Shown here piece by piece: positions 1 through 64,000 of a stretch of DNA of 64,000 nucleotides. This DNA is from Limimonas halophila (GTDB taxonomy: Bacteria > Pseudomonadota > Alphaproteobacteria > Kiloniellales > Rhodovibrionaceae): contig NZ_FNCE01000001.1 in the NCBI RefSeq assembly GCF_900100655.1, positions 248,001 to 312,000 of the forward strand, in the 5' to 3' direction. How positions within the stretch are numbered: position 1 is the stretch's first letter; the number at the start of each line of letters is the position of its first letter. Made by a program: the position numbers and the translations under genes. The notes under the pieces are model-generated. The model was given only the letters and a program-made list of their open reading frames with translations, had not been told where the DNA came from and did no database searches.

Positions 1-1
1 T

Positions 2-52
2 TCCGCCCACGCGGATGCCGCGCGGCTCGGCCTGTCGCGGCCACGCCCCTGA
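2..52 (+). other. possible 3' end of an upstream gene
   Basis: The frame starting at base 2 is open and ends with TGA at 50-52, leaving 16 codons rich in Ala, Arg and Leu. It may be the tail of a gene that begins before the window. Nothing in so short a stretch identifies a family, and the high GC content makes chance open frames common. From 53 to 212 no gene is seen. Confidence 0.2.
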
Positions 53-212
53 CCGCGTGCGGCGCTCCGGCATCGGGTCCACCTTCACCGTGCGGTCGTA
101 GGCCGAACGATGTGGCCGGACCCCAGAAGGGTAACGCGCCGTCCGTCGCCTTGGCCCCGCACCCGCTGCCGGGTTAGCCTGCTTCATGAGGCCGACACCG
201 GAGAGTTGCGCG

Positions 213-1457
213 ATGGTTCTGGTCCGCCTTCTTCGCTCCCTTGTCCATACGGGCAGCCTGGCGATCGTCGACGCCACGGGCCGGCGCACGCTGGTCGGCG
301 ACGGCTCGCCGCCGGAAGCCACGGTCCGCGTGCGGGGCTGGACGAGCGAGTTGGCGATCGCCGCGAACCCGGCGCTCAAGCTGGGCGAAGCCTATATGGA
401 CGGCCGCCTCGTCGTGGAAGCGGGCAGCATCTACGACGTGCTGGACGTCGTCGCGCGCAACCTCGGCACCGTCCGCAACGGTCCCATCATGGCCGCCCTG
501 GAAGGGCTGGGCGACCGGCTGGGCAAGGCCGGCCGCCTCAAGCGCGCGCGCCGGCAGGTGGCGCACCACTACGACCTCTCGGCACGGCTGTACGACCTGT
601 TTTTGGACGACGACCGGCAGTACTCCTGCGCCTATTACCGCGCGCCCGACGAGGACCTGGACACGGCCCAGCACAACAAGAAGCGCCACATCGCCGCCAA
701 GCTGAACCTGGACCGGCCGGGCCTGCGCGTGCTCGACATCGGCTCGGGCTGGGGCGGCCTGGGCGTTTATCTGGCCGAGACCTTCGGCGCCCACGTCACG
801 GGCGTGACGCTGAGCACGGAGCAGCTCAGCTATTCCCAGGCGCGGGCGGCGGCCTCGCCGGCGGCCGATCGGCTCGATTTCCAGCTCAGGGATTACCGCG
901 AGGTCGAGGGGCCGTTCGACCGCATCGTCTCCGTCGGCATGTTCGAGCACATCGGCAAGCGCAATTACGACTCCTTCTTCGCCAAGGTGCGCGATCTGCT
1001 CACGGACGACGGCGTCGCCCTCATCCACGCCATCGGGTTCGCCGATGCGCCCGGGCCCATTAACCCCTTCATGCGCAAGTACATCTTCCCGGGCGCGGAG
1101 TTGCCCTCGCTGTCGGAGGTGTTCGCGGCCGTCGAGCGCATCCGGCTGTGGGCGACGGACGCCGAGGTGCTGCGGCTCCACTACGCCATGACGCTGCGCG
1201 CCTGGCGCGAGCGCTTCATGGCGAACGCGGCGGACGCCGCGGCGCTCTACGACGAGCGCTTCGTGCGCATGTGGGAGTTCTACCTGGCCCTGTGCGAGAT
1301 CGGCTTCCGCCGCCGCACCAACATGGTCTGGCAGCTGCAGCTCACCCGCCGCGTCGACACCCTGCCCATCACGCGCGATTACATCGTGGACACGGAACGC
1401 CGGCTCATGGCGGCGGAGCGGGACGCGGCCCAGCAGCAACCGCACCACGCGGCGTGA
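213..1457 (+). CDS. cfa: cyclopropane-fatty-acyl-phospholipid synthase family protein
   Basis: SAM-dependent enzyme that methylenates double bonds of phospholipid acyl chains, making membrane cyclopropane fatty acids. The 414-residue protein has an N-terminal lipid-binding region, then the SAM-binding loop VLDIGSGWGGLG near residue 173, followed by EHIGKRNYDSFF in the catalytic half. Length is close to that of characterised CFA synthases. An ATG lies nine codons upstream at 186, but the one at 213 has a GGAGAG ribosome site at 200-205 and a hydrophobic start (MVLVRLLRSL), so it is preferred. The gene stands alone, 70 bases before the helicase gene. It could equally be one of the CFA-like methyltransferase paralogues common in this group. 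Confidence 0.9.
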   Translation: MVLVRLLRSLVHTGSLAIVDATGRRTLVGDGSPPEATVRVRGWTSELAIAANPALKLGEAYMDGRLVVEAGSIYDVLDVVARNLGTVRNGPIMAALEGLGDRLGKAGRLKRARRQVAHHYDLSARLYDLFLDDDRQYSCAYYRAPDEDLDTAQHNKKRHIAAKLNLDRPGLRVLDIGSGWGGLGVYLAETFGAHVTGVTLSTEQLSYSQARAAASPAADRLDFQLRDYREVEGPFDRIVSVGMFEHIGKRNYDSFFAKVRDLLTDDGVALIHAIGFADAPGPINPFMRKYIFPGAELPSLSEVFAAVERIRLWATDAEVLRLHYAMTLRAWRERFMANAADAAALYDERFVRMWEFYLALCEIGFRRRTNMVWQLQLTRRVDTLPITRDYIVDTERRLMAAERDAAQQQPHHAA

Positions 1458-1527
1458 TCGCCCGCGCCGGCGCAGCGCCGACACGGCTCTTGCCACCTTC
1501 GCGTCCGTATCCGATGTTGGAGGGGCC

Positions 1528-4176
1528 ATGCAGGCCAGTATCCGCGACGCTTCGCCCAAGCGGGTCACGGCGGTCCTCGGCCCGACCAACACGGGCAAGA
1601 CCCACCTGGCCATCGAGCGCATGCTCGGCCACACCTCGGGCATGATCGGCTTTCCCCTGCGCTTGCTGGCGCGCGAGAACTACGAGCGCGTCATCAAGGT
1701 GAAGGGGCGCAACCAGGTCGCCCTGGTCACGGGCGAAGAAAAAATCATCCCCGACAACCCGCGCTACTTCCTGTGCACCGTGGAATCCATGCCGGTGGAA
1801 AAGCCGGTCGAGTTCCTGGCCGTGGACGAGATCCAGTTGTGCGCGGACCCGGAGCGCGGGCACCTCTTCACCGACCGCCTGCTGCACGCCCGCGGCATCT
1901 CGGAAACGATGTTCCTGGGCGCGGACACGATGCGCCCCATGATCCGCTCGCTGATCCCGAGCGCGGAGATCGTCTCGCGCCCGCGCTTTTCCACGCTGCG
2001 CTATTCGGGCGCCAAGAAGCTCACGCGCCTGCCGCCGCGCTCGGCCATCGTCGGCTTCTCCGCCGACGACGTGTATTCCACCGCCGAGCTGATCCGCCGC
2101 AACCGGGGCGGCACGGCCGTGGTGCTGGGCGCGCTCTCGCCGCGCACGCGCAACGCCCAGGTGGAGATGTTCGAGAACGGCGAGGTGGACTACCTCGTCG
2201 CCACCGACGCCATCGGCATGGGCCTCAACCTCAACCTGGACCACGTGGCCTTCGCGCGCCTGTCCAAGTTCGACGGGCGCAGCAACCGCGCGCTCACAGA
2301 CGCGGAAGTGGGCCAGATCGCCGGGCGCGCCGGCCGCCACACCCACGACGGCACCTTCGGCACCACCGCCAACCTCGGCCCCATCCACGAGGAAACCGTC
2401 GCGGCTGTCGAAAACCACACCTACGAGCCGGTGCAGGCCCTGGCCTGGCGCAACCGCGAGCTGGACTTCGGCTCGCCCCAGGCGCTCTTGAAGAGCCTGG
2501 AGGCCGCGCCGCCGCGCGACGAGCTGGCCCGGGGGCGCGACGCCGACGACTACCAGGCCCTGCGCGCGCTCGCCCGCGACCCCGAGATCGCGGACATCGC
2601 CACCTCGCCCGACGCCGTGCGCCTGTTGTGGGAGGTCTGCCAGGTCCCCGACTTCCGCAAGATCCTGTCGGACGAGCACGCGCGCCTGCTGGGCGCGATC
2701 TATCAGGCGCTCATGGGCAATTCGGGCCGGCTGAGCCAGGAGTGGGTGCGCAAACAGCTCGACCGACTGGACCGCACCGACGGCGACATCGACGCGCTCG
2801 TCTCCCGCATCGCGCACATCCGCACCTGGACCTACATCACCCACCGCGGCGACTGGATCACCGACAGCGCCCACTGGCAGGAGCGCGCGCGGGCGATCGA
2901 GGACCGCCTGTCCGACGCCCTCCACGACGGGCTGATGAATCGCTTCGTGGACAAGCGCGCCGCCACGCTGGTCAAGCGCCTGAATGACGGCACCGACCTC
3001 ATCGGCGCGGTGCGCCACGACGGCGAGGTGCTGGTGGAAGGCGAGGAAGTGGGCGCGCTGGAAGGCTTCCGCTTCCGCCTCGACCGCAGCGTGACCGGTG
3101 AGCACGCGCGCCCGCTGCTCACCGCCGCGCGCAAGGCGCTCAGCCGCGAGATCCCGGCGCGCGTCAAGCGCCTGGAAACGGACGGCGACGACGCCTTTAC
3201 GCTCGGCGCGGACGGGCGCATCGCCTGGCGCGGCGAGGCGGTGGGCGGCCTCAGCCCCGGCGCGTCGCCGCTCCATCCCGGTGTGGCGGTGGACGGCAGC
3301 GACCTGCTGGACGGCGCCCTGCGCGAGCGCATCCGCCGCCGCCTGGTGGCCTGGGTGCAGGACCACGTGCGCGGGCGGCTGGCGCCGCTGTTCGCGCTGG
3401 CGGATGCCGAGCTGCCGGCGCGGGCGCGCGGGCTGGCCTACCAGCTCGTCGAGGGCATGGGGCTGCTGCGCCGGCGCGACGTCGCGCAGCACGTGCGCGC
3501 GCTCACCAAGGCGGAACGGCAGGCGCTGCACTGCCTGGGCGTGCACCTGGGCCACGAGAGCGTCTGGCTGCCGGCCGCCCTCAAGCCCGACGCCGTGCGG
3601 CTCAAAGTGTTGTTGATGGCCGTGCACCGCGGCGACGACCTGAGCGGCGTTCAGGCCCGGCGGGAGCTGCTGTTCTGGCCCGACCGCGGGACGGACGAGG
3701 CGCTGTGCCGGGCGCTCGGCTATCGGCGGCTGCTGCCGCCGCGCGGAGGGCGGGGCAAGCGCGGGCCGCCCGTCGCCGTGCGCGTGGACGCGCTGGAACG
3801 CCTCGTGGGTTCGCTGCGCAAGCTGCGGCCGGCGGGCACCTTTACGCCCACGGGATCGCTCACGGCAATCCTGGGCGGCGACCGGCGGGCGCTCGCCACC
3901 GCGCTGCCGGCGCTGGGCTACGCGCACGCGCCCTCGGACCACACGGCCGCCTTCAAGCCCGCCGCCGATCCGCGCCCGGCGCGGGGGCAGGGCACCGGGG
4001 CGAAGCCGGGCGGTCCCGCGCGCAAGCGCCGCAAGCCCGCGCAGGCGTCGTCGCAAAACGGCAAGGCCAAGCCGCACGGCAAGCGTACCGAAACCGGCAA
4101 CACCCCGCGCCGGAAGCCCGTGGCCGATCCCGACCACCCCTTCGCCAAGCTGGAGGAGCTGACGTTCGAGGAATGA
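1528..4176 (+). CDS. SUV3-like DEAD/DEAH-family RNA helicase
   Basis: An 882-residue ATP-dependent helicase related to the mitochondrial degradosome helicase SUV3, expected to unwind structured RNA. The Walker A motif LGPTNTGKTHLA is near residue 18, motif II VDEIQ near residue 96 and the C-terminal helicase motif IAGRAGRH near residue 266. The middle and C-terminal parts hold the SUV3-type helical region, and the last ~70 residues are a Lys/Arg/Pro-rich tail likely to contact RNA. The stop codon overlaps the next start codon as ATGA, so the S4-domain gene is translationally coupled. Such pairing is common in alphaproteobacteria. Confidence 0.9.
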   Translation: MQASIRDASPKRVTAVLGPTNTGKTHLAIERMLGHTSGMIGFPLRLLARENYERVIKVKGRNQVALVTGEEKIIPDNPRYFLCTVESMPVEKPVEFLAVDEIQLCADPERGHLFTDRLLHARGISETMFLGADTMRPMIRSLIPSAEIVSRPRFSTLRYSGAKKLTRLPPRSAIVGFSADDVYSTAELIRRNRGGTAVVLGALSPRTRNAQVEMFENGEVDYLVATDAIGMGLNLNLDHVAFARLSKFDGRSNRALTDAEVGQIAGRAGRHTHDGTFGTTANLGPIHEETVAAVENHTYEPVQALAWRNRELDFGSPQALLKSLEAAPPRDELARGRDADDYQALRALARDPEIADIATSPDAVRLLWEVCQVPDFRKILSDEHARLLGAIYQALMGNSGRLSQEWVRKQLDRLDRTDGDIDALVSRIAHIRTWTYITHRGDWITDSAHWQERARAIEDRLSDALHDGLMNRFVDKRAATLVKRLNDGTDLIGAVRHDGEVLVEGEEVGALEGFRFRLDRSVTGEHARPLLTAARKALSREIPARVKRLETDGDDAFTLGADGRIAWRGEAVGGLSPGASPLHPGVAVDGSDLLDGALRERIRRRLVAWVQDHVRGRLAPLFALADAELPARARGLAYQLVEGMGLLRRRDVAQHVRALTKAERQALHCLGVHLGHESVWLPAALKPDAVRLKVLLMAVHRGDDLSGVQARRELLFWPDRGTDEALCRALGYRRLLPPRGGRGKRGPPVAVRVDALERLVGSLRKLRPAGTFTPTGSLTAILGGDRRALATALPALGYAHAPSDHTAAFKPAADPRPARGQGTGAKPGGPARKRRKPAQASSQNGKAKPHGKRTETGNTPRRKPVADPDHPFAKLEELTFEE

Positions 4177-4568
4177 GCGCGCCCAATCCCCAGGGTGAAA
4201 CCATCCGCCTGGACAAGTGGCTCTGGTTCACGCGCTTCTTCAAAAGCCGCTCCATCGCCGGGCAGGTGTGCAAGGCCGGCAAGGTCCGCGTGTCGGGCAC
4301 CAAGGTGACCAAGCCCAGCCACGCGCTGCGCGTCGGCGACGTCCTGACCTTCCCGGCGGGCAACCAGCTCCACGTCGTGCGCGTCCTCGCGCTGGGCGAA
4401 CGCCGTGGCCCCGCCACGGAAGCCCGCACCCTCTTCGAGCAGGTCGAGGAGCCCCAGCGCCTCGCCCCGCCGCCGGACGCCAAGCCGCCCGGCGCGCGTC
4501 GCCCCAAGGGCGCGGGCCGCCCCACCAAGCGCGAGCGGCGGCAAATGGATCAACTCAAGGATTCCTGA
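4173..4568 (+). CDS. S4-domain RNA-binding protein, Hsp15-like
   Basis: A 131-residue protein with an S4 RNA-binding fold in its first ~70 residues (start IRLDKWLWFTRFFKSRS, then a second strand with VRVSGTKVTKPSHALRVGD). This resembles HslR/Hsp15, which binds stalled 50S subunits carrying nascent chains. The C-terminus is Pro/Arg/Lys-rich. The start codon overlaps the helicase stop codon (ATGA at 4173-4176), which fixes the start. A longer open frame extends upstream but lies inside the helicase gene. Cellular role is inferred from the fold; a general RNA-binding role is equally possible. Confidence 0.85.
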   Translation: MSAPNPQGETIRLDKWLWFTRFFKSRSIAGQVCKAGKVRVSGTKVTKPSHALRVGDVLTFPAGNQLHVVRVLALGERRGPATEARTLFEQVEEPQRLAPPPDAKPPGARRPKGAGRPTKRERRQMDQLKDS

Positions 4569-4616
4569 CCCTACGCGGCGTTTCGGCCGTCGTTGGGCGG
4601 GCGGATGCCCGTGCAA

Positions 4617-4831
4617 CCCTCTCCCGGCGGGAGAGGGTCGCCGCGCCGGCAGGCGCGGCGGGGTGAGGCTGTGACGGTTCGGCTGCGAGGCCGGTGAGGG
4701 AGCGTTGCGCGAGCGGGCGCCAGCCGTAGCGTCGACGGCCCGCGATGTTTGTCGCGCTGGCACCGGCACCGCCTCACCCCGGCGGCCCATGGCGGGGCAC
4801 GGCCCGCCGCCCCTCTCCTGAAGGAGAGGGG
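4617..4831. repeat. inverted intergenic mosaic element with two strong hairpins
   Basis: The 341-base gap between convergent genes holds no ORF I would call. It contains two perfect 9-bp hairpins, CCCTCTCCC/GGGAGAGGG (4617-4625/4629-4637) and CCCCTCTCC/GGAGAGGGG (4810-4818/4823-4831). These flank an inverted pair, GGGGTGAGGC at 4660-4669 and GCCTCACCCC at 4771-4780, so the whole region is a large imperfect inverted repeat. The pattern resembles intergenic palindromic elements common in proteobacteria and could end transcription from both sides, although neither hairpin has a T-run. Confidence 0.6.
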
Positions 4832-4909
4832 CGAGCCGGCAGATTCAGTCGACGCCCCCAACCCTCTCCCGTAACGCGACAGGCGGATCGCCGGACCCCG
4901 CTGTCTCGC

Positions 4910-6928
4910 CTACACCAGATCGCGCGGGATCGCGGTGTTCCAGGATTTGGCGCAGACGCGGGCGGTGCCCTCGTAGGCGTCCAGCGTGGCTTCCAGGTAG
5001 AAGTGCGTGGCGTCCGAGGTCAGGCGCGTGCGCGTGTAGGTCCGGGTTTCCCAGTCACCGCGGCGGAAGACGCGGTCCCAGGCGCACCAGCCCTCCAGCG
5101 TGTCTTCGTCGTCGTCGCGAACGGTGTAGGTCTCGCGCACGCGGCCGTGGACGGTCAGGCCGATGTCGTCGAAGCGCACGAGGCCCTGGTCGTAGAGCAC
5201 GTCCACCTGCGTTTGCGCCTCGGGCAGGTCGTGGGTGACCGTCCAGTGGCTGTCGGTCTCCGCCAGGCGCGTGACCGGCAGCGGCGGCGCGCCCTCCGGC
5301 GGGCCGAAGGCGGGCAGCTCGGCGTCGCTCGGCTGCGGCGGGCGCACCGGCAGGGTGAGCTGGCTCTCGCCCGTGTGGACCGTCAGCGTCACCGGCTCCG
5401 GCGCGGGCCAGGCCACGGGCCAGTACACCGTGGACAGCGACACGCGGATGGCGTGACCGGCCGGGAAGCGCTGGCCGATGTATTTCAAGGGCACGGTCAC
5501 GCGGTAGCGCTCGCCGGGTGTCAGCGGTTGCGGCTCGGCGTGGCCGTCGCGGTGGGTGAGGTTGAACAGCCCGTAGCTCACCCGCGTCGCCGAGCCGTCG
5601 GGGCGCACGTCGATCAGGCGCGCGCACACCATCGCCACGGGGCGGTCCACCGAGCATTCCAGCGTCACCGACGGCTGGCCCAGGATCTCGACATCCTCGG
5701 CCAGGGTGTCCGTCTGGAAGACGAGCGAGCCCGCGTCGTCGCCGCGCTGATCGGCCGGGAGGTCCGGCGGCGCCATGTAGGGGCACCACTTGCCCCCAAA
5801 CACGCCGGTCGTCAGCGGCGAGCGGATGGCGCGCGGCGCGCGCTCGCCGTCGTCGCTCGCCGCGAGCTGCCCCCGCGGCGTCAGCGTCAGCGCTGTGGGC
5901 TGGACGTTCGGGCCCGGCCAATCGTCCTCGGCCACCCAGCGGCCGGGGCGCTCGTCGTAGTGCGGCCGCGGCGGGGCGCTGTCCTGCACCCAGGCGCGCA
6001 CCATGGGCTCGGCCATGATCCCGGTGTCGACGCCCTTCAGCCAGTGGTCGAACCAGCGCAGGCACTCCTGCAGGAACCCGATGGCCGGGCCGGGCGAGCC
6101 GAAGTGCGGAAAGTTGTGCGCCCACGGCCCGATCAATGCCTTGCGCGGCACCGACAGCCCCCGCATCAAGCGGAAGATCGCGCTGACGTAGCCGTCGGCC
6201 CAGCCGCCCACGGTGTAGACCGGGCACTGGATGGCATCGTAATTCTCGCACACCGAGCCGTGTTCGTAGTAGCCGTCGCGGCGCTGGTGGTGCAGCCAGG
6301 TTTCCAGCCAGTGGCCGCTGCCGTGCAGGCGGTCCAGCCACATTTCCCGCCAGGACTCGCCCACCAGCGCGGGGTCGGGCGGGCAGCTGGTCTGCTCGAA
6401 CATCGTGGCGGCCCACGAAAGGTTATCCACCAGCAGCGTGCCGCCCATGTGGTGGATGTCGTCGGCGTAGCGGTCGTCCGTGGAGCCCAGCGTGATCACG
6501 CACTTGAGTTCCGGCGGCCGGAAGGATGCGAGTTGGAGCCCGTTGAAGCCGCCCCAGGAGATGCCGATCATCCCGACATCCCCCGTGCACCAGGGCTGGT
6601 CCGCCAGCCAGCGCAGCACCGCCAGGCCGTCGTCGAATTCCTGCTGGGTGTATTCGTCCGTCAGCACGCCGCCGGACTCGCCCGTGCCGCGGATGTCCAC
6701 GCGCACGCCCGCATAGCCGTGGCCGGCGAAATAGCCGTGCGTGTGGGCGTCGCGCTCGGCCGTCAGGTCGCGCTTGCGGTAGGGCAGGTACTCCAGGATC
6801 GCCGGGACCGGGTGCGCCTCGGCGTCGGCCGGGCGGCGGATGCGGGCGGCCAGGTGGCAGCCGTCCGGCATGGGGATCCAGGTTTCCTCCTCGATGACGG
6901 GGCGCGGAAAGGCGTCGCGGGTTTGCAT
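4910..6928 (-). CDS. CocE/NonD family hydrolase
   Basis: A 672-residue serine hydrolase of the X-Pro dipeptidyl-peptidase/cocaine-esterase family, which cleaves ester or amide bonds. The alpha/beta-hydrolase core includes the nucleophile elbow MIGISWGGFNG with Ser124, a likely acid in YTVGGWADGY and a likely catalytic His in GPWAHNFPH. A cap domain lies within the core, and the C-terminal ~250 residues form the jelly-roll domain typical of the family. No signal peptide is seen, so it is probably cytoplasmic. A paralogue of identical length lies at 40607-42625. The natural substrate cannot be read from the sequence and no neighbour suggests one. Confidence 0.85.
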   Translation of the reverse strand: MQTRDAFPRPVIEEETWIPMPDGCHLAARIRRPADAEAHPVPAILEYLPYRKRDLTAERDAHTHGYFAGHGYAGVRVDIRGTGESGGVLTDEYTQQEFDDGLAVLRWLADQPWCTGDVGMIGISWGGFNGLQLASFRPPELKCVITLGSTDDRYADDIHHMGGTLLVDNLSWAATMFEQTSCPPDPALVGESWREMWLDRLHGSGHWLETWLHHQRRDGYYEHGSVCENYDAIQCPVYTVGGWADGYVSAIFRLMRGLSVPRKALIGPWAHNFPHFGSPGPAIGFLQECLRWFDHWLKGVDTGIMAEPMVRAWVQDSAPPRPHYDERPGRWVAEDDWPGPNVQPTALTLTPRGQLAASDDGERAPRAIRSPLTTGVFGGKWCPYMAPPDLPADQRGDDAGSLVFQTDTLAEDVEILGQPSVTLECSVDRPVAMVCARLIDVRPDGSATRVSYGLFNLTHRDGHAEPQPLTPGERYRVTVPLKYIGQRFPAGHAIRVSLSTVYWPVAWPAPEPVTLTVHTGESQLTLPVRPPQPSDAELPAFGPPEGAPPLPVTRLAETDSHWTVTHDLPEAQTQVDVLYDQGLVRFDDIGLTVHGRVRETYTVRDDDEDTLEGWCAWDRVFRRGDWETRTYTRTRLTSDATHFYLEATLDAYEGTARVCAKSWNTAIPRDLV

Positions 6929-7103
6929 GGGGCACCGTGGGTGGGGGGTTGGCAGTCAATCGCTGGGCGGCTCACAGAGGCGTGAGGCTCGCCGCTCGGC
7001 GACGCCTTCGCAAGGGGGAGGTGGGTGCGACCGTCTCCGGTCGAGGGGTTGGTTCGCGGCCACGCGCGACCATCTTTTCACCCAAACACCGATCGCGGGG
7101 AGG

Positions 7104-7865
7104 ATGCGCGTGCGCACACGGGCACTTGGATCGCTGGTGCTGGCCGCGGGCCTGGCGGCGCAACCGGCGGCGGCCGGGTCGTGGCAGGACCTGTTGGGAA
7201 AGACGTTGGACCCTGTTCCCACCGAGAAACCGGCCCAGACAGAACAGCGCGATGGCGAGCAGCTCGACACCGCCACGGTCGCGGGCGGTCTGAAGGACGC
7301 GCTGCGACTGGCGGTCACGCGCACGACCGAGCGCGTGGGCCGGCCCGGCGGCTTCGGCGAGGATCCCGACATCCACATCCCGCTGCCCAAGACGCTGCGC
7401 ACGGTGCAGGACACGCTGGAGCGCGTGGGCATGGCGGGCACGGCGAACGAGCTGGAAAACCGCCTCAACCGCGCGGCCGAGCAGGCGGCGCCCGAGGCGC
7501 GCGACATCCTGATCGACGCCGCGATGCAGATGCAGCTCGCCGACGCGCGCAAGATCCTCACCGGCCCGGACGACGCGGCGACGCAGTACTTCCGCCGCAC
7601 CTCGTCCGAGGAGCTGCGTGCGGCATTGCGTCCCATCGTGGACGAGGAGTTGGCGGATGCCGGCGCCTTGCAGACCTACGAACAGATCGTGCAAGCTTAC
7701 GACGAAATTCCGTTCGTTTCGGCGCCGACCGCGGACATGACCGGCTACACCGTGGGCAAGGCACTGGACGGGATTTTTCACTACGTCGCCAAGGAGGAGG
7801 CGCGCATCCGCGAGAACCCGGCGGCGCGCACGACCTCGCTGCTGAAGACGGTCTTCGGCGGGTGA
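7104..7865 (+). CDS. DUF4197 domain protein, exported
   Basis: A 253-residue protein with a signal peptide (about residues 1-24, ending AAQPAAA) and a DUF4197 domain covering the rest. Family-like segments are IHIPLPKTLRTVQDTL, a helical stretch with TGPDDAATQYFRR, and a C-terminal helix ending in LLKTVFGG. Members are helical envelope proteins of unknown function. The open frame extends 88 codons further upstream, but this ATG has GGGGAGG directly before it and begins the signal peptide. The DUF2244 gene follows after 24 bases and may be cotranscribed. Confidence 0.85.
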   Translation: MRVRTRALGSLVLAAGLAAQPAAAGSWQDLLGKTLDPVPTEKPAQTEQRDGEQLDTATVAGGLKDALRLAVTRTTERVGRPGGFGEDPDIHIPLPKTLRTVQDTLERVGMAGTANELENRLNRAAEQAAPEARDILIDAAMQMQLADARKILTGPDDAATQYFRRTSSEELRAALRPIVDEELADAGALQTYEQIVQAYDEIPFVSAPTADMTGYTVGKALDGIFHYVAKEEARIRENPAARTTSLLKTVFGG

Positions 7866-7889
7866 ATTCCGGCGGCGGGAGGTGTTCCG

Positions 7890-8369
7890 GTGGGTGAGGC
7901 CAACGTACCGCTGTTTCACGCCGACCTGTGGCCGCATCGCTCGCTGAAGCCGAGCGGGGCCGCCGTCGTGTTCGGGCTCTACGCGCTGCTCGCCACGCCC
8001 ATCGTCATCAAGGCCGCCATCCACGGTTTCTGGCCCATTCCGCTGCTGATGGGGCTGACGCTTGCGGGGATGCTCGCGGCCTACCTGATCAACCGGCGCG
8101 GCGGCCGCATGCTGGAGCGCCTGGAGCTGACGCCCCGCGCCCTGCGCGTGGAGCGCCGGATGCCGGGCGGGGCGGTGCAGCGGTGGCGCTTCACGCCGGG
8201 CTGGGTGCGGGTCGCGTTGGCGGAGCGGCGCGCGGGCGACAACCGCCTGACGCTGACGGAATCCGGCCGCCGGCTGGAGGTTGGCGGATTCCTTTCCCCG
8301 GACGAACGCCGCGAGGTCGCCGACGCCCTCAACGACGCCCTGACGAAGGCCCGCTCGGCCGCGCTCTAA
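7890..8369 (+). CDS. DUF2244 domain membrane protein
   Basis: A 159-residue protein with two adjacent hydrophobic segments (about residues 23-44 and 48-66) followed by a soluble beta-rich region (LELTPRALRVERRMPGG onward), the layout of DUF2244 integral membrane proteins. In other proteobacteria these are often linked to cytochrome oxidase genes, but none is present here. It starts with GTG at 7890, preceded by a GGGAGG site. Its stop overlaps by four bases the stop of the convergent MBL gene. Function unknown. Confidence 0.8.
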   Translation: MGEANVPLFHADLWPHRSLKPSGAAVVFGLYALLATPIVIKAAIHGFWPIPLLMGLTLAGMLAAYLINRRGGRMLERLELTPRALRVERRMPGGAVQRWRFTPGWVRVALAERRAGDNRLTLTESGRRLEVGGFLSPDERREVADALNDALTKARSAAL

Positions 8370-9088
8370 CCGATTTCGACGCTCAGCCCGTCATATGCCA
8401 GGCGTGCCTGCACCCCGCGTTCGCCGGCCAGTTTTTCCAAGTGCGGGCGCAGTTTGCGCTCGTCGCCCGTGACGATCTCGGTGCCGCAGTGGGTGAAGTA
8501 GGCGCGCGGCACGCCGCTCTTCTCGCACCAGGTCAGTTGCTGGCGCACGGGCGCGTGGCCGACCAGCCGCGCGCCCTGCTTGCGCACGTGCGAGGTCTCC
8601 AGGCTGGAGCCGTCGCCGACGTAGACGGCGGCGCCTTTGAGCGCGCTCGCCCGGTCGGGAATGTAGGCGACGTCGGGCGCGTAGAAGAAGGTTGTGTCGT
8701 CGGCGGAGATGCGCAGCCCGACCGCGGGACAGCGCGTCGAGTGCTCCACCGGAAACGCCTCCACCGTCAGGCCCGCCAGCGCCACGGGTTTGCGCTGCGG
8801 CAGCGGCCGGCGTTCGCGGATGGGAAAGCCGTTGATGGTCGACCAGGTCGCGTCCGTGGCGAACACGGGGCAGGGCGCGCCGTCCCGCAGCCCGAAGGCG
8901 TGATCCGGGTGGCCGTGCGTGAGCACGATGGCATCCGGCTTGAGGGTGTGCACGCGCTCGCGCCAGTCCGCGCCGCAGTCCAGCATGACGCGCGCGCCGT
9001 CCCGGTGGACGAGCGCGGCGCTGTGGCGGCGATGACGGCGGTTTGCGGCCTCGATATGGGCGCGCGTGCCCAGGAAGGTGAGCTGCAT
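8366..9088 (-). CDS. MBL-fold metal-dependent hydrolase
   Basis: A 240-residue metallo-beta-lactamase-fold protein. The metal-binding signature THGHPDHAFGL gives His58, His60, Asp62 and His63, and the N-terminus MQLTFLGTRAHIEAA is typical of the RNase Z/PhnP-like branch. Later metal ligands are probably FPVEHSTRCP and the C-terminal YFTHCG. The substrate could be a phosphodiester or a cyclic nucleotide. It lies 10 bases downstream of mutM on the same strand and is probably cotranscribed with it. Confidence 0.8.
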   Translation of the reverse strand: MQLTFLGTRAHIEAANRRHRRHSAALVHRDGARVMLDCGADWRERVHTLKPDAIVLTHGHPDHAFGLRDGAPCPVFATDATWSTINGFPIRERRPLPQRKPVALAGLTVEAFPVEHSTRCPAVGLRISADDTTFFYAPDVAYIPDRASALKGAAVYVGDGSSLETSHVRKQGARLVGHAPVRQQLTWCEKSGVPRAYFTHCGTEIVTGDERKLRPHLEKLAGERGVQARLAYDGLSVEIG

Positions 9089-9098
9089 GGCGCGGCGG

Positions 9099-9884
9099 TC
9101 AGGTCTGGCAGCGCGGGCACAGGTGGGTTGTGCGACCGCTGACCTTGAGGCTGGTCAACGCGCCCCCGCAACGCGGGCACACGCCGTCGCCGTCGCGGTG
9201 CGGCAGCAGCCACGCGCCGTCCGTCATGCGCCCGGGGTCGGCGTCCAGCTCGACGGCGTCCGTCAGCACCGCGTGCAGCGCGTCGAAGACCCGCTCCACC
9301 TCGGTCTCGTCCAGATCGGCGGTCTTGCGGTCCGGGCGAACCCCGGCGCCGAAGAGGATCTCGTCGCTGTAGACGTTGCCGATGCCGGCGACCCGGCTCT
9401 GGTCCATGAGCGCGGACTTGATCGTGCCGCCCTTGTCGGCGAGGTAGGCGCTGAGACCTTCCCGCGTGAACGACAGCGCGTCCGGGCCGATGTCCTGCGT
9501 CTTCAGGTAGCGCGGCACGTCGTCGGTGAGCTCCAGCCACCCCAGCCGGCGCAGGTCGGCGTAGGCCAGCCGCCCGCCGTCGGCGAAGGTGCAGGCCAGG
9601 TGGGTGTGGTCGGGTTCGTCGCCGGCGTCGGCGTGCAGGACCAGCGCGCCCGTCATCCCGAAATGGACGATCAGGTTCCAGCCGCAGCTCACCTTGAGCG
9701 CCAGCACCTTGCCGTGCCGCGTGGCCGCGGTGAAACGGTAGCCCGTCAGCGCCGCGTCCAGGTCCGCCGGCCGTGCGCCGCGCAGACGCTCGGGATCGCG
9801 CAGGTCAACGCTCGCGATCTCGCGTTCCAGGCCGTGCTCGGCGATGCGCCGGCGTATGACCTCGACGTCGGGAAGTTCGGGCAT
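9099..9884 (-). CDS. mutM: formamidopyrimidine-DNA glycosylase family protein
   Basis: Base-excision repair glycosylase/AP lyase that removes oxidised purines such as 8-oxoguanine. The 261-residue protein starts MPELPDVEVI, giving the catalytic Pro2 and Glu3 after Met removal. It has the HGKVLAL lysine segment, the helix-two-turn-helix motif GIGNVYSDEILFGAG and a C-terminal four-Cys zinc finger (CPRCGG ... GRTTHLCPRCQ). The start at 9884 is fixed by the invariant PELP; an open frame continuing far upstream is a shadow of the EAL gene. An Fpg-family enzyme of different specificity is possible. Confidence 0.92.
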   Translation of the reverse strand: MPELPDVEVIRRRIAEHGLEREIASVDLRDPERLRGARPADLDAALTGYRFTAATRHGKVLALKVSCGWNLIVHFGMTGALVLHADAGDEPDHTHLACTFADGGRLAYADLRRLGWLELTDDVPRYLKTQDIGPDALSFTREGLSAYLADKGGTIKSALMDQSRVAGIGNVYSDEILFGAGVRPDRKTADLDETEVERVFDALHAVLTDAVELDADPGRMTDGAWLLPHRDGDGVCPRCGGALTSLKVSGRTTHLCPRCQT

Positions 9885-10070
9885 GGCCCCCTCCGCCCGC
9901 TGAACCAGATGAAAGACGGCGCGTCCCGATGGTTGGGGCGGTTTCACGGCGAATTCAATCCCCCGGTGCTCGACGCCCTGTACCGGCATAATTATCCTGA
10001 GCCATGATCGCGAGCAGGTTGTGCACGCAGCGCGCTGCCCGCGGTGGTTCGACAGAGCCGGAGCGACAGG

Positions 10071-11750
10071 ATGTCGGCGTCCCACGGCACGGCGTCGGCG
10101 CCGGGTGAAACGGTTCGCCAGCAGCGCGACCGCTTCGCGGCCATGGCGTTTACCTGGGCCCACGTTCTTTTCGAGGTGGGCACCGATCTGCGGGTCCGTC
10201 ACGCGGAAGGGCTGACCGATGTCCTGTTCGGGCGGCAGAAGGCGGCGCTGACCGGCCGCCCGTTGCACGAGGTGGTCGCGCCGCGCGATCACGCGGTCGT
10301 CGACGATCTCTTCGGTATGGCCGCCCGGCTGGGCCGCATCCGAGAGGAGCGCCTGACGCTCACGGGTCCGAACGGCGAGCAGGTGCCCATGATCATGGCG
10401 GGCTACGCCTTCGACCCGGACGCGGGGCCGCTCTACCTGGCGCTGCGCAAGGCCGCGCCCGAGGAGTTGCCGGCGGCGGCCGGCGACCACCGCGACCCGG
10501 AGACGGGCTTGCTCGACGCCGAGGGGTTCGCCCGCCTGGCCGCTGAGCGGGCGAAAGCGGCCGGCGAGGACGCTGAGGTCACGCTGCTCTCGCTGCCGCG
10601 GCTGGACGCCGTGACCCAGGCGCTCAGCGAGGCCGAGCGCTCCGACCTGACCTCGCGCCTGGCCGACACCGTCCGCCAGTATTCCGTGGGCGGCGACACC
10701 GCGGGGCAGGTCGCCGACGGTCGCTACGGCATGCTCCACGGCGCCGGCACCGACCTGGACCACGTGAAGGGGGAGTTGGCGCGCGTGATCCGGGGTGTCG
10801 ATCCCACGGGCTCGGCCGCGGCGGTGGAAAGCGCCAGCGTCGCCATGGACGACGACGGCGAAATGGACGAGCAGGCCGTCGCGCGCGGGCTCATGGTCAC
10901 GCTCAACCGCTTCGGCAGCGAGAGCGACTTCAAGCTGTCCGAGTTGTCCCGCAACGTGGAAGGCCTGGTCGATCAGGCCGTGTCGCAGGTGGAAGGCTTC
11001 AAGCGCGTGGTGAAGGACAGTGCCTTCACGGTCGCGCTGCAGCCGGTCGTGTGCGTCCGCACCGGTCAGATCCACCATTTCGAGGGGCTGTGCCGCTTCG
11101 ACACCAGCCAGCCCGGCGAGTCCCCGTTCGAATACCTGCGCTTCGCCGAGGAAACGGGGATGATCCACACCTTCGATCTGGCGATGGTGCGCAAGGCCAT
11201 CGAATGGCTGCGCGGCCGGCCGGTGAACAGCCCGCATTCCAGCATCGCCGTGAACCTCTCCGGCCACTCGGTGGAGGTGGCGAAGTTCGCGCAATCGCTT
11301 TTTGCCCTGCTGGACCGCAACGACTGGACGCGGGGCAAGCTGCTCTTCGAGATCACCGAGTCCGCGCGCATGAGCGATCTGGACGCCGCCAACGCCTTCA
11401 TCCAGGGGCTGCGCCGGCGCGGCCACGCGGTGTGCCTGGACGACTTCGGCGCCGGCGCGGCGAGCTTTCAGTACCTCAGCGCGCTGGAGGTCGACATCGT
11501 CAAGCTCGACGGCAGCGCGGTGGCGAACGCGCGGCGCGGCGCACAGGGGCGGGCGTTCCTGTGCGCACTGACGGAGCTGTGCCGGCGCGTGGGCACGGAA
11601 ACAATCGCCGAGAAGATCGACGACCTGGACGGGCTGCGCTTCTGCGCCGAGTGCGGCGTGGACCACGTCCAGGGCTTCCTTTTCGGGAAACCCTCGCCGC
11701 GCGTGGGCGATTTCGTGCCCCTGCCCAACGGCCACTTGGTGCCGCGATAA
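10071..11750 (+). CDS. PAS-like/EAL-domain cyclic-di-GMP phosphodiesterase
   Basis: A 559-residue cytoplasmic signalling protein. The N-terminal third looks like a PAS sensor (about residues 20-120), the middle like a degenerate GGDEF-like region with no GGDEF motif, and the last ~250 residues form an EAL domain. Active-site elements are kept: HFEGLCRF (the EAL position reads EGL), VNLSG, FEITES, LDDFGAG, VKLDG, TIAEK and QGFLFGKP, so c-di-GMP hydrolysis is likely. The start at 10071 has GGAG seven bases upstream; another ATG lies at 10044. It is divergent from mutM and convergent with the chemoreceptor. Confidence 0.85.
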   Translation: MSASHGTASAPGETVRQQRDRFAAMAFTWAHVLFEVGTDLRVRHAEGLTDVLFGRQKAALTGRPLHEVVAPRDHAVVDDLFGMAARLGRIREERLTLTGPNGEQVPMIMAGYAFDPDAGPLYLALRKAAPEELPAAAGDHRDPETGLLDAEGFARLAAERAKAAGEDAEVTLLSLPRLDAVTQALSEAERSDLTSRLADTVRQYSVGGDTAGQVADGRYGMLHGAGTDLDHVKGELARVIRGVDPTGSAAAVESASVAMDDDGEMDEQAVARGLMVTLNRFGSESDFKLSELSRNVEGLVDQAVSQVEGFKRVVKDSAFTVALQPVVCVRTGQIHHFEGLCRFDTSQPGESPFEYLRFAEETGMIHTFDLAMVRKAIEWLRGRPVNSPHSSIAVNLSGHSVEVAKFAQSLFALLDRNDWTRGKLLFEITESARMSDLDAANAFIQGLRRRGHAVCLDDFGAGAASFQYLSALEVDIVKLDGSAVANARRGAQGRAFLCALTELCRRVGTETIAEKIDDLDGLRFCAECGVDHVQGFLFGKPSPRVGDFVPLPNGHLVPR

Positions 11751-11762
11751 AGGACGGCGCGC

Positions 11763-13109
11763 TCAGGCCGCCTGCACGTCCGCCAGAAAGCGGTCCACCT
11801 TCTCCCGCAGTTCGCGAGACTGCTGGTTCACGCTGCGCACGGTCGCGAGCACCGACTCGCTGGCTTCGCCGGTATGGCTTCCTGTTTCGTCCACCCGGGA
11901 CACCGCTTCGCGCGTGTTTTGGGCGCCTTCCGACGCGACCTGAGCGCTGCGCGCGATTTCCTGCGTGGTCTGGGCCTGCTGTTCCACCGCGCTGGCGGCG
12001 TGGGTGGCCGCTTCCTCGATGCTCGCAATGCGGCCGGCGATGGCGTTGATCGCTGCCACGGCCTCACGGGTTTCCCGCTGAATGCGCTCGATGCGCTGGG
12101 AGATGTCCTCGGTCGCCTTCTGCGTCTGGTTGGCGAGCGTCTTCACCTCGTCCGCCACGACGGCGAAGCCCTTGCCGGCCTCGCCGGCGCGCGCCGCCTC
12201 GATCGTGGCGTTGAGGGCCAGCAGGTTGGTCTTCTCGGCGATGTCCTGGATCTGCTGCACGACCGAGCCGATCTGGTTCGCGGCTTCGGCCAGGGAACCG
12301 ATCTGTTCGCTCGCTTGATCGGCCTCGCCGCGCGCGGCCTGAGCCTTCTCGCTCGACTGGCCGATCTGATCGCGCACGTCGGCAATGGCGGTGGAAAGCT
12401 CTTCGGCCGCCGCGGCGACGCTCTGGACGTTGTCCGAGGTTTCCTTGGCGGCGTCCACGGCGCCCTTGGATTCTTGCGCCGCGGAATCGGCGACGTTTTT
12501 CATCGAGGCCGCAGTGTCCTCCAGGCTCGTCGTGGACTGCGTCAGCGAGTCCACGATCGAGGCGACGTTGCTTTCGAAGGTGGCGGAGAGGTCCTGCACG
12601 GCGCGCTCTTTTTCGCGCTTGTTCTCGTCCATGTAGGTCGAGATCGCCAGTTCCATGTCCAGCATCACGGCCTTTTGCAGGGCCGCCATGGCCCGCCCGC
12701 GCTCGGCGCGCTTGCCGGTGCCGACCGGCGTGTCCAACCGCTCGGCCACGCGGCGCATGAGCGCGCTTGCGACGAAGGCGTAGCCGCCGATGTACCACTG
12801 CGGGTCGAGCCCGTGGACGTGGTGGGCGTGCCCCACGTTGCGCACGGTCTGCATGTAATCGTCGTCAAAATCGGCCTGGAACAGGCGCAGCCAGTGCTCT
12901 TTCTGCTTGCGCTTGACCTCGTCCATCTTGACGTCGCTGTCGAACATCCCGCGCATGTCCGGCCACCGCCGGAGGTGGTCGTAAAACGCGTCCAGAACGG
13001 GCGGGATTTCTTCGCGAAGAATGGGCAGCAGGCCGCGAAGGGTCTCGCGGTCCGCGTCGCCGAGCTGCATGAACGCAAGACGCTGTCCCAGGCTTTCGGT
13101 CGTGCTCAT
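11763..13109 (-). CDS. globin-coupled methyl-accepting chemotaxis protein (HemAT-like)
   Basis: A 448-residue soluble chemoreceptor. Residues ~1-160 form a protoglobin sensor domain; the segment [19 protein letters not shown] carries the expected heme-ligand histidine (about His96). Residues ~170-445 form a coiled-coil signalling domain whose hairpin tip includes [19 protein letters not shown], the CheA/CheW contact site. No membrane segment is present. It should bind oxygen through heme and drive aerotaxis. No che genes lie nearby, so it must use a chemotaxis system encoded elsewhere. Confidence 0.9.
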
Positions 13110-13241
13110 CTTTCCCTCGGAAACGTTCCCCCGACGAATTTGTGGTGAAACGCATTAAATGGCAGTTAAAATCTGGAATGGAATTTTTCGCGGTGATCCA
13201 CAAATTTGGTAGGGCTTCCCAGGCCGGGCGAAGGCGGCGCG

Positions 13242-14033
13242 CTACGCCACCGCCTTCCGGTAGAGGTGCCAGGTGGCGTGGCCCAGCACGGGCATCGCCA
13301 CCGCCAGGCCGATGAGGGCGGGGATGGCGCCGCCGATCAGCGAGGCCACCACGATCAACCCCCACACCGCCATCGGCACGGGGTTCGCCAGCACGACGCG
13401 CACCGAGGTGGCGACGGCCGCGCCCACGCCCGGGTTGCGGTCCAGCAGCATGGGGAAGGAGACCACGCTGATCGTCAGCACGCCGACGGCGAAGACCAGC
13501 CCGACGAGGTTGCCCACGCCGATCAGCGTCCAGCCGGCGGGGGTGGTGAAAACTGCGTTCACGAAGGCGCCCAGCGATTCCGGTGGTGCAACGCCCAGGG
13601 TGAGGGCGTAGATCGCCCACGCCACGGCCAGCCAGATCAGGAAGATCGCCAACAGGATCGCGGCCAGGATGACGATCGAGCGGATCGCCGGCGAATGCAC
13701 CACCGACAGCGCGTCGCGCCAGGTCATGGCCTCGTTGCGTTCGTGGCGATAGCTCAGCTCGTACAGCCCGATCGCCACGACCGGCCCGAGAAGCGCGAAG
13801 CCCGCGATGATCGGGAAAATGAGCGGCAGGAAGTCGTAGCCGGCGTAGGCGCGCCCGGCGATGAGGGCGACGATGGGGTAGATCACGCACAGGAAGGGGA
13901 TGTGCGTGGGCCGCGCGTTGAAGTCGTTGACCCCGCGCGTGAGGGCATCGCGCAGATCGGCGATGGACAGCTTGCGCACGGCCGGCCGCTCCGCTGCGGC
14001 CGGGGCTGCGCGGGCGGCGTTCTCGGTGCTCAT
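13242..14033 (-). CDS. DUF2189 integral membrane protein
   Basis: A 263-residue membrane protein with about six hydrophobic segments and the DUF2189 core PLIFPIIAGFALLGPVVAIG followed by LYELSYRHERNEAMTWRDAL. The family is found mainly in alphaproteobacteria and its function is not known. The open frame extends to 14117, but ATG 14033 begins a typical hydrophilic N-terminus (MSTENAARAAP). It lies 132 bases from the chemoreceptor start on the same strand, with an AT-richer gap between them. Confidence 0.8.
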   Translation of the reverse strand: MSTENAARAAPAAAERPAVRKLSIADLRDALTRGVNDFNARPTHIPFLCVIYPIVALIAGRAYAGYDFLPLIFPIIAGFALLGPVVAIGLYELSYRHERNEAMTWRDALSVVHSPAIRSIVILAAILLAIFLIWLAVAWAIYALTLGVAPPESLGAFVNAVFTTPAGWTLIGVGNLVGLVFAVGVLTISVVSFPMLLDRNPGVGAAVATSVRVVLANPVPMAVWGLIVVASLIGGAIPALIGLAVAMPVLGHATWHLYRKAVA

Positions 14034-14178
14034 GGCCGCGTCCTCCAGGTCTTGCTCGCCCCCGGCTGGCGCCGGACACCGACCCGATGACGGCCGCGTT
14101 CGTCGCGACCTTTTCACACAAATCTACCGCACCCGCGGCGCCCTGTCGCCCACGAAGCGCGCACGTTCTTGCGAGCGC

Positions 14179-14207
14179 GTGACAGGGCGTTGTCCGCCCT
14201 GTTATAT
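14179..14207 (+). promoter_or_regulatory. candidate sigma-70 promoter of the tRNA gene
   Basis: GTGACA at 14179-14184 and TTATAT at 14202-14207 are 17 bases apart and match -35 and -10 boxes of the housekeeping sigma factor (TTGACA/TATAAT) well. The pair sits about 73 bases before the tRNA. No protein gene lies in 14034-14279. Confidence 0.45.
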
Positions 14208-14279
14208 CCGCGCTGCTACCGTGGGTTGGGTCGTCGTGACTGACCCGCCGTCGATCCCGCGGCACGCAGCCCATCGGGC

Positions 14280-14355
14280 GGGCCCGTAGTTCAGCGGTCA
14301 GAACTCGCCGCTCATAACGGCGCTGTCCCAGGTTCGAATCCTGGCGGGCCCACCA
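14280..14355 (+). tRNA. tRNA with CAT anticodon (Met or lysidine-modified Ile2)
   Basis: The 76-base cloverleaf folds cleanly: acceptor GGGCCCG pairs with CGGGCCC, D stem GTTC/GAAC, anticodon stem CGCCG/CGGCG with loop CTCATAA, T stem CCAGG/CCTGG with loop TTCGAAT, then A and an encoded CCA. The first acceptor pair is G-C, so this is not initiator tRNA. The short D loop and acceptor resemble tRNA-Ile2, in which C34 becomes lysidine and AUA is read, but elongator tRNA-Met shares the anticodon and cannot be excluded without comparing identity elements. Confidence 0.93.
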
Positions 14356-14486
14356 CGTGCCGTCCCGGTTCCCGTTCTTCGCCGGTGTTCGGCCTCGGCT
14401 GCGTCAATCGGTGCAAAATCGTGTCGATCCGGCGCCCGGTCTTTCGCGGCCGTCGGCATGCACGACGCCTGACTCTTCCGTATAGA

Positions 14487-14512
14487 GGAACCGAAGCCGA
14501 TCACCGCGCGTT
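14487..14512 (+). promoter_or_regulatory. EcfG-type promoter of the 14563 PRC-barrel gene
   Basis: GGAAC at 14487-14491 and CGTT at 14509-14512 are separated by exactly 17 bases, a full match to the alphaproteobacterial general-stress consensus GGAAC-N16/17-CGTT. The start codon follows 50 bases after the -10 box. Six more sites with the same spacing lie between 17.8 and 20.7 kb. Confidence 0.75.
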
Positions 14513-14562
14513 CCTGGCATGCATGGCAAATGGTCATGACGACGGCAAAGGAGGATGGATCC

Positions 14563-15222
14563 ATGCATGTCGCGAAGACGTGGGACTGGGCCTCGCGGAC
14601 CAAGGAACTGCTGCTGGCCAGCACGATGGCCGCGGTTCTGGTAACGCCGTTCTATACGGTCGCCAGCGCGAACAGCGGCACCTCGGCGGAGACCGCGGCC
14701 GCTGAGGAAACCGGCAATGGTCAGAGCGTCAGCGAGGCCTCTGAGACCGAGCAGGACAAGGGTTCCGCGGACGAGACGGGCGCCACGGAAGGTGAGACCA
14801 CCGGCGGCGAGAGCGGTGCATCGGCAACCGGCGAGGCTGACGCCGGCAGTGCGGCCGGTGCCGGCGGCGGTCAGTTCCTTGAGAGCGCGCAGGGCGATGT
14901 GCTGAGCGGCGAGCAGCTGGTCGGCATGGAGGTCGTCGCCAGCAACGGCGATTCCCTCGGCACCGTGACGGACATCCTGCTCCAGCAGGACGGCACGCTG
15001 AACGGTGTCGTGATCTCGTCCGGCGGCTTTCTCGGCATCGGCGAGAAGCAGGTCGGCGTGCGCTGGGACTCGGCGTCGATGTCGGTGGCGGAGAACAAGC
15101 TCCAGACCGGGCTGAGCCAGCAGGACATCCAGGACGCCCCCGCCTACGAGGCCGCGCCCGCCGGCGGCGAAGCCGGGACCGGCGAGGGCAGGTCGAAGGA
15201 GGAGTCGGGCGCGGCGGAATAA
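14563..15222 (+). CDS. exported PRC-barrel domain protein
   Basis: A 219-residue protein with a signal peptide (residues 1-36, ending YTVASA), an acidic Glu/Thr/Ser/Gly-rich linker (about 37-115) and a PRC-barrel domain (about 120-195; GEQLVGMEVVASNGDSLGTV, then SGGFLGIGEK). PRC-barrels mediate protein or RNA contacts; here it is expected in the periplasm. The ATG at 14563 has an AAGGAGG site just upstream; an earlier in-frame ATG at 14530 does not. The GGFLGIGEK motif is shared with the protein at 17290-17745, and both genes carry GGAAC-N17 promoters, pointing to stress induction. Confidence 0.85.
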   Translation: MHVAKTWDWASRTKELLLASTMAAVLVTPFYTVASANSGTSAETAAAEETGNGQSVSEASETEQDKGSADETGATEGETTGGESGASATGEADAGSAAGAGGGQFLESAQGDVLSGEQLVGMEVVASNGDSLGTVTDILLQQDGTLNGVVISSGGFLGIGEKQVGVRWDSASMSVAENKLQTGLSQQDIQDAPAYEAAPAGGEAGTGEGRSKEESGAAE

Positions 15223-15291
15223 GCCTCGGCCCAGCCCGGCTGTGGTGAAACCATGGACCGCGGCGCTGCCTTGTGCGGCGCCGCGGGCTCT

Positions 15292-15927
15292 TCAGCCCTG
15301 CGTGTCGCGGTCGCCCAGCTGCGCGCGCAGGTGCCGCAGCAGGTTCGGAAGCAGGTTCAGGACCTCGTCCTTCCCCAGGTCCGTCGCCAGGGCGATCTGC
15401 TGGACGCTCAGCCCGGCCACCGCCAGGCCGGCGATGCGGCGCTCCAGATTGGTGAACGCCGTGCCGCGGTGCCGCACGGCCCGGCTTAGCAGGGTTTCCA
15501 GCTTGCCCGTATCCACCGGCTTGACGCACCACCCAACGCAGGCTGTGGCGCGCAACTGGGCGACGGTATCGGCATTGCTGTAGGCCGTGACGTAGACGAG
15601 CCCGGGCGCGCTCGGCAGGCGCTCGATCGTCCTTGCAGCCTCGATGCCGTCTCCCTCGCCCTTCAGGCGCACGTCCATCAGCACCACGTCGGGGCGCGTC
15701 TCCCGTGTCAGCGAGACCGCTTCCGCCGCCGTTTCCGCGATCCGGTCGATGACGGTATAGCCCATGCGCTTGACGCGCGTGGCCAGGTCCAGCGCCGTCA
15801 GGCGCTCGTCCTCGACGACCAGAACGCGTGTGGTGCCGTGATGCGCGGGCCCGCCGTACCCGGGGCGGGGCCGGCTTTCGCCGGTCGTGGCGGTGCTGGC
15901 CGGGGCGGTCGAAATGGCGGTTTGCAT
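15292..15927 (-). CDS. CheY-like response regulator
   Basis: A 211-residue protein. Residues ~33-150 form a receiver domain with the acidic pair in VVEDE, phospho-acceptor Asp in VLMDVRLKGEGDG, Thr in VYVTAYS and Lys in CVKPVD. The C-terminal ~60 residues are helical and match no output domain I recognise; LAVAGLSVQQIALATDLG is faintly helix-turn-helix-like. It lies 29 bases downstream of the sensor kinase gene and is its likely partner. It is not PhyR: the receiver is N-terminal and there is no sigma-like domain. The longer open frame reaching 17046 is a shadow of the kinase gene. Confidence 0.85.
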   Translation of the reverse strand: MQTAISTAPASTATTGESRPRPGYGGPAHHGTTRVLVVEDERLTALDLATRVKRMGYTVIDRIAETAAEAVSLTRETRPDVVLMDVRLKGEGDGIEAARTIERLPSAPGLVYVTAYSNADTVAQLRATACVGWCVKPVDTGKLETLLSRAVRHRGTAFTNLERRIAGLAVAGLSVQQIALATDLGKDEVLNLLPNLLRHLRAQLGDRDTQG

Positions 15928-15956
15928 GGTGCCTCCATAGAGGGCTGCAATCAGGT

Positions 15957-17102
15957 TCAAGGGGTCGTTTCGGGCGAAAAACGGACCGTGAGCCGGGTTC
16001 CGTGGTCCGAGGCGACCTCGTGCGATGCGCCGATCTGGCGCGCCAGCGCATCGATCATCATCGAGCCGATCGAGGCGGTCTTCCTGCGCGGCCGGTCCGG
16101 GTCGATCCCGACCCCGGTGTCGGCGACGCTGAATTCGACGACGCCGTCCGCGGTTTGGTGGAGGTCCACGCGGATGCTGCCGCCGGTTTCGTCCGGGAAG
16201 GCGTGAACGAAGGCGTTGGTGATGGCTTCGTTCGCGATCAGGACGAGCGGATTGGCGCAGTCCAGCCCGATCGTGCAGGGTTGGATATCCGTTTCCATAT
16301 CGATTTTCCCGTCCTCGTCGTAGATCGATTGAATATTTTCTGCCGTGTCTTTGATGGTGTCGCCGATATCGATCGAATAGGTGTCGTCGGATACGTGCAG
16401 GTGCTCGTGGATCTTCGACATGGCCAGGATGCGGCGCTGTGCCGTGGCCAGGTGCGGCGCCAGATCCGCATCCGCCTGGTCCTCCTGCAGCCGCAGGATA
16501 CTGCTCATGATTTGCAGGTTGTTCTTCACCCGGTGGTGAATTTCCTGAACCAGCAGCTTTTCGCGGGCGACTTGCTGGCGCAGTTGGTCGTTGGCCTTGC
16601 GCAGCTCCGTTGTGCGTTCGTCGACCCGCATCTCCAGGTTTCGGTTGAGGGCCGCAAGCTCCTCTTCCGCCTGTCGGCGGCGAGTAACCTCCGCTTCCAG
16701 TTCGGTGTTCGCCGCGCGCAACTCCGCGGGGCTCGGCATCGCAAGCGCGTGGGGCATCGCCTGCCACATCGCCGCGAGGCTCAGCAGCGACACCACGGCC
16801 GTGCCCGCCTTCACCAGGCCCTCCACGGCGTAGTCCGGGTTCCACAGCACCCACACGCCCATGAAGTGCGTGCTGCCGCAGGCGAGCACGAACAGACCCG
16901 TCAAAATGAAGAGGTAGCGAAACGCCAGATCGCGCCGCTTCGATGCGAAGACGACGAGCACGACGGGAATGCCGTAATAGGCGATCCCCGTCAGCGCGTC
17001 GGAAACCGCGTGCAGCCATAGAATTTCGGGCTCCCAAAGAAAGCACATGCCGTGGGGCATGAAATCCTCCGTCGAGAGCCAGTCGCCGATAAGCTGCGTC
17101 AC
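15957..17102 (-). CDS. sensor histidine kinase with ethylene-receptor-like membrane domain
   Basis: A 381-residue membrane kinase. Residues ~25-115 hold three hydrophobic segments that align by eye with the plant ETR1 ethylene-binding domain: Asp35, Tyr42 and Pro46 in SDALTGIAYYGIP, Cys75 and His79 in LACGSTHF (the copper-binding pair in ETR1) and Lys98 in VKAGTAVVS. A coiled coil (about 125-180) leads to a HisKA_2 phospho-acceptor box EIHHRVKNNLQ (probably His190) and an HATPase domain (NEAITNAFVHAF, DTGVGID). Copper-dependent ligand sensing is inferred; the real signal might be something other than ethylene. It forms a two-gene unit with the response regulator at 15292-15927. Confidence 0.88.
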   Translation of the reverse strand: MTQLIGDWLSTEDFMPHGMCFLWEPEILWLHAVSDALTGIAYYGIPVVLVVFASKRRDLAFRYLFILTGLFVLACGSTHFMGVWVLWNPDYAVEGLVKAGTAVVSLLSLAAMWQAMPHALAMPSPAELRAANTELEAEVTRRRQAEEELAALNRNLEMRVDERTTELRKANDQLRQQVAREKLLVQEIHHRVKNNLQIMSSILRLQEDQADADLAPHLATAQRRILAMSKIHEHLHVSDDTYSIDIGDTIKDTAENIQSIYDEDGKIDMETDIQPCTIGLDCANPLVLIANEAITNAFVHAFPDETGGSIRVDLHQTADGVVEFSVADTGVGIDPDRPRRKTASIGSMMIDALARQIGASHEVASDHGTRLTVRFSPETTP

Positions 17103-17289
17103 CCCTTGCGTTTCCCCAAGTCGTCGGTTCGGGTCCGTCGATCAGCGACGATCACTCAATATCGTTACACTCATCGGTCCGTAGGAGCAATCTATTTGGA
17201 CAGGTCCACACGGATGATTATGTGAGTCCACTCAAATCCGGGTTTTCATCGTTTAAGAGGCGCCCACGGGACTGGCGTGCGGGCAGGCG

Positions 17290-17745
17290 TCAGGGCCGCT
17301 CCGCGTCCGGTGCCGCCCGCAGATGGGCGCGCGCCAAGTTGGTGACGAGGTAGGGGCCCTGCATCCGCATCCGTTCGGGCGTCCACGGGACAACGGCGTG
17401 TTTTTCGCCAATCCCGAGAAAGCCGCCCGTCGCGACGACCAGGCTCTCCGGCCGGCCGTTGGATTGGAAGATAACGTCGGCGACCGTGCCCAGCGAGCGA
17501 CCGGCCGAGCCCACGACGTCCGCCCCGATGAGGGTGGTCGCGCTCATGCTGCTCGCGGCGCCGCTTGCCAGAAAGCCGATGCCCGGAGCTGCCGGCATGT
17601 GGACGGCCGGCGGCTGCGGCTCGGCGGTGGCGCGGGCCGTCTGGCCGTCGACCGGCGGCACAGGGGCCGAGATCAGCAGGCCGGCGCAGGCGGCGATGCC
17701 GGCAAAAAGCCGGCAAGCGGTGACGGCTCGTGACGAATGCGGCAT
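17290..17745 (-). CDS. exported PRC-barrel domain protein (second copy)
   Basis: A 151-residue protein with a signal peptide (about residues 1-35) and a PRC-barrel domain (about 70-130; LIGADVVGSAGRSLGTVADV, then ATGGFLGIGEK). It is a shorter paralogue of the protein at 14563-15222, with a Pro/Ala-rich linker instead of an acidic one. A GGGAGGAT ribosome site precedes the ATG. A GGAAC-N17-TGTT site lies 49 bases upstream. Function unknown; probably an envelope stress protein. Confidence 0.8.
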   Translation of the reverse strand: MPHSSRAVTACRLFAGIAACAGLLISAPVPPVDGQTARATAEPQPPAVHMPAAPGIGFLASGAASSMSATTLIGADVVGSAGRSLGTVADVIFQSNGRPESLVVATGGFLGIGEKHAVVPWTPERMRMQGPYLVTNLARAHLRAAPDAERP

Positions 17746-17793
17746 GGCCGATCCTCCCGCGGTGGGGCCGTGTGCGTGGCTATCGCGCCAAAC

Positions 17794-17819
17794 AACACGG
17801 CCGCAGGCGGCCAGGTTCC
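17794..17819 (-). promoter_or_regulatory. EcfG-type promoter of the 17290 PRC-barrel gene
   Basis: On the minus strand GGAAC (17819-17815) and TGTT (17797-17794) are separated by exactly 17 bases. TGTT differs from the EcfG -10 consensus CGTT at one base but is the commonest form on this island (six of seven sites). The start codon is 49 bases downstream. Confidence 0.65.
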
Positions 17820-17844
17820 ATGCTCGGGTGGGGTGCGGCCCGCA

Positions 17845-18633
17845 TCAGGGCCCGCTCGCGGTCGGCCAGCGCGCGCCGGGGTCGGCGGTGTCGAGCGCCC
17901 GGAGCACCGTCGCGGCGATCGCGGCGAAGTCGTCGACGCGCCGCGGCGCCACGACGGCGACGCCAAGGTGCGGCTCCTGGCCCACGCCCACGTGGTAGCC
18001 GTTGCGTCGCACGTGGGTCAGGCCCTGGCCGGCGGGGGCAACCGGAGTCCAGCAGTAGACGGTAATCATGAGCCCGTCCGGCCGCTCATAGGCCAGAACG
18101 CTGGCCGGTTGGCCGTGGGTGGGGAGAACGCGGGCGCCCGCAAAGGTGTAGCCGAGATCCGACAGGTCCGGCGGCATGATGCCGGTTCCGAACGCCTGAG
18201 CGCTCCAGGTCCAGAAGGCGTCCACGGCGTCGGCTCGGAAGTCGACACCCGGTCGGCCCACGCGCGCCAGGTGATGGTGCGCCGTGGTCGCCCGGTCGGC
18301 CAGCCCCGCGACACTCGCGCGCTGAGTCGAGGCCGTGACATCGGGCCAGGGGGCGCCCGCCAGCCACCAGACCGCCAGCAGGACGGCCGCCACAAGGCCC
18401 GCGGCCGGGATCAGCGCGCGTGCGACCCGGCCGCCCCGCAGCCGCCGCTGACCACCGCGGTCTGCTGGCCGGGCGAGCTCACGCAGGGCCGCATCCGTGC
18501 GCCGCAGCTCCTGAACGTGCTCGGCCAGATCCGGGTGGTCGCGCAGATGGGCGAGCACCGCCAGCAGGCGCGGGCCGCGCAGCCGCCCGTCGAGGAGATC
18601 CTGAAGCTCGTCGTCCGTCGGCGGTTCAGTCAT
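17845..18633 (-). CDS. membrane-bound anti-sigma factor
   Basis: A 262-residue protein with a cytoplasmic N-terminus that resembles anti-sigma domains (MTEPPTDDELQDLLDGRL, then HLRDHPDLAEHVQEL), one transmembrane helix at about residues 73-93 and a ~170-residue periplasmic sensor region. The classic His-X3-Cys-X2-Cys zinc motif is absent. It is divergent from the ECF sigma gene at 18902, the usual layout for a cognate pair, so it probably holds that sigma factor at the membrane until a signal arrives. The assignment rests on layout and context more than on close sequence similarity. Confidence 0.7.
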   Translation of the reverse strand: MTEPPTDDELQDLLDGRLRGPRLLAVLAHLRDHPDLAEHVQELRRTDAALRELARPADRGGQRRLRGGRVARALIPAAGLVAAVLLAVWWLAGAPWPDVTASTQRASVAGLADRATTAHHHLARVGRPGVDFRADAVDAFWTWSAQAFGTGIMPPDLSDLGYTFAGARVLPTHGQPASVLAYERPDGLMITVYCWTPVAPAGQGLTHVRRNGYHVGVGQEPHLGVAVVAPRRVDDFAAIAATVLRALDTADPGARWPTASGP

Positions 18634-18901
18634 GGCGCACCGACCTTCGGTTCGCGCTGGGGGTGGCGCCGCCCCGATGCACGTGCAGGAGGCGCGGTTC
18701 CAATGAAGGTGTCCCGTCGGGTCATTCTTCCAATGGAGAAAGTCGTTTCACCGTTCTTTGTCTTTAAAAAGAACACGAAAGCACTGTTCATCGTGTCGTG
18801 ACATTTGCGTGGCCGGTTCTTTCGCGGGATGAAATTTTCTCCGCTATTTCGCATGTCCGTTCCTGACGGCTGGTCGCCGGCTCGACCAAAGGAGCGTCGC
18901 C
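18634..18901. other. divergent sigma/anti-sigma intergenic region
   Basis: This 268-base region is AT-richer than its surroundings, especially 18720-18860, and must hold both promoters. A weak GAAC-type site (AGAAC at 18770-18774, CGTG at 18792-18795, 17-base spacer) points toward the sigma gene but departs from consensus in both boxes. No site on the minus strand meets the pattern. Autoregulation is therefore possible but not shown. Confidence 0.35.
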
Positions 18902-19435
18902 ATGCCTTTGAACAAGGATATGTTGGTTCCCGAAATCCCTCACCTCCGGCGTTACGCCCTCTCGCTCACCCGCGACCCGGCGCAGGCGGACGATCTGGTT
19001 CAGGATTGCCTGGCCCGGGCCATCGAAAAGCGCGCGCTCTTCCGCACCGGTACCAACCTGCGCGCCTGGATGTTCGCCATGCTGCGCAACCTCTTCCGCA
19101 ATTCGGTGCGCAGCAGCCAGCGCAAAGAGGCGGTGGTGGACGACGACGCCGCGACCCTGCGCTGGTGCCATGCCCCGCAGGACGGCTACACCGAGATGTG
19201 CGAGGTCGCTCGCGCCCTCGACACCCTGTCCGCGCCGCATCGCGAGATCCTCACCCTCGTCGTCGTCGAGGGCTGGTCCTACGAAGAAGCCGGCGCCCGC
19301 CTGAACGTGCCGGTGGGGACCGTGCGCTCGCGCATCGCCCGGGCGCGCGGCGAGCTGACTCAGCGCCTGAAGACCTACGGGGCGCACGAGGCCGCCGCCA
19401 GCGGGCAGGTGGCGATGCCGCGCGGACCCGGCTGA
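18902..19435 (+). CDS. ECF-family RNA polymerase sigma factor, EcfG-like
   Basis: A 177-residue ECF sigma factor. Sigma-2 (about residues 8-75) includes EIPHLRRYALSLTRDPAQAD and GTNLRAWMFAMLRNLFRN; sigma-4 (about 105-160) includes LDTLSAPHREILTLVVVEG and VPVGTVRSRIARARGEL, which would contact the -35 box. These segments resemble the alphaproteobacterial general-stress factor EcfG. An AAAGGAG site precedes the ATG. A divergent membrane anti-sigma gene and seven GGAAC-N17-(T/C)GTT promoters lie within 5 kb, so it is the best local candidate to recognise them, although a canonical EcfG elsewhere in the genome could do so. Confidence 0.88.
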   Translation: MPLNKDMLVPEIPHLRRYALSLTRDPAQADDLVQDCLARAIEKRALFRTGTNLRAWMFAMLRNLFRNSVRSSQRKEAVVDDDAATLRWCHAPQDGYTEMCEVARALDTLSAPHREILTLVVVEGWSYEEAGARLNVPVGTVRSRIARARGELTQRLKTYGAHEAAASGQVAMPRGPG

Positions 19436-19461
19436 GCACGACCCGGCCGCCGCGCGGGTGC

Positions 19462-19487
19462 GGAACAAGGCGGCCCGCCGCGGTGTT
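19462..19487 (+). promoter_or_regulatory. EcfG-type promoter of the 19522 lipoprotein gene
   Basis: GGAAC at 19462-19466 and TGTT at 19484-19487, spacer exactly 17 bases. The lipoprotein start codon is 34 bases after the -10 box. The site lies just beyond the sigma gene stop codon, so the lipoprotein can be expressed separately from sigma. Confidence 0.65.
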
Positions 19488-19521
19488 CCTCCCGATGACG
19501 CGAACGCGACAGGAGGCAATC

Positions 19522-19671
19522 ATGAAGCGGCTCGGCGCCTTGGTATGCGTCGTCCTGATGACGGGTGCGCTCGTGTCGGCCTGCTCGACGCGCGAGGTGC
19601 TGTCGGGCGCGGCCGGCGCCGGCGCGGGCTACATCGTCGGCAAGGAAGTGCACGAGGACGACGACGACTGA
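19522..19671 (+). CDS. small lipoprotein with glycine-rich tail
   Basis: A 49-residue protein. The signal sequence MKRLGALVCVVLMTGALVSAC ends in the lipobox VSAC, so a lipidated Cys21 is expected. The mature part has a Gly/Ala-rich stretch (SGAAGAGAGYIVGKE), similar to glycine-zipper segments, and finishes HEDDDD. An AGGAGG site lies just before the ATG. It probably anchors in the outer or inner membrane as a stress-induced small lipoprotein. No named family is recognised with confidence. Confidence 0.75.
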   Translation: MKRLGALVCVVLMTGALVSACSTREVLSGAAGAGAGYIVGKEVHEDDDD

Positions 19672-19765
19672 CCCGGCCGGTCTCGGCGCGGTGACGCGCC
19701 GGACACGGCGGACGCGAGCAGCGGCCGGCGGTGCCCGGTGCGGGCGCCACCGGCCGCCGTTCCGT

Positions 19766-19903
19766 TCAATCCTCGGCTTCTTCCTCGAGCGCCTCGCCCG
19801 TGTTTTCGACATCCTGACCGAGCCCCTCGGACGTGTTGCACGCGCTCACGGCGCCGGCCGGCGCGGCGACGATCGTAAGAACGATCAGCGGCTTCGATCG
19901 CAT
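19766..19903 (-). CDS. entericidin-like small lipoprotein
   Basis: A 45-residue peptide with a lipoprotein signal (MRSKPLIVLTIVAAPAGAVSAC) and a short mature part, CNTSEGLGQDVENTGEALEE, matching the entericidin A/B pattern of a Cys followed by GxGxDxxxxGxxL. Entericidins are small membrane lipoproteins linked to stationary phase and stress. GGGAGGAT precedes the ATG by about seven bases. The longer open frame to 20122 is not the gene. Its own GGAAC-N17-TGTT promoter lies 38 bases upstream. Confidence 0.85.
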   Translation of the reverse strand: MRSKPLIVLTIVAAPAGAVSACNTSEGLGQDVENTGEALEEEAED

Positions 19904-19941
19904 GGTCACATCCTCCCATCCGCAAACGGTCACCTGAATGC

Positions 19942-19967
19942 AACACCCGAGACCGGCCCCGAGTTCC
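19942..19967 (-). promoter_or_regulatory. EcfG-type promoter of the entericidin-like gene
   Basis: On the minus strand GGAAC (19967-19963) and TGTT (19945-19942) have a 17-base spacer; the start codon at 19903 follows 38 bases later. It is back to back with the promoter at 20024-20049. Confidence 0.65.
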
Positions 19968-20023
19968 CGCCGCCGGTTCGCAGCGGGCTCGCCGTGCGGC
20001 TGGCGGCGGCCCGTGCCGGCCGC

Positions 20024-20049
20024 GGAACAGCGGCCCGCGTGCGGGTGTT
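20024..20049 (+). promoter_or_regulatory. EcfG-type promoter of the YrhK-like gene
   Basis: GGAAC at 20024-20028 and TGTT at 20046-20049, spacer 17 bases, 36 bases before the ATG at 20086. With the site at 19942-19967 it makes a divergent promoter pair in a 182-base gap. Confidence 0.65.
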
Positions 20050-20085
20050 CCCTCCATCCAGCGACCGCGAGCGGCGGGGTTCGAG

Positions 20086-20388
20086 ATGGCATGGCGCACG
20101 GCCGACGTGATTGCGTTCGCATGCGCGCTGGCGGCGCGTCTGGCGGAACGCGCCGGGTGGCGGGCCTTCTGCACGTTCCTGCGGGAATACGAATGGATTC
20201 ACCGCGGGACCGGCATTCTGGGCCACCTCTGCTTTTTCGTGGGCTCGGTCTTCTTTCTGTGGGAGAGCCTGAAACTGGCCGGGGTGTGGCTCTTCATCGT
20301 CGGCGCGGGCGGCATGCTCGTCGACCGCGTGGGCTCGCTGATCGTGCACTTCGAGCGCCTGCATGAGCGCGGCGAGCCGCTCGTGTGA
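20086..20388 (+). CDS. YrhK-like small membrane protein
   Basis: A 100-residue protein. After an amphipathic N-terminus, residues ~40-85 hold two hydrophobic segments (TGILGHLCFFVGSVFFLWES and GVWLFIVGAGGMLVDRVG), the layout of the YrhK domain, a small membrane family of unknown function. The ribosome site is weak (GGGG about eight bases upstream). It has its own GGAAC-N17-TGTT promoter and ends nine bases before the convergent Pmp3-like gene. Confidence 0.75.
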   Translation: MAWRTADVIAFACALAARLAERAGWRAFCTFLREYEWIHRGTGILGHLCFFVGSVFFLWESLKLAGVWLFIVGAGGMLVDRVGSLIVHFERLHERGEPLV

Positions 20389-20397
20389 GCCCGCGCG

Positions 20398-20556
20398 TCA
20401 GCGGCTGGCGATCACCCAGACGGCATGCACAATGCCGGGAATGTAGCCCAGGATCGTGAGCAGGATGTTCAGCCAGAAGTGCGGGCCGATGCCGACCTGG
20501 AGGAACACCCCGACCGGTGGCAGCAGGATGGCGAGAATGATGCGGATGAGGTCCAT
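20398..20556 (-). CDS. Pmp3/YqaE-family membrane peptide
   Basis: A 52-residue hydrophobic peptide with two transmembrane helices, MDLIRIILAILLPPVGVFLQ and WLNILLTILGYIPGIVHAVW, the PF01679 (Pmp3/UPF0057) pattern with the conserved PPVGVF turn. Homologues are salt- and cold-induced peptides affecting membrane potential. The open frame runs on to 20610, but the family always begins at the MDLIRII-type start. A GGAAC-N17-TGTT site is 38 bases upstream. Confidence 0.92.
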   Translation of the reverse strand: MDLIRIILAILLPPVGVFLQVGIGPHFWLNILLTILGYIPGIVHAVWVIASR

Positions 20557-20593
20557 GGCGATGCTTTCCCGACACGCGTTCCCGTGAAGCACC

Positions 20594-20619
20594 AACACAC
20601 CGTCGGGCATGCGGGTTCC
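20594..20619 (-). promoter_or_regulatory. EcfG-type promoter of the Pmp3-like gene
   Basis: On the minus strand GGAAC (20619-20615) and TGTT (20597-20594) have a 17-base spacer. The start codon at 20556 is 38 bases downstream. A plus-strand copy of the motif lies 23 bases away at 20642-20667. Confidence 0.65.
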
Positions 20620-20641
20620 CCCGGATGCGCGCGTGGCGCAG

Positions 20642-20667
20642 GGAACACGCCTGCCGTCCCAACTGTT
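20642..20667 (+). promoter_or_regulatory. EcfG-type promoter facing the Cys-rich peptide gene
   Basis: GGAAC at 20642-20646 and TGTT at 20664-20667, spacer 17 bases. The first convincing start codon downstream is at 20831, leaving an untranslated leader of about 150 bases. The leader has no ORF I would call; a small RNA in this stretch is possible. Confidence 0.6.
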
Positions 20668-20830
20668 AATATCACGAGATCATTCAGCGACCTCCGTCGC
20701 AAACCCGCGCGACGCCCGGGCCTCGCGGCGGTCAGGTGTGCAGGGGCGGCGAATGGGGGCCACCTCAGTTGCTATCGCGCCGAGTACCCGGCGCACGTGG
20801 CCACTTGAAACGCGCGGAGGCGCGAACCGC

Positions 20831-21061
20831 ATGACGGACGGATCCGCCCGAGCCATGGGACCGACCTTTACGTGCGCCAAGCTCCTGAGTTTGTCGGAAG
20901 ATGTGCGCGAAATGGTGCGCGAGGCCTGCCCGTGCTGCTGCGGCTTGGGGGCGAACTGCATGGTCGAGATCATGCAAGGCTGTTCCGCCCCCTTGCTCCG
21001 CGACGGAGATGACGGGGAAGGTGGAAACGGGCCATCCTCGACCGGGGGCCGCAGCCATTGA
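20831..21061 (+). CDS. small Cys-rich protein of unknown function
   Basis: A 76-residue ORF with a GGAGG site 10 bases before its ATG. The centre reads LSLSEDVREMVREACPCCCG, then LGANCMVEIMQGCSAP, giving five Cys within about 20 residues, which suggests metal or iron-sulfur binding or redox chemistry. The C-terminus is Gly/Ser-rich. No family is recognised. A GGAAC-N17-TGTT promoter lies upstream and the secreted-protein gene starts 31 bases after its stop, so the two may form a unit. An earlier in-frame ATG at 20756 lacks a ribosome site. Confidence 0.5.
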   Translation: MTDGSARAMGPTFTCAKLLSLSEDVREMVREACPCCCGLGANCMVEIMQGCSAPLLRDGDDGEGGNGPSSTGGRSH

Positions 21062-21092
21062 GCACGGCCGACGTGGCCACGAAGGGGGAGCC

Positions 21093-21479
21093 ATGCCCGT
21101 TTCGCGCCTCCATCGCCTGCTGCTGGCGAGCACCGTCGCGGCGATCACCGTGGCAACCGCCGGCCCGGCCGTCGCGGGTGAGGCCGACGTGGTGAACGCG
21201 GCGGCCGAACAGCGCGGCGACGGCACCTGGCGTTTTTCCGCGACCGTCCGCCACGCCGACGCGGGGTGGGACCACTACGCCGACCGGTGGCAGGTGCTGG
21301 CGCCCGACGGCACGGTGCTGGCCACGCGCACGCTGCATCATCCCCACACCAACGAGCAGCCCTTCACGCGCTCGCTGTCCGGCGTGGAGATCCCGGAGGG
21401 CGTCGACACCGTCACCATCCGGGCGCGCGACAGCGTCCACGGCCACGGCGGCGAGACCGTGACCGTGGAGCTTCGCTAG
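21093..21479 (+). CDS. exported protein of unknown function
   Basis: A 128-residue protein with a signal peptide (residues 1-29, ending GPAVAG). The mature part reads as one beta-sandwich-like domain with FSATVRHADAGWDHYADRWQ and TVTIRARDSVHGHGGETVTV; His and Trp are frequent. I remember similar periplasmic proteins in alphaproteobacteria without a known role. A GGGGGAG site precedes the ATG. It lies downstream of the Cys-rich peptide gene and converges with the alcohol dehydrogenase gene 13 bases further on. Confidence 0.7.
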   Translation: MPVSRLHRLLLASTVAAITVATAGPAVAGEADVVNAAAEQRGDGTWRFSATVRHADAGWDHYADRWQVLAPDGTVLATRTLHHPHTNEQPFTRSLSGVEIPEGVDTVTIRARDSVHGHGGETVTVELR

Positions 21480-21492
21480 GTCCACGGTCGGC

Positions 21493-22653
21493 TCAGGCCC
21501 AAACGCGGTCGTAGAGGTCCATGATTTCGGCTTTGCTGGGCTGGCGCGGATTGTTGCCGGGACTGCCGCTGGCGAGCGCCTGCTCCGCCATCGTCTCCTT
21601 CACGGCCTGGTAGCGCTCGGGGTCGATGCCGTAGCTCTTGGGCGTGGGCACCTCCAGGTCGCGGTTGAGCTGGCGCAGCGCCGCGATCAGGTCGTCGCAG
21701 GCCGTGGCGTCGTCGCTGTCGGGCGCGGTAACGCCCATCGTGCGGGCGCAGGTGGCGTAGCGTTCGGGCGCGGCCTCCACGGAAAACGCCGTGATCTCCG
21801 GCAGCAGCATGGCGTTCGACATGCCGTGCGGGACGTGGAAGAACGCCCCGATGGGCCGGCTCATGCCGTGGACGAGGCAGACCGAGGCGTTGGCGAACGC
21901 CATGCCGCCGTGCATCGCGCCCAGCATCATGGCCTCGCGCGCATCGTGGTCGTCGCCGTGGAAGCAGGCGCGGCGGATGTTGGCGGAAATCACCCGCATG
22001 GCGCTGAGCGCGAAGGTGTCTGTGTGCGGGTTGGCCTTGCGGCTGACGTAGGCCTCGATGCCGTGGGTCAGGCTGTCCAGCCCGGTGTCGGCGGTGAGGC
22101 GGAAGGGCTTCCCGAGCGTCAGGGTGTAGTCGACGATCGCCGCCGCGGGCACCGCGCTCAGGCCCATGATGAGCATTTTTTCGTCGGTCTCGACGTCGGT
22201 GATCACCGTGACCTTGGTGACTTCCGAGCCCGTGCCGGCGGTGGTCGGCACGGCGATCAAGGGCGGAACCTCGACGTCGGGCGCGGCCGGCACCTTCCAG
22301 TCGCGCATCTGGCCGCCGCCGCCCAGCAGGATCCCGATGGCCTTGGCGGTATCGAGCGAGCTGCCGCCGCCGAAGCCGATCATGCCGTCGTGGCCGCCGT
22401 CGCGGTAGGCGGCGACGCCCGCGTCCACGGCCGTCGTGGTGGGGTCGGGCACGACGCCGGTGAAGGTCCCGTAGCTGACCCCGGCGGCGTCCAGCGCGCC
22501 CGTCAGCCGTTCGAAAGCGGGGAGGCGGGCCATTTCCGGATCGGTGACGATCAACGGATGGCGCACGCCCGTCTTCGCCAGGGTGTCGCCGATCGTGTCG
22601 ATGGCGCCGCCGCCGAGCTGCAGGATGCGCGGGTGCATGAAGGTCGCGGTCAT
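21493..22653 (-). CDS. iron-containing alcohol dehydrogenase
   Basis: A 386-residue group III alcohol dehydrogenase. The NAD-binding loop is MIGFGGGSSLDTAKAIG. Metal ligands are the Asp and first His in DTGLDSLTHGIEAY and the two His in LVHGMSRPIGAFFHVPHG. It would interconvert an alcohol and an aldehyde or ketone. A paralogue lies directly upstream at 22806, but a strong terminator between them means this gene probably has its own promoter in 22654-22742. The open frame continuing upstream is a shadow. Confidence 0.9.
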   Translation of the reverse strand: MTATFMHPRILQLGGGAIDTIGDTLAKTGVRHPLIVTDPEMARLPAFERLTGALDAAGVSYGTFTGVVPDPTTTAVDAGVAAYRDGGHDGMIGFGGGSSLDTAKAIGILLGGGGQMRDWKVPAAPDVEVPPLIAVPTTAGTGSEVTKVTVITDVETDEKMLIMGLSAVPAAAIVDYTLTLGKPFRLTADTGLDSLTHGIEAYVSRKANPHTDTFALSAMRVISANIRRACFHGDDHDAREAMMLGAMHGGMAFANASVCLVHGMSRPIGAFFHVPHGMSNAMLLPEITAFSVEAAPERYATCARTMGVTAPDSDDATACDDLIAALRQLNRDLEVPTPKSYGIDPERYQAVKETMAEQALASGSPGNNPRQPSKAEIMDLYDRVWA

Positions 22654-22742
22654 GGTGTCTCCCCGTTCCGGCACCGGTTCCGGCAGCGAACACCATGCCC
22701 GTTCAAAACGCGTGAGGCCAACGCCCCCGCTCAGCCGCGCAT

Positions 22743-22775
22743 AAAAAGGGGCCTCCACCGGGATGGTGGAGGCCC
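22743..22775 (-). terminator. intrinsic terminator of the leftward operon
   Basis: Read on the minus strand, an 11-bp perfect stem GGGCCTCCACC/GGTGGAGGCCC (22775-22765/22759-22749) with a five-base loop is followed by CTTTTT. It ends transcripts of the 22806-30549 gene run before the second alcohol dehydrogenase gene. Confidence 0.9.
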
Positions 22776-22805
22776 GAGCGGGAGCGTCAGGACAGGCGGA
22801 GACCG

Positions 22806-23975
22806 TCAGGCGGGCATGCGGCCGGTGACCGCATGCTCCAGCAGGGAGCGCAGGCCCGCCTGCGTCAGCGGCGTGGGGTTGCCGCCCGCCGTCGGGTCGG
22901 CAACGCCGAGCGCCGCCATCTCGTCCAGGCGCCCGGTGTCGACACCGAGATCGCCCAGCGTCGCGGGCACGTCGAGCGTGCGCCGCAGCTCCATGATCCA
23001 CTGCTCGACGGCCTGGGCGGAGGCTTCGGGCAGTTCCAGGTAGCCGGCGAGGCGGGCCAGGCGGTCGCGCACGGCCTCGCGGTTGAAGGCGAGCACGTAG
23101 GGCATCACGACCGCGTTCGTCAGGCCGTGGTGGGTGTCGTACAGCGAGCCCACGGGGTGGCTGATGGCGTGGATCGCCCCCAGTCCGCGCTGGAAGGCGA
23201 CGCAGCCCATCATCGCGGCCGCCAGCATGTCGGCGCGGGCCTGGATGTCCTGGCCGTCGGTGTGGGCGCGCACCAGCGAGCGGTGGATGCGCCGCGCGCC
23301 CTCGACGGCGATGCCCTCGGCCATGGGGTGAAAGGTCGGGGCGCAGAAGGCTTCCAGGCAGTGCGCGAGGGCGTCCATGCCCGTGGCGGCCGTCACCCAC
23401 GGCGGCAGGCCGGTGGTCAGCTCGGGATCCGCGATCACCTGCTTGGGCAGGATCTCGGGGTGGAAGACGACGACCTTCCGGTCCACGGCGGCGACGTGGA
23501 TGACCGAGGCGCGGCCCACTTCCGAGCCGGTGCCAGCGGTCGTGGGGATGGCCACCGAGGGCAGGATGCCCTCGCGCGTCGCTTGTTTCCAGTTGTCGCC
23601 GATGTCCTCGAAGGTTTCCATCCCCAGCGTCTGCGCAGTCATGAAGGCGATGGCCTTGCCGGCGTCCATGGCGCTGCCGCCGCCGATGGCGACCACGCCG
23701 TCGTGGCCGCCGGCGCGCAGGGCCCGCACCCCGGCGTCGACGTTCTCGCTCGTGGGGTTGCCCTTCACGTCGGCGAAGATGTCGGCGCCCAGGCCGCTGC
23801 CGCGCAGGGTGTCCAGGGTGTCGCGGACGATGGCGTGGTCGGCCAGGCCGGCGTCCGTGATCACCAGGGGATTGGTCATGCCGGCGGTGCGGCAGGCCTC
23901 GGGCAGCTCCCGCCGGCGGCCGGGGCCGAAGCGGATGGTGGTGGGGAAGCTCCAGGTCGCGGTCAGCTCGCTCAT
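22806..23975 (-). CDS. iron-containing alcohol dehydrogenase
   Basis: A 389-residue group III alcohol dehydrogenase, with the coenzyme loop VAIGGGSAMDAGKAIAF and metal-binding segments GMDALAHCLEAFCA and AIHAISHPVGSLYDTHHG. It is only moderately like the neighbour at 21493, so the pair is not a recent duplication. It is the last gene of the leftward run. With the aldehyde dehydrogenase at 24119 it could oxidise an alcohol to an acid in two steps. Confidence 0.9.
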   Translation of the reverse strand: MSELTATWSFPTTIRFGPGRRRELPEACRTAGMTNPLVITDAGLADHAIVRDTLDTLRGSGLGADIFADVKGNPTSENVDAGVRALRAGGHDGVVAIGGGSAMDAGKAIAFMTAQTLGMETFEDIGDNWKQATREGILPSVAIPTTAGTGSEVGRASVIHVAAVDRKVVVFHPEILPKQVIADPELTTGLPPWVTAATGMDALAHCLEAFCAPTFHPMAEGIAVEGARRIHRSLVRAHTDGQDIQARADMLAAAMMGCVAFQRGLGAIHAISHPVGSLYDTHHGLTNAVVMPYVLAFNREAVRDRLARLAGYLELPEASAQAVEQWIMELRRTLDVPATLGDLGVDTGRLDEMAALGVADPTAGGNPTPLTQAGLRSLLEHAVTGRMPA

Positions 23976-24006
23976 CGGGGGTCGGGGCTCCTCGTCGCCG
24001 CGTGTG

Positions 24007-24121
24007 AGAGTGCGATGACACGACGCAGAGTCAGTCTACGAGCCTCATCGCACTCTATCTTTCTGGTTTGCGGGCATGATTGAGAGCCCGGACTGTTTCT
24101 GTCCGACCTCATCATGCCCTA
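24007..24121 (-). repeat. two-hairpin dispersed repeat, copy 1
   Basis: Inverted copy of the ~115-nt element also found at 44667, 49793 and 61681. Hairpin 1 has outer stem GGGCATGAT/ATCATGCCC (24072-24080/24111-24119) and inner stem GGAC/GTCC. Hairpin 2 is AGTGCGATGA/TCATCGCACT (24009-24018/24045-24054). The element starts with CTAG, whose TAG is the stop codon of the aldehyde dehydrogenase gene. Confidence 0.85.
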
Positions 24122-25507
24122 GGCGGTGTGCAGGTTGAACGACTTGGGCCGCGTCAGCTGGTCGTAGCCGAAGCGGGACAGCGTGCAGCCCTTGCCGGTC
24201 TGCTTGACGCCCACCCAGGCCAGCGCCGGGTCCAGGTAGTCGCACTTGTTGGCGTAGACGGTGCCCGTCTCCAGCCGGTCGCCCAGGCGCTCGGCGGCGT
24301 CGGTGTCGCGCGTCCAGATCGCGGCGGTGAGGCCGAATTTGCTGTCGTTCATCAGCTCCACCGCCTCGTTGTCGTCGCGGACCTTCATGATCCCCACGAC
24401 CGGGCCGAAGGACTCCTCCGTCATCACGTCCATGCCGTGATCGACGTCGGTGAGCACCTGCGGCGCGAGGTAGGGCGTGCCCGCCTGCGCCGCCGGGAAA
24501 TCGGCGGGGTCGATGTGGGCGGTCGCGCCCGCCGTCACGGCGGCGTCGATCTGGCCGCGCACGAAGTCCGCCGCGCCCGCGCGCACCATGGGGCCGAGGG
24601 AGGTGTTGGGGTCGAGCGGGTTGCCCAGCCGGAAGCTGCGCACTTCCTCGACGAAGCGGGCGACGAAGTCGTCGTAGACGTCGGCGTGAACGTAGAGCCG
24701 CTCCAGGCCGCAGCAGGACTGCCCGCTGTTGAAGAAGGCGCCGTCCACGGTGTCGTCCACGGCCTTGGCGATGTCGGCGTCGGCGCGCACGTAGCCCGGG
24801 TCCTTGCCGCCCAGCTCCAGGCCCATGCCGGGGAAGTTGCCGTCCGCGGCGTTCTGCACGGCCTCGCCGCCGCCGACCGAGCCGGTGAAGGCGACGAAGT
24901 CCACGCGCCGGTCCGCGATCGTGCGGCTGGTGGTGGCGCGGTCCATGTGCAGGGGCTGGAACAGCCCTTCCGGCACGCCGGCTTCGCGCAGGACGCGCTG
25001 GAAGCGCTCGGCGGAGAGCGGCGTCTGCGCCGCCGGCTTGTGCAGCACGGCGTTGCCCGCCGCCAGCGCCGGCCAGACGCTGTTCACCGCCGTCATGTAG
25101 GGGTAGTTCCAAGGCACCACGACCAGCGCCACGCCCACGGGTTCGCGGCGGATGACCTGCCTGGCGCCGGGCGCGTGGCTGACGTCGGCGTCGGCCAGCG
25201 TCTGCGGCGCGATCTGGAGCATGTAGCGGGCGCGCTCGGCCATGATGTCCGCCTCCTTCGGCGAGGCGGCGATGGGCCGGCCCATCTGGCGGGTGATCTC
25301 CTCGCCGACCTGCTCGCGCTCGGCGACGAAGCGGTCGACGGCTTCCGCGAGCACCGCACAGCGCCGCTCCAGCGGCACGCGCCGCCACGCTTTCTGCGCC
25401 GCGCGGGCGCGGTCGAGCGCGGCGTCGACCGCTTCCGGCGTGGCCGGCGTGCGGCTTGCGTACACCTCCCCGTCGATCGGGGAGACGCAGGTGATCTCCG
25501 ATTTCAT
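24119..25507 (-). CDS. NAD(P)-dependent aldehyde dehydrogenase
   Basis: A 462-residue aldehyde dehydrogenase. The coenzyme site is VVPWNYPYMTAVNS, the general-base Glu is in LELGGKDPGYV and the catalytic Cys is in FFNSGQSCCGLER. The start at 25507 is preceded by GGAGG; the open frame extends 37 codons further without a ribosome site. The stop codon is contributed by repeat copy 1. It sits in the leftward run between the glutamine amidotransferase and an alcohol dehydrogenase, so it probably oxidises an aldehyde made in the same pathway. Substrate unknown. Confidence 0.9.
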   Translation of the reverse strand: MKSEITCVSPIDGEVYASRTPATPEAVDAALDRARAAQKAWRRVPLERRCAVLAEAVDRFVAEREQVGEEITRQMGRPIAASPKEADIMAERARYMLQIAPQTLADADVSHAPGARQVIRREPVGVALVVVPWNYPYMTAVNSVWPALAAGNAVLHKPAAQTPLSAERFQRVLREAGVPEGLFQPLHMDRATTSRTIADRRVDFVAFTGSVGGGEAVQNAADGNFPGMGLELGGKDPGYVRADADIAKAVDDTVDGAFFNSGQSCCGLERLYVHADVYDDFVARFVEEVRSFRLGNPLDPNTSLGPMVRAGAADFVRGQIDAAVTAGATAHIDPADFPAAQAGTPYLAPQVLTDVDHGMDVMTEESFGPVVGIMKVRDDNEAVELMNDSKFGLTAAIWTRDTDAAERLGDRLETGTVYANKCDYLDPALAWVGVKQTGKGCTLSRFGYDQLTRPKSFNLHTA

Positions 25508-25530
25508 GGGGCCTCCGATGTCGGGGGGTG

Positions 25531-26379
25531 CTAAAGAATCTTGTGGTCGAGCCAGGCCTTGACCTCGAGCTCGCGCACGTCGGGGTCCAGCAGGTCGGCG
25601 TCGATGCCGAGCTGCCACGCCAGGTCCGTGCGGCCAGGGTGCGCGTGCAGGCGCTCCAGCTTGTCGATGTGCGCGAGCGCGGCCGCCTCGTCGGCGAAAA
25701 AGCCGCGCCGGACGAGCTTGCCGATGCGGCAGTACATCAGCCGCGCCATCTCCATGAGGTCGTATTCCGGGTGGTACTGCACCGCCCAGAAGGTGCCCGG
25801 CCCCTGGCGCACCGAGACGGCCTGGATGGCGCAGTAGCGCCCGCGCGTCAGGCAGACCGCGTTGGCCGGCAAGTGGGTGACCTCGTCGTCGTGGCTGATG
25901 AAGCCGTCGAACACCGCCGGCTTGCCGACGAACATGGGATGGCCCTGACCGGCCTCGGTGAGCGCGAGCTTGCGCGCCACGCCCATTTCGCGGCCCTCGG
26001 GATGGGCGGCGACGCGCCCGCCGGCGGCCATGACGGCGACGTGGACGGCCCAGCAGCTGCCGAACTGCGGCACGCCGGCCGCGTACGCCTGCCGCGACAG
26101 CTCGATCTGCGGCGTCACGCGGTCGTCGTCGTGGTAGATGGTGAGGCTGGAGCCGGTCCAGGCGACGCCGTCGTAGTCCGTCAGCGCCCGGCCGTGGGGC
26201 AGGTTCAGGCCGTTCTCCGCCGGGTAGTGGATCTCGCAGGCCACCCGGCCGCGGCCCAGGCGCTCCAGCATCTGGGCGTAGAGGTCGCCGGCCGCGTGCG
26301 CGCCTCCGGCGACGAGATCGTCGCGGCCTTCCTTGGCGTAGGCGTCGACGACGAGGATGTGGGCTTTCTCGCGGGTCAT
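25531..26379 (-). CDS. class I glutamine amidotransferase-like protein
   Basis: A 282-residue protein with a class I amidotransferase fold: nucleophile Cys in FGSCWAVHV and His-X-Glu in VQYHPEYD. There is no synthetase domain, so it either acts alone as a gamma-glutamyl hydrolase (as PuuD does in putrescine catabolism) or feeds ammonia to a partner. Similar stand-alone proteins are often encoded beside amine-catabolic flavoproteins. It is seven bases downstream of the HAD gene and 23 bases before the aldehyde dehydrogenase gene. Confidence 0.82.
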   Translation of the reverse strand: MTREKAHILVVDAYAKEGRDDLVAGGAHAAGDLYAQMLERLGRGRVACEIHYPAENGLNLPHGRALTDYDGVAWTGSSLTIYHDDDRVTPQIELSRQAYAAGVPQFGSCWAVHVAVMAAGGRVAAHPEGREMGVARKLALTEAGQGHPMFVGKPAVFDGFISHDDEVTHLPANAVCLTRGRYCAIQAVSVRQGPGTFWAVQYHPEYDLMEMARLMYCRIGKLVRRGFFADEAAALAHIDKLERLHAHPGRTDLAWQLGIDADLLDPDVRELEVKAWLDHKIL

Positions 26380-26386
26380 GGCGGCG

Positions 26387-27154
26387 TCACTCCGTCACCG
26401 GGGCGGCATCCAGAGCGCGCACGATGCCGGGCAGCTCGCTCAGGTTTTCGCAGATGGCGTCGGCGGTGGTGCCCGGGCGGTCCTTGCTGCGCGCGCCGAC
26501 GAAGAGCACCGCCTTCATGCCCAGCTGCTGCGGCCCCGCAACGTCGTTGTGCTGGCGGTCGCCGACGTGGAGCATGCCGGGGAAGTCGCTGCCCGTGGCC
26601 TCGGCGATGTGGTCGAACATCGCGGCGTGCGGCTTGGAGCGGCCGATCTCGTCCGAGAAGGCGAAGGTGCTGAAGTAGCGGTCCAGCCCGTGCCGGGCCA
26701 GCATCTCGCGAAGCTGCGCGCCGGGCGTGAAGATGGCGTCGGAGGCGATCGCCAGCTTGTAGTGCGCCGCCAGCTCGTCCAGCGCGGCGTGCACGCCGGG
26801 CAGCGGGTCCGGCGGGATTTCCACCTCCATGCGTGCCGTTTCGTGCAGCAGGCGGTCGAAGGCCGCCGGGGCGAGCGAGGCGCCCATCCCGCGCAGGAGC
26901 ACGCGCAGGCGCTCGTCCAGCGGCCAGGTGACGGAATAGCCCTTCCAGCAGTGCTGGAACGCGGCGTCGGCGACGTCGTAGGCGCGGTCGATCTCGCCGC
27001 GCTCGACCGTCCAGCCCTCGGCGGCCAGGGCGTCGTGCACCAGTTGCCGCCGCGTGTCGCGCTTGGAGCCCAGCCCGCGCGCGGCGCGCTTGGGCTCGTC
27101 GGAATCGTCGGTGACCAGGGTGTCCCAGAGGTCGAAGGTCAGGGTCGTGAGCAT
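26387..27154 (-). CDS. HAD-family hydrolase
   Basis: A 255-residue HAD-superfamily protein. Motif I is TFDLWDTLV (Asp nucleophile and second Asp), motif III Lys is in GRSKPHAAMF and motif IV is HVGDRQHNDV. An inserted helical cap lies between motif I and the core. Because both motif I aspartates are present it is more probably a phosphatase than a dehalogenase. In this operon a phosphatase would complement the phosphotransferase at 29662. Confidence 0.82.
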   Translation of the reverse strand: MLTTLTFDLWDTLVTDDSDEPKRAARGLGSKRDTRRQLVHDALAAEGWTVERGEIDRAYDVADAAFQHCWKGYSVTWPLDERLRVLLRGMGASLAPAAFDRLLHETARMEVEIPPDPLPGVHAALDELAAHYKLAIASDAIFTPGAQLREMLARHGLDRYFSTFAFSDEIGRSKPHAAMFDHIAEATGSDFPGMLHVGDRQHNDVAGPQQLGMKAVLFVGARSKDRPGTTADAICENLSELPGIVRALDAAPVTE

Positions 27155-27179
27155 GGGTCGCGGTCCTTGGCGGGCGGGG

Positions 27180-29627
27180 TCACGATTTCACGCGGGCGAA
27201 CTCGGGGTCATAGAGCGGGCGCGTGTGGAGCGTGCAGGGCACGCGGTCCATGGCGACTTCCAGCTCGTAGGTGCCGGCGCGCAGGTATTCGAGGTCGACG
27301 CCCGCGTCGTTGTGGACGTAGCCGAAGCCGATGGGGGCGCCGATCGTGTGGCCGTAGCCCGCGCTGGTGAGGTAGCCGACGGGCTCGCCGTCGCGGTAGA
27401 TCGTCTCGCGCCCGTGCAGCACCACCGAGGGGTCGTCGACGGTGAAGATGGCGAAGCGCTTGCGGATGCCCTCCCGCTGCTGGCGCTCGATGGCCGCGCG
27501 GCCCTGGAAGTCGGTGTTGCTTTTCAGCTTCACGGCGAAGCGCAGGCCCGCTTCCAGCGGCGTTTCGTCGGGCGTGACGTCGCTGCCCCAGGCGCGGAAG
27601 CCCTTTTCCAGGCGCATGCTCTCGATGGCGCGGTAGCCGGCGAGCGTCAGGCCGTGGGGCTCGCCCGCGGCCTGGAGCGCATCGAAAACCGGAAGGACGT
27701 TCTCCATGGGGATGTGCAGCTCCCAGCCCAGCTCCCCGACGTAGGTGACGCGCAGGGCGCACACCCGCGCGCCGCCGATCTGCAGCGTGCGCCAGGTGCT
27801 GAAGGGGAAGCTCTCACCGTCCACGGGATCGTCGGTGACCTGTTGCAGGACGTCGCGCGCCGACGGCCCCATGAGGGAAAGCACGCCGTAGGCGGAGGTC
27901 ACGTCGTCGATGCGCGCGTCCCAGCCCGCCGGGATGGAACGCTTGATCCAGTCGAAGTCGTGCGTGATCGCGCCCGTGCCCGTGACGACGTAGAAGCGGT
28001 CGTCCGCGATCTGGGACACCGTGAGGTCGCACTCGATGCCGCCGCGCGGGTTGAGCATCTGGGTGTAGGTGACCGCGCCCGGCCCCTTGGCGACCTTGTT
28101 GGCGCAGATCCAGGCCATCGCGTCCGCCGCGTCCGGGCCGGAGACGACGAACTTGGAAAAGGAGGACTGGTCGAACAGCGCCACGCCCTCGCGGCAGGCC
28201 GTGTGCTCGCGCGCCACGGCGTCGGCCCAGTTGGGCCAGCCGAAGGTGTAGCGGTCCTCGGCCGCCTCGCCGTCGGTGGCGAACCAGTTGGCGCGCTCCC
28301 AGCCCATCTTCTCGCCGAAGCAAGCGCCGGCGTCGCGCAGGCGCTCGTAGACGGGGGAGACGCGCGCGGGCCGCGCGGACTCGTGCTCCTCGCCGGGCCA
28401 GGAAATGGTGTAGTGCTTGCCCGTCTCCTCGACCGTGCGCCGGCGCAGCCAGGGCTCGGAGCGGTGCGGCGGCCCGAAGCGCCGGATGTCCACGGGGCCG
28501 AGGTCCATGGGCTGCTCGCCGCCCGCGATCCAGGCCGCCAGCGCCCAGCCCGCGCCGCCGCCGGCGGCGATGCCGTAGGCGTTGAAGCCGGCACCGACGT
28601 AGACGTTGTGCATCTCCGGCGCGGGGCCGAGGATGAAGTTGCCGTCCGGCGTGAAGGATTCCGGCCCGTTGATGAGTTGGCGCACGCCCGCGTTCTGCAG
28701 CGCGGGCACCCGTTCCATGCCGCTTTCGATGAGCGGCTCGAACTGCTCGTAGTCGGGGTCGAGCAGGGAGAACTGGAAGTTCGGCGGGATGCCGTCGGTG
28801 GCCCAGGGCAGGGGCGAACGTTCGTAGCCGCCCATGACCAGGCCGCCGACTTCCTCCTTGAAGTAGACCAGCCCGTCGGGGTCGCGCAGCGTGGGGATGC
28901 CGCGCTCGATGCCCTCGACGGCCTCGGTGACCATGTACTGGTGCTGCATGGGGTGCAGCGGCACGTCGATGCCGATGCCGCGGCCGATCTCGCGCGTCCA
29001 CTGGCCGGTGCACAGCACCAGGCGCTCGCAGCGGATCGTGCCGTGCTCGGTTTCCACGCCGGTCACGTGGCCCGCGCCGTCGGTGTGAATCTGCTTAACC
29101 GGCGTGTCCTCGAGGATGCGCGCGCCCTGCTGGCGCGCGCCCTTGGCCAGCGCCTGCGTCAGGTCGGAGGGCTGGGCGTGCCCATCGTTCGGGAAGAAGG
29201 CCGCGCCCATGACGCCGTCCGTGGCCATCATGGGCCACAGCTTCTGCGCCTCCGCCGCCGAGAGCATCTGCACCTCGACGCCGAAGCTGCGCGCCGTGGT
29301 GACGCCGCGTTTGAGCTCGGTCAGGCGCTCGCGGTTGCACGCCAGGCGCAGCCCGCCCACGCGGCTCCAGCCGGAATTGAGGCCGGTTTCGGCTTCCAGG
29401 CGCTCGTACAGCTCGACGCTGTATTTAAGCAGGCGCGTGATGTTGGCGTTGGAGCGCAGTTGGCCCACGAGCCCGGCGGCGTGGAAGGTGCTGCCACAGG
29501 TCAGCTTGCCGCGCTCCAGCACGACGACGTCCGTCTCGCCTTCCTTGGCCAGGTGATAGGCCGTGCTGCAGCCGACGATGCCGCCGCCGATGATGACCGT
29601 GCGGGCCTGGTCGGGAAGCGTGCTCAT
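27180..29627 (-). CDS. FAD-dependent oxidoreductase/aminomethyltransferase (dimethylglycine dehydrogenase-like)
   Basis: An 815-residue two-part enzyme. Residues ~8-430 are a DAO-type FAD domain (VIIGGGIVGCSTAYHLA, then GSTFHAAGLVGQL). Residues ~440-810 are a GcvT-like folate-binding domain (YTQMLNPRGGIECD, GYRAIESMRLEKGFRAWG). Such proteins oxidatively N-demethylate dimethylglycine, sarcosine or related amines and pass the one-carbon unit to tetrahydrofolate. A paralogue of 807 residues is at 32035. The gene lies 34 bases downstream of the phosphotransferase gene and 25 bases before the HAD gene. The exact amine is unknown. Confidence 0.9.
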   Translation of the reverse strand: MSTLPDQARTVIIGGGIVGCSTAYHLAKEGETDVVVLERGKLTCGSTFHAAGLVGQLRSNANITRLLKYSVELYERLEAETGLNSGWSRVGGLRLACNRERLTELKRGVTTARSFGVEVQMLSAAEAQKLWPMMATDGVMGAAFFPNDGHAQPSDLTQALAKGARQQGARILEDTPVKQIHTDGAGHVTGVETEHGTIRCERLVLCTGQWTREIGRGIGIDVPLHPMQHQYMVTEAVEGIERGIPTLRDPDGLVYFKEEVGGLVMGGYERSPLPWATDGIPPNFQFSLLDPDYEQFEPLIESGMERVPALQNAGVRQLINGPESFTPDGNFILGPAPEMHNVYVGAGFNAYGIAAGGGAGWALAAWIAGGEQPMDLGPVDIRRFGPPHRSEPWLRRRTVEETGKHYTISWPGEEHESARPARVSPVYERLRDAGACFGEKMGWERANWFATDGEAAEDRYTFGWPNWADAVAREHTACREGVALFDQSSFSKFVVSGPDAADAMAWICANKVAKGPGAVTYTQMLNPRGGIECDLTVSQIADDRFYVVTGTGAITHDFDWIKRSIPAGWDARIDDVTSAYGVLSLMGPSARDVLQQVTDDPVDGESFPFSTWRTLQIGGARVCALRVTYVGELGWELHIPMENVLPVFDALQAAGEPHGLTLAGYRAIESMRLEKGFRAWGSDVTPDETPLEAGLRFAVKLKSNTDFQGRAAIERQQREGIRKRFAIFTVDDPSVVLHGRETIYRDGEPVGYLTSAGYGHTIGAPIGFGYVHNDAGVDLEYLRAGTYELEVAMDRVPCTLHTRPLYDPEFARVKS

Positions 29628-29661
29628 GCTGGCAAAACTCCGGTGTGCACGGGCCGATCGC

Positions 29662-30549
29662 TCAGGTGCGCGCGTAGACGTCCCAGGCGCGTTCCAGGCG
29701 ATCGAGGTTTTCCTGCGTGTAGGCCGCGAAATCGAAATCGAGCTCGGAAATCAGCTCGGAGGTCATGCTCCACATGCTCTCGCGGAGCAGAGAGGCGCAC
29801 TTCATGGCGTTGAAGCGGCGCTTGAGCTGTGTGTCGGGCTGCTCGCCGTAGTACTGCGTGAGCAGGTCGTCCTCGAGCTCGGCCGGCATCTCGGCGTTGG
29901 AGGCGAGGCCGCCCAGGTCGAAGAGCGGCGAATTGAAGCCGGCGTAGTCGTAGTCGATCAGCCAGATGCGCTCGCCGTCGTCGATGAAGTTGGCGGGCAG
30001 CAGGTCGTTGTGGCCGAAGACCACCTCGATGCGGCCGATCGCGTTTTCCAGCTCGCGCGCCTTGTCCAGCAGCTCGGGCAGGCGGTCGGTGTAGGGGCTG
30101 GCGCGGTCCTGCAACTCCCCGGCGTAGTGCCGGATGGCGTGGAACACCCAGAACATCAGCGCGGGGCCGCGAAGGTGCTTCGGGATCTCGTGGTGGCAGC
30201 GCCGCAGCGCCGGGACGAGGCGGCGCAGGGTCCTGGGATCGCGCACGTCGGCTTCGTCGAGCGTGCGGCCCTCGACGAAGCGCAGGACCAGGATGCCGTC
30301 CCCGGTGTGCACCACCTCCGGCGCCAGGCCCGCCGCGTGGGCGGCGCGCGTGGCCGCGTGTTCCTGCCTGCGCTGGATGAGGTGGATGGGGATGTCGTCG
30401 CCGACGCGGACGAAGTACGCCCCGCTGGCGTCGCGCACCCGGTAATTCAGGTTGGTGATGCCGCCGCTGAGCGCTTCCGGCTCGACGTTGCCGGACCAGA
30501 TCGGCAGGTCGCGCACGCGCTGCGCGGCCGCGTGGGCACCCTCGGACAT
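29662..30549 (-). CDS. choline kinase-like phosphotransferase
   Basis: A 295-residue APH/choline-kinase-fold protein. The catalytic loop is VVFGHNDLLPANFI and the metal-binding motif is IWLIDYDYAGFN. It would phosphorylate the hydroxyl of a small compound, perhaps an amino alcohol. It is the first gene of the leftward run, with ATG 30549 after GGGAGGTG; upstream in-frame codons to 30609 lack a ribosome site. A second, related enzyme lies at 38869. Pairing of kinase, flavoprotein and HAD phosphatase on both arms suggests a phosphorylated pathway intermediate. Confidence 0.85.
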   Translation of the reverse strand: MSEGAHAAAQRVRDLPIWSGNVEPEALSGGITNLNYRVRDASGAYFVRVGDDIPIHLIQRRQEHAATRAAHAAGLAPEVVHTGDGILVLRFVEGRTLDEADVRDPRTLRRLVPALRRCHHEIPKHLRGPALMFWVFHAIRHYAGELQDRASPYTDRLPELLDKARELENAIGRIEVVFGHNDLLPANFIDDGERIWLIDYDYAGFNSPLFDLGGLASNAEMPAELEDDLLTQYYGEQPDTQLKRRFNAMKCASLLRESMWSMTSELISELDFDFAAYTQENLDRLERAWDVYART

Positions 30550-30871
30550 CGTCACCTCCCGCTGGCGGGGCCGATTGCGATCGGCTCGTCCGCCAACACG
30601 GTTAGGCACGAGATGCCAAGCACGTCAACACAGGAACCCCAAAAACACACAGAAAAACACATAAACCGGCAAAGATTCGGGCAGCGAGTGAGAAGAGGTG
30701 TCGCGAAAAGCGCTGCACGTGTATGTGCAGGCTGGTGGGGCCGGCTGGTGCGGTCGCGGCAAACTGCCCGATTTCAGTGTGTGGCGGATCCGGTGCAGCT
30801 TTCTCTTGGGAAGTGCCGCTTTAACGTCCATTTTTGTTGCGATGTTTGAAAACCTGCGCGCGGAGGCGGGC
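30550..30871. other. divergent control region before the DeoR-type gene
   Basis: A 322-base gap between divergent genes. Positions 30625-30680 are an A/C-rich tract rich in AAAAACACA-like runs, unusual in this GC-rich sequence and a likely promoter/operator area. AACCGGCAAAG at 30664-30674 is close to the AAGCCGCAAAA motif found three times before 32035. An open frame to 30698 in phase with the regulator has no ribosome site and is not used. Confidence 0.4.
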
Positions 30872-31684
30872 ATGACGCGGCGGCGACCGCACAGCTCGGA
30901 ACGGCACAACGCCATCCTGACCCAGTTGCGGCGCACCGGGAATTGCTCGGTCGCGGACGTCGCGGACGAGCTGGGGGTGTCGCGCGAAACGGTGCGCCGC
31001 GACATCAAGGTGCTGGAACGCGAGGGGCTGCTGCGGACGGTGCACGGCGGCGCCGTGCTGCCCGATTTCTACGAGGCCCTGCAGGAGCCCGCCTTCCGCG
31101 AGCGCATGCGCCAACAGGCGGAGGAAAAGCAGGCGATCGCCAACCTCATCCCCAGCCACGTCGCGGCCGGCGATTCGCTGATGCTGGACAGCGGCAGCAC
31201 CAACCTCTACGTCGCGCACGCGCTGGAGGGGATCAACGACCTCCTCGCCATCACCAACAACACGGAGATCGCACGCACCCTGGGCACGGGCGGCAACAAC
31301 CAAGTCTACCTGTGCGGCGGCCACCTGCGCCCCGACGATGGCGCCGTGTTCGGCCGCTCCGCGGTGCGCTTCGTCGAGCAGTTCCGCGTGCGCAAGGCCA
31401 TCCTCTCGGTCGGCGCCATCGCCGTGGACGACGGCATCCTCGACTTCAGCATGGAGGAGGCGGAGTTCGCCCAGGCGATCATGGCGCGTGCAGATTCCGT
31501 GATCGTGGTGGCGGACCACACGAAGTTCGGGCGGCAGGCGCCGATCCGCGTCTGCGGGCTGGAGGACGTGCACCTCATCATCACGAATCGCCCGCCGCCG
31601 CACGTCTTCGCCAACTACCTGAGCAGGTTCGAAAACTGCCGACTCGTTCACGCCGGCGAGCCCGAGGCGCACGAGCCCAGCTGA
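30872..31684 (+). CDS. DeoR/GlpR-family transcriptional regulator
   Basis: A 270-residue regulator. The N-terminal winged helix reads CSVADVADELGVSRETVRRD, and the C-terminal sugar-phosphate-sensing domain reads LMLDSGSTNLYVAHAL. DeoR-family proteins usually repress catabolic operons and respond to phosphorylated intermediates, which fits the two phosphotransferases nearby. ATG 30872 has GCGGAGG upstream; another ATG lies ten codons earlier at 30842. It is divergent from the 29662 run and upstream of the flavoprotein at 32035. Confidence 0.88.
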   Translation: MTRRRPHSSERHNAILTQLRRTGNCSVADVADELGVSRETVRRDIKVLEREGLLRTVHGGAVLPDFYEALQEPAFRERMRQQAEEKQAIANLIPSHVAAGDSLMLDSGSTNLYVAHALEGINDLLAITNNTEIARTLGTGGNNQVYLCGGHLRPDDGAVFGRSAVRFVEQFRVRKAILSVGAIAVDDGILDFSMEEAEFAQAIMARADSVIVVADHTKFGRQAPIRVCGLEDVHLIITNRPPPHVFANYLSRFENCRLVHAGEPEAHEPS

Positions 31685-31915
31685 CCGGTTCGCGGCCGCG
31701 CGAATCCATCCCGAAAATCCGTGAAATGCCGCGGTGTGGGCATGCGTCCGCACCGATTGTGGTATGTTAAACGACCGCGCAGGTCGGGGCGGTGGCGCTG
31801 GCCGCGATCCGCCGCGCCGTGGGCATTCCGGGCAAAGCCCGCGGCGCACGGACGTTTGGGGATCTTGGCGGTGCCAAGGCCATGCGCCGGCACGAAGTGG
31901 CACCTGCGCAGCAAA

Positions 31916-32022
31916 AAGCCACAAAAGGAAACGAAAAGCCGCAAAAACACGGCGAAACCTCTTGCGTATCTGCGGGTTGTCTGTGAGGGTTTCCACAGAT
32001 TGGCCGACAAGAAGCCGCAAAA
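31916..32022 (+). promoter_or_regulatory. repeated AAGCCRCAAAA motif before the second flavoprotein gene
   Basis: The 350-base gap 31685-32034 has no gene. It carries three near-identical 11-mers: AAGCCACAAAA at 31916-31926, AAGCCGCAAAA at 31936-31946 and again at 32012-32022. The first two are 20 bases apart; the third touches the ribosome site. They may be operators for the adjacent DeoR-type protein, but no binding evidence exists. Confidence 0.35.
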
Positions 32023-32034
32023 GAGGGAGGTTCC

Positions 32035-34458
32035 GTGGCGGCGAAAAACCACGCGGACGTCGTGATTGTTGGCGGGGGCATCGTCGGGTGTTCGATCGCC
32101 TACAACCTCACGCGCGCCGGCAAGCGCGATGTCGTCGTGCTCGAAAAGGCGGGGCTCACCGAGGGGGCGACCTGGCACGCCGCCGGGCTGATCGGGCAGG
32201 TGCGCGGCACGCGCAACGCCACGCGCATGATCCAGCGCAGCGTGGAGCTTTACGACTGGCTGGGTGAGGAAAGCGGCCTCTACGTCGACTGGAAGAAGGC
32301 CGGCAGCCTGCGCCTCGCCTCATCGCCTGAACGCCTCAAGGAAATCAAGCGGCTGGTCACGACCGCGCGGAGTTTCGGCGTCGACGTCGAGCTCATCGGC
32401 GCCGAGGAGGCCCAGCGCCTCTTCCCGGCCATGACCACCGAGGGCGTGGAAGCCGCCGCCTACATTCCCGGCGACGGCTACGCCGATCCCAACAGCATCA
32501 CCCAGGCCCTGGCGCGCGCCGCCCGGCACAACGGCGCCACGATCCGCGAGGGCGTGCGCGTGGAAGCGGTCAATACCGTCAACCGTCGCGTCGACGAGGT
32601 CGTTACGGACCACGGCACCTATACGTGCAATGTCCTCGTGAACGCGGCCGGCATGTGGGGGCGTGAACTCGGCCAGCTCGCCGGCGCGTGCGTGCCCGCC
32701 TGCTCCGTGGAGCACCAGTACGTCGTCACCGACCCGATCCCGGATCTGCCGCGCGAGATGCCGACGATGCGCGATCCGGACCGGCTGGTGTACTACAAGC
32801 CCGAGGTCGGCGGCCTGGCGATCGGCGGCTACGAGCCGGACACCGTGCCCTTTGGCGAGGACGGCGTGCCCGCGGACTTCGCGCGCACGCTGCTGCCCGG
32901 CAACCTGGACCGCTTCAGCCAGCTCGCGGAAAAGGCGGCGGAGATCACGCCCGTCGTCGGCGAGGTCGGCATCCGCCAGGTCATCAACGGGCCCATCCCG
33001 GAATCCGCCGACGGCGATTTCGTCATGGGCAAGGCCGCCGGGTTCGACAACTTCTATGCCGCCACAGGCTTCCTCTACGGCATCGCGGCGGCGGGCGGCG
33101 CCGGCGAGGCCATGGCGGAGTGGATCGTCGAAGGCGCACCCGCGCGCGATCTCTGGTCGCTGGACGTGCGGCGCTTCCACCCCATCCACAACACCCGCCA
33201 CGTCCTCTTCCCGCGGGCGGTGGAGCACTACGCCAGCCACTACACCCTGAGCTATCCGGGCACGGAGAGCGAGGTCGCGCGCAACCTGCGGCTCAGCCCG
33301 CTGCACCACGTCCTCGACGCCAAGGGCGCGGTCTTCGGGCAGAAGATGGGCTGGGAGCGGCCCAACTGGTTCACCGTCCCGGCCGGCCCGCGCGACGAGA
33401 AGCTGGCGTTCGAGCGCGAGGAAACGAACTGGTTCCCGGCCGCGCGCGAGGAAGCGCTGGCCGTGCGCACCGCCGTCGGCCTGCTGGACCAGACCTCCTT
33501 CGCCAAGATGGAGCTGTGGGGCGAGGGCGCACTGGCGGCGATGCAGCACCTCGCCGTGTCCAACATGGACAAGCCCGTCGGCAGCGTCGTCTACACCCAG
33601 CTCTGCAACGCGCGCGGCGGCGTGGAAGCCGACCTGACGATCACGCGCCTGGGCGAGCAGCACTTCTACATCGTCACCGGGGCGGGCTTCGGCGAGCACG
33701 ACTTCGACTGGATCCGCGCCAACCTGCCGCGCGACGGCAGCGTGGAAACGCGCGAGGTCACGGACGGCTACGCCGTGCTCAACGTCTGCGGCCCCCACGC
33801 GCGGGACGTGCTCGCCGCCGTCACCGAAACGGACGTCGGCGCCGACGCCTTCCCCTTCGCCACGGCCCGGCGCATCCACATCGGCGGCGCGCCCGTGCTG
33901 GCCCTGCGCGTGGGCTACACCGGCGAACTCGGCTGGGAGCTGCACATCGCCACCCCCTACGCCGAGCACGTCTACACGCAGTTGGCCGAGGCCGGCGCGC
34001 GCCACGGCATCCGCGACGTGGGCTACAAGGCGATCGACAGCCTGCGCCTGGAAAAGGGCTACGTGTACTGGAGCGCCGACGTCAGCCCGGACACCACGCC
34101 CGTCGAGGCCGGCCTGGGCTCGCGCGTCGCCCTGCGCACCAAGGGCGACTACCTCGGCCGCGCCGTGCTGGAGCGCCAGAAGACCGAGGGCACGGACCAC
34201 AGGCTCGCGGTCTTCAGCATCGACGGCAACGTGCCGCTCTACGGCGGCGAGCCCATCCGCGTGAACGGCGAGGCCGTCGGACTCACCACCAGCGCCAACT
34301 TCGGCTTCACCGTCGGCCGCACCATCGCGATGGGCTATCTGCCCGTCTCGGCGATGCAGGCCGACAGCGTGGAAATCGAGGCATTCACAGAGCGCTACAC
34401 CGCGGCGCGGCACGACGCGCCGCTGCACGATCCCGCCAACGCGCGGGTCAAGGCGTGA
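32035..34458 (+). CDS. FAD-dependent oxidoreductase/aminomethyltransferase (dimethylglycine dehydrogenase-like), second copy
   Basis: An 807-residue paralogue of the protein at 27180: FAD domain (VVIVGGGIVGCSIAYNLTRA, then GATWHAAGLIGQV) and C-terminal GcvT-type folate domain (YTQLCNARGGVEAD, GYKAIDSLRLEKGYVYW). It should oxidise an N-methylated amine and capture the one-carbon unit. The start is GTG with GAGGGAGG upstream. The betaine-type transporter follows 98 bases later, which supports a quaternary or methylated amine substrate. Confidence 0.9.
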   Translation: MAAKNHADVVIVGGGIVGCSIAYNLTRAGKRDVVVLEKAGLTEGATWHAAGLIGQVRGTRNATRMIQRSVELYDWLGEESGLYVDWKKAGSLRLASSPERLKEIKRLVTTARSFGVDVELIGAEEAQRLFPAMTTEGVEAAAYIPGDGYADPNSITQALARAARHNGATIREGVRVEAVNTVNRRVDEVVTDHGTYTCNVLVNAAGMWGRELGQLAGACVPACSVEHQYVVTDPIPDLPREMPTMRDPDRLVYYKPEVGGLAIGGYEPDTVPFGEDGVPADFARTLLPGNLDRFSQLAEKAAEITPVVGEVGIRQVINGPIPESADGDFVMGKAAGFDNFYAATGFLYGIAAAGGAGEAMAEWIVEGAPARDLWSLDVRRFHPIHNTRHVLFPRAVEHYASHYTLSYPGTESEVARNLRLSPLHHVLDAKGAVFGQKMGWERPNWFTVPAGPRDEKLAFEREETNWFPAAREEALAVRTAVGLLDQTSFAKMELWGEGALAAMQHLAVSNMDKPVGSVVYTQLCNARGGVEADLTITRLGEQHFYIVTGAGFGEHDFDWIRANLPRDGSVETREVTDGYAVLNVCGPHARDVLAAVTETDVGADAFPFATARRIHIGGAPVLALRVGYTGELGWELHIATPYAEHVYTQLAEAGARHGIRDVGYKAIDSLRLEKGYVYWSADVSPDTTPVEAGLGSRVALRTKGDYLGRAVLERQKTEGTDHRLAVFSIDGNVPLYGGEPIRVNGEAVGLTTSANFGFTVGRTIAMGYLPVSAMQADSVEIEAFTERYTAARHDAPLHDPANARVKA

Positions 34459-34556
34459 TCCCGGCCGGCGCCGCCGGCATGGGAAAACGGAAGGCGACCA
34501 CCGGCCGGACAAGACCAAGACAAGCCGCCGGCCACCACGTTCGATGGGAGGACACG

Positions 34557-35549
34557 ATGGGTGAGACAAAGCCCAGGACGGCCTGGAAAGCCCTTGCCGT
34601 CGGCCTCGCGGCCGCCACGGGGCTCGCCATGGCGCCCGCCAATGCCGAGGTGCCGGAATCCAAGGATCCGCTGACGTTCACCCTGAATGACTGGGGAACG
34701 CAGAAGATCAACACCTACATCATGGGCACCGTTCTGGAAAAGATGGGCTACAACGTCGAGTACCAGAGCGCCGACTACATCGCCCAGTTTCAGGGCATCA
34801 AGTCGGGTGACCTGACGGTCGCCATGGAGATCTGGGAGACGACCGCCAAGGAGAACTTCGAGGAGGCGGTCGGCAGCGGCAAGGCCGTGGACCTCGGCAG
34901 CATCGGCGTGCGCGCCATCGAGGAGTGGTGGTATCCCAGCTACGTCGAAGAGAAGTGCCCGGGCCTGCCGGACTGGAAGGCGCTGCGCGACTGCGCCAAG
35001 GTCTTCGCCACGCCGCAGACTTATCCCAAGGGGCGCTACCTGGGCGGCCCGGTGACCTGGGAAGGCCGCGATCCCGAGCGTGTCGAGGCGCTCGACCTGC
35101 CGTTCGAGGTCGTCCACGCCGGCACGAACGCCGCCCTCCAGGCCGAGATCAAGTCGGCCATCCAGCGCAAGAAGCCGATCATCGCCTGGGTCTACCAGCC
35201 GCACTGGTTGCCGGCAAAATTCGACGGCAAGTGGATCGAGTTCCCCGAGTATACCGAGGCTTGCTACAACGATCCCGAGTGGGGCCCGAACCCGAACAAG
35301 AAGTACGACTGCGGCAAGCCGCGCGGCTGGATCAAGGCGATCGGCTGGGCCGGCGGTGCCGACAAGTGGCCCACGGCCTACGAGGCCATCAAGAACTTCA
35401 ACCTCAGCACCGAGGAAGTCGGGTCGCTAGCCGGCGAGGTCGGCCTGAAGGGCCGTGACGCCAAGGCGGTGGCCAAGGAGTGGGTCGCCAACAACGAGGA
35501 CGTCTGGTCCGAGTGGGTGGCCGACGCCAAGGCTGCGACGGGTAGCTGA
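34557..35549 (+). CDS. glycine betaine-type ABC transporter substrate-binding protein
   Basis: A 330-residue periplasmic binding protein (OpuAC/ProX type). Residues 1-30 form the signal peptide (ending APANA). The mature protein begins with the ligand-domain strand LTFTLNDWGTQKINTY and carries many Trp/Tyr (EEWWYPSYVEE, AWVYQPHW) suited to an aromatic cage around a quaternary ammonium group. A GGGAGG site precedes the ATG. It is followed by its ATPase and permease genes. The ligand could be glycine betaine or a related compound feeding the flavoproteins. Confidence 0.9.
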   Translation: MGETKPRTAWKALAVGLAAATGLAMAPANAEVPESKDPLTFTLNDWGTQKINTYIMGTVLEKMGYNVEYQSADYIAQFQGIKSGDLTVAMEIWETTAKENFEEAVGSGKAVDLGSIGVRAIEEWWYPSYVEEKCPGLPDWKALRDCAKVFATPQTYPKGRYLGGPVTWEGRDPERVEALDLPFEVVHAGTNAALQAEIKSAIQRKKPIIAWVYQPHWLPAKFDGKWIEFPEYTEACYNDPEWGPNPNKKYDCGKPRGWIKAIGWAGGADKWPTAYEAIKNFNLSTEEVGSLAGEVGLKGRDAKAVAKEWVANNEDVWSEWVADAKAATGS

Positions 35550-35670
35550 CGCCCGCCGCCCGACGTGACGGCCGGCGTGTGCCGGCCCCCGAGACCTTTC
35601 CCGTTCCAGATCGCTGCGGAGCCGGTGTCTCAGCCGGTTCCGCAGCCCGTCCCGGATGGATGGACGCGGC

Positions 35671-36804
35671 ATGAGTCAAAACGAGGCGACCATCGACCCC
35701 GCAACCGCGCCCACGGGCGCCGCGCCCGCCGCCACGGGGCGGGGCGCGCACGCCAACGCGGGTCAAAACAAGCTGACCTGTTCGAATGTCTGGAAGGTGT
35801 TCGGCGAGAACGCCGAGCGCGCCCTCCAGCGGTACGGCGGCCACATGAGCCAGGACCAGCTCGCCGCGGAGGGGCTGGTCGGCGCCGTGCAGGACGTCTC
35901 GCTCGACATCCGCCAGGGCGAGATCTTCATCATCATGGGCCTGTCCGGGTCGGGCAAGTCGACGCTGGTGCGGTGCATGTCCGGGCTGATCCCGATCACC
36001 GGCGGCCACATCTTCGTCGAGGACCAGGACCTCAACGGCATCAGCGCCCAGCAGCTCATGGAGCTGCGCCGGCACAAGATGGGCATGGTGTTCCAGCACT
36101 TCGCCCTGCTGCCGCATCTGACCGTGCTGGCGAACGTGGCCTTCCCCCTGGAGATTCAGGGCGTCGACAAGCGCACGCGCGAGCAAAAGGCGCGCGAGAC
36201 CATCCGCATGGTTGGCCTGGAAGGGCGCGAACACAACTTCCCGCGCCAGCTCTCCGGCGGCCAGCAGCAGCGCGTCGGCATCGCCCGCGCGCTCGTGATC
36301 GAACCCGACATCTGGTTCCTGGACGAACCCTTTTCCGCGCTGGACCCGCTGATCCGGCGCGACATGCAGGACGAGTTCCTGCGCCTCCAGAACATGCTGG
36401 ACAAGACGGTCGTCTTCATCACCCACGACTTCTCGGAGGCGATCAAGCTCGCCGACCGCATCGCCATCATGCACGACGGCAGGGTGGACCAGATCGGGAC
36501 GTCCGAGGAGCTGGTGACCCAGCCGGCCACCGACTACGTGGCCGAGTTCACCAAGGACGTGCCGCGCGCCAAAGTGCTGTCCGCGCGCTCGGTGATGGTC
36601 CCTGGCCGCGCCGACGGCATTCCCGGGTCGAGCCCCGATGACGTGAAGCCCGTCAGCGCGGCCGAGCGCGTCGAGGATTTCGCCTCGCGCGTGGTGGACC
36701 GCAATGCGCCGGTTCCGGTCGTGGACGATCAGGGCGCGGCGCTCGGCCATGTCCACCCCGAGAGTGTCATGAACATCCTCCTGGAGCGCGAGCAGCGGTC
36801 ATGA
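35671..36804 (+). CDS. glycine betaine-type ABC transporter ATP-binding protein
   Basis: A 377-residue ATPase of the ProV/OpuAA type: Walker A GLSGSGKSTL, signature LSGGQQQRVGIARAL, Walker B IWFLDEPFSAL and switch His in FITHDFSE. The C-terminal ~70 residues hold a single CBS-like segment (APVPVVDDQGAALGHV) instead of the usual tandem pair, so osmotic gating may be reduced. An ATG five codons earlier (35656) is possible; neither has a strong ribosome site. Its stop overlaps the permease start as ATGA. Confidence 0.9.
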   Translation: MSQNEATIDPATAPTGAAPAATGRGAHANAGQNKLTCSNVWKVFGENAERALQRYGGHMSQDQLAAEGLVGAVQDVSLDIRQGEIFIIMGLSGSGKSTLVRCMSGLIPITGGHIFVEDQDLNGISAQQLMELRRHKMGMVFQHFALLPHLTVLANVAFPLEIQGVDKRTREQKARETIRMVGLEGREHNFPRQLSGGQQQRVGIARALVIEPDIWFLDEPFSALDPLIRRDMQDEFLRLQNMLDKTVVFITHDFSEAIKLADRIAIMHDGRVDQIGTSEELVTQPATDYVAEFTKDVPRAKVLSARSVMVPGRADGIPGSSPDDVKPVSAAERVEDFASRVVDRNAPVPVVDDQGAALGHVHPESVMNILLEREQRS

Positions 36805-38816
36805 GCGTCAAGGGCGAGGTGCTTGAACGGTCGGCCAACTGGCGGAACGCGCCCGCGTGGGTGGTGTGGCTGGTCGCGCTTCTCGGCGCGGGCGCCCTCT
36901 TTCATCTGCTGCGCACGGCGCCTGCGCTGAAGCCGCTGGTGGACTACCCCGAGGGCTGGACGATCCCGCTGCAGGCGTGGATCAACGTCTTCATGGACTG
37001 GCTGCTGAACGAGTTCAGCTTCGGCCTGTTCACCTTCAAGGAGCTGACCCGCGCCTTCGCGGCCGTCCTCGATGTGCCGCTGGATATCCTGCTGGCGCTG
37101 CTTTCCAAGGGCGTGGAGGTCTCGCTGCTGGGCGTCGGCGTGCAGTTGCCGCCCCTGTCGTGGGTCGCCGTGACGGGGGTGCTGGTCTACGCCTCGTGGA
37201 GCGTCGGCGACCGCAAGCTCGCCGTTCTGATGGCGGCGGCGCTGCTCTACCTGGCCGTCTTCGGCCAGTGGGACGGCGCCATGATCACGCTCTCCTCGGT
37301 GCTGGTCGCGGTGCCGCTCGGCGTCGTCGGCGGGCTGCTGCTCGGCATCGTCAGCTACCGCTCGCCCGCGTTCGAGCGCGCGCTGACGCCCGTGCTCGAC
37401 ATGATGCAGACCGTGCCGATCTTCGCCTACCTGGTTCCGGTGCTGGCGCTGTTCGGCTTCGGGCCCGTGGCGGCGCTGGTGGCGACGGTGATCTACGCCA
37501 TGCCGCCGATGGTGCGGGTGACCATCCTCGCGTTGAAGGGCGTGCCGGAAGAGGTGCGCGAGTTCGGTGAGATGGTCGGCTGCTCGCGCGCCCAGATGAC
37601 GTGGAAGATCCTCGTCCCCGTGGCGCGCTACCGCCTGATGGTGGGCGTGAACCAGGTGATCATGCTCACGCTGAACATGGTCATCATCGCCTCGATGATC
37701 GGGGCGGGCGGCCTCGGCTACGACGTGCTGAACGCGCTGCGTCAGCTGGAAATCGGCGAGAGCGTCGAGGCCGGCCTGGCCATCAGCCTGATCGCGATCG
37801 CCATGGACCGCTTCACGCGCGCGGTCACGGAACTCCAGCCGACCTCGGACGAGGACACCGCCAAGCTCAGCTTCGCCCAGCGCCACCGTTACGTGCTTAT
37901 CGCGCTGGCGGTGCTCGTGGGCACGACGCTGGCGGGGCTGATCATCCCCGGCCTGGCGCCCTACCCGGCGTGGGCGCAGGTGACGACGGCCTCCTACTGG
38001 GACCAGGCCGTCAACTGGATCAACATGAACCTGGGTGCCGTTCTCTACAGCGTGAAGTCCTTCATGTTGATCTTCATCATGATCCCCGTGAAGCGCTTCC
38101 TGATGGACGTGCCGTGGGTCCTGATCGTGGGGCTGGTGTCGCTTGCGGGCTTCCGGCTGGGCGGCTGGCGGCTCGCCGCGACGGTTACCGGCTTCACGCT
38201 CTTCATCCTTGTGACGGGCAACTGGGAAAAGGGCCTGATCTCGGTTTACCTCACGGGTTTCGCGGTCGCGATCGCGGTCATCCTGGGCGTGAGCTTCGGC
38301 GTCGCGGCAGCGATGAGCCAGCGCGTCCACCACGTCGCCCAGGTGATCGTGGACGTGCTCCAGACCCTGCCGGCCTTCGTCTACCTGATCCCGGCCGTGA
38401 TGCTCTTCCAGGTAGGCGAGTTCTCGGCCCTGCTGGCGATCGTCGCCTACGCCATCGCCCCGGCCATCCGCTACACGGACCACGGCCTGCGCGGGGTGTC
38501 GCCCGAGGTGCTGGAAGCCGCGACCGTCTCGGGCTGCACGCGCCGGCAGAAGCTGTTCAAGGTCCAGCTGCCGCTGGCCTTCCCCGACATCATGCTGGGC
38601 GTCAACCAGACCATCATGATGGGCCTGTCCATGTTGGTCATCACCGCCCTGATCGGGACCAGCGATCTGGGCCAGGAAACCTACATCGCGCTGACCAAGG
38701 CCGATCCGGGCCGTGGCCTGGCCGCGGGCCTGTCGGTGGCCTGCATCGCCATGACGGCGGACCGGCTGATCCAGGCGGCCGCGACGCGGCGCAAGCGCGA
38801 ACTCGGGCTGGCGTAA
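36801..38816 (+). CDS. glycine betaine-type ABC transporter permease, fused double domain
   Basis: A 671-residue inner-membrane permease, about twice the length of ProW-type proteins. It contains two complete BPD_transp_1 domains: residues ~165-350 (coupling loop EVREFGEMVGCSRAQMTWKI) and ~470-660 (coupling loop EVLEAATVSGCTRRQKLFKV). The two halves diverge, so one chain should form the whole membrane channel. Start and ATPase stop overlap by four bases, implying translational coupling. Confidence 0.9.
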   Translation: MSVKGEVLERSANWRNAPAWVVWLVALLGAGALFHLLRTAPALKPLVDYPEGWTIPLQAWINVFMDWLLNEFSFGLFTFKELTRAFAAVLDVPLDILLALLSKGVEVSLLGVGVQLPPLSWVAVTGVLVYASWSVGDRKLAVLMAAALLYLAVFGQWDGAMITLSSVLVAVPLGVVGGLLLGIVSYRSPAFERALTPVLDMMQTVPIFAYLVPVLALFGFGPVAALVATVIYAMPPMVRVTILALKGVPEEVREFGEMVGCSRAQMTWKILVPVARYRLMVGVNQVIMLTLNMVIIASMIGAGGLGYDVLNALRQLEIGESVEAGLAISLIAIAMDRFTRAVTELQPTSDEDTAKLSFAQRHRYVLIALAVLVGTTLAGLIIPGLAPYPAWAQVTTASYWDQAVNWINMNLGAVLYSVKSFMLIFIMIPVKRFLMDVPWVLIVGLVSLAGFRLGGWRLAATVTGFTLFILVTGNWEKGLISVYLTGFAVAIAVILGVSFGVAAAMSQRVHHVAQVIVDVLQTLPAFVYLIPAVMLFQVGEFSALLAIVAYAIAPAIRYTDHGLRGVSPEVLEAATVSGCTRRQKLFKVQLPLAFPDIMLGVNQTIMMGLSMLVITALIGTSDLGQETYIALTKADPGRGLAAGLSVACIAMTADRLIQAAATRRKRELGLA

Positions 38817-38868
38817 GCGCCGGCCCCAATACGAGCCATCGACGCCAGCCACCCAAGGGAGGTTCCCG

Positions 38869-39798
38869 ATGTCCATCCCGCAGGAGGTCCGGTCCCACGT
38901 CAGCCGCATTCCGGCCCTGCAGGGCGTGTCCGAGGACCGCATCACCGTCGAGCGCCTCGGCGGCCTGACCAACCTCAACTACCTCATCGACGCCGACGGG
39001 GAGCGCTTCGTCATGCGCCTCCCCGGCGAGGGCACAGAGGAATACATCGACCGCACCATCGAGGAGCACAACGCCCGCGTCGCCGAGCGCGCGGGGGTCA
39101 ACGCCGAGGTCGTCTACTTCGACACCGGCGACGGCCTGATGGTGACCCGCTTCATCGAGGGCGGCGACACCATGAGCCCCGAAACCTTCCAGACGCGGCC
39201 GGGGGCGCCCAAGCGCGCGGGCGAGGCGTTCCGTCAGCTGCACGCGTGCGGCGAGTCCTTCCGCTTCACCTTCGAGATGTTCAGCATGATCGACGAGTAT
39301 CTGAACGTCCTGCAGAAGGAGAACGCCCCGCTGCCGGACGGCTACCACGACGCCGTCAAGGAAGCCGAGGCCGTGCGCGAGGCGCTGGACGCCAACCCCA
39401 TCGCGCTCAAACCCTGCCACTGCGACCCGCTGACCGAGAACTTCATCGACGACGGTCGGCGCATGTACATCCTCGACTTCGAGTATTCGGGGATGAACGA
39501 CCCCTTCTGGGACATCGGCGATCTCTCGGTCGAGGCCGGGCTGAGCGCCGAACAGGATTTGGAGATGCTGCGCGCCTACCTGGGCGGCGAGCCCAGCGAT
39601 GGGCAGTACGGCCGCATGGTCATCTACAAGGCCATGAGCGACCTGCTTTGGACGCTCTGGGGCCTCATCCAGTACGCGCACGGCAACACCGTGGAGGACT
39701 TCTGGGCCTATTCCACGGAGCGTTTCGCCCGCTGCAAGGAGCTGATGAACCGGCCCGAGTTCAGCGACCACGTCCGCGCTGTGCGTGAGAAGCGATAA
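38869..39798 (+). CDS. choline kinase-like phosphotransferase, second copy
   Basis: A 309-residue kinase-fold protein of the LicA/choline-kinase group with nucleotide-binding N-lobe GGLTNLNYLIDADGERFVMR, catalytic loop LKPCHCDPLTENFI (the usual His-X-Asp is kept as HCD) and metal motif YILDFEYSGMND. It is related to, but clearly different from, the one at 29662. GGGAGG precedes the ATG, and a strong terminator follows, making it the last gene of the rightward operon with the transporter. Confidence 0.87.
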   Translation: MSIPQEVRSHVSRIPALQGVSEDRITVERLGGLTNLNYLIDADGERFVMRLPGEGTEEYIDRTIEEHNARVAERAGVNAEVVYFDTGDGLMVTRFIEGGDTMSPETFQTRPGAPKRAGEAFRQLHACGESFRFTFEMFSMIDEYLNVLQKENAPLPDGYHDAVKEAEAVREALDANPIALKPCHCDPLTENFIDDGRRMYILDFEYSGMNDPFWDIGDLSVEAGLSAEQDLEMLRAYLGGEPSDGQYGRMVIYKAMSDLLWTLWGLIQYAHGNTVEDFWAYSTERFARCKELMNRPEFSDHVRAVREKR

Positions 39799-39817
39799 GC
39801 CTCCTCCCTGCACCTCA

Positions 39818-39848
39818 GCCCCGCTCCACGGCGAGCGGGGCATTTTTT
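39818..39848 (+). terminator. intrinsic terminator after the second phosphotransferase gene
   Basis: A 9-bp stem GCCCCGCTC/GAGCGGGGC (39818-39826/39833-39841) with a six-base loop is followed by ATTTTTT. It ends the transporter-phosphotransferase transcript on the plus strand. Confidence 0.9.
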
Positions 39849-39868
39849 CTTTCCGGGAGCCAGCCGAG

Positions 39869-40600
39869 GTGACGGACCCAACCATCCGCGGGCTGCTGTT
39901 CGACAAGGACGGCACGCTCATCGACTTTCAGGCGACCTGGGTGCCGCTCAACGTTCAGGCGGCCGACGTGGCCGCGAAGGGCGATCCGGCGCTGCGGGCC
40001 AGGCTGCTGGAGATCGGCGGCTACGACGCCGAAACCGGCCGCGTGACCGGCGCCAGCCTGCTCGCCCAGGCCGACACGCGCGAGGTGGCGGAAGCGTGGG
40101 TCGACGCCGGGGCGCCGTTCGGCGTCGACGAGTTGGCGGCCGCGATGGACCGCATCTTCCAGGCCGGGATGCACGACGCCGTGCCCGTGACGAACATCGC
40201 CGAGCTGTTCCGGCGGCTGTGGGCGCGGGGGCTGCACCTGGGCATCGCCACCAGCGACAGCGAGGCCGCCATCGCGGCCAGCCTCGCCGGCTTCGGGGTG
40301 TCGGGCGAGCGCGTGCACGCCTACGGCTACGACAGCGGCCACGGCAGCAAGCCCGATCCGGGCATGGTGCACGCCTTCTGCGCCGCCACGGGGCTCGACC
40401 CCGCGCAGGTCGCCATGGTCGGCGACAACCTGCACGACATCCACGCGGGTCAGGCGGCGGGCTGCGGGCTCACGGTGGGCGTGCGCACGGGCACCGGCGG
40501 CCCCGAACTCGCCGACGCCGCCGATTTCGTCATCGCCGACATCGGCGAGCTGGAAGCCCTGCTGGGCGACCGCATCCCGCCGCTTTCCGACGATGCCTGA
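39869..40600 (+). CDS. HAD-family phosphatase, phosphoglycolate phosphatase-like
   Basis: A 243-residue HAD hydrolase: motif I GLLFDKDGTLIDF, motif II Thr-Ser in IATSDSEAA, motif III Lys in GSKPDPGMVHAF and motif IV MVGDNLHDI. It should remove phosphate from a small molecule. The open frame begins at 39785, but that part spans the terminator at 39818-39848; the GTG at 39869, after GGGAG, is therefore the likely start. Readthrough or a promoter next to the terminator would be needed for expression. Confidence 0.82.
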   Translation: MTDPTIRGLLFDKDGTLIDFQATWVPLNVQAADVAAKGDPALRARLLEIGGYDAETGRVTGASLLAQADTREVAEAWVDAGAPFGVDELAAAMDRIFQAGMHDAVPVTNIAELFRRLWARGLHLGIATSDSEAAIAASLAGFGVSGERVHAYGYDSGHGSKPDPGMVHAFCAATGLDPAQVAMVGDNLHDIHAGQAAGCGLTVGVRTGTGGPELADAADFVIADIGELEALLGDRIPPLSDDA

Positions 40601-40606
40601 CCACGC

Positions 40607-42625
40607 TCACACCAGATCCCGCGGGATGCGGTTGTGGATCGAGTGGGTGTAGATGCGCTGCTCCCCCTCGTAGGCGTCGATGTCCGCGTGCAGCTCGAAA
40701 GCCTCGCTGTCCGAGGTCAGCACGCAGTGCGTCAGCGTCGTCACCGCCCAGCCGGGGCGCCGCAGCTCGCGCCGGTACCAGGTTTCCGCGCGGACGCTGT
40801 CGTACTTGTTGCCCGTGAAAGCGTAGTGCTCGTCGTTGCTTTCGGCGTAGGTGATACCCTGGTTGAGCAGGTGCGTCGGGCCGTCCTTCTGGCGCACCGT
40901 CAGGCGCACGCGGTCCTTGGCGAGGTCGTGGACGATCCACCAGTTCTGCTCCGCCTTGGCGTCGACCGTCATCGGGTCTCCGTCGGCCATGTCCACCGGC
41001 CCGAACGGGTTCAGACCCTCCGCATCCTGCGTTTTGATCGGGCGCACGGGCAGGTCCAGCGTCGAGGTGCCGGGCCAGATCGTCAGCTTGGCGGGCTCGG
41101 GGGCGGGCCAGACCAGCGGCCAGTAGGACGAGGAGATCGCCAGGCGCAGGTGGTGGCCCGCCGGCAGGGCGTAGGCGATCTCGTGCAGGCGCACGGTGAC
41201 GCGGGTGCGCTGGCCGGGCTCCAGCGGCTCGGGCGCGTCGTCGCGCTCGCGGTGGGTCAGATTGAGCAGGCCGTAGGTGATGCGCGTGGCCTCGCCGCCC
41301 GGCTGCACGTCGGACAGGCGCACCGCCACCATCGCCACCGGCTTGTCGCTGGCGAGATCGAGCGTCACCTCGCCCGCCCCGCAGATCTCGGTGCGCAGCT
41401 CAAGCTCGGGCCCGTCGAAGACGACCGCGCCGCCGTCCTCCAGGCGCTGGTCGTGCGGCATGTCGGGGCCGTTGGCGTAGGCGCACCACTTGCCAGCGTA
41501 CAGCCCGACATGAAGGGGGGAACGCACCCAGGTCGGTTCGGTTTCGGCGGCCTGTGCGTCAGGGTTCAGCTCCAGCCCGCAGGCGGTGAGGGCGTGGCGC
41601 TGGCGGGCGATGTCCGGGGCGGGCCAGTCGCGCTCGGCGATCCAGCGGCCCGGCAGGCATTCGTAGGAGGTTGCGGGCTGCACGCTGTCCTTCATCCACA
41701 TGTGCAGGCGCGGCTCGGCCATGATCCCGGTGTCAACGCCCTTCAGCCAGTGGTCGAACCAGCGCACGCATTCCTGCAGGAAGCCGATGGCCGGACCGGG
41801 CTCGCCGAGGTGCGGGTAGGTGTGGCTCCATGGCCCCACGAGGCCCTTGCACGGCGCGTCCAGGTTGCGCAGCAGGCGGAAGACCGCGTCCGAATAGCCG
41901 TCGGCCCAGCCGGAGACGGCGTAGATGGGCGCTTTGATCGCTGAATAGTCCTCGCACACCGAGCCGTGCTGCCAGTAGGCGTCGCGGCGCTGGTGGCGCA
42001 GCCAGGTGTCCAGCCAGAAGCCGCTGTGGCGCAGGCGGTCCAGCCACTGCTCGCGCCAGCTCTCGCCCACGGTCGCCGGGTCCGGCGGCTGCGAGGTGGA
42101 GGCGAACATGTTGGCCGCCCAGGTGAGATTGTCGACCAGCATGCAGCCGCCCATGTGGTGGACGTCGTCGCTGTAGCGGTCGTCGGTGAAGGCGACCGAG
42201 ACAACGGCGCCCAGTTCCGGCGGCTGCTTGGCGGCGATCTGGAGGCCGTTGAAGCCGCCCCAGGAGATGCCGATCATCCCCACCTTGCCGGTGCACCAGG
42301 GCTGCTTGGCCAGCCAGCGCAGGATGGCGCAGCCGTCCTGAAGCTCCTGTTCCAGGTACTCGTCCTGCAGCAGCCCTTCGGAATCGCCGCTGCCGCGCAG
42401 GTCCACGCGCAGCGCGGCGTAGCCCTTGGCGGCGAAGTAGGGATGCATCCTGCTGTCGCGCGGGGCGGTATGATCCGCCTTGCGGTAGGGAATGTACTCC
42501 AGGATCGCCGGCACCGGCTCCGTGCGCGCGCCCGGCGGCAGCCAGATCCGCGCCGCCAGGCGCGTGCCGTCGGGCATGGGAATCCAGACGTTGGAAAGTT
42601 CCTCGATGTCGCGTGCGTTCGCCAT
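40607..42625 (-). CDS. CocE/NonD family hydrolase, second copy
   Basis: A 672-residue serine hydrolase, the same length as the paralogue at 4910 and similar throughout. The nucleophile elbow is MIGISWGGFNG (Ser121), the probable acid is in YAVSGWADGY, the probable His in GPWSHTYPH, and the C-terminal jelly-roll domain is present. The open frame runs upstream to 42841, but ATG 42625 aligns with the paralogue N-terminus (WIPMPDG). It converges with the HAD gene six bases away. Its place at the end of the amine locus may mean it releases an amine or betaine from an ester or amide. Confidence 0.85.
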   Translation of the reverse strand: MANARDIEELSNVWIPMPDGTRLAARIWLPPGARTEPVPAILEYIPYRKADHTAPRDSRMHPYFAAKGYAALRVDLRGSGDSEGLLQDEYLEQELQDGCAILRWLAKQPWCTGKVGMIGISWGGFNGLQIAAKQPPELGAVVSVAFTDDRYSDDVHHMGGCMLVDNLTWAANMFASTSQPPDPATVGESWREQWLDRLRHSGFWLDTWLRHQRRDAYWQHGSVCEDYSAIKAPIYAVSGWADGYSDAVFRLLRNLDAPCKGLVGPWSHTYPHLGEPGPAIGFLQECVRWFDHWLKGVDTGIMAEPRLHMWMKDSVQPATSYECLPGRWIAERDWPAPDIARQRHALTACGLELNPDAQAAETEPTWVRSPLHVGLYAGKWCAYANGPDMPHDQRLEDGGAVVFDGPELELRTEICGAGEVTLDLASDKPVAMVAVRLSDVQPGGEATRITYGLLNLTHRERDDAPEPLEPGQRTRVTVRLHEIAYALPAGHHLRLAISSSYWPLVWPAPEPAKLTIWPGTSTLDLPVRPIKTQDAEGLNPFGPVDMADGDPMTVDAKAEQNWWIVHDLAKDRVRLTVRQKDGPTHLLNQGITYAESNDEHYAFTGNKYDSVRAETWYRRELRRPGWAVTTLTHCVLTSDSEAFELHADIDAYEGEQRIYTHSIHNRIPRDLV

Positions 42626-42939
42626 GACAATCGCGTTCCGGTTATCGCGTGCGTGATGCTGGATACAGTATAGAGTCCGGCCGGTGCGGCCACCAATTTT
42701 CTGTCGTGGGGTGACACGCATGGCGTGCTTCGGCCGGACATGACCCGGTGGAGGCGTGATGAGATCTTGTTGTCGGCCGGGTCGGCCTTGATGGGTCAAG
42801 TTTCCACGAAAGGGCGGCCCGGCGGTATCCACCTGCGACACGCTGGCGCGGTTCCGGGCATGAACCGCGTGACCATATGCACGGTGACGGACGCGCGATC
42901 GTCCGGCCGACCCATCCTTTGCCAGCCCCGGAGGTTTCG
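42626..42939. other. divergent intergenic region
   Basis: A 314-base gap between the divergent hydrolase and EF-hand genes. A short AT-richer patch at 42659-42675 contains the symmetrical ATACAGTAT and may include the hydrolase promoter. Otherwise I see no RNA gene, terminator or repeat. Confidence 0.3.
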
Positions 42940-43593
42940 ATGACGCACCGCAAGAAGGTGCTGCGCCCCGCCGTCGCGGCGACCCTCGCCCTTGGTCTTG
43001 TCGGCGGCCCGGGTGTGGCCGTCGCGGGGGAGCACGGCAAGAAGGGTGGCGGCGCGATGCCGCCCGTTTTCGACAAGGCGGACGCCGACAACGACGGGGC
43101 CGTGACGGTGGAGGAGGTGCGCGCCTTCGCCGACCAGCATGTCGCGAACCTCGATGCCGACGGCAACGGCACCATCAGCCAGGATGAGGTCCGCGCCCAC
43201 ATGAAGCAGATGCACCATCTGCGCCGCATGGCGCGCTTCGACCAACTGGACGCCGACGGCGATGGCATGGTGTCGAAGAAGGAGTTCGCCAAGGCCGCGC
43301 CCGCCCGCATGGGCAAGCGCGGGAAGCACGGCGGCCCCATGGGCCGCGGCATGTTCAAGCGGCTGGACGCCAACGAGGACGGCGCGCTTCAGAAAGTCGA
43401 GGTCACGTCCGGCATCCTTCGCATGTTCGCTCGCGCGGACGCTGATGGGAACGGCAGCGTCACCCGCGAGGAGGCGCGCCAAAGCATGCAGCGCGGCCAC
43501 GGCAAGCGCGGTGGCATGGGCCAGGGTCACGGCAAGCGGCAAGGCGACGACAAGGGTGCGTGCAACGGCAAGCGCCGTGGCGGTCAGCAGTAA
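42940..43593 (+). CDS. exported EF-hand calcium-binding protein
   Basis: A 217-residue protein with a signal peptide (about residues 1-29, ending GVAVAG) and five EF-hand loops: DADNDGAVTVEE, DADGNGTISQDE, DADGDGMVSKKE, DANEDGALQKVE and DADGNGSVTREE. The C-terminal ~40 residues are Gly/Lys/Arg-rich and basic. It should bind calcium in the periplasm; a role in buffering or sensing is inferred. GGAGG lies six bases before the ATG at 42940. An upstream ATG at 42877 lacks a ribosome site. Confidence 0.85.
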   Translation: MTHRKKVLRPAVAATLALGLVGGPGVAVAGEHGKKGGGAMPPVFDKADADNDGAVTVEEVRAFADQHVANLDADGNGTISQDEVRAHMKQMHHLRRMARFDQLDADGDGMVSKKEFAKAAPARMGKRGKHGGPMGRGMFKRLDANEDGALQKVEVTSGILRMFARADADGNGSVTREEARQSMQRGHGKRGGMGQGHGKRQGDDKGACNGKRRGGQQ

Positions 43594-43755
43594 GCCAGCC
43601 GTGTCGCCGCTCGCGGCGGCCAGACCAGGATGCGTGGTGCCGGCCATCTGATGCAGGATGGGCCGTGGCGCGCCTGCCCGTGATATGCGGCGGGCGCCCA
43701 GCAACAAGGCCGCCCCCGCGCTGTTTCCGCGCCAGCGCGCACGACCGAGGTGATC

Positions 43756-44490
43756 ATGCCGATCTATCGCACGCGCCCGGGTGCGCTCGCCTATGGCTTC
43801 CGCCTGGGCGTCCTCGCCATCGACTGCGAGCAGCCCTTCGTGCCCGGCGATGCCGGCAACGCCAGCACCTGGCCCTGGCCCGTGCTGTACCACCGCATCG
43901 AGGGCTGCTCGATCCAGCGCCTGGTTCTGGAAGGCGACCGCACGCTGGAGCCCACTGTCGTGGATGCCGCGCGCGCCCTGGAAGGCGAGGGCGTCGACGC
44001 GATCATCTCCAACTGCGGCTTCCTGGCGCGCTTCCAGAACGCCGTGGCGCGGGCCGTCAATGTGCCCGTGGGCCTCTCGGCGCTGCTCCAGGTGCCGCCG
44101 GTGCTGGCCTTCACGGGCGGCGGCCTCGTGGGCGTGATCACGGCTTCGGCGGCCACGCTGTCGCGGGAACTGCTCGACGCCGCCGGCATTCCCCGCGACG
44201 CCCCCGTGCCCGTCTACGGCATGGAGGACTACCCGGCCTTCGCGGAGCCCTTCCTGTCCGATTGCGGCTGGGTGGATACCGACGCCCTGGCGGCGGCGGC
44301 GGACGATCTGGGCCGGCGCATGGCGGCGGCGCACCCGGACCTGACAGCGCTGGTGCTGGAATGCGCGGTGCTGCCGCCCTACGCCCACGTCTTCGAGGCC
44401 GCCGCGGGCGTGCCGGTCTACGACGCCGTCACGCTCGGCCGCTTCCTCGTCTCCGGCACCGGCCACGCGCCGCCGAGCGGGACGTACTGA
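43756..44490 (+). CDS. Asp/Glu racemase-family protein
   Basis: A 244-residue protein of the aspartate/glutamate racemase superfamily. The two expected catalytic Cys are in IISNCGFLARF and VLECAVLPPYA. Family members are racemases, isomerases or decarboxylases. It borders the ectoine cluster, where an enzyme of this superfamily (EutA) often occurs, but I do not recognise EutA-specific sequence. GTG 43750 is an alternative start; ATG 43756 has the better distance from CGAGG. An isolated role is possible. Confidence 0.7.
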   Translation: MPIYRTRPGALAYGFRLGVLAIDCEQPFVPGDAGNASTWPWPVLYHRIEGCSIQRLVLEGDRTLEPTVVDAARALEGEGVDAIISNCGFLARFQNAVARAVNVPVGLSALLQVPPVLAFTGGGLVGVITASAATLSRELLDAAGIPRDAPVPVYGMEDYPAFAEPFLSDCGWVDTDALAAAADDLGRRMAAAHPDLTALVLECAVLPPYAHVFEAAAGVPVYDAVTLGRFLVSGTGHAPPSGTY

Positions 44491-44509
44491 GGTCGGACGG
44501 GAGGAGCCC

Positions 44510-44548
44510 AAAAAACAAACCTCCCCCTCTTCGGCGAAGAGGGGGAGG
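44510..44548 (-). terminator. terminator-like hairpin at the end of the ectoine leftward operon
   Basis: A perfect 13-bp stem CCTCCCCCTCTTC/GAAGAGGGGGAGG (44520-44532/44536-44548) is followed, on the minus strand, by TTTG and TTTTTT. It lies about 290 bases after the transaminase stop codon and would also shield the convergent racemase-family gene. Confidence 0.6.
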
Positions 44549-44666
44549 TCGAACGCCGAGAAGCGTTCGGGTGGGGGTGATGGTCCCGCCACCCGAAAAA
44601 AACGGCAAGCAGGGGGCGACGGCCCCGTCTTTTCCCAACAGGGCCTCATCCCTCCCAGCCATCCAC

Positions 44667-44780
44667 GGGCATGATGAGGTCGGACCGAAATGGTCCGGGC
44701 TCTGAATCATGCCCGCAAACGAAAGAGATGGAGTGCGATGAGGCTCGTAAACTGATTCCACGTAGTCTCATCGCACTCTA
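44667..44780 (+). repeat. two-hairpin dispersed repeat, copy 2
   Basis: Hairpin 1: outer stem GGGCATGAT/ATCATGCCC (44667-44675/44706-44714), inner stem GGACC/GGTCC. Hairpin 2: GAGTGCGATGA/TCATCGCACTC (44731-44741/44768-44778). It is the closest relative of copy 1 and lies in the otherwise gene-free 44491-44834 gap. Confidence 0.85.
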
Positions 44781-44800
44781 TGCGGATGGCCGGGCCCCTT

Positions 44801-44823
44801 CCCTTCTCCCGCGGGGAGAAGGG
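44801..44823. repeat. perfect 10-bp hairpin next to repeat copy 2
   Basis: CCCTTCTCCC/GGGAGAAGGG (44801-44810/44814-44823) with a three-base loop, 12 bases from the transaminase stop codon. No T-run follows on either strand. It resembles the CTCTCC-type hairpins at 4617 and 4810. Confidence 0.5.
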
Positions 44824-44834
44824 TTCCAGGGGCT

Positions 44835-46241
44835 TTACGCCGCGATCGTGATGCCCTCGCGGGTCAGCTCGTCGCGCACGCGGTCCACGGCGCGCTTGGT
44901 GCGGGCGACCACGTCGTCCGCCTCGTCGCGTGTGAGCACCAGCGGCGGCGCGAAGCCCAGGATGTCGCCGTGCGGCATGGCGCGGGCGATCATGTTCTCC
45001 TCGAACGCCGCGGCGCTGATGCGCTTGCCCACGCCGATCGCGGGGTCGAAGGGCTTGCGGTTGGCCTTGTCGGCGACGAACTCCAGCGCCGCCAGCATGC
45101 CGACGCCGCGCACCTCGCCTACGAGCGGATCGTCGGCGAAGGTCTCCTGCATGCGCTGGTTCAGGTAGGGGCCCACGTCGGCGACGTGCTGCGTCACGTT
45201 TTCCCGCGCCAGCAGGTCCAGGTTGGCCATGCCTGCGGCGGCGCAGGTCGGGTGCGCCGTGTAGGTGTAGCCGTGGGCGAAGGTGCCGAATTGCTCCGAG
45301 CCCTGCTCCAGCACCTCGGCGATCTCGGCGCTGACGATGGCCGCCGACAGCGGCTGGTAGGCGCTGGTCAGGCCCTTGGCGACGGTCACGAGGTCCGGCT
45401 CGATGCCGTACATGGTGCAGCCGAACTCGGTGCCCAGGCGCCCGAAGCCGCACACGACCTCGTCGGCGATCAGCAGCACGTCGTGCTTCTTCAGCACCTT
45501 CTGGATCTCCTGCCAGTAGCCCTCCGGCGGCGGGATCAGGCCGCCCGTGCCCAGCACCGGCTCGCCGATGAAGGCCGCGACCGTCTGCGGGCCCTCCGCC
45601 TGGATCATGGCGTCCAGGTCGTCGGCGCACTTGCGGGCGAAGTCGCGCTCGCTCATGCCCGCTTCGGCATTCCAGTAGGCGTGCGGCGTGGTGGTGTGCT
45701 TCACCTGCGGCACGGGCAGGTCGAACGCCTTGTGGAAGATGGGCAGGCCCGTCATCGAGCCCGACACCACCGTGCTGCCGTGGTAGGCGCGCTGGCGCGA
45801 GATGATCTTCTTCTTCTCGGGCCGGCCGCGGACGTTGTTGTAGTACCAGACGATCTTGGCCTGGGTCTCGTTGGCGTCCGAGCCGGACATGCCGAAGAAG
45901 ACGCGCGACATCTTGCCCGGCGCCATGGCCTTCAGCCGGTCGGCGAGGCGGATGGCCGGCTCGCTGCCCGTCCCGGCGTAGGCGTGGTAGTAGGCCAGCT
46001 CGCGCGCCTGCTCGGCGATGGCGTCGGCGATCTCGGTGCGCCCGTAGCCGATGTTGACGCAGTACAGCCCGGCGAAGGCGTCCAGCAGGTCGCGGCCGTC
46101 GGCGTCATAGACGTGGCAGCCGGAGCCGCCCGTCATCACGCGCTCGGGCATCTGGCCGCCGGAGAAGGTGCGCAGGTTGGTGAAGGGGTGGAGCATGGAC
46201 CCGCGGTCCATCGTCTCCAGCTGTTGGCGATCGGCCTGCAT
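44835..46241 (-). CDS. doeD: class III aminotransferase, probable diaminobutyrate transaminase DoeD
   Basis: A 468-residue PLP enzyme. PLP-binding Lys is in VAKGLTSAYQPLSA, the cofactor Asp in LIADEVVCGFGR, and the phosphate-binding segment is GMSGSDANETQ. In ectoine breakdown DoeD converts L-2,4-diaminobutyrate to aspartate semialdehyde. Position beside DoeB, DoeC and a DoeX-like regulator supports this; sequence alone would also allow another omega-transaminase. An adjacent alanine dehydrogenase suggests pyruvate as amino acceptor. A 32-bp tandem repeat fills the gap to the upstream dehydrogenase gene. Confidence 0.78.
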   Translation of the reverse strand: MQADRQQLETMDRGSMLHPFTNLRTFSGGQMPERVMTGGSGCHVYDADGRDLLDAFAGLYCVNIGYGRTEIADAIAEQARELAYYHAYAGTGSEPAIRLADRLKAMAPGKMSRVFFGMSGSDANETQAKIVWYYNNVRGRPEKKKIISRQRAYHGSTVVSGSMTGLPIFHKAFDLPVPQVKHTTTPHAYWNAEAGMSERDFARKCADDLDAMIQAEGPQTVAAFIGEPVLGTGGLIPPPEGYWQEIQKVLKKHDVLLIADEVVCGFGRLGTEFGCTMYGIEPDLVTVAKGLTSAYQPLSAAIVSAEIAEVLEQGSEQFGTFAHGYTYTAHPTCAAAGMANLDLLARENVTQHVADVGPYLNQRMQETFADDPLVGEVRGVGMLAALEFVADKANRKPFDPAIGVGKRISAAAFEENMIARAMPHGDILGFAPPLVLTRDEADDVVARTKRAVDRVRDELTREGITIAA

Positions 46242-46297
46242 GGGAAATCTCCCTCGTTCGAAATGTCCGTTCCGTCGGCCGGTGTTCCGCCGCCGTT

Positions 46298-46457
46298 TAC
46301 GTCTGCCAGCCGCCGAGCCCGCAGACGTCTACGTCTGCCAGCCACCGAGCCCGCAGACGTCTACGTCTGCCAGCCACCGAGCCCGCAGACGTCTACGTCT
46401 GCCAGCCACCGAGCCCGCAGACGTCTACGTCTGCCAGCTACCGAGACAGACGTACTT
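46298..46457. repeat. 32-bp tandem repeat, four full units plus a diverged fifth
   Basis: Units begin at 46298, 46330, 46362, 46394 and 46426. Units 2 to 4 are identical, unit 1 differs by one base, and the fifth diverges into the coding end of the dehydrogenase gene. Each unit junction contains CAGACG-TCTA-CGTCTG, a 6-bp inverted repeat. There are no spacers, so it is not a CRISPR array. The dehydrogenase stop codon (46425-46427) lies at a unit boundary. Confidence 0.9.
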
Positions 46458-47930
46458 CAGCTCGGTGAACGCCTCCAGGCCGTGCCGGCTGCCCTCGCGG
46501 CCCAGGCCCGACTGCTTGACGCCGCCGAAGGGGATGGGCGCGCCCGTGATCTTGGCGGCGTTCACGCCGACCATGCCGAAGGCCAGCCCGCGCGTCACGC
46601 GCCAGGCGCGGCCCAGGTCGGGCGTGTAGACGTAGGACGCCAGGCCGTAGGGCGTGCTGTTGGCGCGCGCGATGGCCTCGTCCTCGGTGTCGAAGGCCGC
46701 GACCGCGGCCACCGGCCCGAAGGTCTCCTCCTGGAAGATCTTCGCGTCCGGCGGCACGTCCGCCAGCACCGTGGGCTGGAAGAAGCGCGGACCCAGGCTG
46801 TTGTCGACGCTGCCGCCGGTCAGGCAGCGCGCCCCGCGCGCCACGGCATCGGCGACGTGCTCCTCGCACTTGGCGACGGCGTCGGCGTTGATGAGCGGGC
46901 CCTGGTCGACGCCCGAGTCCAGGCCGGCGCCCAGGTTGAGTGCGGCGACGCGGTGGGCGAAGCGCTCGCAGAAGGCGTCGTAGACGCCGCGCTGGACGAG
47001 GATGCGGTTGGCGGCCAGGCAGTCCTGCCCGGTGGTCTGGAACTTGGCCTGGACCGCGCCCTGCACGGCCCTGTCCACGTCCACGTCGTCGAACGCCAGG
47101 AAGGGGGCGTGGCCGCCCAGCTCCAGCTCCATGCGCTTAACCGTGGCGCCCGACTGGCTGATCAGCTGGCGCCCGACCTCGGTGGAGCCGGTGAAGCTCA
47201 CCGCGCGCACGGCGTCGGAATCCATCACGGCCCCCGCGAAGGCGCGCCCGGAGCCGGTGAGCACCGAGAAGGTGCCCGCGGGCACGCCCGCGCGCTCCGC
47301 CAGCACCGCCAGGGCCAGGGCGGAGAAGGGCGTCTCGCTCGCCGGCCGCGCGACCACGGGACAGCCCGCCGCCAGCGCCGCGCCCGCCTTGCGGGTGAGC
47401 ATGGCGCTGGGGAAGTTCCAGGGCGTGATCGCCGCCACGACGCCGATGGGCTCGCGCACGCAGATGCTCTCCGCGCCGGCGTTGTGGGCCGGGATGGTTT
47501 CGCCGTAGGCGCGCGGGCCCTCCTCGGCGAACCACTCCAGGAAGCTGGCGGCGTAGGCGATCTCGCCGCGCGCCTCGGCCAGCGGCTTGCCCTGCTCCAG
47601 GGTCATCAGCCGCGCCAGATCCTCCTGGTGGTCCATCATGGCCTCGAACCAGCGGCGCAGGATGCGCCCGCGCTCGCGGGCCGTGCGCTCGGACCACGCC
47701 GGGAAGGCGGCCTGGGCGGCGGCGATGGCGCGCTCGGTCTCGCCCGCGCCCATCGCGGGAACGCGGCCGATTTCCGCGCCGTCCGCCGGGTTGGTGACGG
47801 ACACCGTCTCGCCGCTGTCGGCGTCGCACCAGACGCCCGCCAGATAGGCCTGCTCGCGCACCAGCTCGCTGTCGCCGAGCATGGCGCGCAGCCCCGCCGG
47901 CTGCTCGGGGCGTTCCGCCGGACTCGCCAT
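46425..47930 (-). CDS. doeC: NAD(P)-dependent semialdehyde dehydrogenase, probable DoeC
   Basis: A 501-residue aldehyde dehydrogenase of the succinate-semialdehyde dehydrogenase type: coenzyme site ITPWNFPSAMLTRK, catalytic Glu in MELELGGHAP and catalytic Cys in TTGQDCLAANR. In this cluster it is the expected DoeC, oxidising aspartate semialdehyde from DoeD to aspartate. The start overlaps the alanine dehydrogenase stop codon (ATGA); a GTG one codon earlier is also possible. The last residues, CLGSWQT, and the stop codon belong to a sequence expanded as a tandem repeat downstream. Confidence 0.8.
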   Translation of the reverse strand: MASPAERPEQPAGLRAMLGDSELVREQAYLAGVWCDADSGETVSVTNPADGAEIGRVPAMGAGETERAIAAAQAAFPAWSERTARERGRILRRWFEAMMDHQEDLARLMTLEQGKPLAEARGEIAYAASFLEWFAEEGPRAYGETIPAHNAGAESICVREPIGVVAAITPWNFPSAMLTRKAGAALAAGCPVVARPASETPFSALALAVLAERAGVPAGTFSVLTGSGRAFAGAVMDSDAVRAVSFTGSTEVGRQLISQSGATVKRMELELGGHAPFLAFDDVDVDRAVQGAVQAKFQTTGQDCLAANRILVQRGVYDAFCERFAHRVAALNLGAGLDSGVDQGPLINADAVAKCEEHVADAVARGARCLTGGSVDNSLGPRFFQPTVLADVPPDAKIFQEETFGPVAAVAAFDTEDEAIARANSTPYGLASYVYTPDLGRAWRVTRGLAFGMVGVNAAKITGAPIPFGGVKQSGLGREGSRHGLEAFTELKYVCLGSWQT

Positions 47931-49060
47931 CACGCGGCCTCCCGCTGGTCGTGCAGCATGGGGTTGGCATGCTGGGGCAGGTCGAGCGCCCGCGCCACCG
48001 CGCGGTTGACCACCGCCCCCTTGTGGACGTTCAGGCCCTCGGCGAGGCCCGGATCGGCCTGCATGGCCGCGGTCGGGCCCTTGTCCGCCAGCGCCAGGAC
48101 GTAGGGCGTCATCGCGGCGTTGAGGGCGAAGGCCGAGGTGCGCGGCACCGCGCCCGGCATGTTGGTGACGGCGTAGTGGACGATGCCGTCCACGGTGTAG
48201 GTGGGCTCGGCGTGCGTGGTCGGCTGGCTGGTGGCGAAGCAGCCGCCCTGGTCGATGGCGATGTCCACCAGCACCGCGCCCGGGCGCATCTTCGCCAGCG
48301 TGGAGCGGTCGATCAGGCGCGGGGCGGCGGCGCCCGGCACGAGCACCGCGCCGATGACGACGTCGCTCTCGGTGACCTGGTGCTCGACGGTGTCGGCGGT
48401 GGCGTGGATCAGCTTCACGTGCGGGCCGAAGGTGCCGCGCAGCTCGCGCAGGCGCGGCAGGCTGGTGTCGAGGATGGTGACCTCCGCACCCATGCCCATG
48501 GCGACCTGGGCGGCGTTGCTCCCCGCCATGCCGCCGCCGATGACGGTGACCTGCGCCGGCGGCGTGCCCGGCGTGCCGCCCATAAGCAGCCCGCGACCGC
48601 CCTCGTGCGCCTCCATGCAGCGCGCGGCGACCTGGGCGCCCATGCTGCCCGCGATCTCGCTCATCGGGGCCAGCAGGGGCAGGGCGCCGTGGTCGTCGGT
48701 GACCGTCTCCAGCGCGATGCCGGTGGCGCCGCTGTCCATGAGGCCGCGCGTCAGCGCCGGCTCGGCGGCCAGGTGCAGGAAGGTGAAGAGTGTGTGGCGC
48801 GGCGTTAGGCGGCCGACCTCGACGGGCTGCGGCTCCTTCACCTTGACGATCAGCTCGACGTTGTCGAACAGCTCGTCGGCGTCGGCGGCGATCTTCGCGC
48901 CGGCGGCGCGATAGGCCTCGTCGCCGATGCCGATGCCGGCACCCGCGCCGCTTTCGATCACGACCTCGTGGCCGCGGCGCGTGAGTTCGCGCACGCTCGC
49001 CGGGACCAGCCCGACGCGGTTCTCTTCCGGTTTGATTTCCCTCGGCGTCCCGATCCGCAT
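47930..49060 (-). CDS. ald: alanine dehydrogenase
   Basis: A 376-residue NAD-dependent enzyme that deaminates L-alanine to pyruvate and ammonia or the reverse. It shows the N-terminal signature [10 protein letters not shown], substrate Lys in IVKVKEPQ, active His in [10 protein letters not shown], and the NAD fold [20 protein letters not shown] 49060 has GGGAGG seven bases upstream and gives the family N-terminus; earlier ATGs at 49075 and 49081 do not. Its stop overlaps the doeC start. It probably recycles alanine formed if DoeD uses pyruvate. Confidence 0.9.
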
Positions 49061-49221
49061 GACGGTGCCTCCCATGCCCATTCGGGGCCTTTGGCGGCCC
49101 CCGCTGAACCTGCCGGGATCATAGGCGCACCGGCCCCGAAAAGGTTTTCAAACCGCACCGGGTGCTCGGGAAAGTTTTTGGCGCTGCGCGCCCGGCGCAG
49201 AAAAATTTTCTGCGGCCGGAT

Positions 49222-49737
49222 TCAGACGGTCGACCCGGTGTCGGCGGGTTGGCGGAGCAGGGTGTCGAGCGGCGGCTGCGTCTGCTTGATCGCCTTGGTG
49301 ACGACGTAGGTGAAATAGCGCTCGATGCCGATGTCGCGCGCCAGCAGGTCCTCGATCAGCTGCTGGTAATGGCCCATGTCGCGCGCGACCACCTGGAGCA
49401 GGTAGTCCATGCCGCCGCCGATGGCGTGGCAGGCCACGATCTCGGGAATCTCCATGATCGTGGCTTCGAAGCGCTCGAAGTCGTGGGCGGCGTGTTTGGC
49501 CAGCGTGACCTCGACGAAGATGGTCGCCGCCGAAACGAGGCGGTCGAGGTCGATGTCGGCGTGGTAGCCGCGGACGTAGCCGGCGCGCTCCAGGCGCTTG
49601 ACGCGCTCGTGGCACGGGCTGGGCGACAGCCCCACGGCATCGGCGAGGCGGAGCTTCGTGATCCGCCCCTCCCGCTGCAACACCGTCAGGATGCGCAGGT
49701 CGAGCGCGTCCAGCCTGGGCTGCGTGCCGCCGGTCAT
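49222..49737 (-). CDS. Lrp/AsnC-family regulator, probable DoeX
   Basis: A 171-residue regulator. The N-terminal helix-turn-helix reads ITKLRLADAVGLSPSPCHER and the C-terminal part is an amino-acid-binding RAM domain (ATIFVEVTLAKHAAHDF, VACHAIGGGMDYLLQVVARD). In ectoine-degrading bacteria an Lrp-type gene, doeX, accompanies doeA and doeB, and this is the likely counterpart. ATG 49737 begins the conserved LDALDLRIL start; the frame extends to 49839 through repeat copy 3, which is not plausible coding. It lies upstream of ald on the same strand and may also control it. Confidence 0.82.
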   Translation of the reverse strand: MTGGTQPRLDALDLRILTVLQREGRITKLRLADAVGLSPSPCHERVKRLERAGYVRGYHADIDLDRLVSAATIFVEVTLAKHAAHDFERFEATIMEIPEIVACHAIGGGMDYLLQVVARDMGHYQQLIEDLLARDIGIERYFTYVVTKAIKQTQPPLDTLLRQPADTGSTV

Positions 49738-49792
49738 GGTCCTCCGCCCGGGTGGCGGCCGGCGCCCTGATGGTGCGAGCGCCGGCCGGTCC

Positions 49793-49910
49793 CTAGGGCA
49801 TGATGAGGTCAGGCTGCATAAGCCTGGACTCTTCATCATGCCCGCACATGAATGACATAGAGCGCGATGCGGCTCGTCAGATGATTCTCCGTCGTCTCAT
49901 AGCGCTCTAG
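49793..49910 (+). repeat. two-hairpin dispersed repeat, copy 3
   Basis: Bounded by CTAG at both ends (49793-49796, 49907-49910). Hairpin 1: GGGCATGATGA/TCATCATGCCC with inner AGGCT/AGCCT. Hairpin 2: TAGAGCGC/GCGCTCTA (49858-49865/49902-49909). Compared with copies 1 and 2 the second stem has changed T-A to C-G on both sides. It occupies most of the gap between the Lrp-type gene and doeB. Confidence 0.85.
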
Positions 49911-50025
49911 CCGTGTTCCCTGCCGCCCGGACCCATGGGCCGGGCGATTCCCATCCGGGCGATCTTGTCCCCGTTTCCCCGGGGGCGGGCAAGCTCGGCG
50001 TTGTGTGCGCTGCCGCGCCGCCGCG

Positions 50026-51084
50026 TCAGCGGTCGGTGTCGATCGCGATCACGCCCAGGCAGTCGCCCGAGTTGGCGACGCCGGGCCAGCGCCGGCCGAT
50101 CAGCATGCCCGAGCGCCCGGCGTGGTAAACGGCGGGCTCGGCGGCGGTCTTTTCGATGTTGTGGATGCGCGCGACCGGTTGCCCGGCTTCCACCTGCTCG
50201 CCCAGGTCCACCAGCGGCTCCAGCAGGCCGTTGTCGTCGGCGATGACGTAGGAGTTGGCGTCGGGCGTATCCATCATGCGCGTGCGCGGCTGCGCCGCCG
50301 GGCTGCCGTGCCCGTCGGCCTGCGTGATCTCGAAGTGGTTGAGCATGTTGCGCGCACAGCGCTCGGCCAGGGCGATGCTGTTCGGGGTGGCGGTGCCGCC
50401 GCCGCCCAGTTCGGTGAAGACGAAGACCTTGCCCGCGCCCTCGACGACGCCGTCGATCTCGCCCTCGGCGTCGAGTTCGTCGATGATGAGGGAGTGCGGG
50501 GCGTTGATGGCCTTGAGCGTGTCCAGGTTGCGCTGGAACTGGCGCTGGTCGTGCAGGTAGTGCATCGCCGCCAGCGGCTCGAACGACAGCGTCTTGCCGC
50601 CCGCGTGGAGGTCCAGGACGCCGTCGACCATCGGCAGGAGGGTGCTGGTGACGTAGTGGCAGATCATCTGCGTCACCGTGCCCGTCCGGGCGCCGGGGAA
50701 GGCGCGGTTCATGTTCACGCCGTCCAGCGGCGAGACGCGCGTGGCCGCGCGGACCGCCGGCGGGTTGAGGGCGGGAATGATGATGACGCGGCCGTTCACG
50801 TCCTCCGGCCGCAGCTCGCGGGCGAGCTTGCTCAGCGCGATGGGACCCTCGAACTCGTCACCGTGGTTGCCGCCGGTGAGCATGACCGCGTTGCCGAGGT
50901 TGTCGGCGAAGCGCTGGATCAGTGTGATCGGCACCCGCACCGCGCCCCACGCGGACTCGTTCGACGAGTAGGGGACGTTCAGGTGGCCGTGCTGCTTGCC
51001 CTCCGCGCTCCAGTCCACGGTCGCTGTGACGCGTGGCGGCAGTTCGTCCGCGTAGGGGTGATACCCCGATGCGCTCATATCCAT
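50026..51084 (-). CDS. doeB: N2-acetyl-L-2,4-diaminobutanoate deacetylase DoeB
   Basis: A 352-residue zinc deacylase of the succinylglutamate desuccinylase/aspartoacylase family. Zinc ligands are His and Glu in GGNHGDEFEG and His in LDLHAGGK; substrate Arg is in MNRAFPGARTG. DoeB removes acetate from N-acetyl-diaminobutyrate made by DoeA. The C-terminus (HNIEKTAAEP ... GMLIGRR) is the family beta-barrel. ATG 51084 has GGGGAGG upstream; ATG 51078 is close by. The gene lies between the Lrp-type gene and the TRAP binding protein gene. Confidence 0.88.
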   Translation of the reverse strand: MDMSASGYHPYADELPPRVTATVDWSAEGKQHGHLNVPYSSNESAWGAVRVPITLIQRFADNLGNAVMLTGGNHGDEFEGPIALSKLARELRPEDVNGRVIIIPALNPPAVRAATRVSPLDGVNMNRAFPGARTGTVTQMICHYVTSTLLPMVDGVLDLHAGGKTLSFEPLAAMHYLHDQRQFQRNLDTLKAINAPHSLIIDELDAEGEIDGVVEGAGKVFVFTELGGGGTATPNSIALAERCARNMLNHFEITQADGHGSPAAQPRTRMMDTPDANSYVIADDNGLLEPLVDLGEQVEAGQPVARIHNIEKTAAEPAVYHAGRSGMLIGRRWPGVANSGDCLGVIAIDTDR

Positions 51085-51199
51085 TCCCGACCTCCCCACG
51101 GGTTTAGACGATGGGTTCGGTGCCGATGCGGACGCCGGACATGAAGCGGCCGGGGCGAGCCCCGGCCGCACACGTCCCGGCTTGTCGCCCGGCGTGCTT

Positions 51200-52249
51200 T
51201 TAGTTGGTCACCTCGGCCTCGGCGTCCTCGAACGCCTTGGTGAGCTTCTCGAGGATGCGCTTGCCGTCCTCGCCGGTCATCTCGACGTACTTGTCACGCA
51301 CCTGCTCGGCACGCTCGCGGAAGACGTCGCGCTGCTCCTCGGACAGCCGGATCATCTCGAGCTCCGGCTTGGCTTCCTTGATCTTCTCCAGGCGCTCCTT
51401 GTTGTACTCGCGCTGCTTGGGGAAGATGTAGTCCGTCGCCTCTTCGATGGACTCGTCGAGGATCTGGCGCTTCTCCTCGGAAAGACCATTGTACCAGTCG
51501 TTCCCTGTCACGACGGAGGTGGTGAACTCCTGCTGGCCGGCCCAGATCATGTGACTCTGGACCTCGTAGAACTTCATCTCCTGGATCGCGAAGATCGGGT
51601 TCACCTGGCCGTCGATCGTGCCGAGCTGCAGCGCGGAGTAGACCTCACCATAGGCCATGGGGGTCGGCGTGGCGCCGAAGGACTTGTAGGCCTCGGTCAG
51701 CAGCGGCGAGGTCATCGTCCGCATCTTGAAGCCGTCGAAGTCCGCGGGCTTCGTGATCTTCTTGTTGGCGGTCCAGACCATCTCCCCCTCGGGATACATG
51801 GTCAGGATCTCCAGGCCCTTCTTGCGCAGGGAATCGCCGAGATCGTCGTAGATCACGTCGGCGGAATCGAGGACCTTCTTGGTCGCCTCGTCGTTCTGGG
51901 AGAGCAGATAGGGGATGGAGAAGACCTGCATCTCCTCGACGACCGAGCCGAGGTGGCCGGGCGAGGCGTTGGTGATCTGGACGGCGTTGGTCTGCACCAG
52001 CTCCGTCAGATCGCCCGAGGTGCCGAGCTGGCCGTAGGGGAAGATGCTGACGGTGATGTCACCGCCGGACTTCTCCTTCACCAGCTCCGCGAACTTTTCG
52101 GCGAAGGCGTCCTGAACGCTGCCGTCGACCTCCTCGAGGGCGAACTTCCAGGTTTCGGCCTGCGCGTCCTTGGCGGGCGCGGCGAACCCGGCCGCCAGCG
52201 CGAGCGCGGCGAGACCGGCCGTGGCAGTGAACGAAAAGCGCTTACGCAT
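51200..52249 (-). CDS. teaA: TRAP transporter substrate-binding protein, TeaA-like (ectoine)
   Basis: A 349-residue DctP-family periplasmic protein. The signal peptide covers about residues 1-31 (ending KDAQA). The mature sequence resembles ectoine-binding TeaA: EEVDGSVQDAFAEKF, LEILTMYPEGEMVWTA, MRTMTSPLLTEAYKSFGATP and GTIDGQVNPIF. It should deliver ectoine or hydroxyectoine to the DctQ/DctM permease. The permease genes are not adjacent: they lie 1.7 kb away on the other strand, beyond the regulator gene. GGGAGGTAGC precedes the ATG. Confidence 0.88.
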   Translation of the reverse strand: MRKRFSFTATAGLAALALAAGFAAPAKDAQAETWKFALEEVDGSVQDAFAEKFAELVKEKSGGDITVSIFPYGQLGTSGDLTELVQTNAVQITNASPGHLGSVVEEMQVFSIPYLLSQNDEATKKVLDSADVIYDDLGDSLRKKGLEILTMYPEGEMVWTANKKITKPADFDGFKMRTMTSPLLTEAYKSFGATPTPMAYGEVYSALQLGTIDGQVNPIFAIQEMKFYEVQSHMIWAGQQEFTTSVVTGNDWYNGLSEEKRQILDESIEEATDYIFPKQREYNKERLEKIKEAKPELEMIRLSEEQRDVFRERAEQVRDKYVEMTGEDGKRILEKLTKAFEDAEAEVTN

Positions 52250-52415
52250 GGAAGAGCTACCTCCCTGTGGGTTATAGCCCGGTTGGGGCCGCGGTTGATC
52301 CCGGGAATTTCCCCACCGGGCCGCTCCTTGCTTGCGACCCGTGCACCGTGTCGGCTACACGCAATGAAGTATCCTTGGCAGCTTCAATGTTCCGGTTCAA
52401 GAGAAGCATTGTCCC

Positions 52416-53807
52416 ATGACAGAATGGCAACCGGATATCGAGGGACGGCCGGGACCGCGCTACCGCGCCATCGCCGACGCGGTTGTCGAGGCCGTCGACG
52501 CGGGGAATCTGGCGCCGGGAACCCGGTTGCCGACGCACCGCCGGCTCGCCCAGCGGCTGGACGTCAGCGTCCACACCGTCTCGCAAGCCTACGCCGAACT
52601 GTCCCGCCGGGGTTACGTCGCAGGTGAAACCGGGCGCGGAACCTTCGTGCAGTGGCCGCGGCGCGAACTGACCGGCACCTCCGTCACCGAACAGCGCCAG
52701 GCAGGGGTGCTCGACCTCTCGGTGGTGCGGCCCGTCACCGGCCCGGTGCACAGCCAGCGCCTGCGCGCGGCCTACGCGGCGCTGGCGGCGGACAGCGACC
52801 ACACCAGCATGCTGGCCTGCCGGCCCATCGCCGGGCTGCCGCCGCACCGCGAAGCTGGGGCGCGCTGGCTCGGCCGGCTCGGCGTGAAGGTGCCCGCGGA
52901 CAACGTCCTCGTTTGCAACGGCGCGGCGCACGGGCTGACGGTGGCGCTGGCCACACTCGTGGAGCCGGGCGACATCGTGCTCACGGAATCGTTAACGGAT
53001 CACGGCACGATCGCGCTCGCTAACGTGCTGCACTTCCGGCTGCGCGGTGTGGCTATGGACGGCGAAGGCATGCGCCCGGATGCGCTGGAGCAGGCCTGCG
53101 CCACGCAGCGCGTGAAGGCCATCGTGCTCACGCCGAACCTGCAGAACCCCACCACGGCGACGATGAGCGCCGAGCGCCGCGCGGCCATCGCCGAGATCGC
53201 GGCGCGCCACGGCGTCGTCGTCATCGAGAACGACGTCTTCCGCCCGCTGCTGAGCGAGGCGCCGGCGCCGGTGTGGGCGCACGCGCCGGAGTGGGTGTGC
53301 TACCTGACCACCTTCACGAAGAGCGTCATGCCCGGGCTGCGTGTGGGCTACCTCACCGCGGCGAGCCCGCTCCAGCACCGCATGGCCGCGCGGCTGCGCG
53401 CGACGAGCTGGATGGCGAATCCGCTCACGGCCGAGATCGCCATGCGCTGGCTGGACGACGGCACGATCGAGGAGCTGATCGCCTGGCAGCGGCGCGAAAT
53501 GACCCGCCGCAACGCCCGCGCCCGCGAGCTGCTGGCCGGCTACACCTTCGCCGGGCAGCGCGAGGGGCTGCACATCTGGCTGGACCTGCCGGAGCCCTGG
53601 CGCGCCGACAACTTCGCCCAGCAGGTGCGCCTGCGCGACGTGGCCGTGACCACGCTGGAGCCCTTCGTCGTCGGCCTGGGCGGGGAGCCGCACGCCGTGC
53701 GCCTGTGCCTGGGCGCGCTGCTGGACGACGACGAGGTGGAGCGCGCGCTGACCACGATAACCGAGGTGCTCGCGGTGGGCCCGGAGCCCGCCTATCTGAA
53801 CGTGTGA
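52416..53807 (+). CDS. enuR: MocR/GabR-type PLP-dependent regulator, EnuR-like
   Basis: A 463-residue regulator. Residues ~10-80 are a GntR winged helix (TRLPTHRRLAQRLDVSVHTV) and residues ~110-460 are an aminotransferase-like domain with the PLP-binding Lys expected in YLTTFTKSVMPGLR. EnuR regulates ectoine uptake and catabolism and senses intermediates through PLP. The gene stands between the two arms of the cluster, divergent from the TRAP binding protein gene, as expected for the local regulator. Start ATG 52416 keeps the WQPDIEGRPGPRYRAIADAV family start. Confidence 0.87.
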   Translation: MTEWQPDIEGRPGPRYRAIADAVVEAVDAGNLAPGTRLPTHRRLAQRLDVSVHTVSQAYAELSRRGYVAGETGRGTFVQWPRRELTGTSVTEQRQAGVLDLSVVRPVTGPVHSQRLRAAYAALAADSDHTSMLACRPIAGLPPHREAGARWLGRLGVKVPADNVLVCNGAAHGLTVALATLVEPGDIVLTESLTDHGTIALANVLHFRLRGVAMDGEGMRPDALEQACATQRVKAIVLTPNLQNPTTATMSAERRAAIAEIAARHGVVVIENDVFRPLLSEAPAPVWAHAPEWVCYLTTFTKSVMPGLRVGYLTAASPLQHRMAARLRATSWMANPLTAEIAMRWLDDGTIEELIAWQRREMTRRNARARELLAGYTFAGQREGLHIWLDLPEPWRADNFAQQVRLRDVAVTTLEPFVVGLGGEPHAVRLCLGALLDDDEVERALTTITEVLAVGPEPAYLNV

Positions 53808-53827
53808 GCCGCCACCGTCCTGGCCGT

Positions 53828-53879
53828 TTGTCCAGGTTGTCCAGCTTGCAATTGACAGGTTTCTTGCCCGGGCTACCCT
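53828..53879 (+). promoter_or_regulatory. promoter and direct repeats before the TRAP permease operon
   Basis: TTGACA at 53852-53857 and TACCCT at 53874-53879 (16-base spacer) form a sigma-70-like promoter. Just upstream, TTGTCCAG occurs twice as a direct repeat (53828-53835 and 53837-53844). MocR-type regulators often bind direct repeats, so this may be an EnuR operator; that is inference. Confidence 0.5.
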
Positions 53880-53919
53880 GCGGACCGGTTGGTGTCACGG
53901 CACAAAGGTGCCCACTGTC

Positions 53920-54531
53920 ATGGAATCACAGCTTTCGGTGTCGCGGCCGCGGTCCAAGGGTGCCCTGAGCGCCCTCGTCCGGGTGCTGGGTTTCGTGGAC
54001 ACGGCGATCGGCCATCTGGAAGCCGTGCTGCTCGGCCTCGGCATCCTGCTGATGGCGGGCAACACGGTCGCCAACGTCGTCGGGCGCACGGTCTTCGAGC
54101 AGTCGATCTTCTTCTCGGAAGAGCTGAACCAGTTCCTGATCGTCCTGGTGACCTTCGTGGGCGCCGGCTACGCTGCCCGCCACGGCCGGCACATCCGCAT
54201 GTCGGCGCTGTACGATCAGCTCAATCACCTCGGCCGCAAGATCCTCATGGTCGTCATCTGCGCGGGCACGGCGGCGGTGATGTTCTTCCTGGCCTATTAC
54301 TCGGCCGTGTATGTGATCGACGTGGCCCAAGGCGGGGAGGTGACGTCTTCGCTGCGGCTTCCGGTCTACTGGACGCTGCTGTGGATTCCGGTGGGGCTGA
54401 CGATCACCGGCATCCAATACGTGCTCACGCTGGTTCGCAACCTGATTTCCGAGGACGTCTACGTCTCCTTCTCGCAGGTTGACGCCTACGAGGACCCGGA
54501 AGCCCATACCGGCGCGGACGCATCGGTTTAA
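53920..54531 (+). CDS. teaB: TRAP transporter small permease (DctQ)
   Basis: A 203-residue membrane protein with four hydrophobic segments (about residues 30-55, 65-90, 110-135 and 150-175) and the DctQ-like segment FSEELNQFLIVLVTFVGAGY followed by AARHGRHIRM. It is the small subunit of the ectoine TRAP transporter, paired with the large permease 27 bases downstream. ATG 53920 is preferred; a GTG four codons earlier is possible. Confidence 0.88.
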   Translation: MESQLSVSRPRSKGALSALVRVLGFVDTAIGHLEAVLLGLGILLMAGNTVANVVGRTVFEQSIFFSEELNQFLIVLVTFVGAGYAARHGRHIRMSALYDQLNHLGRKILMVVICAGTAAVMFFLAYYSAVYVIDVAQGGEVTSSLRLPVYWTLLWIPVGLTITGIQYVLTLVRNLISEDVYVSFSQVDAYEDPEAHTGADASV

Positions 54532-54558
54532 GCCAGAACAGCAGGACGGGGCGCGGCG

Positions 54559-55839
54559 ATGGCAACGGCGATGATCATCCTCATGGTGACCCTGCTGGTG
54601 CTGGGCTTTCCCATGATGATCCCGCTTTTCGGGGCCGCGATTCTGGCGTTCGTCGTCTTCAATCCGATGCTTACCCCCACCATCATGGTTCAGCAGATGG
54701 TGTCGGGCATCTCGCCGACCTCGCTCATCGCGGTTCCGATGTTCATCTTTGCCGCGGATATCGTCACCAAGGGGCAGGTGGTTCAGCGCCTGCTGGACAT
54801 GGTGATGAGCTTCGTCGGCCACGTGCGCGGCGGGCTGGCGATCACCTCGGCCGTGACCTGCACGCTCTTCGGCGCCGTCTCCGGCTCGACGCAGGCGGCC
54901 GTGGTCGCCGTGGGCGGGCCGCTGCGCCCGCGCATGCTGCGCGCCGGCTACAAGGACGACTTCGTCATGGCGTTGACCATCAACGCCAGCGACATCGCCA
55001 TGCTGATTCCGCCGTCGATCGCCATGATCGTCTTCGGCGTGGTTTCCGGCGCGTCCATCGGCGAGATGTTCATCGCCGGCCTGGGGCCGGGCATCCTGAT
55101 CCTGCTGCTGTTCGCCGGCTACTGCTACATCAAGGCCAAGCGCGACGGCATTCCGGTGGAGGCCGCGAGTTCCTGGCGCGAGCGGCTGACCAGCATGCGC
55201 AAGGCGCTGCTGCCGCTCGGCTTTCCGGCGATCATCGTGGGCGGCATCTATGGCGGCATCTTCACGCCCACCGAGGCGGCGGCCGTGTGCGTGGTCTACG
55301 CCCTCATCCTGGAAGTTGGCATCTTCCGCTCGGTGAAGCTCAGCGAAATCCCGAGCCTGGCGCTGTCCACGGGCATGATCACGGCGGTGGTCTTCATCCT
55401 GGTCGCCGCCGGCGCCGCCTTCTCCTGGGCAATCTCCTTCGAGCAGATCCCGCAGCAGCTCCTGAGCGGCATCGGCCTGACGGAGGCGGGGCGCTACGAG
55501 ATCCTCTTCGCCATCGCCATCGCCTTCTTCATCGGCTGCATGTTCGTCGACCCGATCGTCGTCATCCTGGTGCTCACCCCGATCTTCGCGCCCATCACGC
55601 AGGCGGCCGGGATCGACCCCGTGCTCGTGGGCATCATCGTGACGCTGCAGGTGGCGATCGGCTCGGCGACGCCGCCGTTCGGGTGCGACATCTTCACGGC
55701 CATCGCGGTCTTCCGCCGGCCGTACTTCGACGTCATCCGCGGCACGCCGCCCTTCATCCTGATGCTGCTGGCGGTGGCCGTGCTGCTGATCTTCGTGCCG
55801 GAAATCGCGCTGGGCCTGCGCGACCTGGCCTTCCGCTGA
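54559..55839 (+). CDS. teaC: TRAP transporter large permease (DctM)
   Basis: A 426-residue, mostly hydrophobic permease with about 12 membrane segments. Family motifs include GAVSGSTQAAVVAVGGPL, PPSIAMIVFGVVSG, FTPTEAAAVCVVYAL and GSATPPFG. It should use the sodium gradient to take up ectoine bound by the TeaA-like protein. It follows the small permease and precedes eutB by 34 bases, so uptake and catabolic genes share an operon. Confidence 0.9.
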   Translation: MATAMIILMVTLLVLGFPMMIPLFGAAILAFVVFNPMLTPTIMVQQMVSGISPTSLIAVPMFIFAADIVTKGQVVQRLLDMVMSFVGHVRGGLAITSAVTCTLFGAVSGSTQAAVVAVGGPLRPRMLRAGYKDDFVMALTINASDIAMLIPPSIAMIVFGVVSGASIGEMFIAGLGPGILILLLFAGYCYIKAKRDGIPVEAASSWRERLTSMRKALLPLGFPAIIVGGIYGGIFTPTEAAAVCVVYALILEVGIFRSVKLSEIPSLALSTGMITAVVFILVAAGAAFSWAISFEQIPQQLLSGIGLTEAGRYEILFAIAIAFFIGCMFVDPIVVILVLTPIFAPITQAAGIDPVLVGIIVTLQVAIGSATPPFGCDIFTAIAVFRRPYFDVIRGTPPFILMLLAVAVLLIFVPEIALGLRDLAFR

Positions 55840-55873
55840 CCGCTCGTCACACACGAAAGGAGCCTTCCCCGCG

Positions 55874-56872
55874 ATGACCGCGTTCGCCGTCACGCCGCGC
55901 GACGTCTACCGCGCGCAACAAACCCTCGCCGGCCGGGTTCAGCGCACACCGCTGGTGCCCGCGTTCGGGCTGTCGCGCGAACTCGGGGCGGACATCTCGC
56001 TCAAGCTGGAATGCTTTCAGGACACCATGGCGTTCAAGCAGCGCGGCGCCACCAACGCGGTTGCCAACCTGCCGGCCGACAAGCGCCAGCGCGGCGTCGT
56101 CGCGGTGTCCACGGGCAACCACGGCCGCGGCGTCGCCTACGCCGCGAAGCGTCTCGGCATCCGCGCGGTGATCGTGATGTCGCGCCTGGTGCCGGAGAAC
56201 AAGATCCGCGCCATCCGCGATCTGGGCGCCGAGGTGCAGATCCACGGCGACAGCCAGGACGAAGCGTTCGAGCGCCAGGCCGAGCTGGAGGCCCAGGAAG
56301 GCCTGACGCCGGTGCTGCCCTTCGACCACCCCGACGTCATCGCGGGGCAGGGCACGATCGCGCTGGAAATGCTGGCCGACCGGCCGGATCTGGATACGCT
56401 GCTGGTGCCGCTCTCGGGCGGCGGGCTGATCGCCGGCATGGCGATCGCGGCCAAGGCCATCGCGCCGGACATCAAGGTGGTCGGTATCTCGATGGACCAC
56501 GGCGCGGCCATGGCGGCATCCCTGCGCGCGGGCAAGCCGGTGGCCGTGACCGAGGGGCCGAGCCTGGCCGACAGCCTGGGCGGGGGCATCGGCCTGGACA
56601 ACGCGCACACCTTCGCCATGACCCGCGAGCTGGTGGACGACGTGGTCCTGGTGTCGGAGGCGGAAATCGCCGCGGCCATGCGGCTGATCTACCGGGAGGA
56701 GCGCGTCGTCGCCGAGGGTGCCTGCACCGTTGGCATCGCCGCGCTGATGACCGGCCGTGTGGCGGCCGAGGGCGCGATCGGCGTGCCCATCACCGGCCGC
56801 AACATCGACCCCGAGCTGTTCCGGCGCGTGCTCGCCGAAGAGCCGGTGGAAACCCTCCTCGGCGCGAGCTGA
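55874..56872 (+). CDS. eutB: hydroxyectoine utilisation dehydratase EutB
   Basis: A 332-residue fold type II PLP enzyme of the threonine dehydratase family. PLP Lys is in MAFKQRGATNAV, the Asn-binding loop is STGNHGRG, and the glycine phosphate loop is LSGGGLIAG; the later segment PSLADSLGGGIGL is also typical. EutB acts with EutC in converting hydroxyectoine-derived intermediates toward the ectoine pathway. AAAGGAG precedes the ATG. It lies between the TRAP permease and eutC genes. No eutA gene was recognised. Confidence 0.87.
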   Translation: MTAFAVTPRDVYRAQQTLAGRVQRTPLVPAFGLSRELGADISLKLECFQDTMAFKQRGATNAVANLPADKRQRGVVAVSTGNHGRGVAYAAKRLGIRAVIVMSRLVPENKIRAIRDLGAEVQIHGDSQDEAFERQAELEAQEGLTPVLPFDHPDVIAGQGTIALEMLADRPDLDTLLVPLSGGGLIAGMAIAAKAIAPDIKVVGISMDHGAAMAASLRAGKPVAVTEGPSLADSLGGGIGLDNAHTFAMTRELVDDVVLVSEAEIAAAMRLIYREERVVAEGACTVGIAALMTGRVAAEGAIGVPITGRNIDPELFRRVLAEEPVETLLGAS

Positions 56873-56912
56873 GCGGCGCCCGTTTTCGCGGAAACAGAGG
56901 AGACGACCCGGG

Positions 56913-57905
56913 ATGCCGGAGATCACCATCCTGACGGAGCAGGAGCTGCGCCAGTGCGCCGCCGTCGACGCGGGCGCGGTGGAGATCGTCAGCGACGCCT
57001 TTTCGCGCCTCGCGCGCGGCGGCGTGCAGATGCCGCCCGTGATGCGCCTGGACGTGGCCGAGCACAATGGCGAGGTCGACGTGAAGACGGCCTACGTGCC
57101 CGGATTCGACGGCTTCGCCATCAAGGTCTCGCCCGGCTTCTTCGACAACCCGAAGCTCGGGCTGGCGAGTGTCAACGGCCTGATGATCCTGCACGATTCC
57201 CGCACTGGGGTGGTCCGCGCGGTGATGCTGGACAACGGCTACCTGACCGACGTGCGCACCGCCGCCGCCGGGGCGGTCGCGGCCCGCCACCTCGCGCCCG
57301 AGCGCGTCGGCACGGCCGCCGTGTTGGGCGCGGGGGTGCAGGCGCGCCTGCAGCTCAAGGCGCTGACGCTCGTGCGCCCGGTCGAGCGCGCGGTGATCTG
57401 GGCGCGCGACGGGGAGAAGGCGCGCGCCTGCGCCGGCGAGCTGGCGGACGAGCTGGGCATCCCGGTGGAGGCCGCCGCCGACGCCCGAACGGCCGTCGAG
57501 CAGGCGCAGGCCGTCATCACGACCACGCCCGCGGGCTCGCCCATCCTGCATTGGGACTGGCTCCAGCCCGGGACACACGTCACCTGCATGGGCTCCGACG
57601 CTGACAGCAAGAACGAGGTCGCGCCCGCCGTGCTGGCCAACGCCGACGGCCTGGTGGTGGACAGCCGCAGCCAATGCGCGGCCATGGGCGAGCTTCACCA
57701 CGCCATCGCCCAGGGCGCGCTGCCGGCGGACATCCAGCCGGCGGAACTCGGGCAGGTGATCAACGGCGAGCTTCCCGGCCGGCAGGCTGCTGATGAGGTC
57801 ACGGTCGCCGACCTGACCGGCACCGGCGTGCAGGACACCGCCATCGCCGTGCGCGCGGAGCGCCGTGCCACGGAGCTGGGCCTGGGCACGCGCGTCCAGG
57901 CGTGA
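56913..57905 (+). CDS. eutC: ectoine utilisation protein EutC (ornithine cyclodeaminase family)
   Basis: A 330-residue NAD(P)-binding protein of the ornithine cyclodeaminase/mu-crystallin family. The substrate Lys is in GFAIKVSPGFF, YLTDVRTAAAGAV is the family core, and the dinucleotide fold is AAVLGAGVQARLQLKAL. In ectoine gene clusters EutC works next to EutB in hydroxyectoine breakdown. ATG 56913 has AGAGGAG upstream; the frame extends into eutB but without a ribosome site. doeA follows after 34 bases. Confidence 0.87.
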   Translation: MPEITILTEQELRQCAAVDAGAVEIVSDAFSRLARGGVQMPPVMRLDVAEHNGEVDVKTAYVPGFDGFAIKVSPGFFDNPKLGLASVNGLMILHDSRTGVVRAVMLDNGYLTDVRTAAAGAVAARHLAPERVGTAAVLGAGVQARLQLKALTLVRPVERAVIWARDGEKARACAGELADELGIPVEAAADARTAVEQAQAVITTTPAGSPILHWDWLQPGTHVTCMGSDADSKNEVAPAVLANADGLVVDSRSQCAAMGELHHAIAQGALPADIQPAELGQVINGELPGRQAADEVTVADLTGTGVQDTAIAVRAERRATELGLGTRVQA

Positions 57906-57939
57906 CGACCCCAATAGCTAACCGACGGATGACCCCGCG

Positions 57940-59112
57940 ATGAGCATTTTCGAGAAAGCCGATTTCGACGCCCGCGTCCAGGCCGCGAAGGACCGCATGC
58001 TGGCCCGCGGCATGGACGTCCTGATCGCCACCGACCCGTCCAACATGCACTACCTGACCGGCTACGACGGCTGGTCCTTCTACGTGCCGCAGATGGTGGT
58101 GGTGGCGCAGGAGCTGGCCGAGCCGCTGTGGATCGGCCGCGGCATCGACGAGAACGGCGCGCGCGCGACCACCTTCCTGCCGGACGACAACATCGTCGCC
58201 TACTCCGACCGCTACGTGCAGGCCAGCGACTGCCATCCCATGGACGTCGCCGCCGACGCCCTGCGCGCGCGCAAGCTGGACGGCGGCGTCATCGCTGTGG
58301 AGATGGACGGCTACTACTTCTCCCCGCGCGGCTACCACGCGCTGCAGGAAGGCATGCCGAACGCCCGCTTCGCCGACGCCACGGGGCTCGTGAACTGGAT
58401 CCGCGCGGTGAAGTCGGACAAGGAGCTGGCCGTCATGCGCCAGGCCGCGCGCATCCTGGAACACGTCATGGACACGGCCTTCCGCGCCATCGAGCCGGGC
58501 GTGCGCCAGTGCGACGCCGCCGCCGAGATCATGCGCGCCCAGGTCCAGGGCACCTCGGACCACGGCGGCGACTATCCGGCCATCGTGCCCATGATTCCGA
58601 GCGGGCCGGGCACCTCGACGCCCCACCTGACGTGGTCGGACGCGCCCTTCAACGCCAACGAGCTGACGGTGATGGAGTTGGCGGGGTGCCGCCTGCGCTA
58701 CCACACGCCCATGTCGCGCACGCTCTACCTGGGCGAGCCCCCGCAGGTCATGGCCGAGACCGCTGCCATCGTTGACGAGGGCACGCAGGCCGCGCTGGAA
58801 GTTGCCAAGCCCGGCAACACCTGCGCCGACGTCGAGGCGGCGTGGCGCACCACGATCGCGCGCCACGGCCTGGAGAAGGAGTCGCGCGTCGGCTATCCCA
58901 TCGGGCTCAGCTACCCGCCGGACTGGGGCGAGCGCACGATGAGCCTGCGCCCCAGCGACACCACTGTGCTTGAGCCCGGCATGTGCTTCCACTTCATGCC
59001 CGGCATCTGGCAGGACGACTGGGGCATCGAGATTTCCGAGCCCTTCCGCGTCACCGAGCAGGGCGCGGTCAAGTTCGCCGACGTTCCGCGCGGGCTGCGC
59101 AAGGCCGTCTAG
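57940..59112 (+). CDS. doeA: ectoine hydrolase DoeA
   Basis: A 390-residue M24 (creatinase/prolidase fold) protein. An N-terminal creatinase domain (MDVLIATDPSNMHYLTGYDG) is followed by the pita-bread domain (ELTVMELAGCRLRYHTPMSR, GMCFHFMPGIWQDDWGIEIS). DoeA opens the ectoine ring to give N-acetyl-diaminobutyrates. Most metal ligands of aminopeptidases are replaced here, as in creatinase, so the reaction need not use a dimetal centre. The TAG stop codon is the CTAG edge of a palindromic repeat. Confidence 0.9.
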   Translation: MSIFEKADFDARVQAAKDRMLARGMDVLIATDPSNMHYLTGYDGWSFYVPQMVVVAQELAEPLWIGRGIDENGARATTFLPDDNIVAYSDRYVQASDCHPMDVAADALRARKLDGGVIAVEMDGYYFSPRGYHALQEGMPNARFADATGLVNWIRAVKSDKELAVMRQAARILEHVMDTAFRAIEPGVRQCDAAAEIMRAQVQGTSDHGGDYPAIVPMIPSGPGTSTPHLTWSDAPFNANELTVMELAGCRLRYHTPMSRTLYLGEPPQVMAETAAIVDEGTQAALEVAKPGNTCADVEAAWRTTIARHGLEKESRVGYPIGLSYPPDWGERTMSLRPSDTTVLEPGMCFHFMPGIWQDDWGIEISEPFRVTEQGAVKFADVPRGLRKAV

Positions 59113-59280
59113 AGCAGATCGCCGTAAAGCGGAATCACTCACGTGATTCCGCTTGCTCGTGCGTGGACAGCCGCAAGGCTCGCGCGCCGCAGGCGCGCAA
59201 ACTGCTCGCATAGGAAAAACAGGAACCTAGCGTGAGGTTTCCGACTTTCTTGGCAAACACGATTTCACGCACGATGCTCT
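59111..59280. repeat. palindromic intergenic element with AGAGCA/TGCTCT ends
   Basis: The ends are inverted: AGAGCA (59111-59116) and TGCTCT (59275-59280). Inside is a perfect 12-bp stem AAGCGGAATCAC/GTGATTCCGCTT (59127-59138/59143-59154) with a four-base loop. It starts at the doeA stop codon, and a lipoprotein gene converges from the right. No coding potential is seen. It differs from the ~115-nt repeat but shares the CTAG-AGC type of border. Confidence 0.65.
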
Positions 59281-59289
59281 AAACGCCTG

Positions 59290-59835
59290 CTATTCGGGGG
59301 CTGCGGTCGTGGTGTCGAGACGGCCGTAGCCGCCCAGCGCCGCGTTGATCTGCTCGACCGTGGGCGGGAGGTAGGGCCCGACCGCCTGGTGCTGGCCGCA
59401 GATCAGGCGGTCGACCTTCGGCTGCGCCTCGGCCTCCAGCCCCATGACCAGCTCGTTCGAAATCGAGAGCGGGTCGCCGCCCACACCCCCGCCGTCGCCA
59501 AAGCCGATCCCGGCGAGCTGCATGCCGTCGGGTGCGGCGGCGGCCTGGAAATCTTCGCGCAGCCAGGCGACGGTGAAGCGCCCGGGCGCGATCTCGCGCG
59601 CCGTGTCCGCCGATCCGCGCAGGTGGAGCTGGCAATAGGGGCTCAGCCGGACGTGGCGGCGTAGTTTCACCTCACCCTTCTGGAGCCACACGAAGCGCCT
59701 GCCGGCGGGCACCGAGACTGCCTTCTCCAGAATCAGCGTCGCGCCGGCGGCAAGCGGCGGCGGGCGATCCGGTGCGCGCGCACACGCCGCCAGAAGCGCC
59801 GCGAGCGCACAGATCGCGGCGGCGCGTGGTGTCAT
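59290..59835 (-). CDS. predicted lipoprotein of unknown function
   Basis: A 181-residue protein with a lipoprotein signal (MTPRAAAICALAALLAAC, lipobox LAAC) and a mature domain containing LEKAVSVPAGRRFVWLQKGE, YCQLHLRGS and, near the end, LICGQHQAVGPYLPPTVEQI. I recognise no family. An ATG ten codons upstream (59865) would give a more polar N-terminus and is possible. It is divergent from the CBS-domain gene and convergent with doeA. Confidence 0.7.
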   Translation of the reverse strand: MTPRAAAICALAALLAACARAPDRPPPLAAGATLILEKAVSVPAGRRFVWLQKGEVKLRRHVRLSPYCQLHLRGSADTAREIAPGRFTVAWLREDFQAAAAPDGMQLAGIGFGDGGGVGGDPLSISNELVMGLEAEAQPKVDRLICGQHQAVGPYLPPTVEQINAALGGYGRLDTTTAAPE

Positions 59836-60069
59836 CGGTCGCTTGCGCCGGGATGGGGCAGGCATCGCGATTGGCCCGTGAAATCATCGTGTCGCCGGAA
59901 GATCGGCCGCGTCCGCGCGGCCGGCAATCGCCCGGTCGGACGGACGGTCGGGCAACGCCGCCACATGCCTGCCATCCGCGCGTGGCAACCCCGCCGGGCT
60001 TGCGACGCACGCGCGCACTGCACCATTCTCCCGGCCACCACCCGCCGCGACACGCAGGAAGCGGACACC

Positions 60070-61602
60070 ATGCTGCAACCGGCCGCCAGCCCGGGCGCGC
60101 AGCCGGACTCCCTGACGGCGAGTCTCACCCAGCCCCCGGTCCAGTCCCAGACCAAGATCCTCGTCCACACCGTCCGCAACCACATGCGCGGCAAACCCAT
60201 CGTGGCGGCGGCGGACACGCCCGTGCGCGAGGCCGTGGCGGCGATGCGCAGCCAGCACGCCACCAGCGTCGCCGTGGTGGACGACGCGGGCGCCATCGTC
60301 GGCGTGTTGACGGAGCACGACGTCGTCCACGGGGTCACCCTGGCGATGCAGGGCGGCGAGGAGCCGGTGACGGCGTTCATGTCGGCGCCCGTCCGCACCG
60401 TGCGCGCGACCGCGCGGCTCTACACCGCGATCGGCCGCATGCGCCGCTTCGGCTGGCGCCACATGCCCGTGGTGGACGATCACGACCGGCCCGTGGGCAT
60501 GATCCGCATGACGGACGCCCTGGCGACGGCGGCGGAGCAGAGCCTGGACCTGATCGAGCGGCTGACGCACGAGGACACCACCACGGGGCTCCAGGCCACG
60601 AAGGCGTCGCAGGTCAACGTGGCCGGCTCGCTGCTGGCAGACAACGTGCCGGCGCCGGACGTCCAGGCGCTGATCACCGACATCAACCGCGACCTGCACC
60701 AGCGCGTCATCGACCGCCAGCTCACGCAGATGAAGGCGGAGGGCTACGGCGAGCCCCCGGTGGCCTTCACCGCCATCGTGATGGGCTCGGGCGGGCGCGC
60801 GGAAAGCATGCTCAACCCGGACCAGGACAACGGCCTGATCCTGGACGACTACCCGGATTCCGAGCACGACCGCATCGACGGCTGGTTCCGCGAACTCGCC
60901 GAGCGTGTGTGCACGGAGCTGCACGAGATCGGCTTTCCCTGGTGCAAGGGCTACGTGATGATGATCAACCCGCTCTGGCGCAAGACGCGCAGCCAGTGGC
61001 GGGACCAGGTGCGCCAGTGGGCGCGGCATTCGTCCAACAATGCCATTTGCATGGCCGACCTCTTCTTCGACTTCGCCCCCGTGGCCGGACGCGAGGACTT
61101 CGCCCACGAACTGCGTCAGGAAGTCGCGACCTCGCTGCGCAGCAACCCGACCTTCCTGGGGCAGCTGCACGTCAATTCCGGCAACAAGCGCGCGGCCGTG
61201 GGGGTTCTGGGCCGCTTCAAGACCACCAAGCGCGACCAGGACGGGCGCACGGCGCTCAACCTCAAGCACGCCGGGCTGTTGCCGCTGGTGCAGAATCTGC
61301 GGCTGCTGTCGTTGCGCGACGGCCTGACGGTGACGGGCACCCTGGCGCGCCTGGACGCGCTGACCGAGGTCAGCCGCATCTCGGGCGACGAGGCGGACTA
61401 CCTGCGCGGCGCCTACCGGCACATCACGCATTTGCTGCTGCGCCAGCAGATCGCGGACAGCCGCGCCAACCTTGATGTGGGCTACAAAGTTCCGTTGGAT
61501 GCCCTGACGCGGCGGGAAAAAGACATCCTTCGCGACAGCCTGCGCGCGATCAACCGGCTCGCCCGCCGCGTGAACCGGGACGTGCTGCGCAACAAGCTCT
61601 GA
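60070..61602 (+). CDS. CBS-pair / DUF294 putative nucleotidyltransferase
   Basis: A 510-residue cytoplasmic protein. Two CBS motifs (about residues 35-95 and 100-165) would bind adenine nucleotides. Next is a nucleotidyltransferase-like DUF294 domain (VMGSGGRAESMLNPDQDNGL with the Gly-Ser-Gly and Asp-X-Asp features), then the DUF294_C region. The layout matches GlnD-related signalling proteins of unknown target, often encoded beside a membrane DnaQ-like exonuclease, as here. AGGAAG precedes ATG 60070; the frame extends upstream to 59878 without a ribosome site. Confidence 0.87.
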   Translation: MLQPAASPGAQPDSLTASLTQPPVQSQTKILVHTVRNHMRGKPIVAAADTPVREAVAAMRSQHATSVAVVDDAGAIVGVLTEHDVVHGVTLAMQGGEEPVTAFMSAPVRTVRATARLYTAIGRMRRFGWRHMPVVDDHDRPVGMIRMTDALATAAEQSLDLIERLTHEDTTTGLQATKASQVNVAGSLLADNVPAPDVQALITDINRDLHQRVIDRQLTQMKAEGYGEPPVAFTAIVMGSGGRAESMLNPDQDNGLILDDYPDSEHDRIDGWFRELAERVCTELHEIGFPWCKGYVMMINPLWRKTRSQWRDQVRQWARHSSNNAICMADLFFDFAPVAGREDFAHELRQEVATSLRSNPTFLGQLHVNSGNKRAAVGVLGRFKTTKRDQDGRTALNLKHAGLLPLVQNLRLLSLRDGLTVTGTLARLDALTEVSRISGDEADYLRGAYRHITHLLLRQQIADSRANLDVGYKVPLDALTRREKDILRDSLRAINRLARRVNRDVLRNKL

Positions 61603-61680
61603 CACCGGATTCGCCGCGCGCGGCGGGCGGCGCGGACCGGTCATCCAATCAAGTTGCCCGGATTTCAGCTGAATCGGGCG

Positions 61681-61796
61681 CTAGGGCACGATGAGGTCGG
61701 GCCGCACCGGCCCGGGCTCCAGATCGTGCCCGCACAGAAACGAGATCGAGCGCGATGCGGCTCGGCGGCGGATTCGCGTCGTCTCATTGCGCTCGA
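61681..61796 (+). repeat. two-hairpin dispersed repeat, copy 4
   Basis: The most diverged copy. Hairpin 1: GGGCACGAT/ATCGTGCCC (61684-61692/61723-61731), where one T-A pair of the other copies is replaced by C-G on both arms; inner stem GGGCC/GGCCC. Hairpin 2: TCGAGCGC/GCGCTCGA (61746-61753/61789-61796). It lies between the CBS-domain and exonuclease genes. Confidence 0.85.
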
Positions 61797-61822
61797 CGCG
61801 CGCCACAAAGGGGCGGGGGACG

Positions 61823-63181
61823 ATGCCACGCGGGCGCCGGCACACGCTGTATGCCTTGGTCACCCTGGCGCTGATCGCGCTCGGCGCCCTGGCGGCGCTG
61901 ATCGGCGAGATCATGCTCGGCCACGAGCCCGATCCGGCGATGGTGCGGGTGGTGCTGATCGGCGGGCTGGCGCTCGGTGCGGGCGCGCTGATCGGCTTGG
62001 CGGTGCTGGTGCACCGCCATTTCCGCCACCTGGAGCGGCTGCGCGGCTGCGTGGTCACGATGGCGGGCGATCCCGACGCCGTGCCCCCGCGCTTCCAGTT
62101 TTCCAACGAAACGGAACTGGCCAGTTTCTGGGAATCCCTTGGCGACCTGGCCGGGCGCTACGCCGCCTGGCGCGCGCGGCCGGACATGCGGCTGCGCGCC
62201 GTGCTGGGCGCGGTGTCGGAGCCCATCGTGGTCGTCACCGACAGCGGGCAGGTCAGCCTTGTCAACGGCCCCGCGCGCTCGCTCTTGGGCGGCGAGCGGG
62301 TCAAGGTCGGCACCTCGGTGTTCGCCGCCCTGGTCCGCCGGCCCGTGATCCGCGCCATTCGCCGGGCGCGCATGCAGGGCGCGCCGCTCAGCACCGAGCT
62401 GCGCATGGTGGAAGGGTTGCGGGTGCAGACGCGCGTAACGCCCTTGGTCGAGCACGGCGGCGCGGTGCTCTCCTTCGTCGCGGAGGCGGTGGAGACCAGC
62501 GCGCAGGAGCTGGAGGACGACCTGGAGCTGCACGACCGGCCCCCCGCCGCCGAAGCACCCGACCGGGACACGCGCCTGGACAGCCTGCCGGCCACCGTGA
62601 TCGACACCGAAACGACCGGGCTGGACGTGAAGGAAGCCCGCATCGTGTCCGTCGGCGGCATCCGGGTGCATGGCGAGCAGCTGTACCGCGCCGCCATGAT
62701 GGACCGCTTGGTGCGCCCGGAGGTGCCCATTCCGCCCCACTCCACGGCCGTCCACGGCATTACCGACGACATGGTGATCGATGCGCCGGCGGCGCCGACC
62801 GTGATCGCGGAACTGCGCCGGCTGGCCGGGGGCACGGTGTGGATCGGCCACAACATCGGCTTCGACATCGAGGTCGTCCGCCGCGAGTGCGAGCGCAACG
62901 GCATCGACTGGACGCCGCCCTACGCGCTGGACACGCTCTTGCTGTCGGCCGCGGCGATGCCCGACCACGACGACTTCCGCCTGGAAAAGCTGGCGGATCT
63001 GTTCGGGATCGAGGTGCAGGGCCGCCACACCGCCCTGGGCGACGTGCTGGTGACGGCGCAGCTCTACCAGCGGCTGCTGCCCATGCTGCGCGATCTGGGC
63101 ATCACCACGCTCGGCGGCGCCATCGAGCTGCAGGAGCGCCGCGCCGAAATCCGCGCCGCGCAGCGGCGGGAAGGGTACTGA
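61823..63181 (+). CDS. membrane-anchored PAS and DEDDh 3'-5' exonuclease protein
   Basis: A 452-residue protein. Two hydrophobic segments (about residues 8-30 and 40-62) anchor it, then a PAS-like region (SEPIVVVTDSGQVSLVNGPA) and, from about residue 255, a DnaQ-like exonuclease with Exo I VIDTETTGLD, Exo II HNIGFDIE and Exo III HTALGDVLVT. It may degrade nucleic acid in response to a bound signal. ATG 61823 has GGGGGA upstream; the frame to 61691 runs through repeat copy 4 and is not used. It follows the CBS/DUF294 gene, a recurrent pairing. Confidence 0.85.
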   Translation: MPRGRRHTLYALVTLALIALGALAALIGEIMLGHEPDPAMVRVVLIGGLALGAGALIGLAVLVHRHFRHLERLRGCVVTMAGDPDAVPPRFQFSNETELASFWESLGDLAGRYAAWRARPDMRLRAVLGAVSEPIVVVTDSGQVSLVNGPARSLLGGERVKVGTSVFAALVRRPVIRAIRRARMQGAPLSTELRMVEGLRVQTRVTPLVEHGGAVLSFVAEAVETSAQELEDDLELHDRPPAAEAPDRDTRLDSLPATVIDTETTGLDVKEARIVSVGGIRVHGEQLYRAAMMDRLVRPEVPIPPHSTAVHGITDDMVIDAPAAPTVIAELRRLAGGTVWIGHNIGFDIEVVRRECERNGIDWTPPYALDTLLLSAAAMPDHDDFRLEKLADLFGIEVQGRHTALGDVLVTAQLYQRLLPMLRDLGITTLGGAIELQERRAEIRAAQRREGY

Positions 63182-63352
63182 CTGCGGCCGCCCACCGGCT
63201 TTGCGTTCGCGCGCCGGCGTTGCTAGAACACCGCAACCTCCACGACAGGGCGGAACGACGGATCGTCGCCGGCGCCGGCCCGCGCACGGCAGCCGCCCGG
63301 GATGGTCCGTGGGTGTACAGTGAAGACCACGCGAGCGAGGGCGACAGCGCCG

Positions 63353-64000
63353 ATGGCGTACCAATACATCTATGTGATGAAGGAACTGACGAAGGTCGTT
63401 TCGGGCGGGCGCTACGTCCTCAACGACATCAACCTGCAGTTCCTGCCGGGGGCCAAGATCGGCGTGGTCGGCCTGAACGGCGCCGGCAAGTCCACGCTGC
63501 TGCGCATCATGGCCGGGATCGACACCGATTACCACGGCGAGGCCTGGGCCGCCGACGGCGTGCAGGTGGGCTACCTGCCGCAGGAGCCGCAGCTCGACCC
63601 CAACAAGGATGTCGCCGGCAACGTCATGGAGGGCCTGGCGGAAACCAAGGCCCTGGTGGACCGCTTCGAGGAAGTCTCCGCCCGCTTCGCCGAGGATGTC
63701 GACCCGGACGAGATGGACCAGCTCATCGCCGAACAGGCGGAGTTGCAGGAGAAGATCGACGCCGCCGACGCCTGGGACCTGGACCGCAAGGTCGAGGTGG
63801 CGATGGACGCCCTGCGCTGCCCGCCGGGCGAGGCCGACGTCTCGCGCCTTTCCGGCGGTGAGAAGCGCCGCGTGGCGCTGTGCCGCCTGCTTCTGCAGAA
63901 GCCGGATCTGCTGCTCCTGGACGAGCCAACGAACCACCTGGACGCCGAGTCCGTGGCTTGGCTGGAGCAGCACCTGGAGCAGTACAACGGCACGGTCGTG
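63353..64000 (+). CDS. ettA: ABC-F family ATPase, EttA-like (cut by window end)
   Basis: The first 216 codons of a two-domain ABC-F translation factor. Walker A is GLNGAGKSTLLR, signature LSGGEKRRVALCR, Walker B LLLLDEPTNHLD. An insertion between Walker A and the signature (VDRFEEVSARFAEDVDPDEM) matches the EttA arm, which reaches the ribosomal E site. EttA-type proteins gate translation according to ATP level. The start MAYQYIYVMKELTK is typical. The second ATPase domain lies beyond the window. Confidence 0.9.
   Translation, partial: MAYQYIYVMKELTKVVSGGRYVLNDINLQFLPGAKIGVVGLNGAGKSTLLRIMAGIDTDYHGEAWAADGVQVGYLPQEPQLDPNKDVAGNVMEGLAETKALVDRFEEVSARFAEDVDPDEMDQLIAEQAELQEKIDAADAWDLDRKVEVAMDALRCPPGEADVSRLSGGEKRRVALCRLLLQKPDLLLLDEPTNHLDAESVAWLEQHLEQYNGTVV

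Follow-up and report, generated by a model that had tools for sequence, protein, structure and literature searches.

Two adjacent genes on the minus strand of the window, by which we mean the whole 64,000-nucleotide stretch of Limimonas halophila DNA that was analysed, very probably encode a bacterial two-component system of the ethylene-receptor type, a family that is already known. The first gene (15957..17102) encodes a sensor histidine kinase and the second (15292..15936) its response regulator. Judged from the sequences, the full proposal, in which a Cu(I)/ethylene-type sensor acts through a HisKA_2 core on the adjacent LuxR-like regulator, is a likely one.

The sensor kinase and its ETR1-like domain

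The open reading frame 15957-17102 is real and lies on the minus strand, a detail missing from the first-pass annotation. It has a GTG start and encodes a protein of 381 aa. This start is plausible because the residue numbers then equal those of AzoEtr1 from Azospirillum brasilense. Kinase residues 27-122 (16737..17024, minus strand; G000:C1:264737-265024 in genome coordinates) form the three-helix membrane domain ETR1_N (Pfam PF25487), which is matched over profile positions 2-97 of 97 with E=6.6e-33 and 113.3 bits, the curated cut-off being 27 bits. As a sequence match this is far beyond chance. The ETR1-like sensor domain claimed in the first-pass annotation is borne out by this curated match together with the copper-site residues and the identity to the AzoEtr1 domain (~53-55%), and the similarity to the ETR1 N-terminal profile, whose absence was to count against the claim, is strong.

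The remainder of the protein consists of a HisKA_2 domain at residues 187-261 (minus strand; PF07568, E=8.2e-22) and an HATPase domain at residues ~281-376 (minus strand; PF13581, E=1.9e-10; PF02518, E=1e-8), so that both the dimerisation/phosphoacceptor domain and the ATPase domain of the HisKA_2 class are matched. The predicted structure, which is of low confidence (mean pLDDT 54.6), places helices at residues 25-54, 59-87 and 89-115, followed by a long helix that would span residues ~125-209 (minus strand). Among solved structures searched by sequence, the matches cover the kinase core only and not the sensor.

The putative copper and ethylene site

In the alignment to AtETR1 the kinase has D35, Y42, I45, P46, C75, H79 and K98 all in place. 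Their counterparts in AtETR1 are D25, Y32, I35, P36, C65, H69 and K91, in agreement with the published positions. The identities of the seven binding residues of AtETR1 were reportedly established by Wang et al. in 2006. Six of the seven are identical in the kinase and the seventh, Ile62, is replaced by Val72. The first-pass annotation had named Asp35, Tyr42, Pro46, Cys75, His79 and Lys98, and each of these is confirmed; its list did not contain I45 (the conserved I35) or V72 (I62). The spacing is also as claimed, except for the H79-K98 loop, which is 3 residues shorter than that of AtETR1 and is shortened in the other aligned bacterial members as well. All seven residues are required for ethylene binding in AtETR1, and the positions published for AtETR1 and AzoEtr1 agree with the alignment used here (PMC11819568), the copper ligands of AtETR1 being Cys65 and His69 (PMC12744750).

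Across the 42 bacterial rows of the alignment, counted after duplicate window copies had been taken out, 38 retain the copper-site Cys, while the His is present in 41 and the Lys in 40. As the kinase conserves these Cys, His and Lys columns, its copper site is intact, and homology argues strongly for copper dependence of the sensor domain. At the I62 column 36 of the 42 rows have Ile and two have Val, namely the kinase described here and L042. By sequence comparison the change from I62 to V72 is thus conservative but uncommon. The ETR1_N-like domains of four other proteins (L019 at 6395-8290, L054, L055 and L057) have lost the Cys of the copper site along with further binding residues, and they may possibly have been re-purposed away from copper or ethylene sensing.

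The adjacent response regulator

The first-pass annotation had given the kinase a response regulator of its own, and this is found at 15292-15936 on the minus strand, encoding 214 aa with a Response_reg match (Pfam, E=2.9e-16). Its receiver has the phospho-acceptor Asp, the Thr and the Lys in place. The regulator gene starts 20 bases after the stop codon of the kinase gene (intervening bases 15937..15956, minus strand), and the two genes probably form a single operon. The kinase is the only ETR1_N protein and also the only HisKA_2 kinase found by profile searches of its own genome, so there is no close paralogue competing for the regulator. Moreover, two further genomes of this class have an ETR1_N-HisKA_2 kinase immediately next to a receiver gene, placed upstream in L078 and downstream and overlapping in L079, which supports the pairing of kinase and regulator and means that the architecture is not unique.

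The C-terminal 59 aa of the regulator match GerE with E=0.016, under the Pfam cut-off. The predicted structure of the protein is of low confidence as a whole (mean pLDDT 48.7) and puts helices at 163-173, 178-185 and 189-207 in this C-terminal block, where the pLDDT is ~59-78. A helix-turn-helix of the LuxR/GerE type is therefore only a weak assignment, although a probable one.

Proposed mechanism and the nature of the signal

Most likely C75 and H79 of the three-helix membrane domain would be the ligands of Cu(I), and the copper site would bind ethylene or a comparable small pi-ligand. D35 and K98 may link this site to the long helix, which in turn would set the activity of the HisKA_2 core. 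Phosphate would then be exchanged between the kinase and the regulator encoded 20 bases downstream, and the regulator probably alters transcription via its LuxR-like C-terminal domain. What the sequences show is the identity of the domains, the conservation of the residues and the pairing of the genes. From homology we infer that the kinase binds ethylene and copper, and we also infer the direction of signalling, the binding of the regulator to DNA and its target genes.

The copper-binding fold could have been kept for a natural signal other than ethylene, such as copper itself, the redox state, or a different small ligand, for example CO. V72 deviates from the canonical ethylene-binding set, and ETR1_N occurs widely among bacteria, where it is joined to diverse outputs (PMC7700396); both observations fit such a signal. 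Nevertheless K98 and six of the seven binding residues are unchanged, and the sensor is close to an AzoEtr1 domain that does bind ethylene, so we regard a different signal as unlikely. A narrower version of the ethylene proposal takes the pair as an ethylene receptor that works through HisKA_2 on its own DNA-binding regulator without a PAS or GAF relay, compact and directly transcriptional, and tolerating Val at Ile62; this we put forward tentatively, as somewhat less than an even prospect.

Neighbourhood and the question of stress control

The first-pass annotation placed the kinase inside a stress island and suggested that its signal may feed into stress control. The expression 'stress island' describes the neighbours and nothing more. 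An ECF sigma gene with a Pfam PhyR_sigma2 match lies at 18902-19435 (plus strand), and divergent from it, at 17845-18633 (minus strand), is a gene resembling that of a membrane anti-sigma factor, for which neither Pfam nor NCBIfam gives a match. The neighbourhood further encodes two PRC-barrel proteins as well as small membrane proteins. A perfect EcfG-type promoter consensus (GGAAC-N16/17-CGTT) is present at 14487-14512 (plus strand), just 5' of the PRC-barrel gene at 14530, whereas base composition would, on our own estimate, give ~0.7 chance matches over the whole window. A second ECF gene of the PhyR_sigma2-matching kind is located at G000:C1:552942. In addition, 11763-13109 (minus strand), ~2-3 kb from the kinase operon, encodes a fusion of a protoglobin and an MCP signalling domain by Pfam, a putative chemoreceptor of the haem gas-sensor type.

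It could be supposed that the kinase, like other HisKA_2/HWE kinases, acts on the general stress response of alphaproteobacteria (PhyR-NepR-EcfG). The best NCBIfam match of its core is PhyK, although the score of 93.9 bits is far short of the cut-off, 750, and the receiver of the regulator is most like that of PhyR, at 79.7 bits against a cut-off of 240; the sigma gene at 18902-19435 with its PhyR_sigma2 match would also suit this pathway. However, searches of the same genome, which is estimated to be 100% complete, for NepR, PhyR_sigma2 and the PhyR family gave no NepR by profile and no PhyR over the cut-off, the sigma-like and receiver parts occurring in separate proteins only. Moreover, the anti-sigma-like membrane protein gene stands divergently beside the sigma gene and the kinase has its own regulator. 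The link was rejected as unsupported and we consider it very improbable: the likeness to PhyK and PhyR reflects the HisKA_2 class and is no evidence of the general stress pathway, and proximity, which is all that ties the sigma factor to the kinase, is the sole basis of the stress-control idea.

Distribution and origin

The ETR1_N domain was presented in the first-pass annotation as unusual, but it belongs to a known bacterial family. It is found in 31 of the 378 good-quality genomes of the class and in 9/61 genomes of the order, a patchy distribution. By motif, HWE-type kinase cores are also carried on an ETR1_N sensor (L023 and L024). The domain tree is mostly unresolved and does not join the three HisKA_2 members into a single clade, but they may still share one origin. 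The nearest relatives of the kinase's ETR1_N domain in the tree are L008 and L009 (84/72 support), on MAG contigs labelled Shewanella and Geopsychrobacter. The domains of these two are very similar to each other, which suggests transfer or mis-binning. A further supported group consists of L035, L038 and L041, in which an ETR1_N domain makes up a protein of ~140-150 aa by itself, without a kinase, and every copper-site residue is kept (domain content by Pfam for L035 and L041); they come from small genomes of 2.0-2.4 Mb. Viral or phage carriage of ETR1_N was rejected since no relative was found in viral contigs and phage matches fall on the kinase core only, and a foreign origin was rejected since 2-kb GC values round the locus lie at 66-69%, near the 69.7% of the window, with no sharp step. 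The assembly yielded no SSU rRNA.

Comparison with known systems

Ethylene receptors are well established as a family in bacteria, many proteobacterial and cyanobacterial proteins with ethylene-binding domains and varied outputs having already been described (PMC7700396), and the kinase class found here departs modestly from the usual architecture. The system does not point to biology of a new kind. If ethylene is bound, it would be a small two-gene system in which sensing is possibly tied straight to transcription, and a case beyond the studied cyanobacterial and Azospirillum ones. Its chief use would be comparative, as it offers an I62V variant that occurs in nature and shows the same sensor joined to another class of kinase.

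Among proteobacterial relatives AzoEtr1 is the best characterised. Its residues 1-130 bind ethylene when expressed in Pichia, while receptors with D35A or C75A do not rescue biofilm formation (PMC11819568). Besides the ~53-55% identity of the ETR1_N domains, D35, C75, H79 and K98 carry equal numbers in both proteins, and the order of a kinase gene and then an adjoining response regulator gene is shared with AzoEtr1/AzoRR-etr1 (PMC11819568). However, AzoEtr1 is a protein of 525 aa in which a PAS domain accompanies a HisKA core, whereas the present kinase is without PAS and has a HisKA_2 core, and AzoEtr1 keeps all seven binding residues whereas here I62 is V72. AzoRR-etr1 is also shorter, with 135 aa and no output domain, against 214 aa and a probable HTH in the regulator described here. 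SynEtr1 (Slr1212) of Synechocystis likewise has an N-terminal ethylene-binding domain, a C-terminal kinase and a response regulator output (PMC6682694), but contains a cyanobacteriochrome light-sensing domain that is absent from this kinase. PhyK and LovK have a kinase core of the same HisKA_2/HWE class (PMC5964349) and differ in the sensor and in their PhyR/NepR partner, none of which was found in this genome. Finally, plant ETR1 and ERS1 share the three-helix domain and the Cys/His copper site, whereas they have GAF and other domains, signal through CTR1 and possess a TM2-TM3 loop that is 3 residues longer than the one in this kinase.
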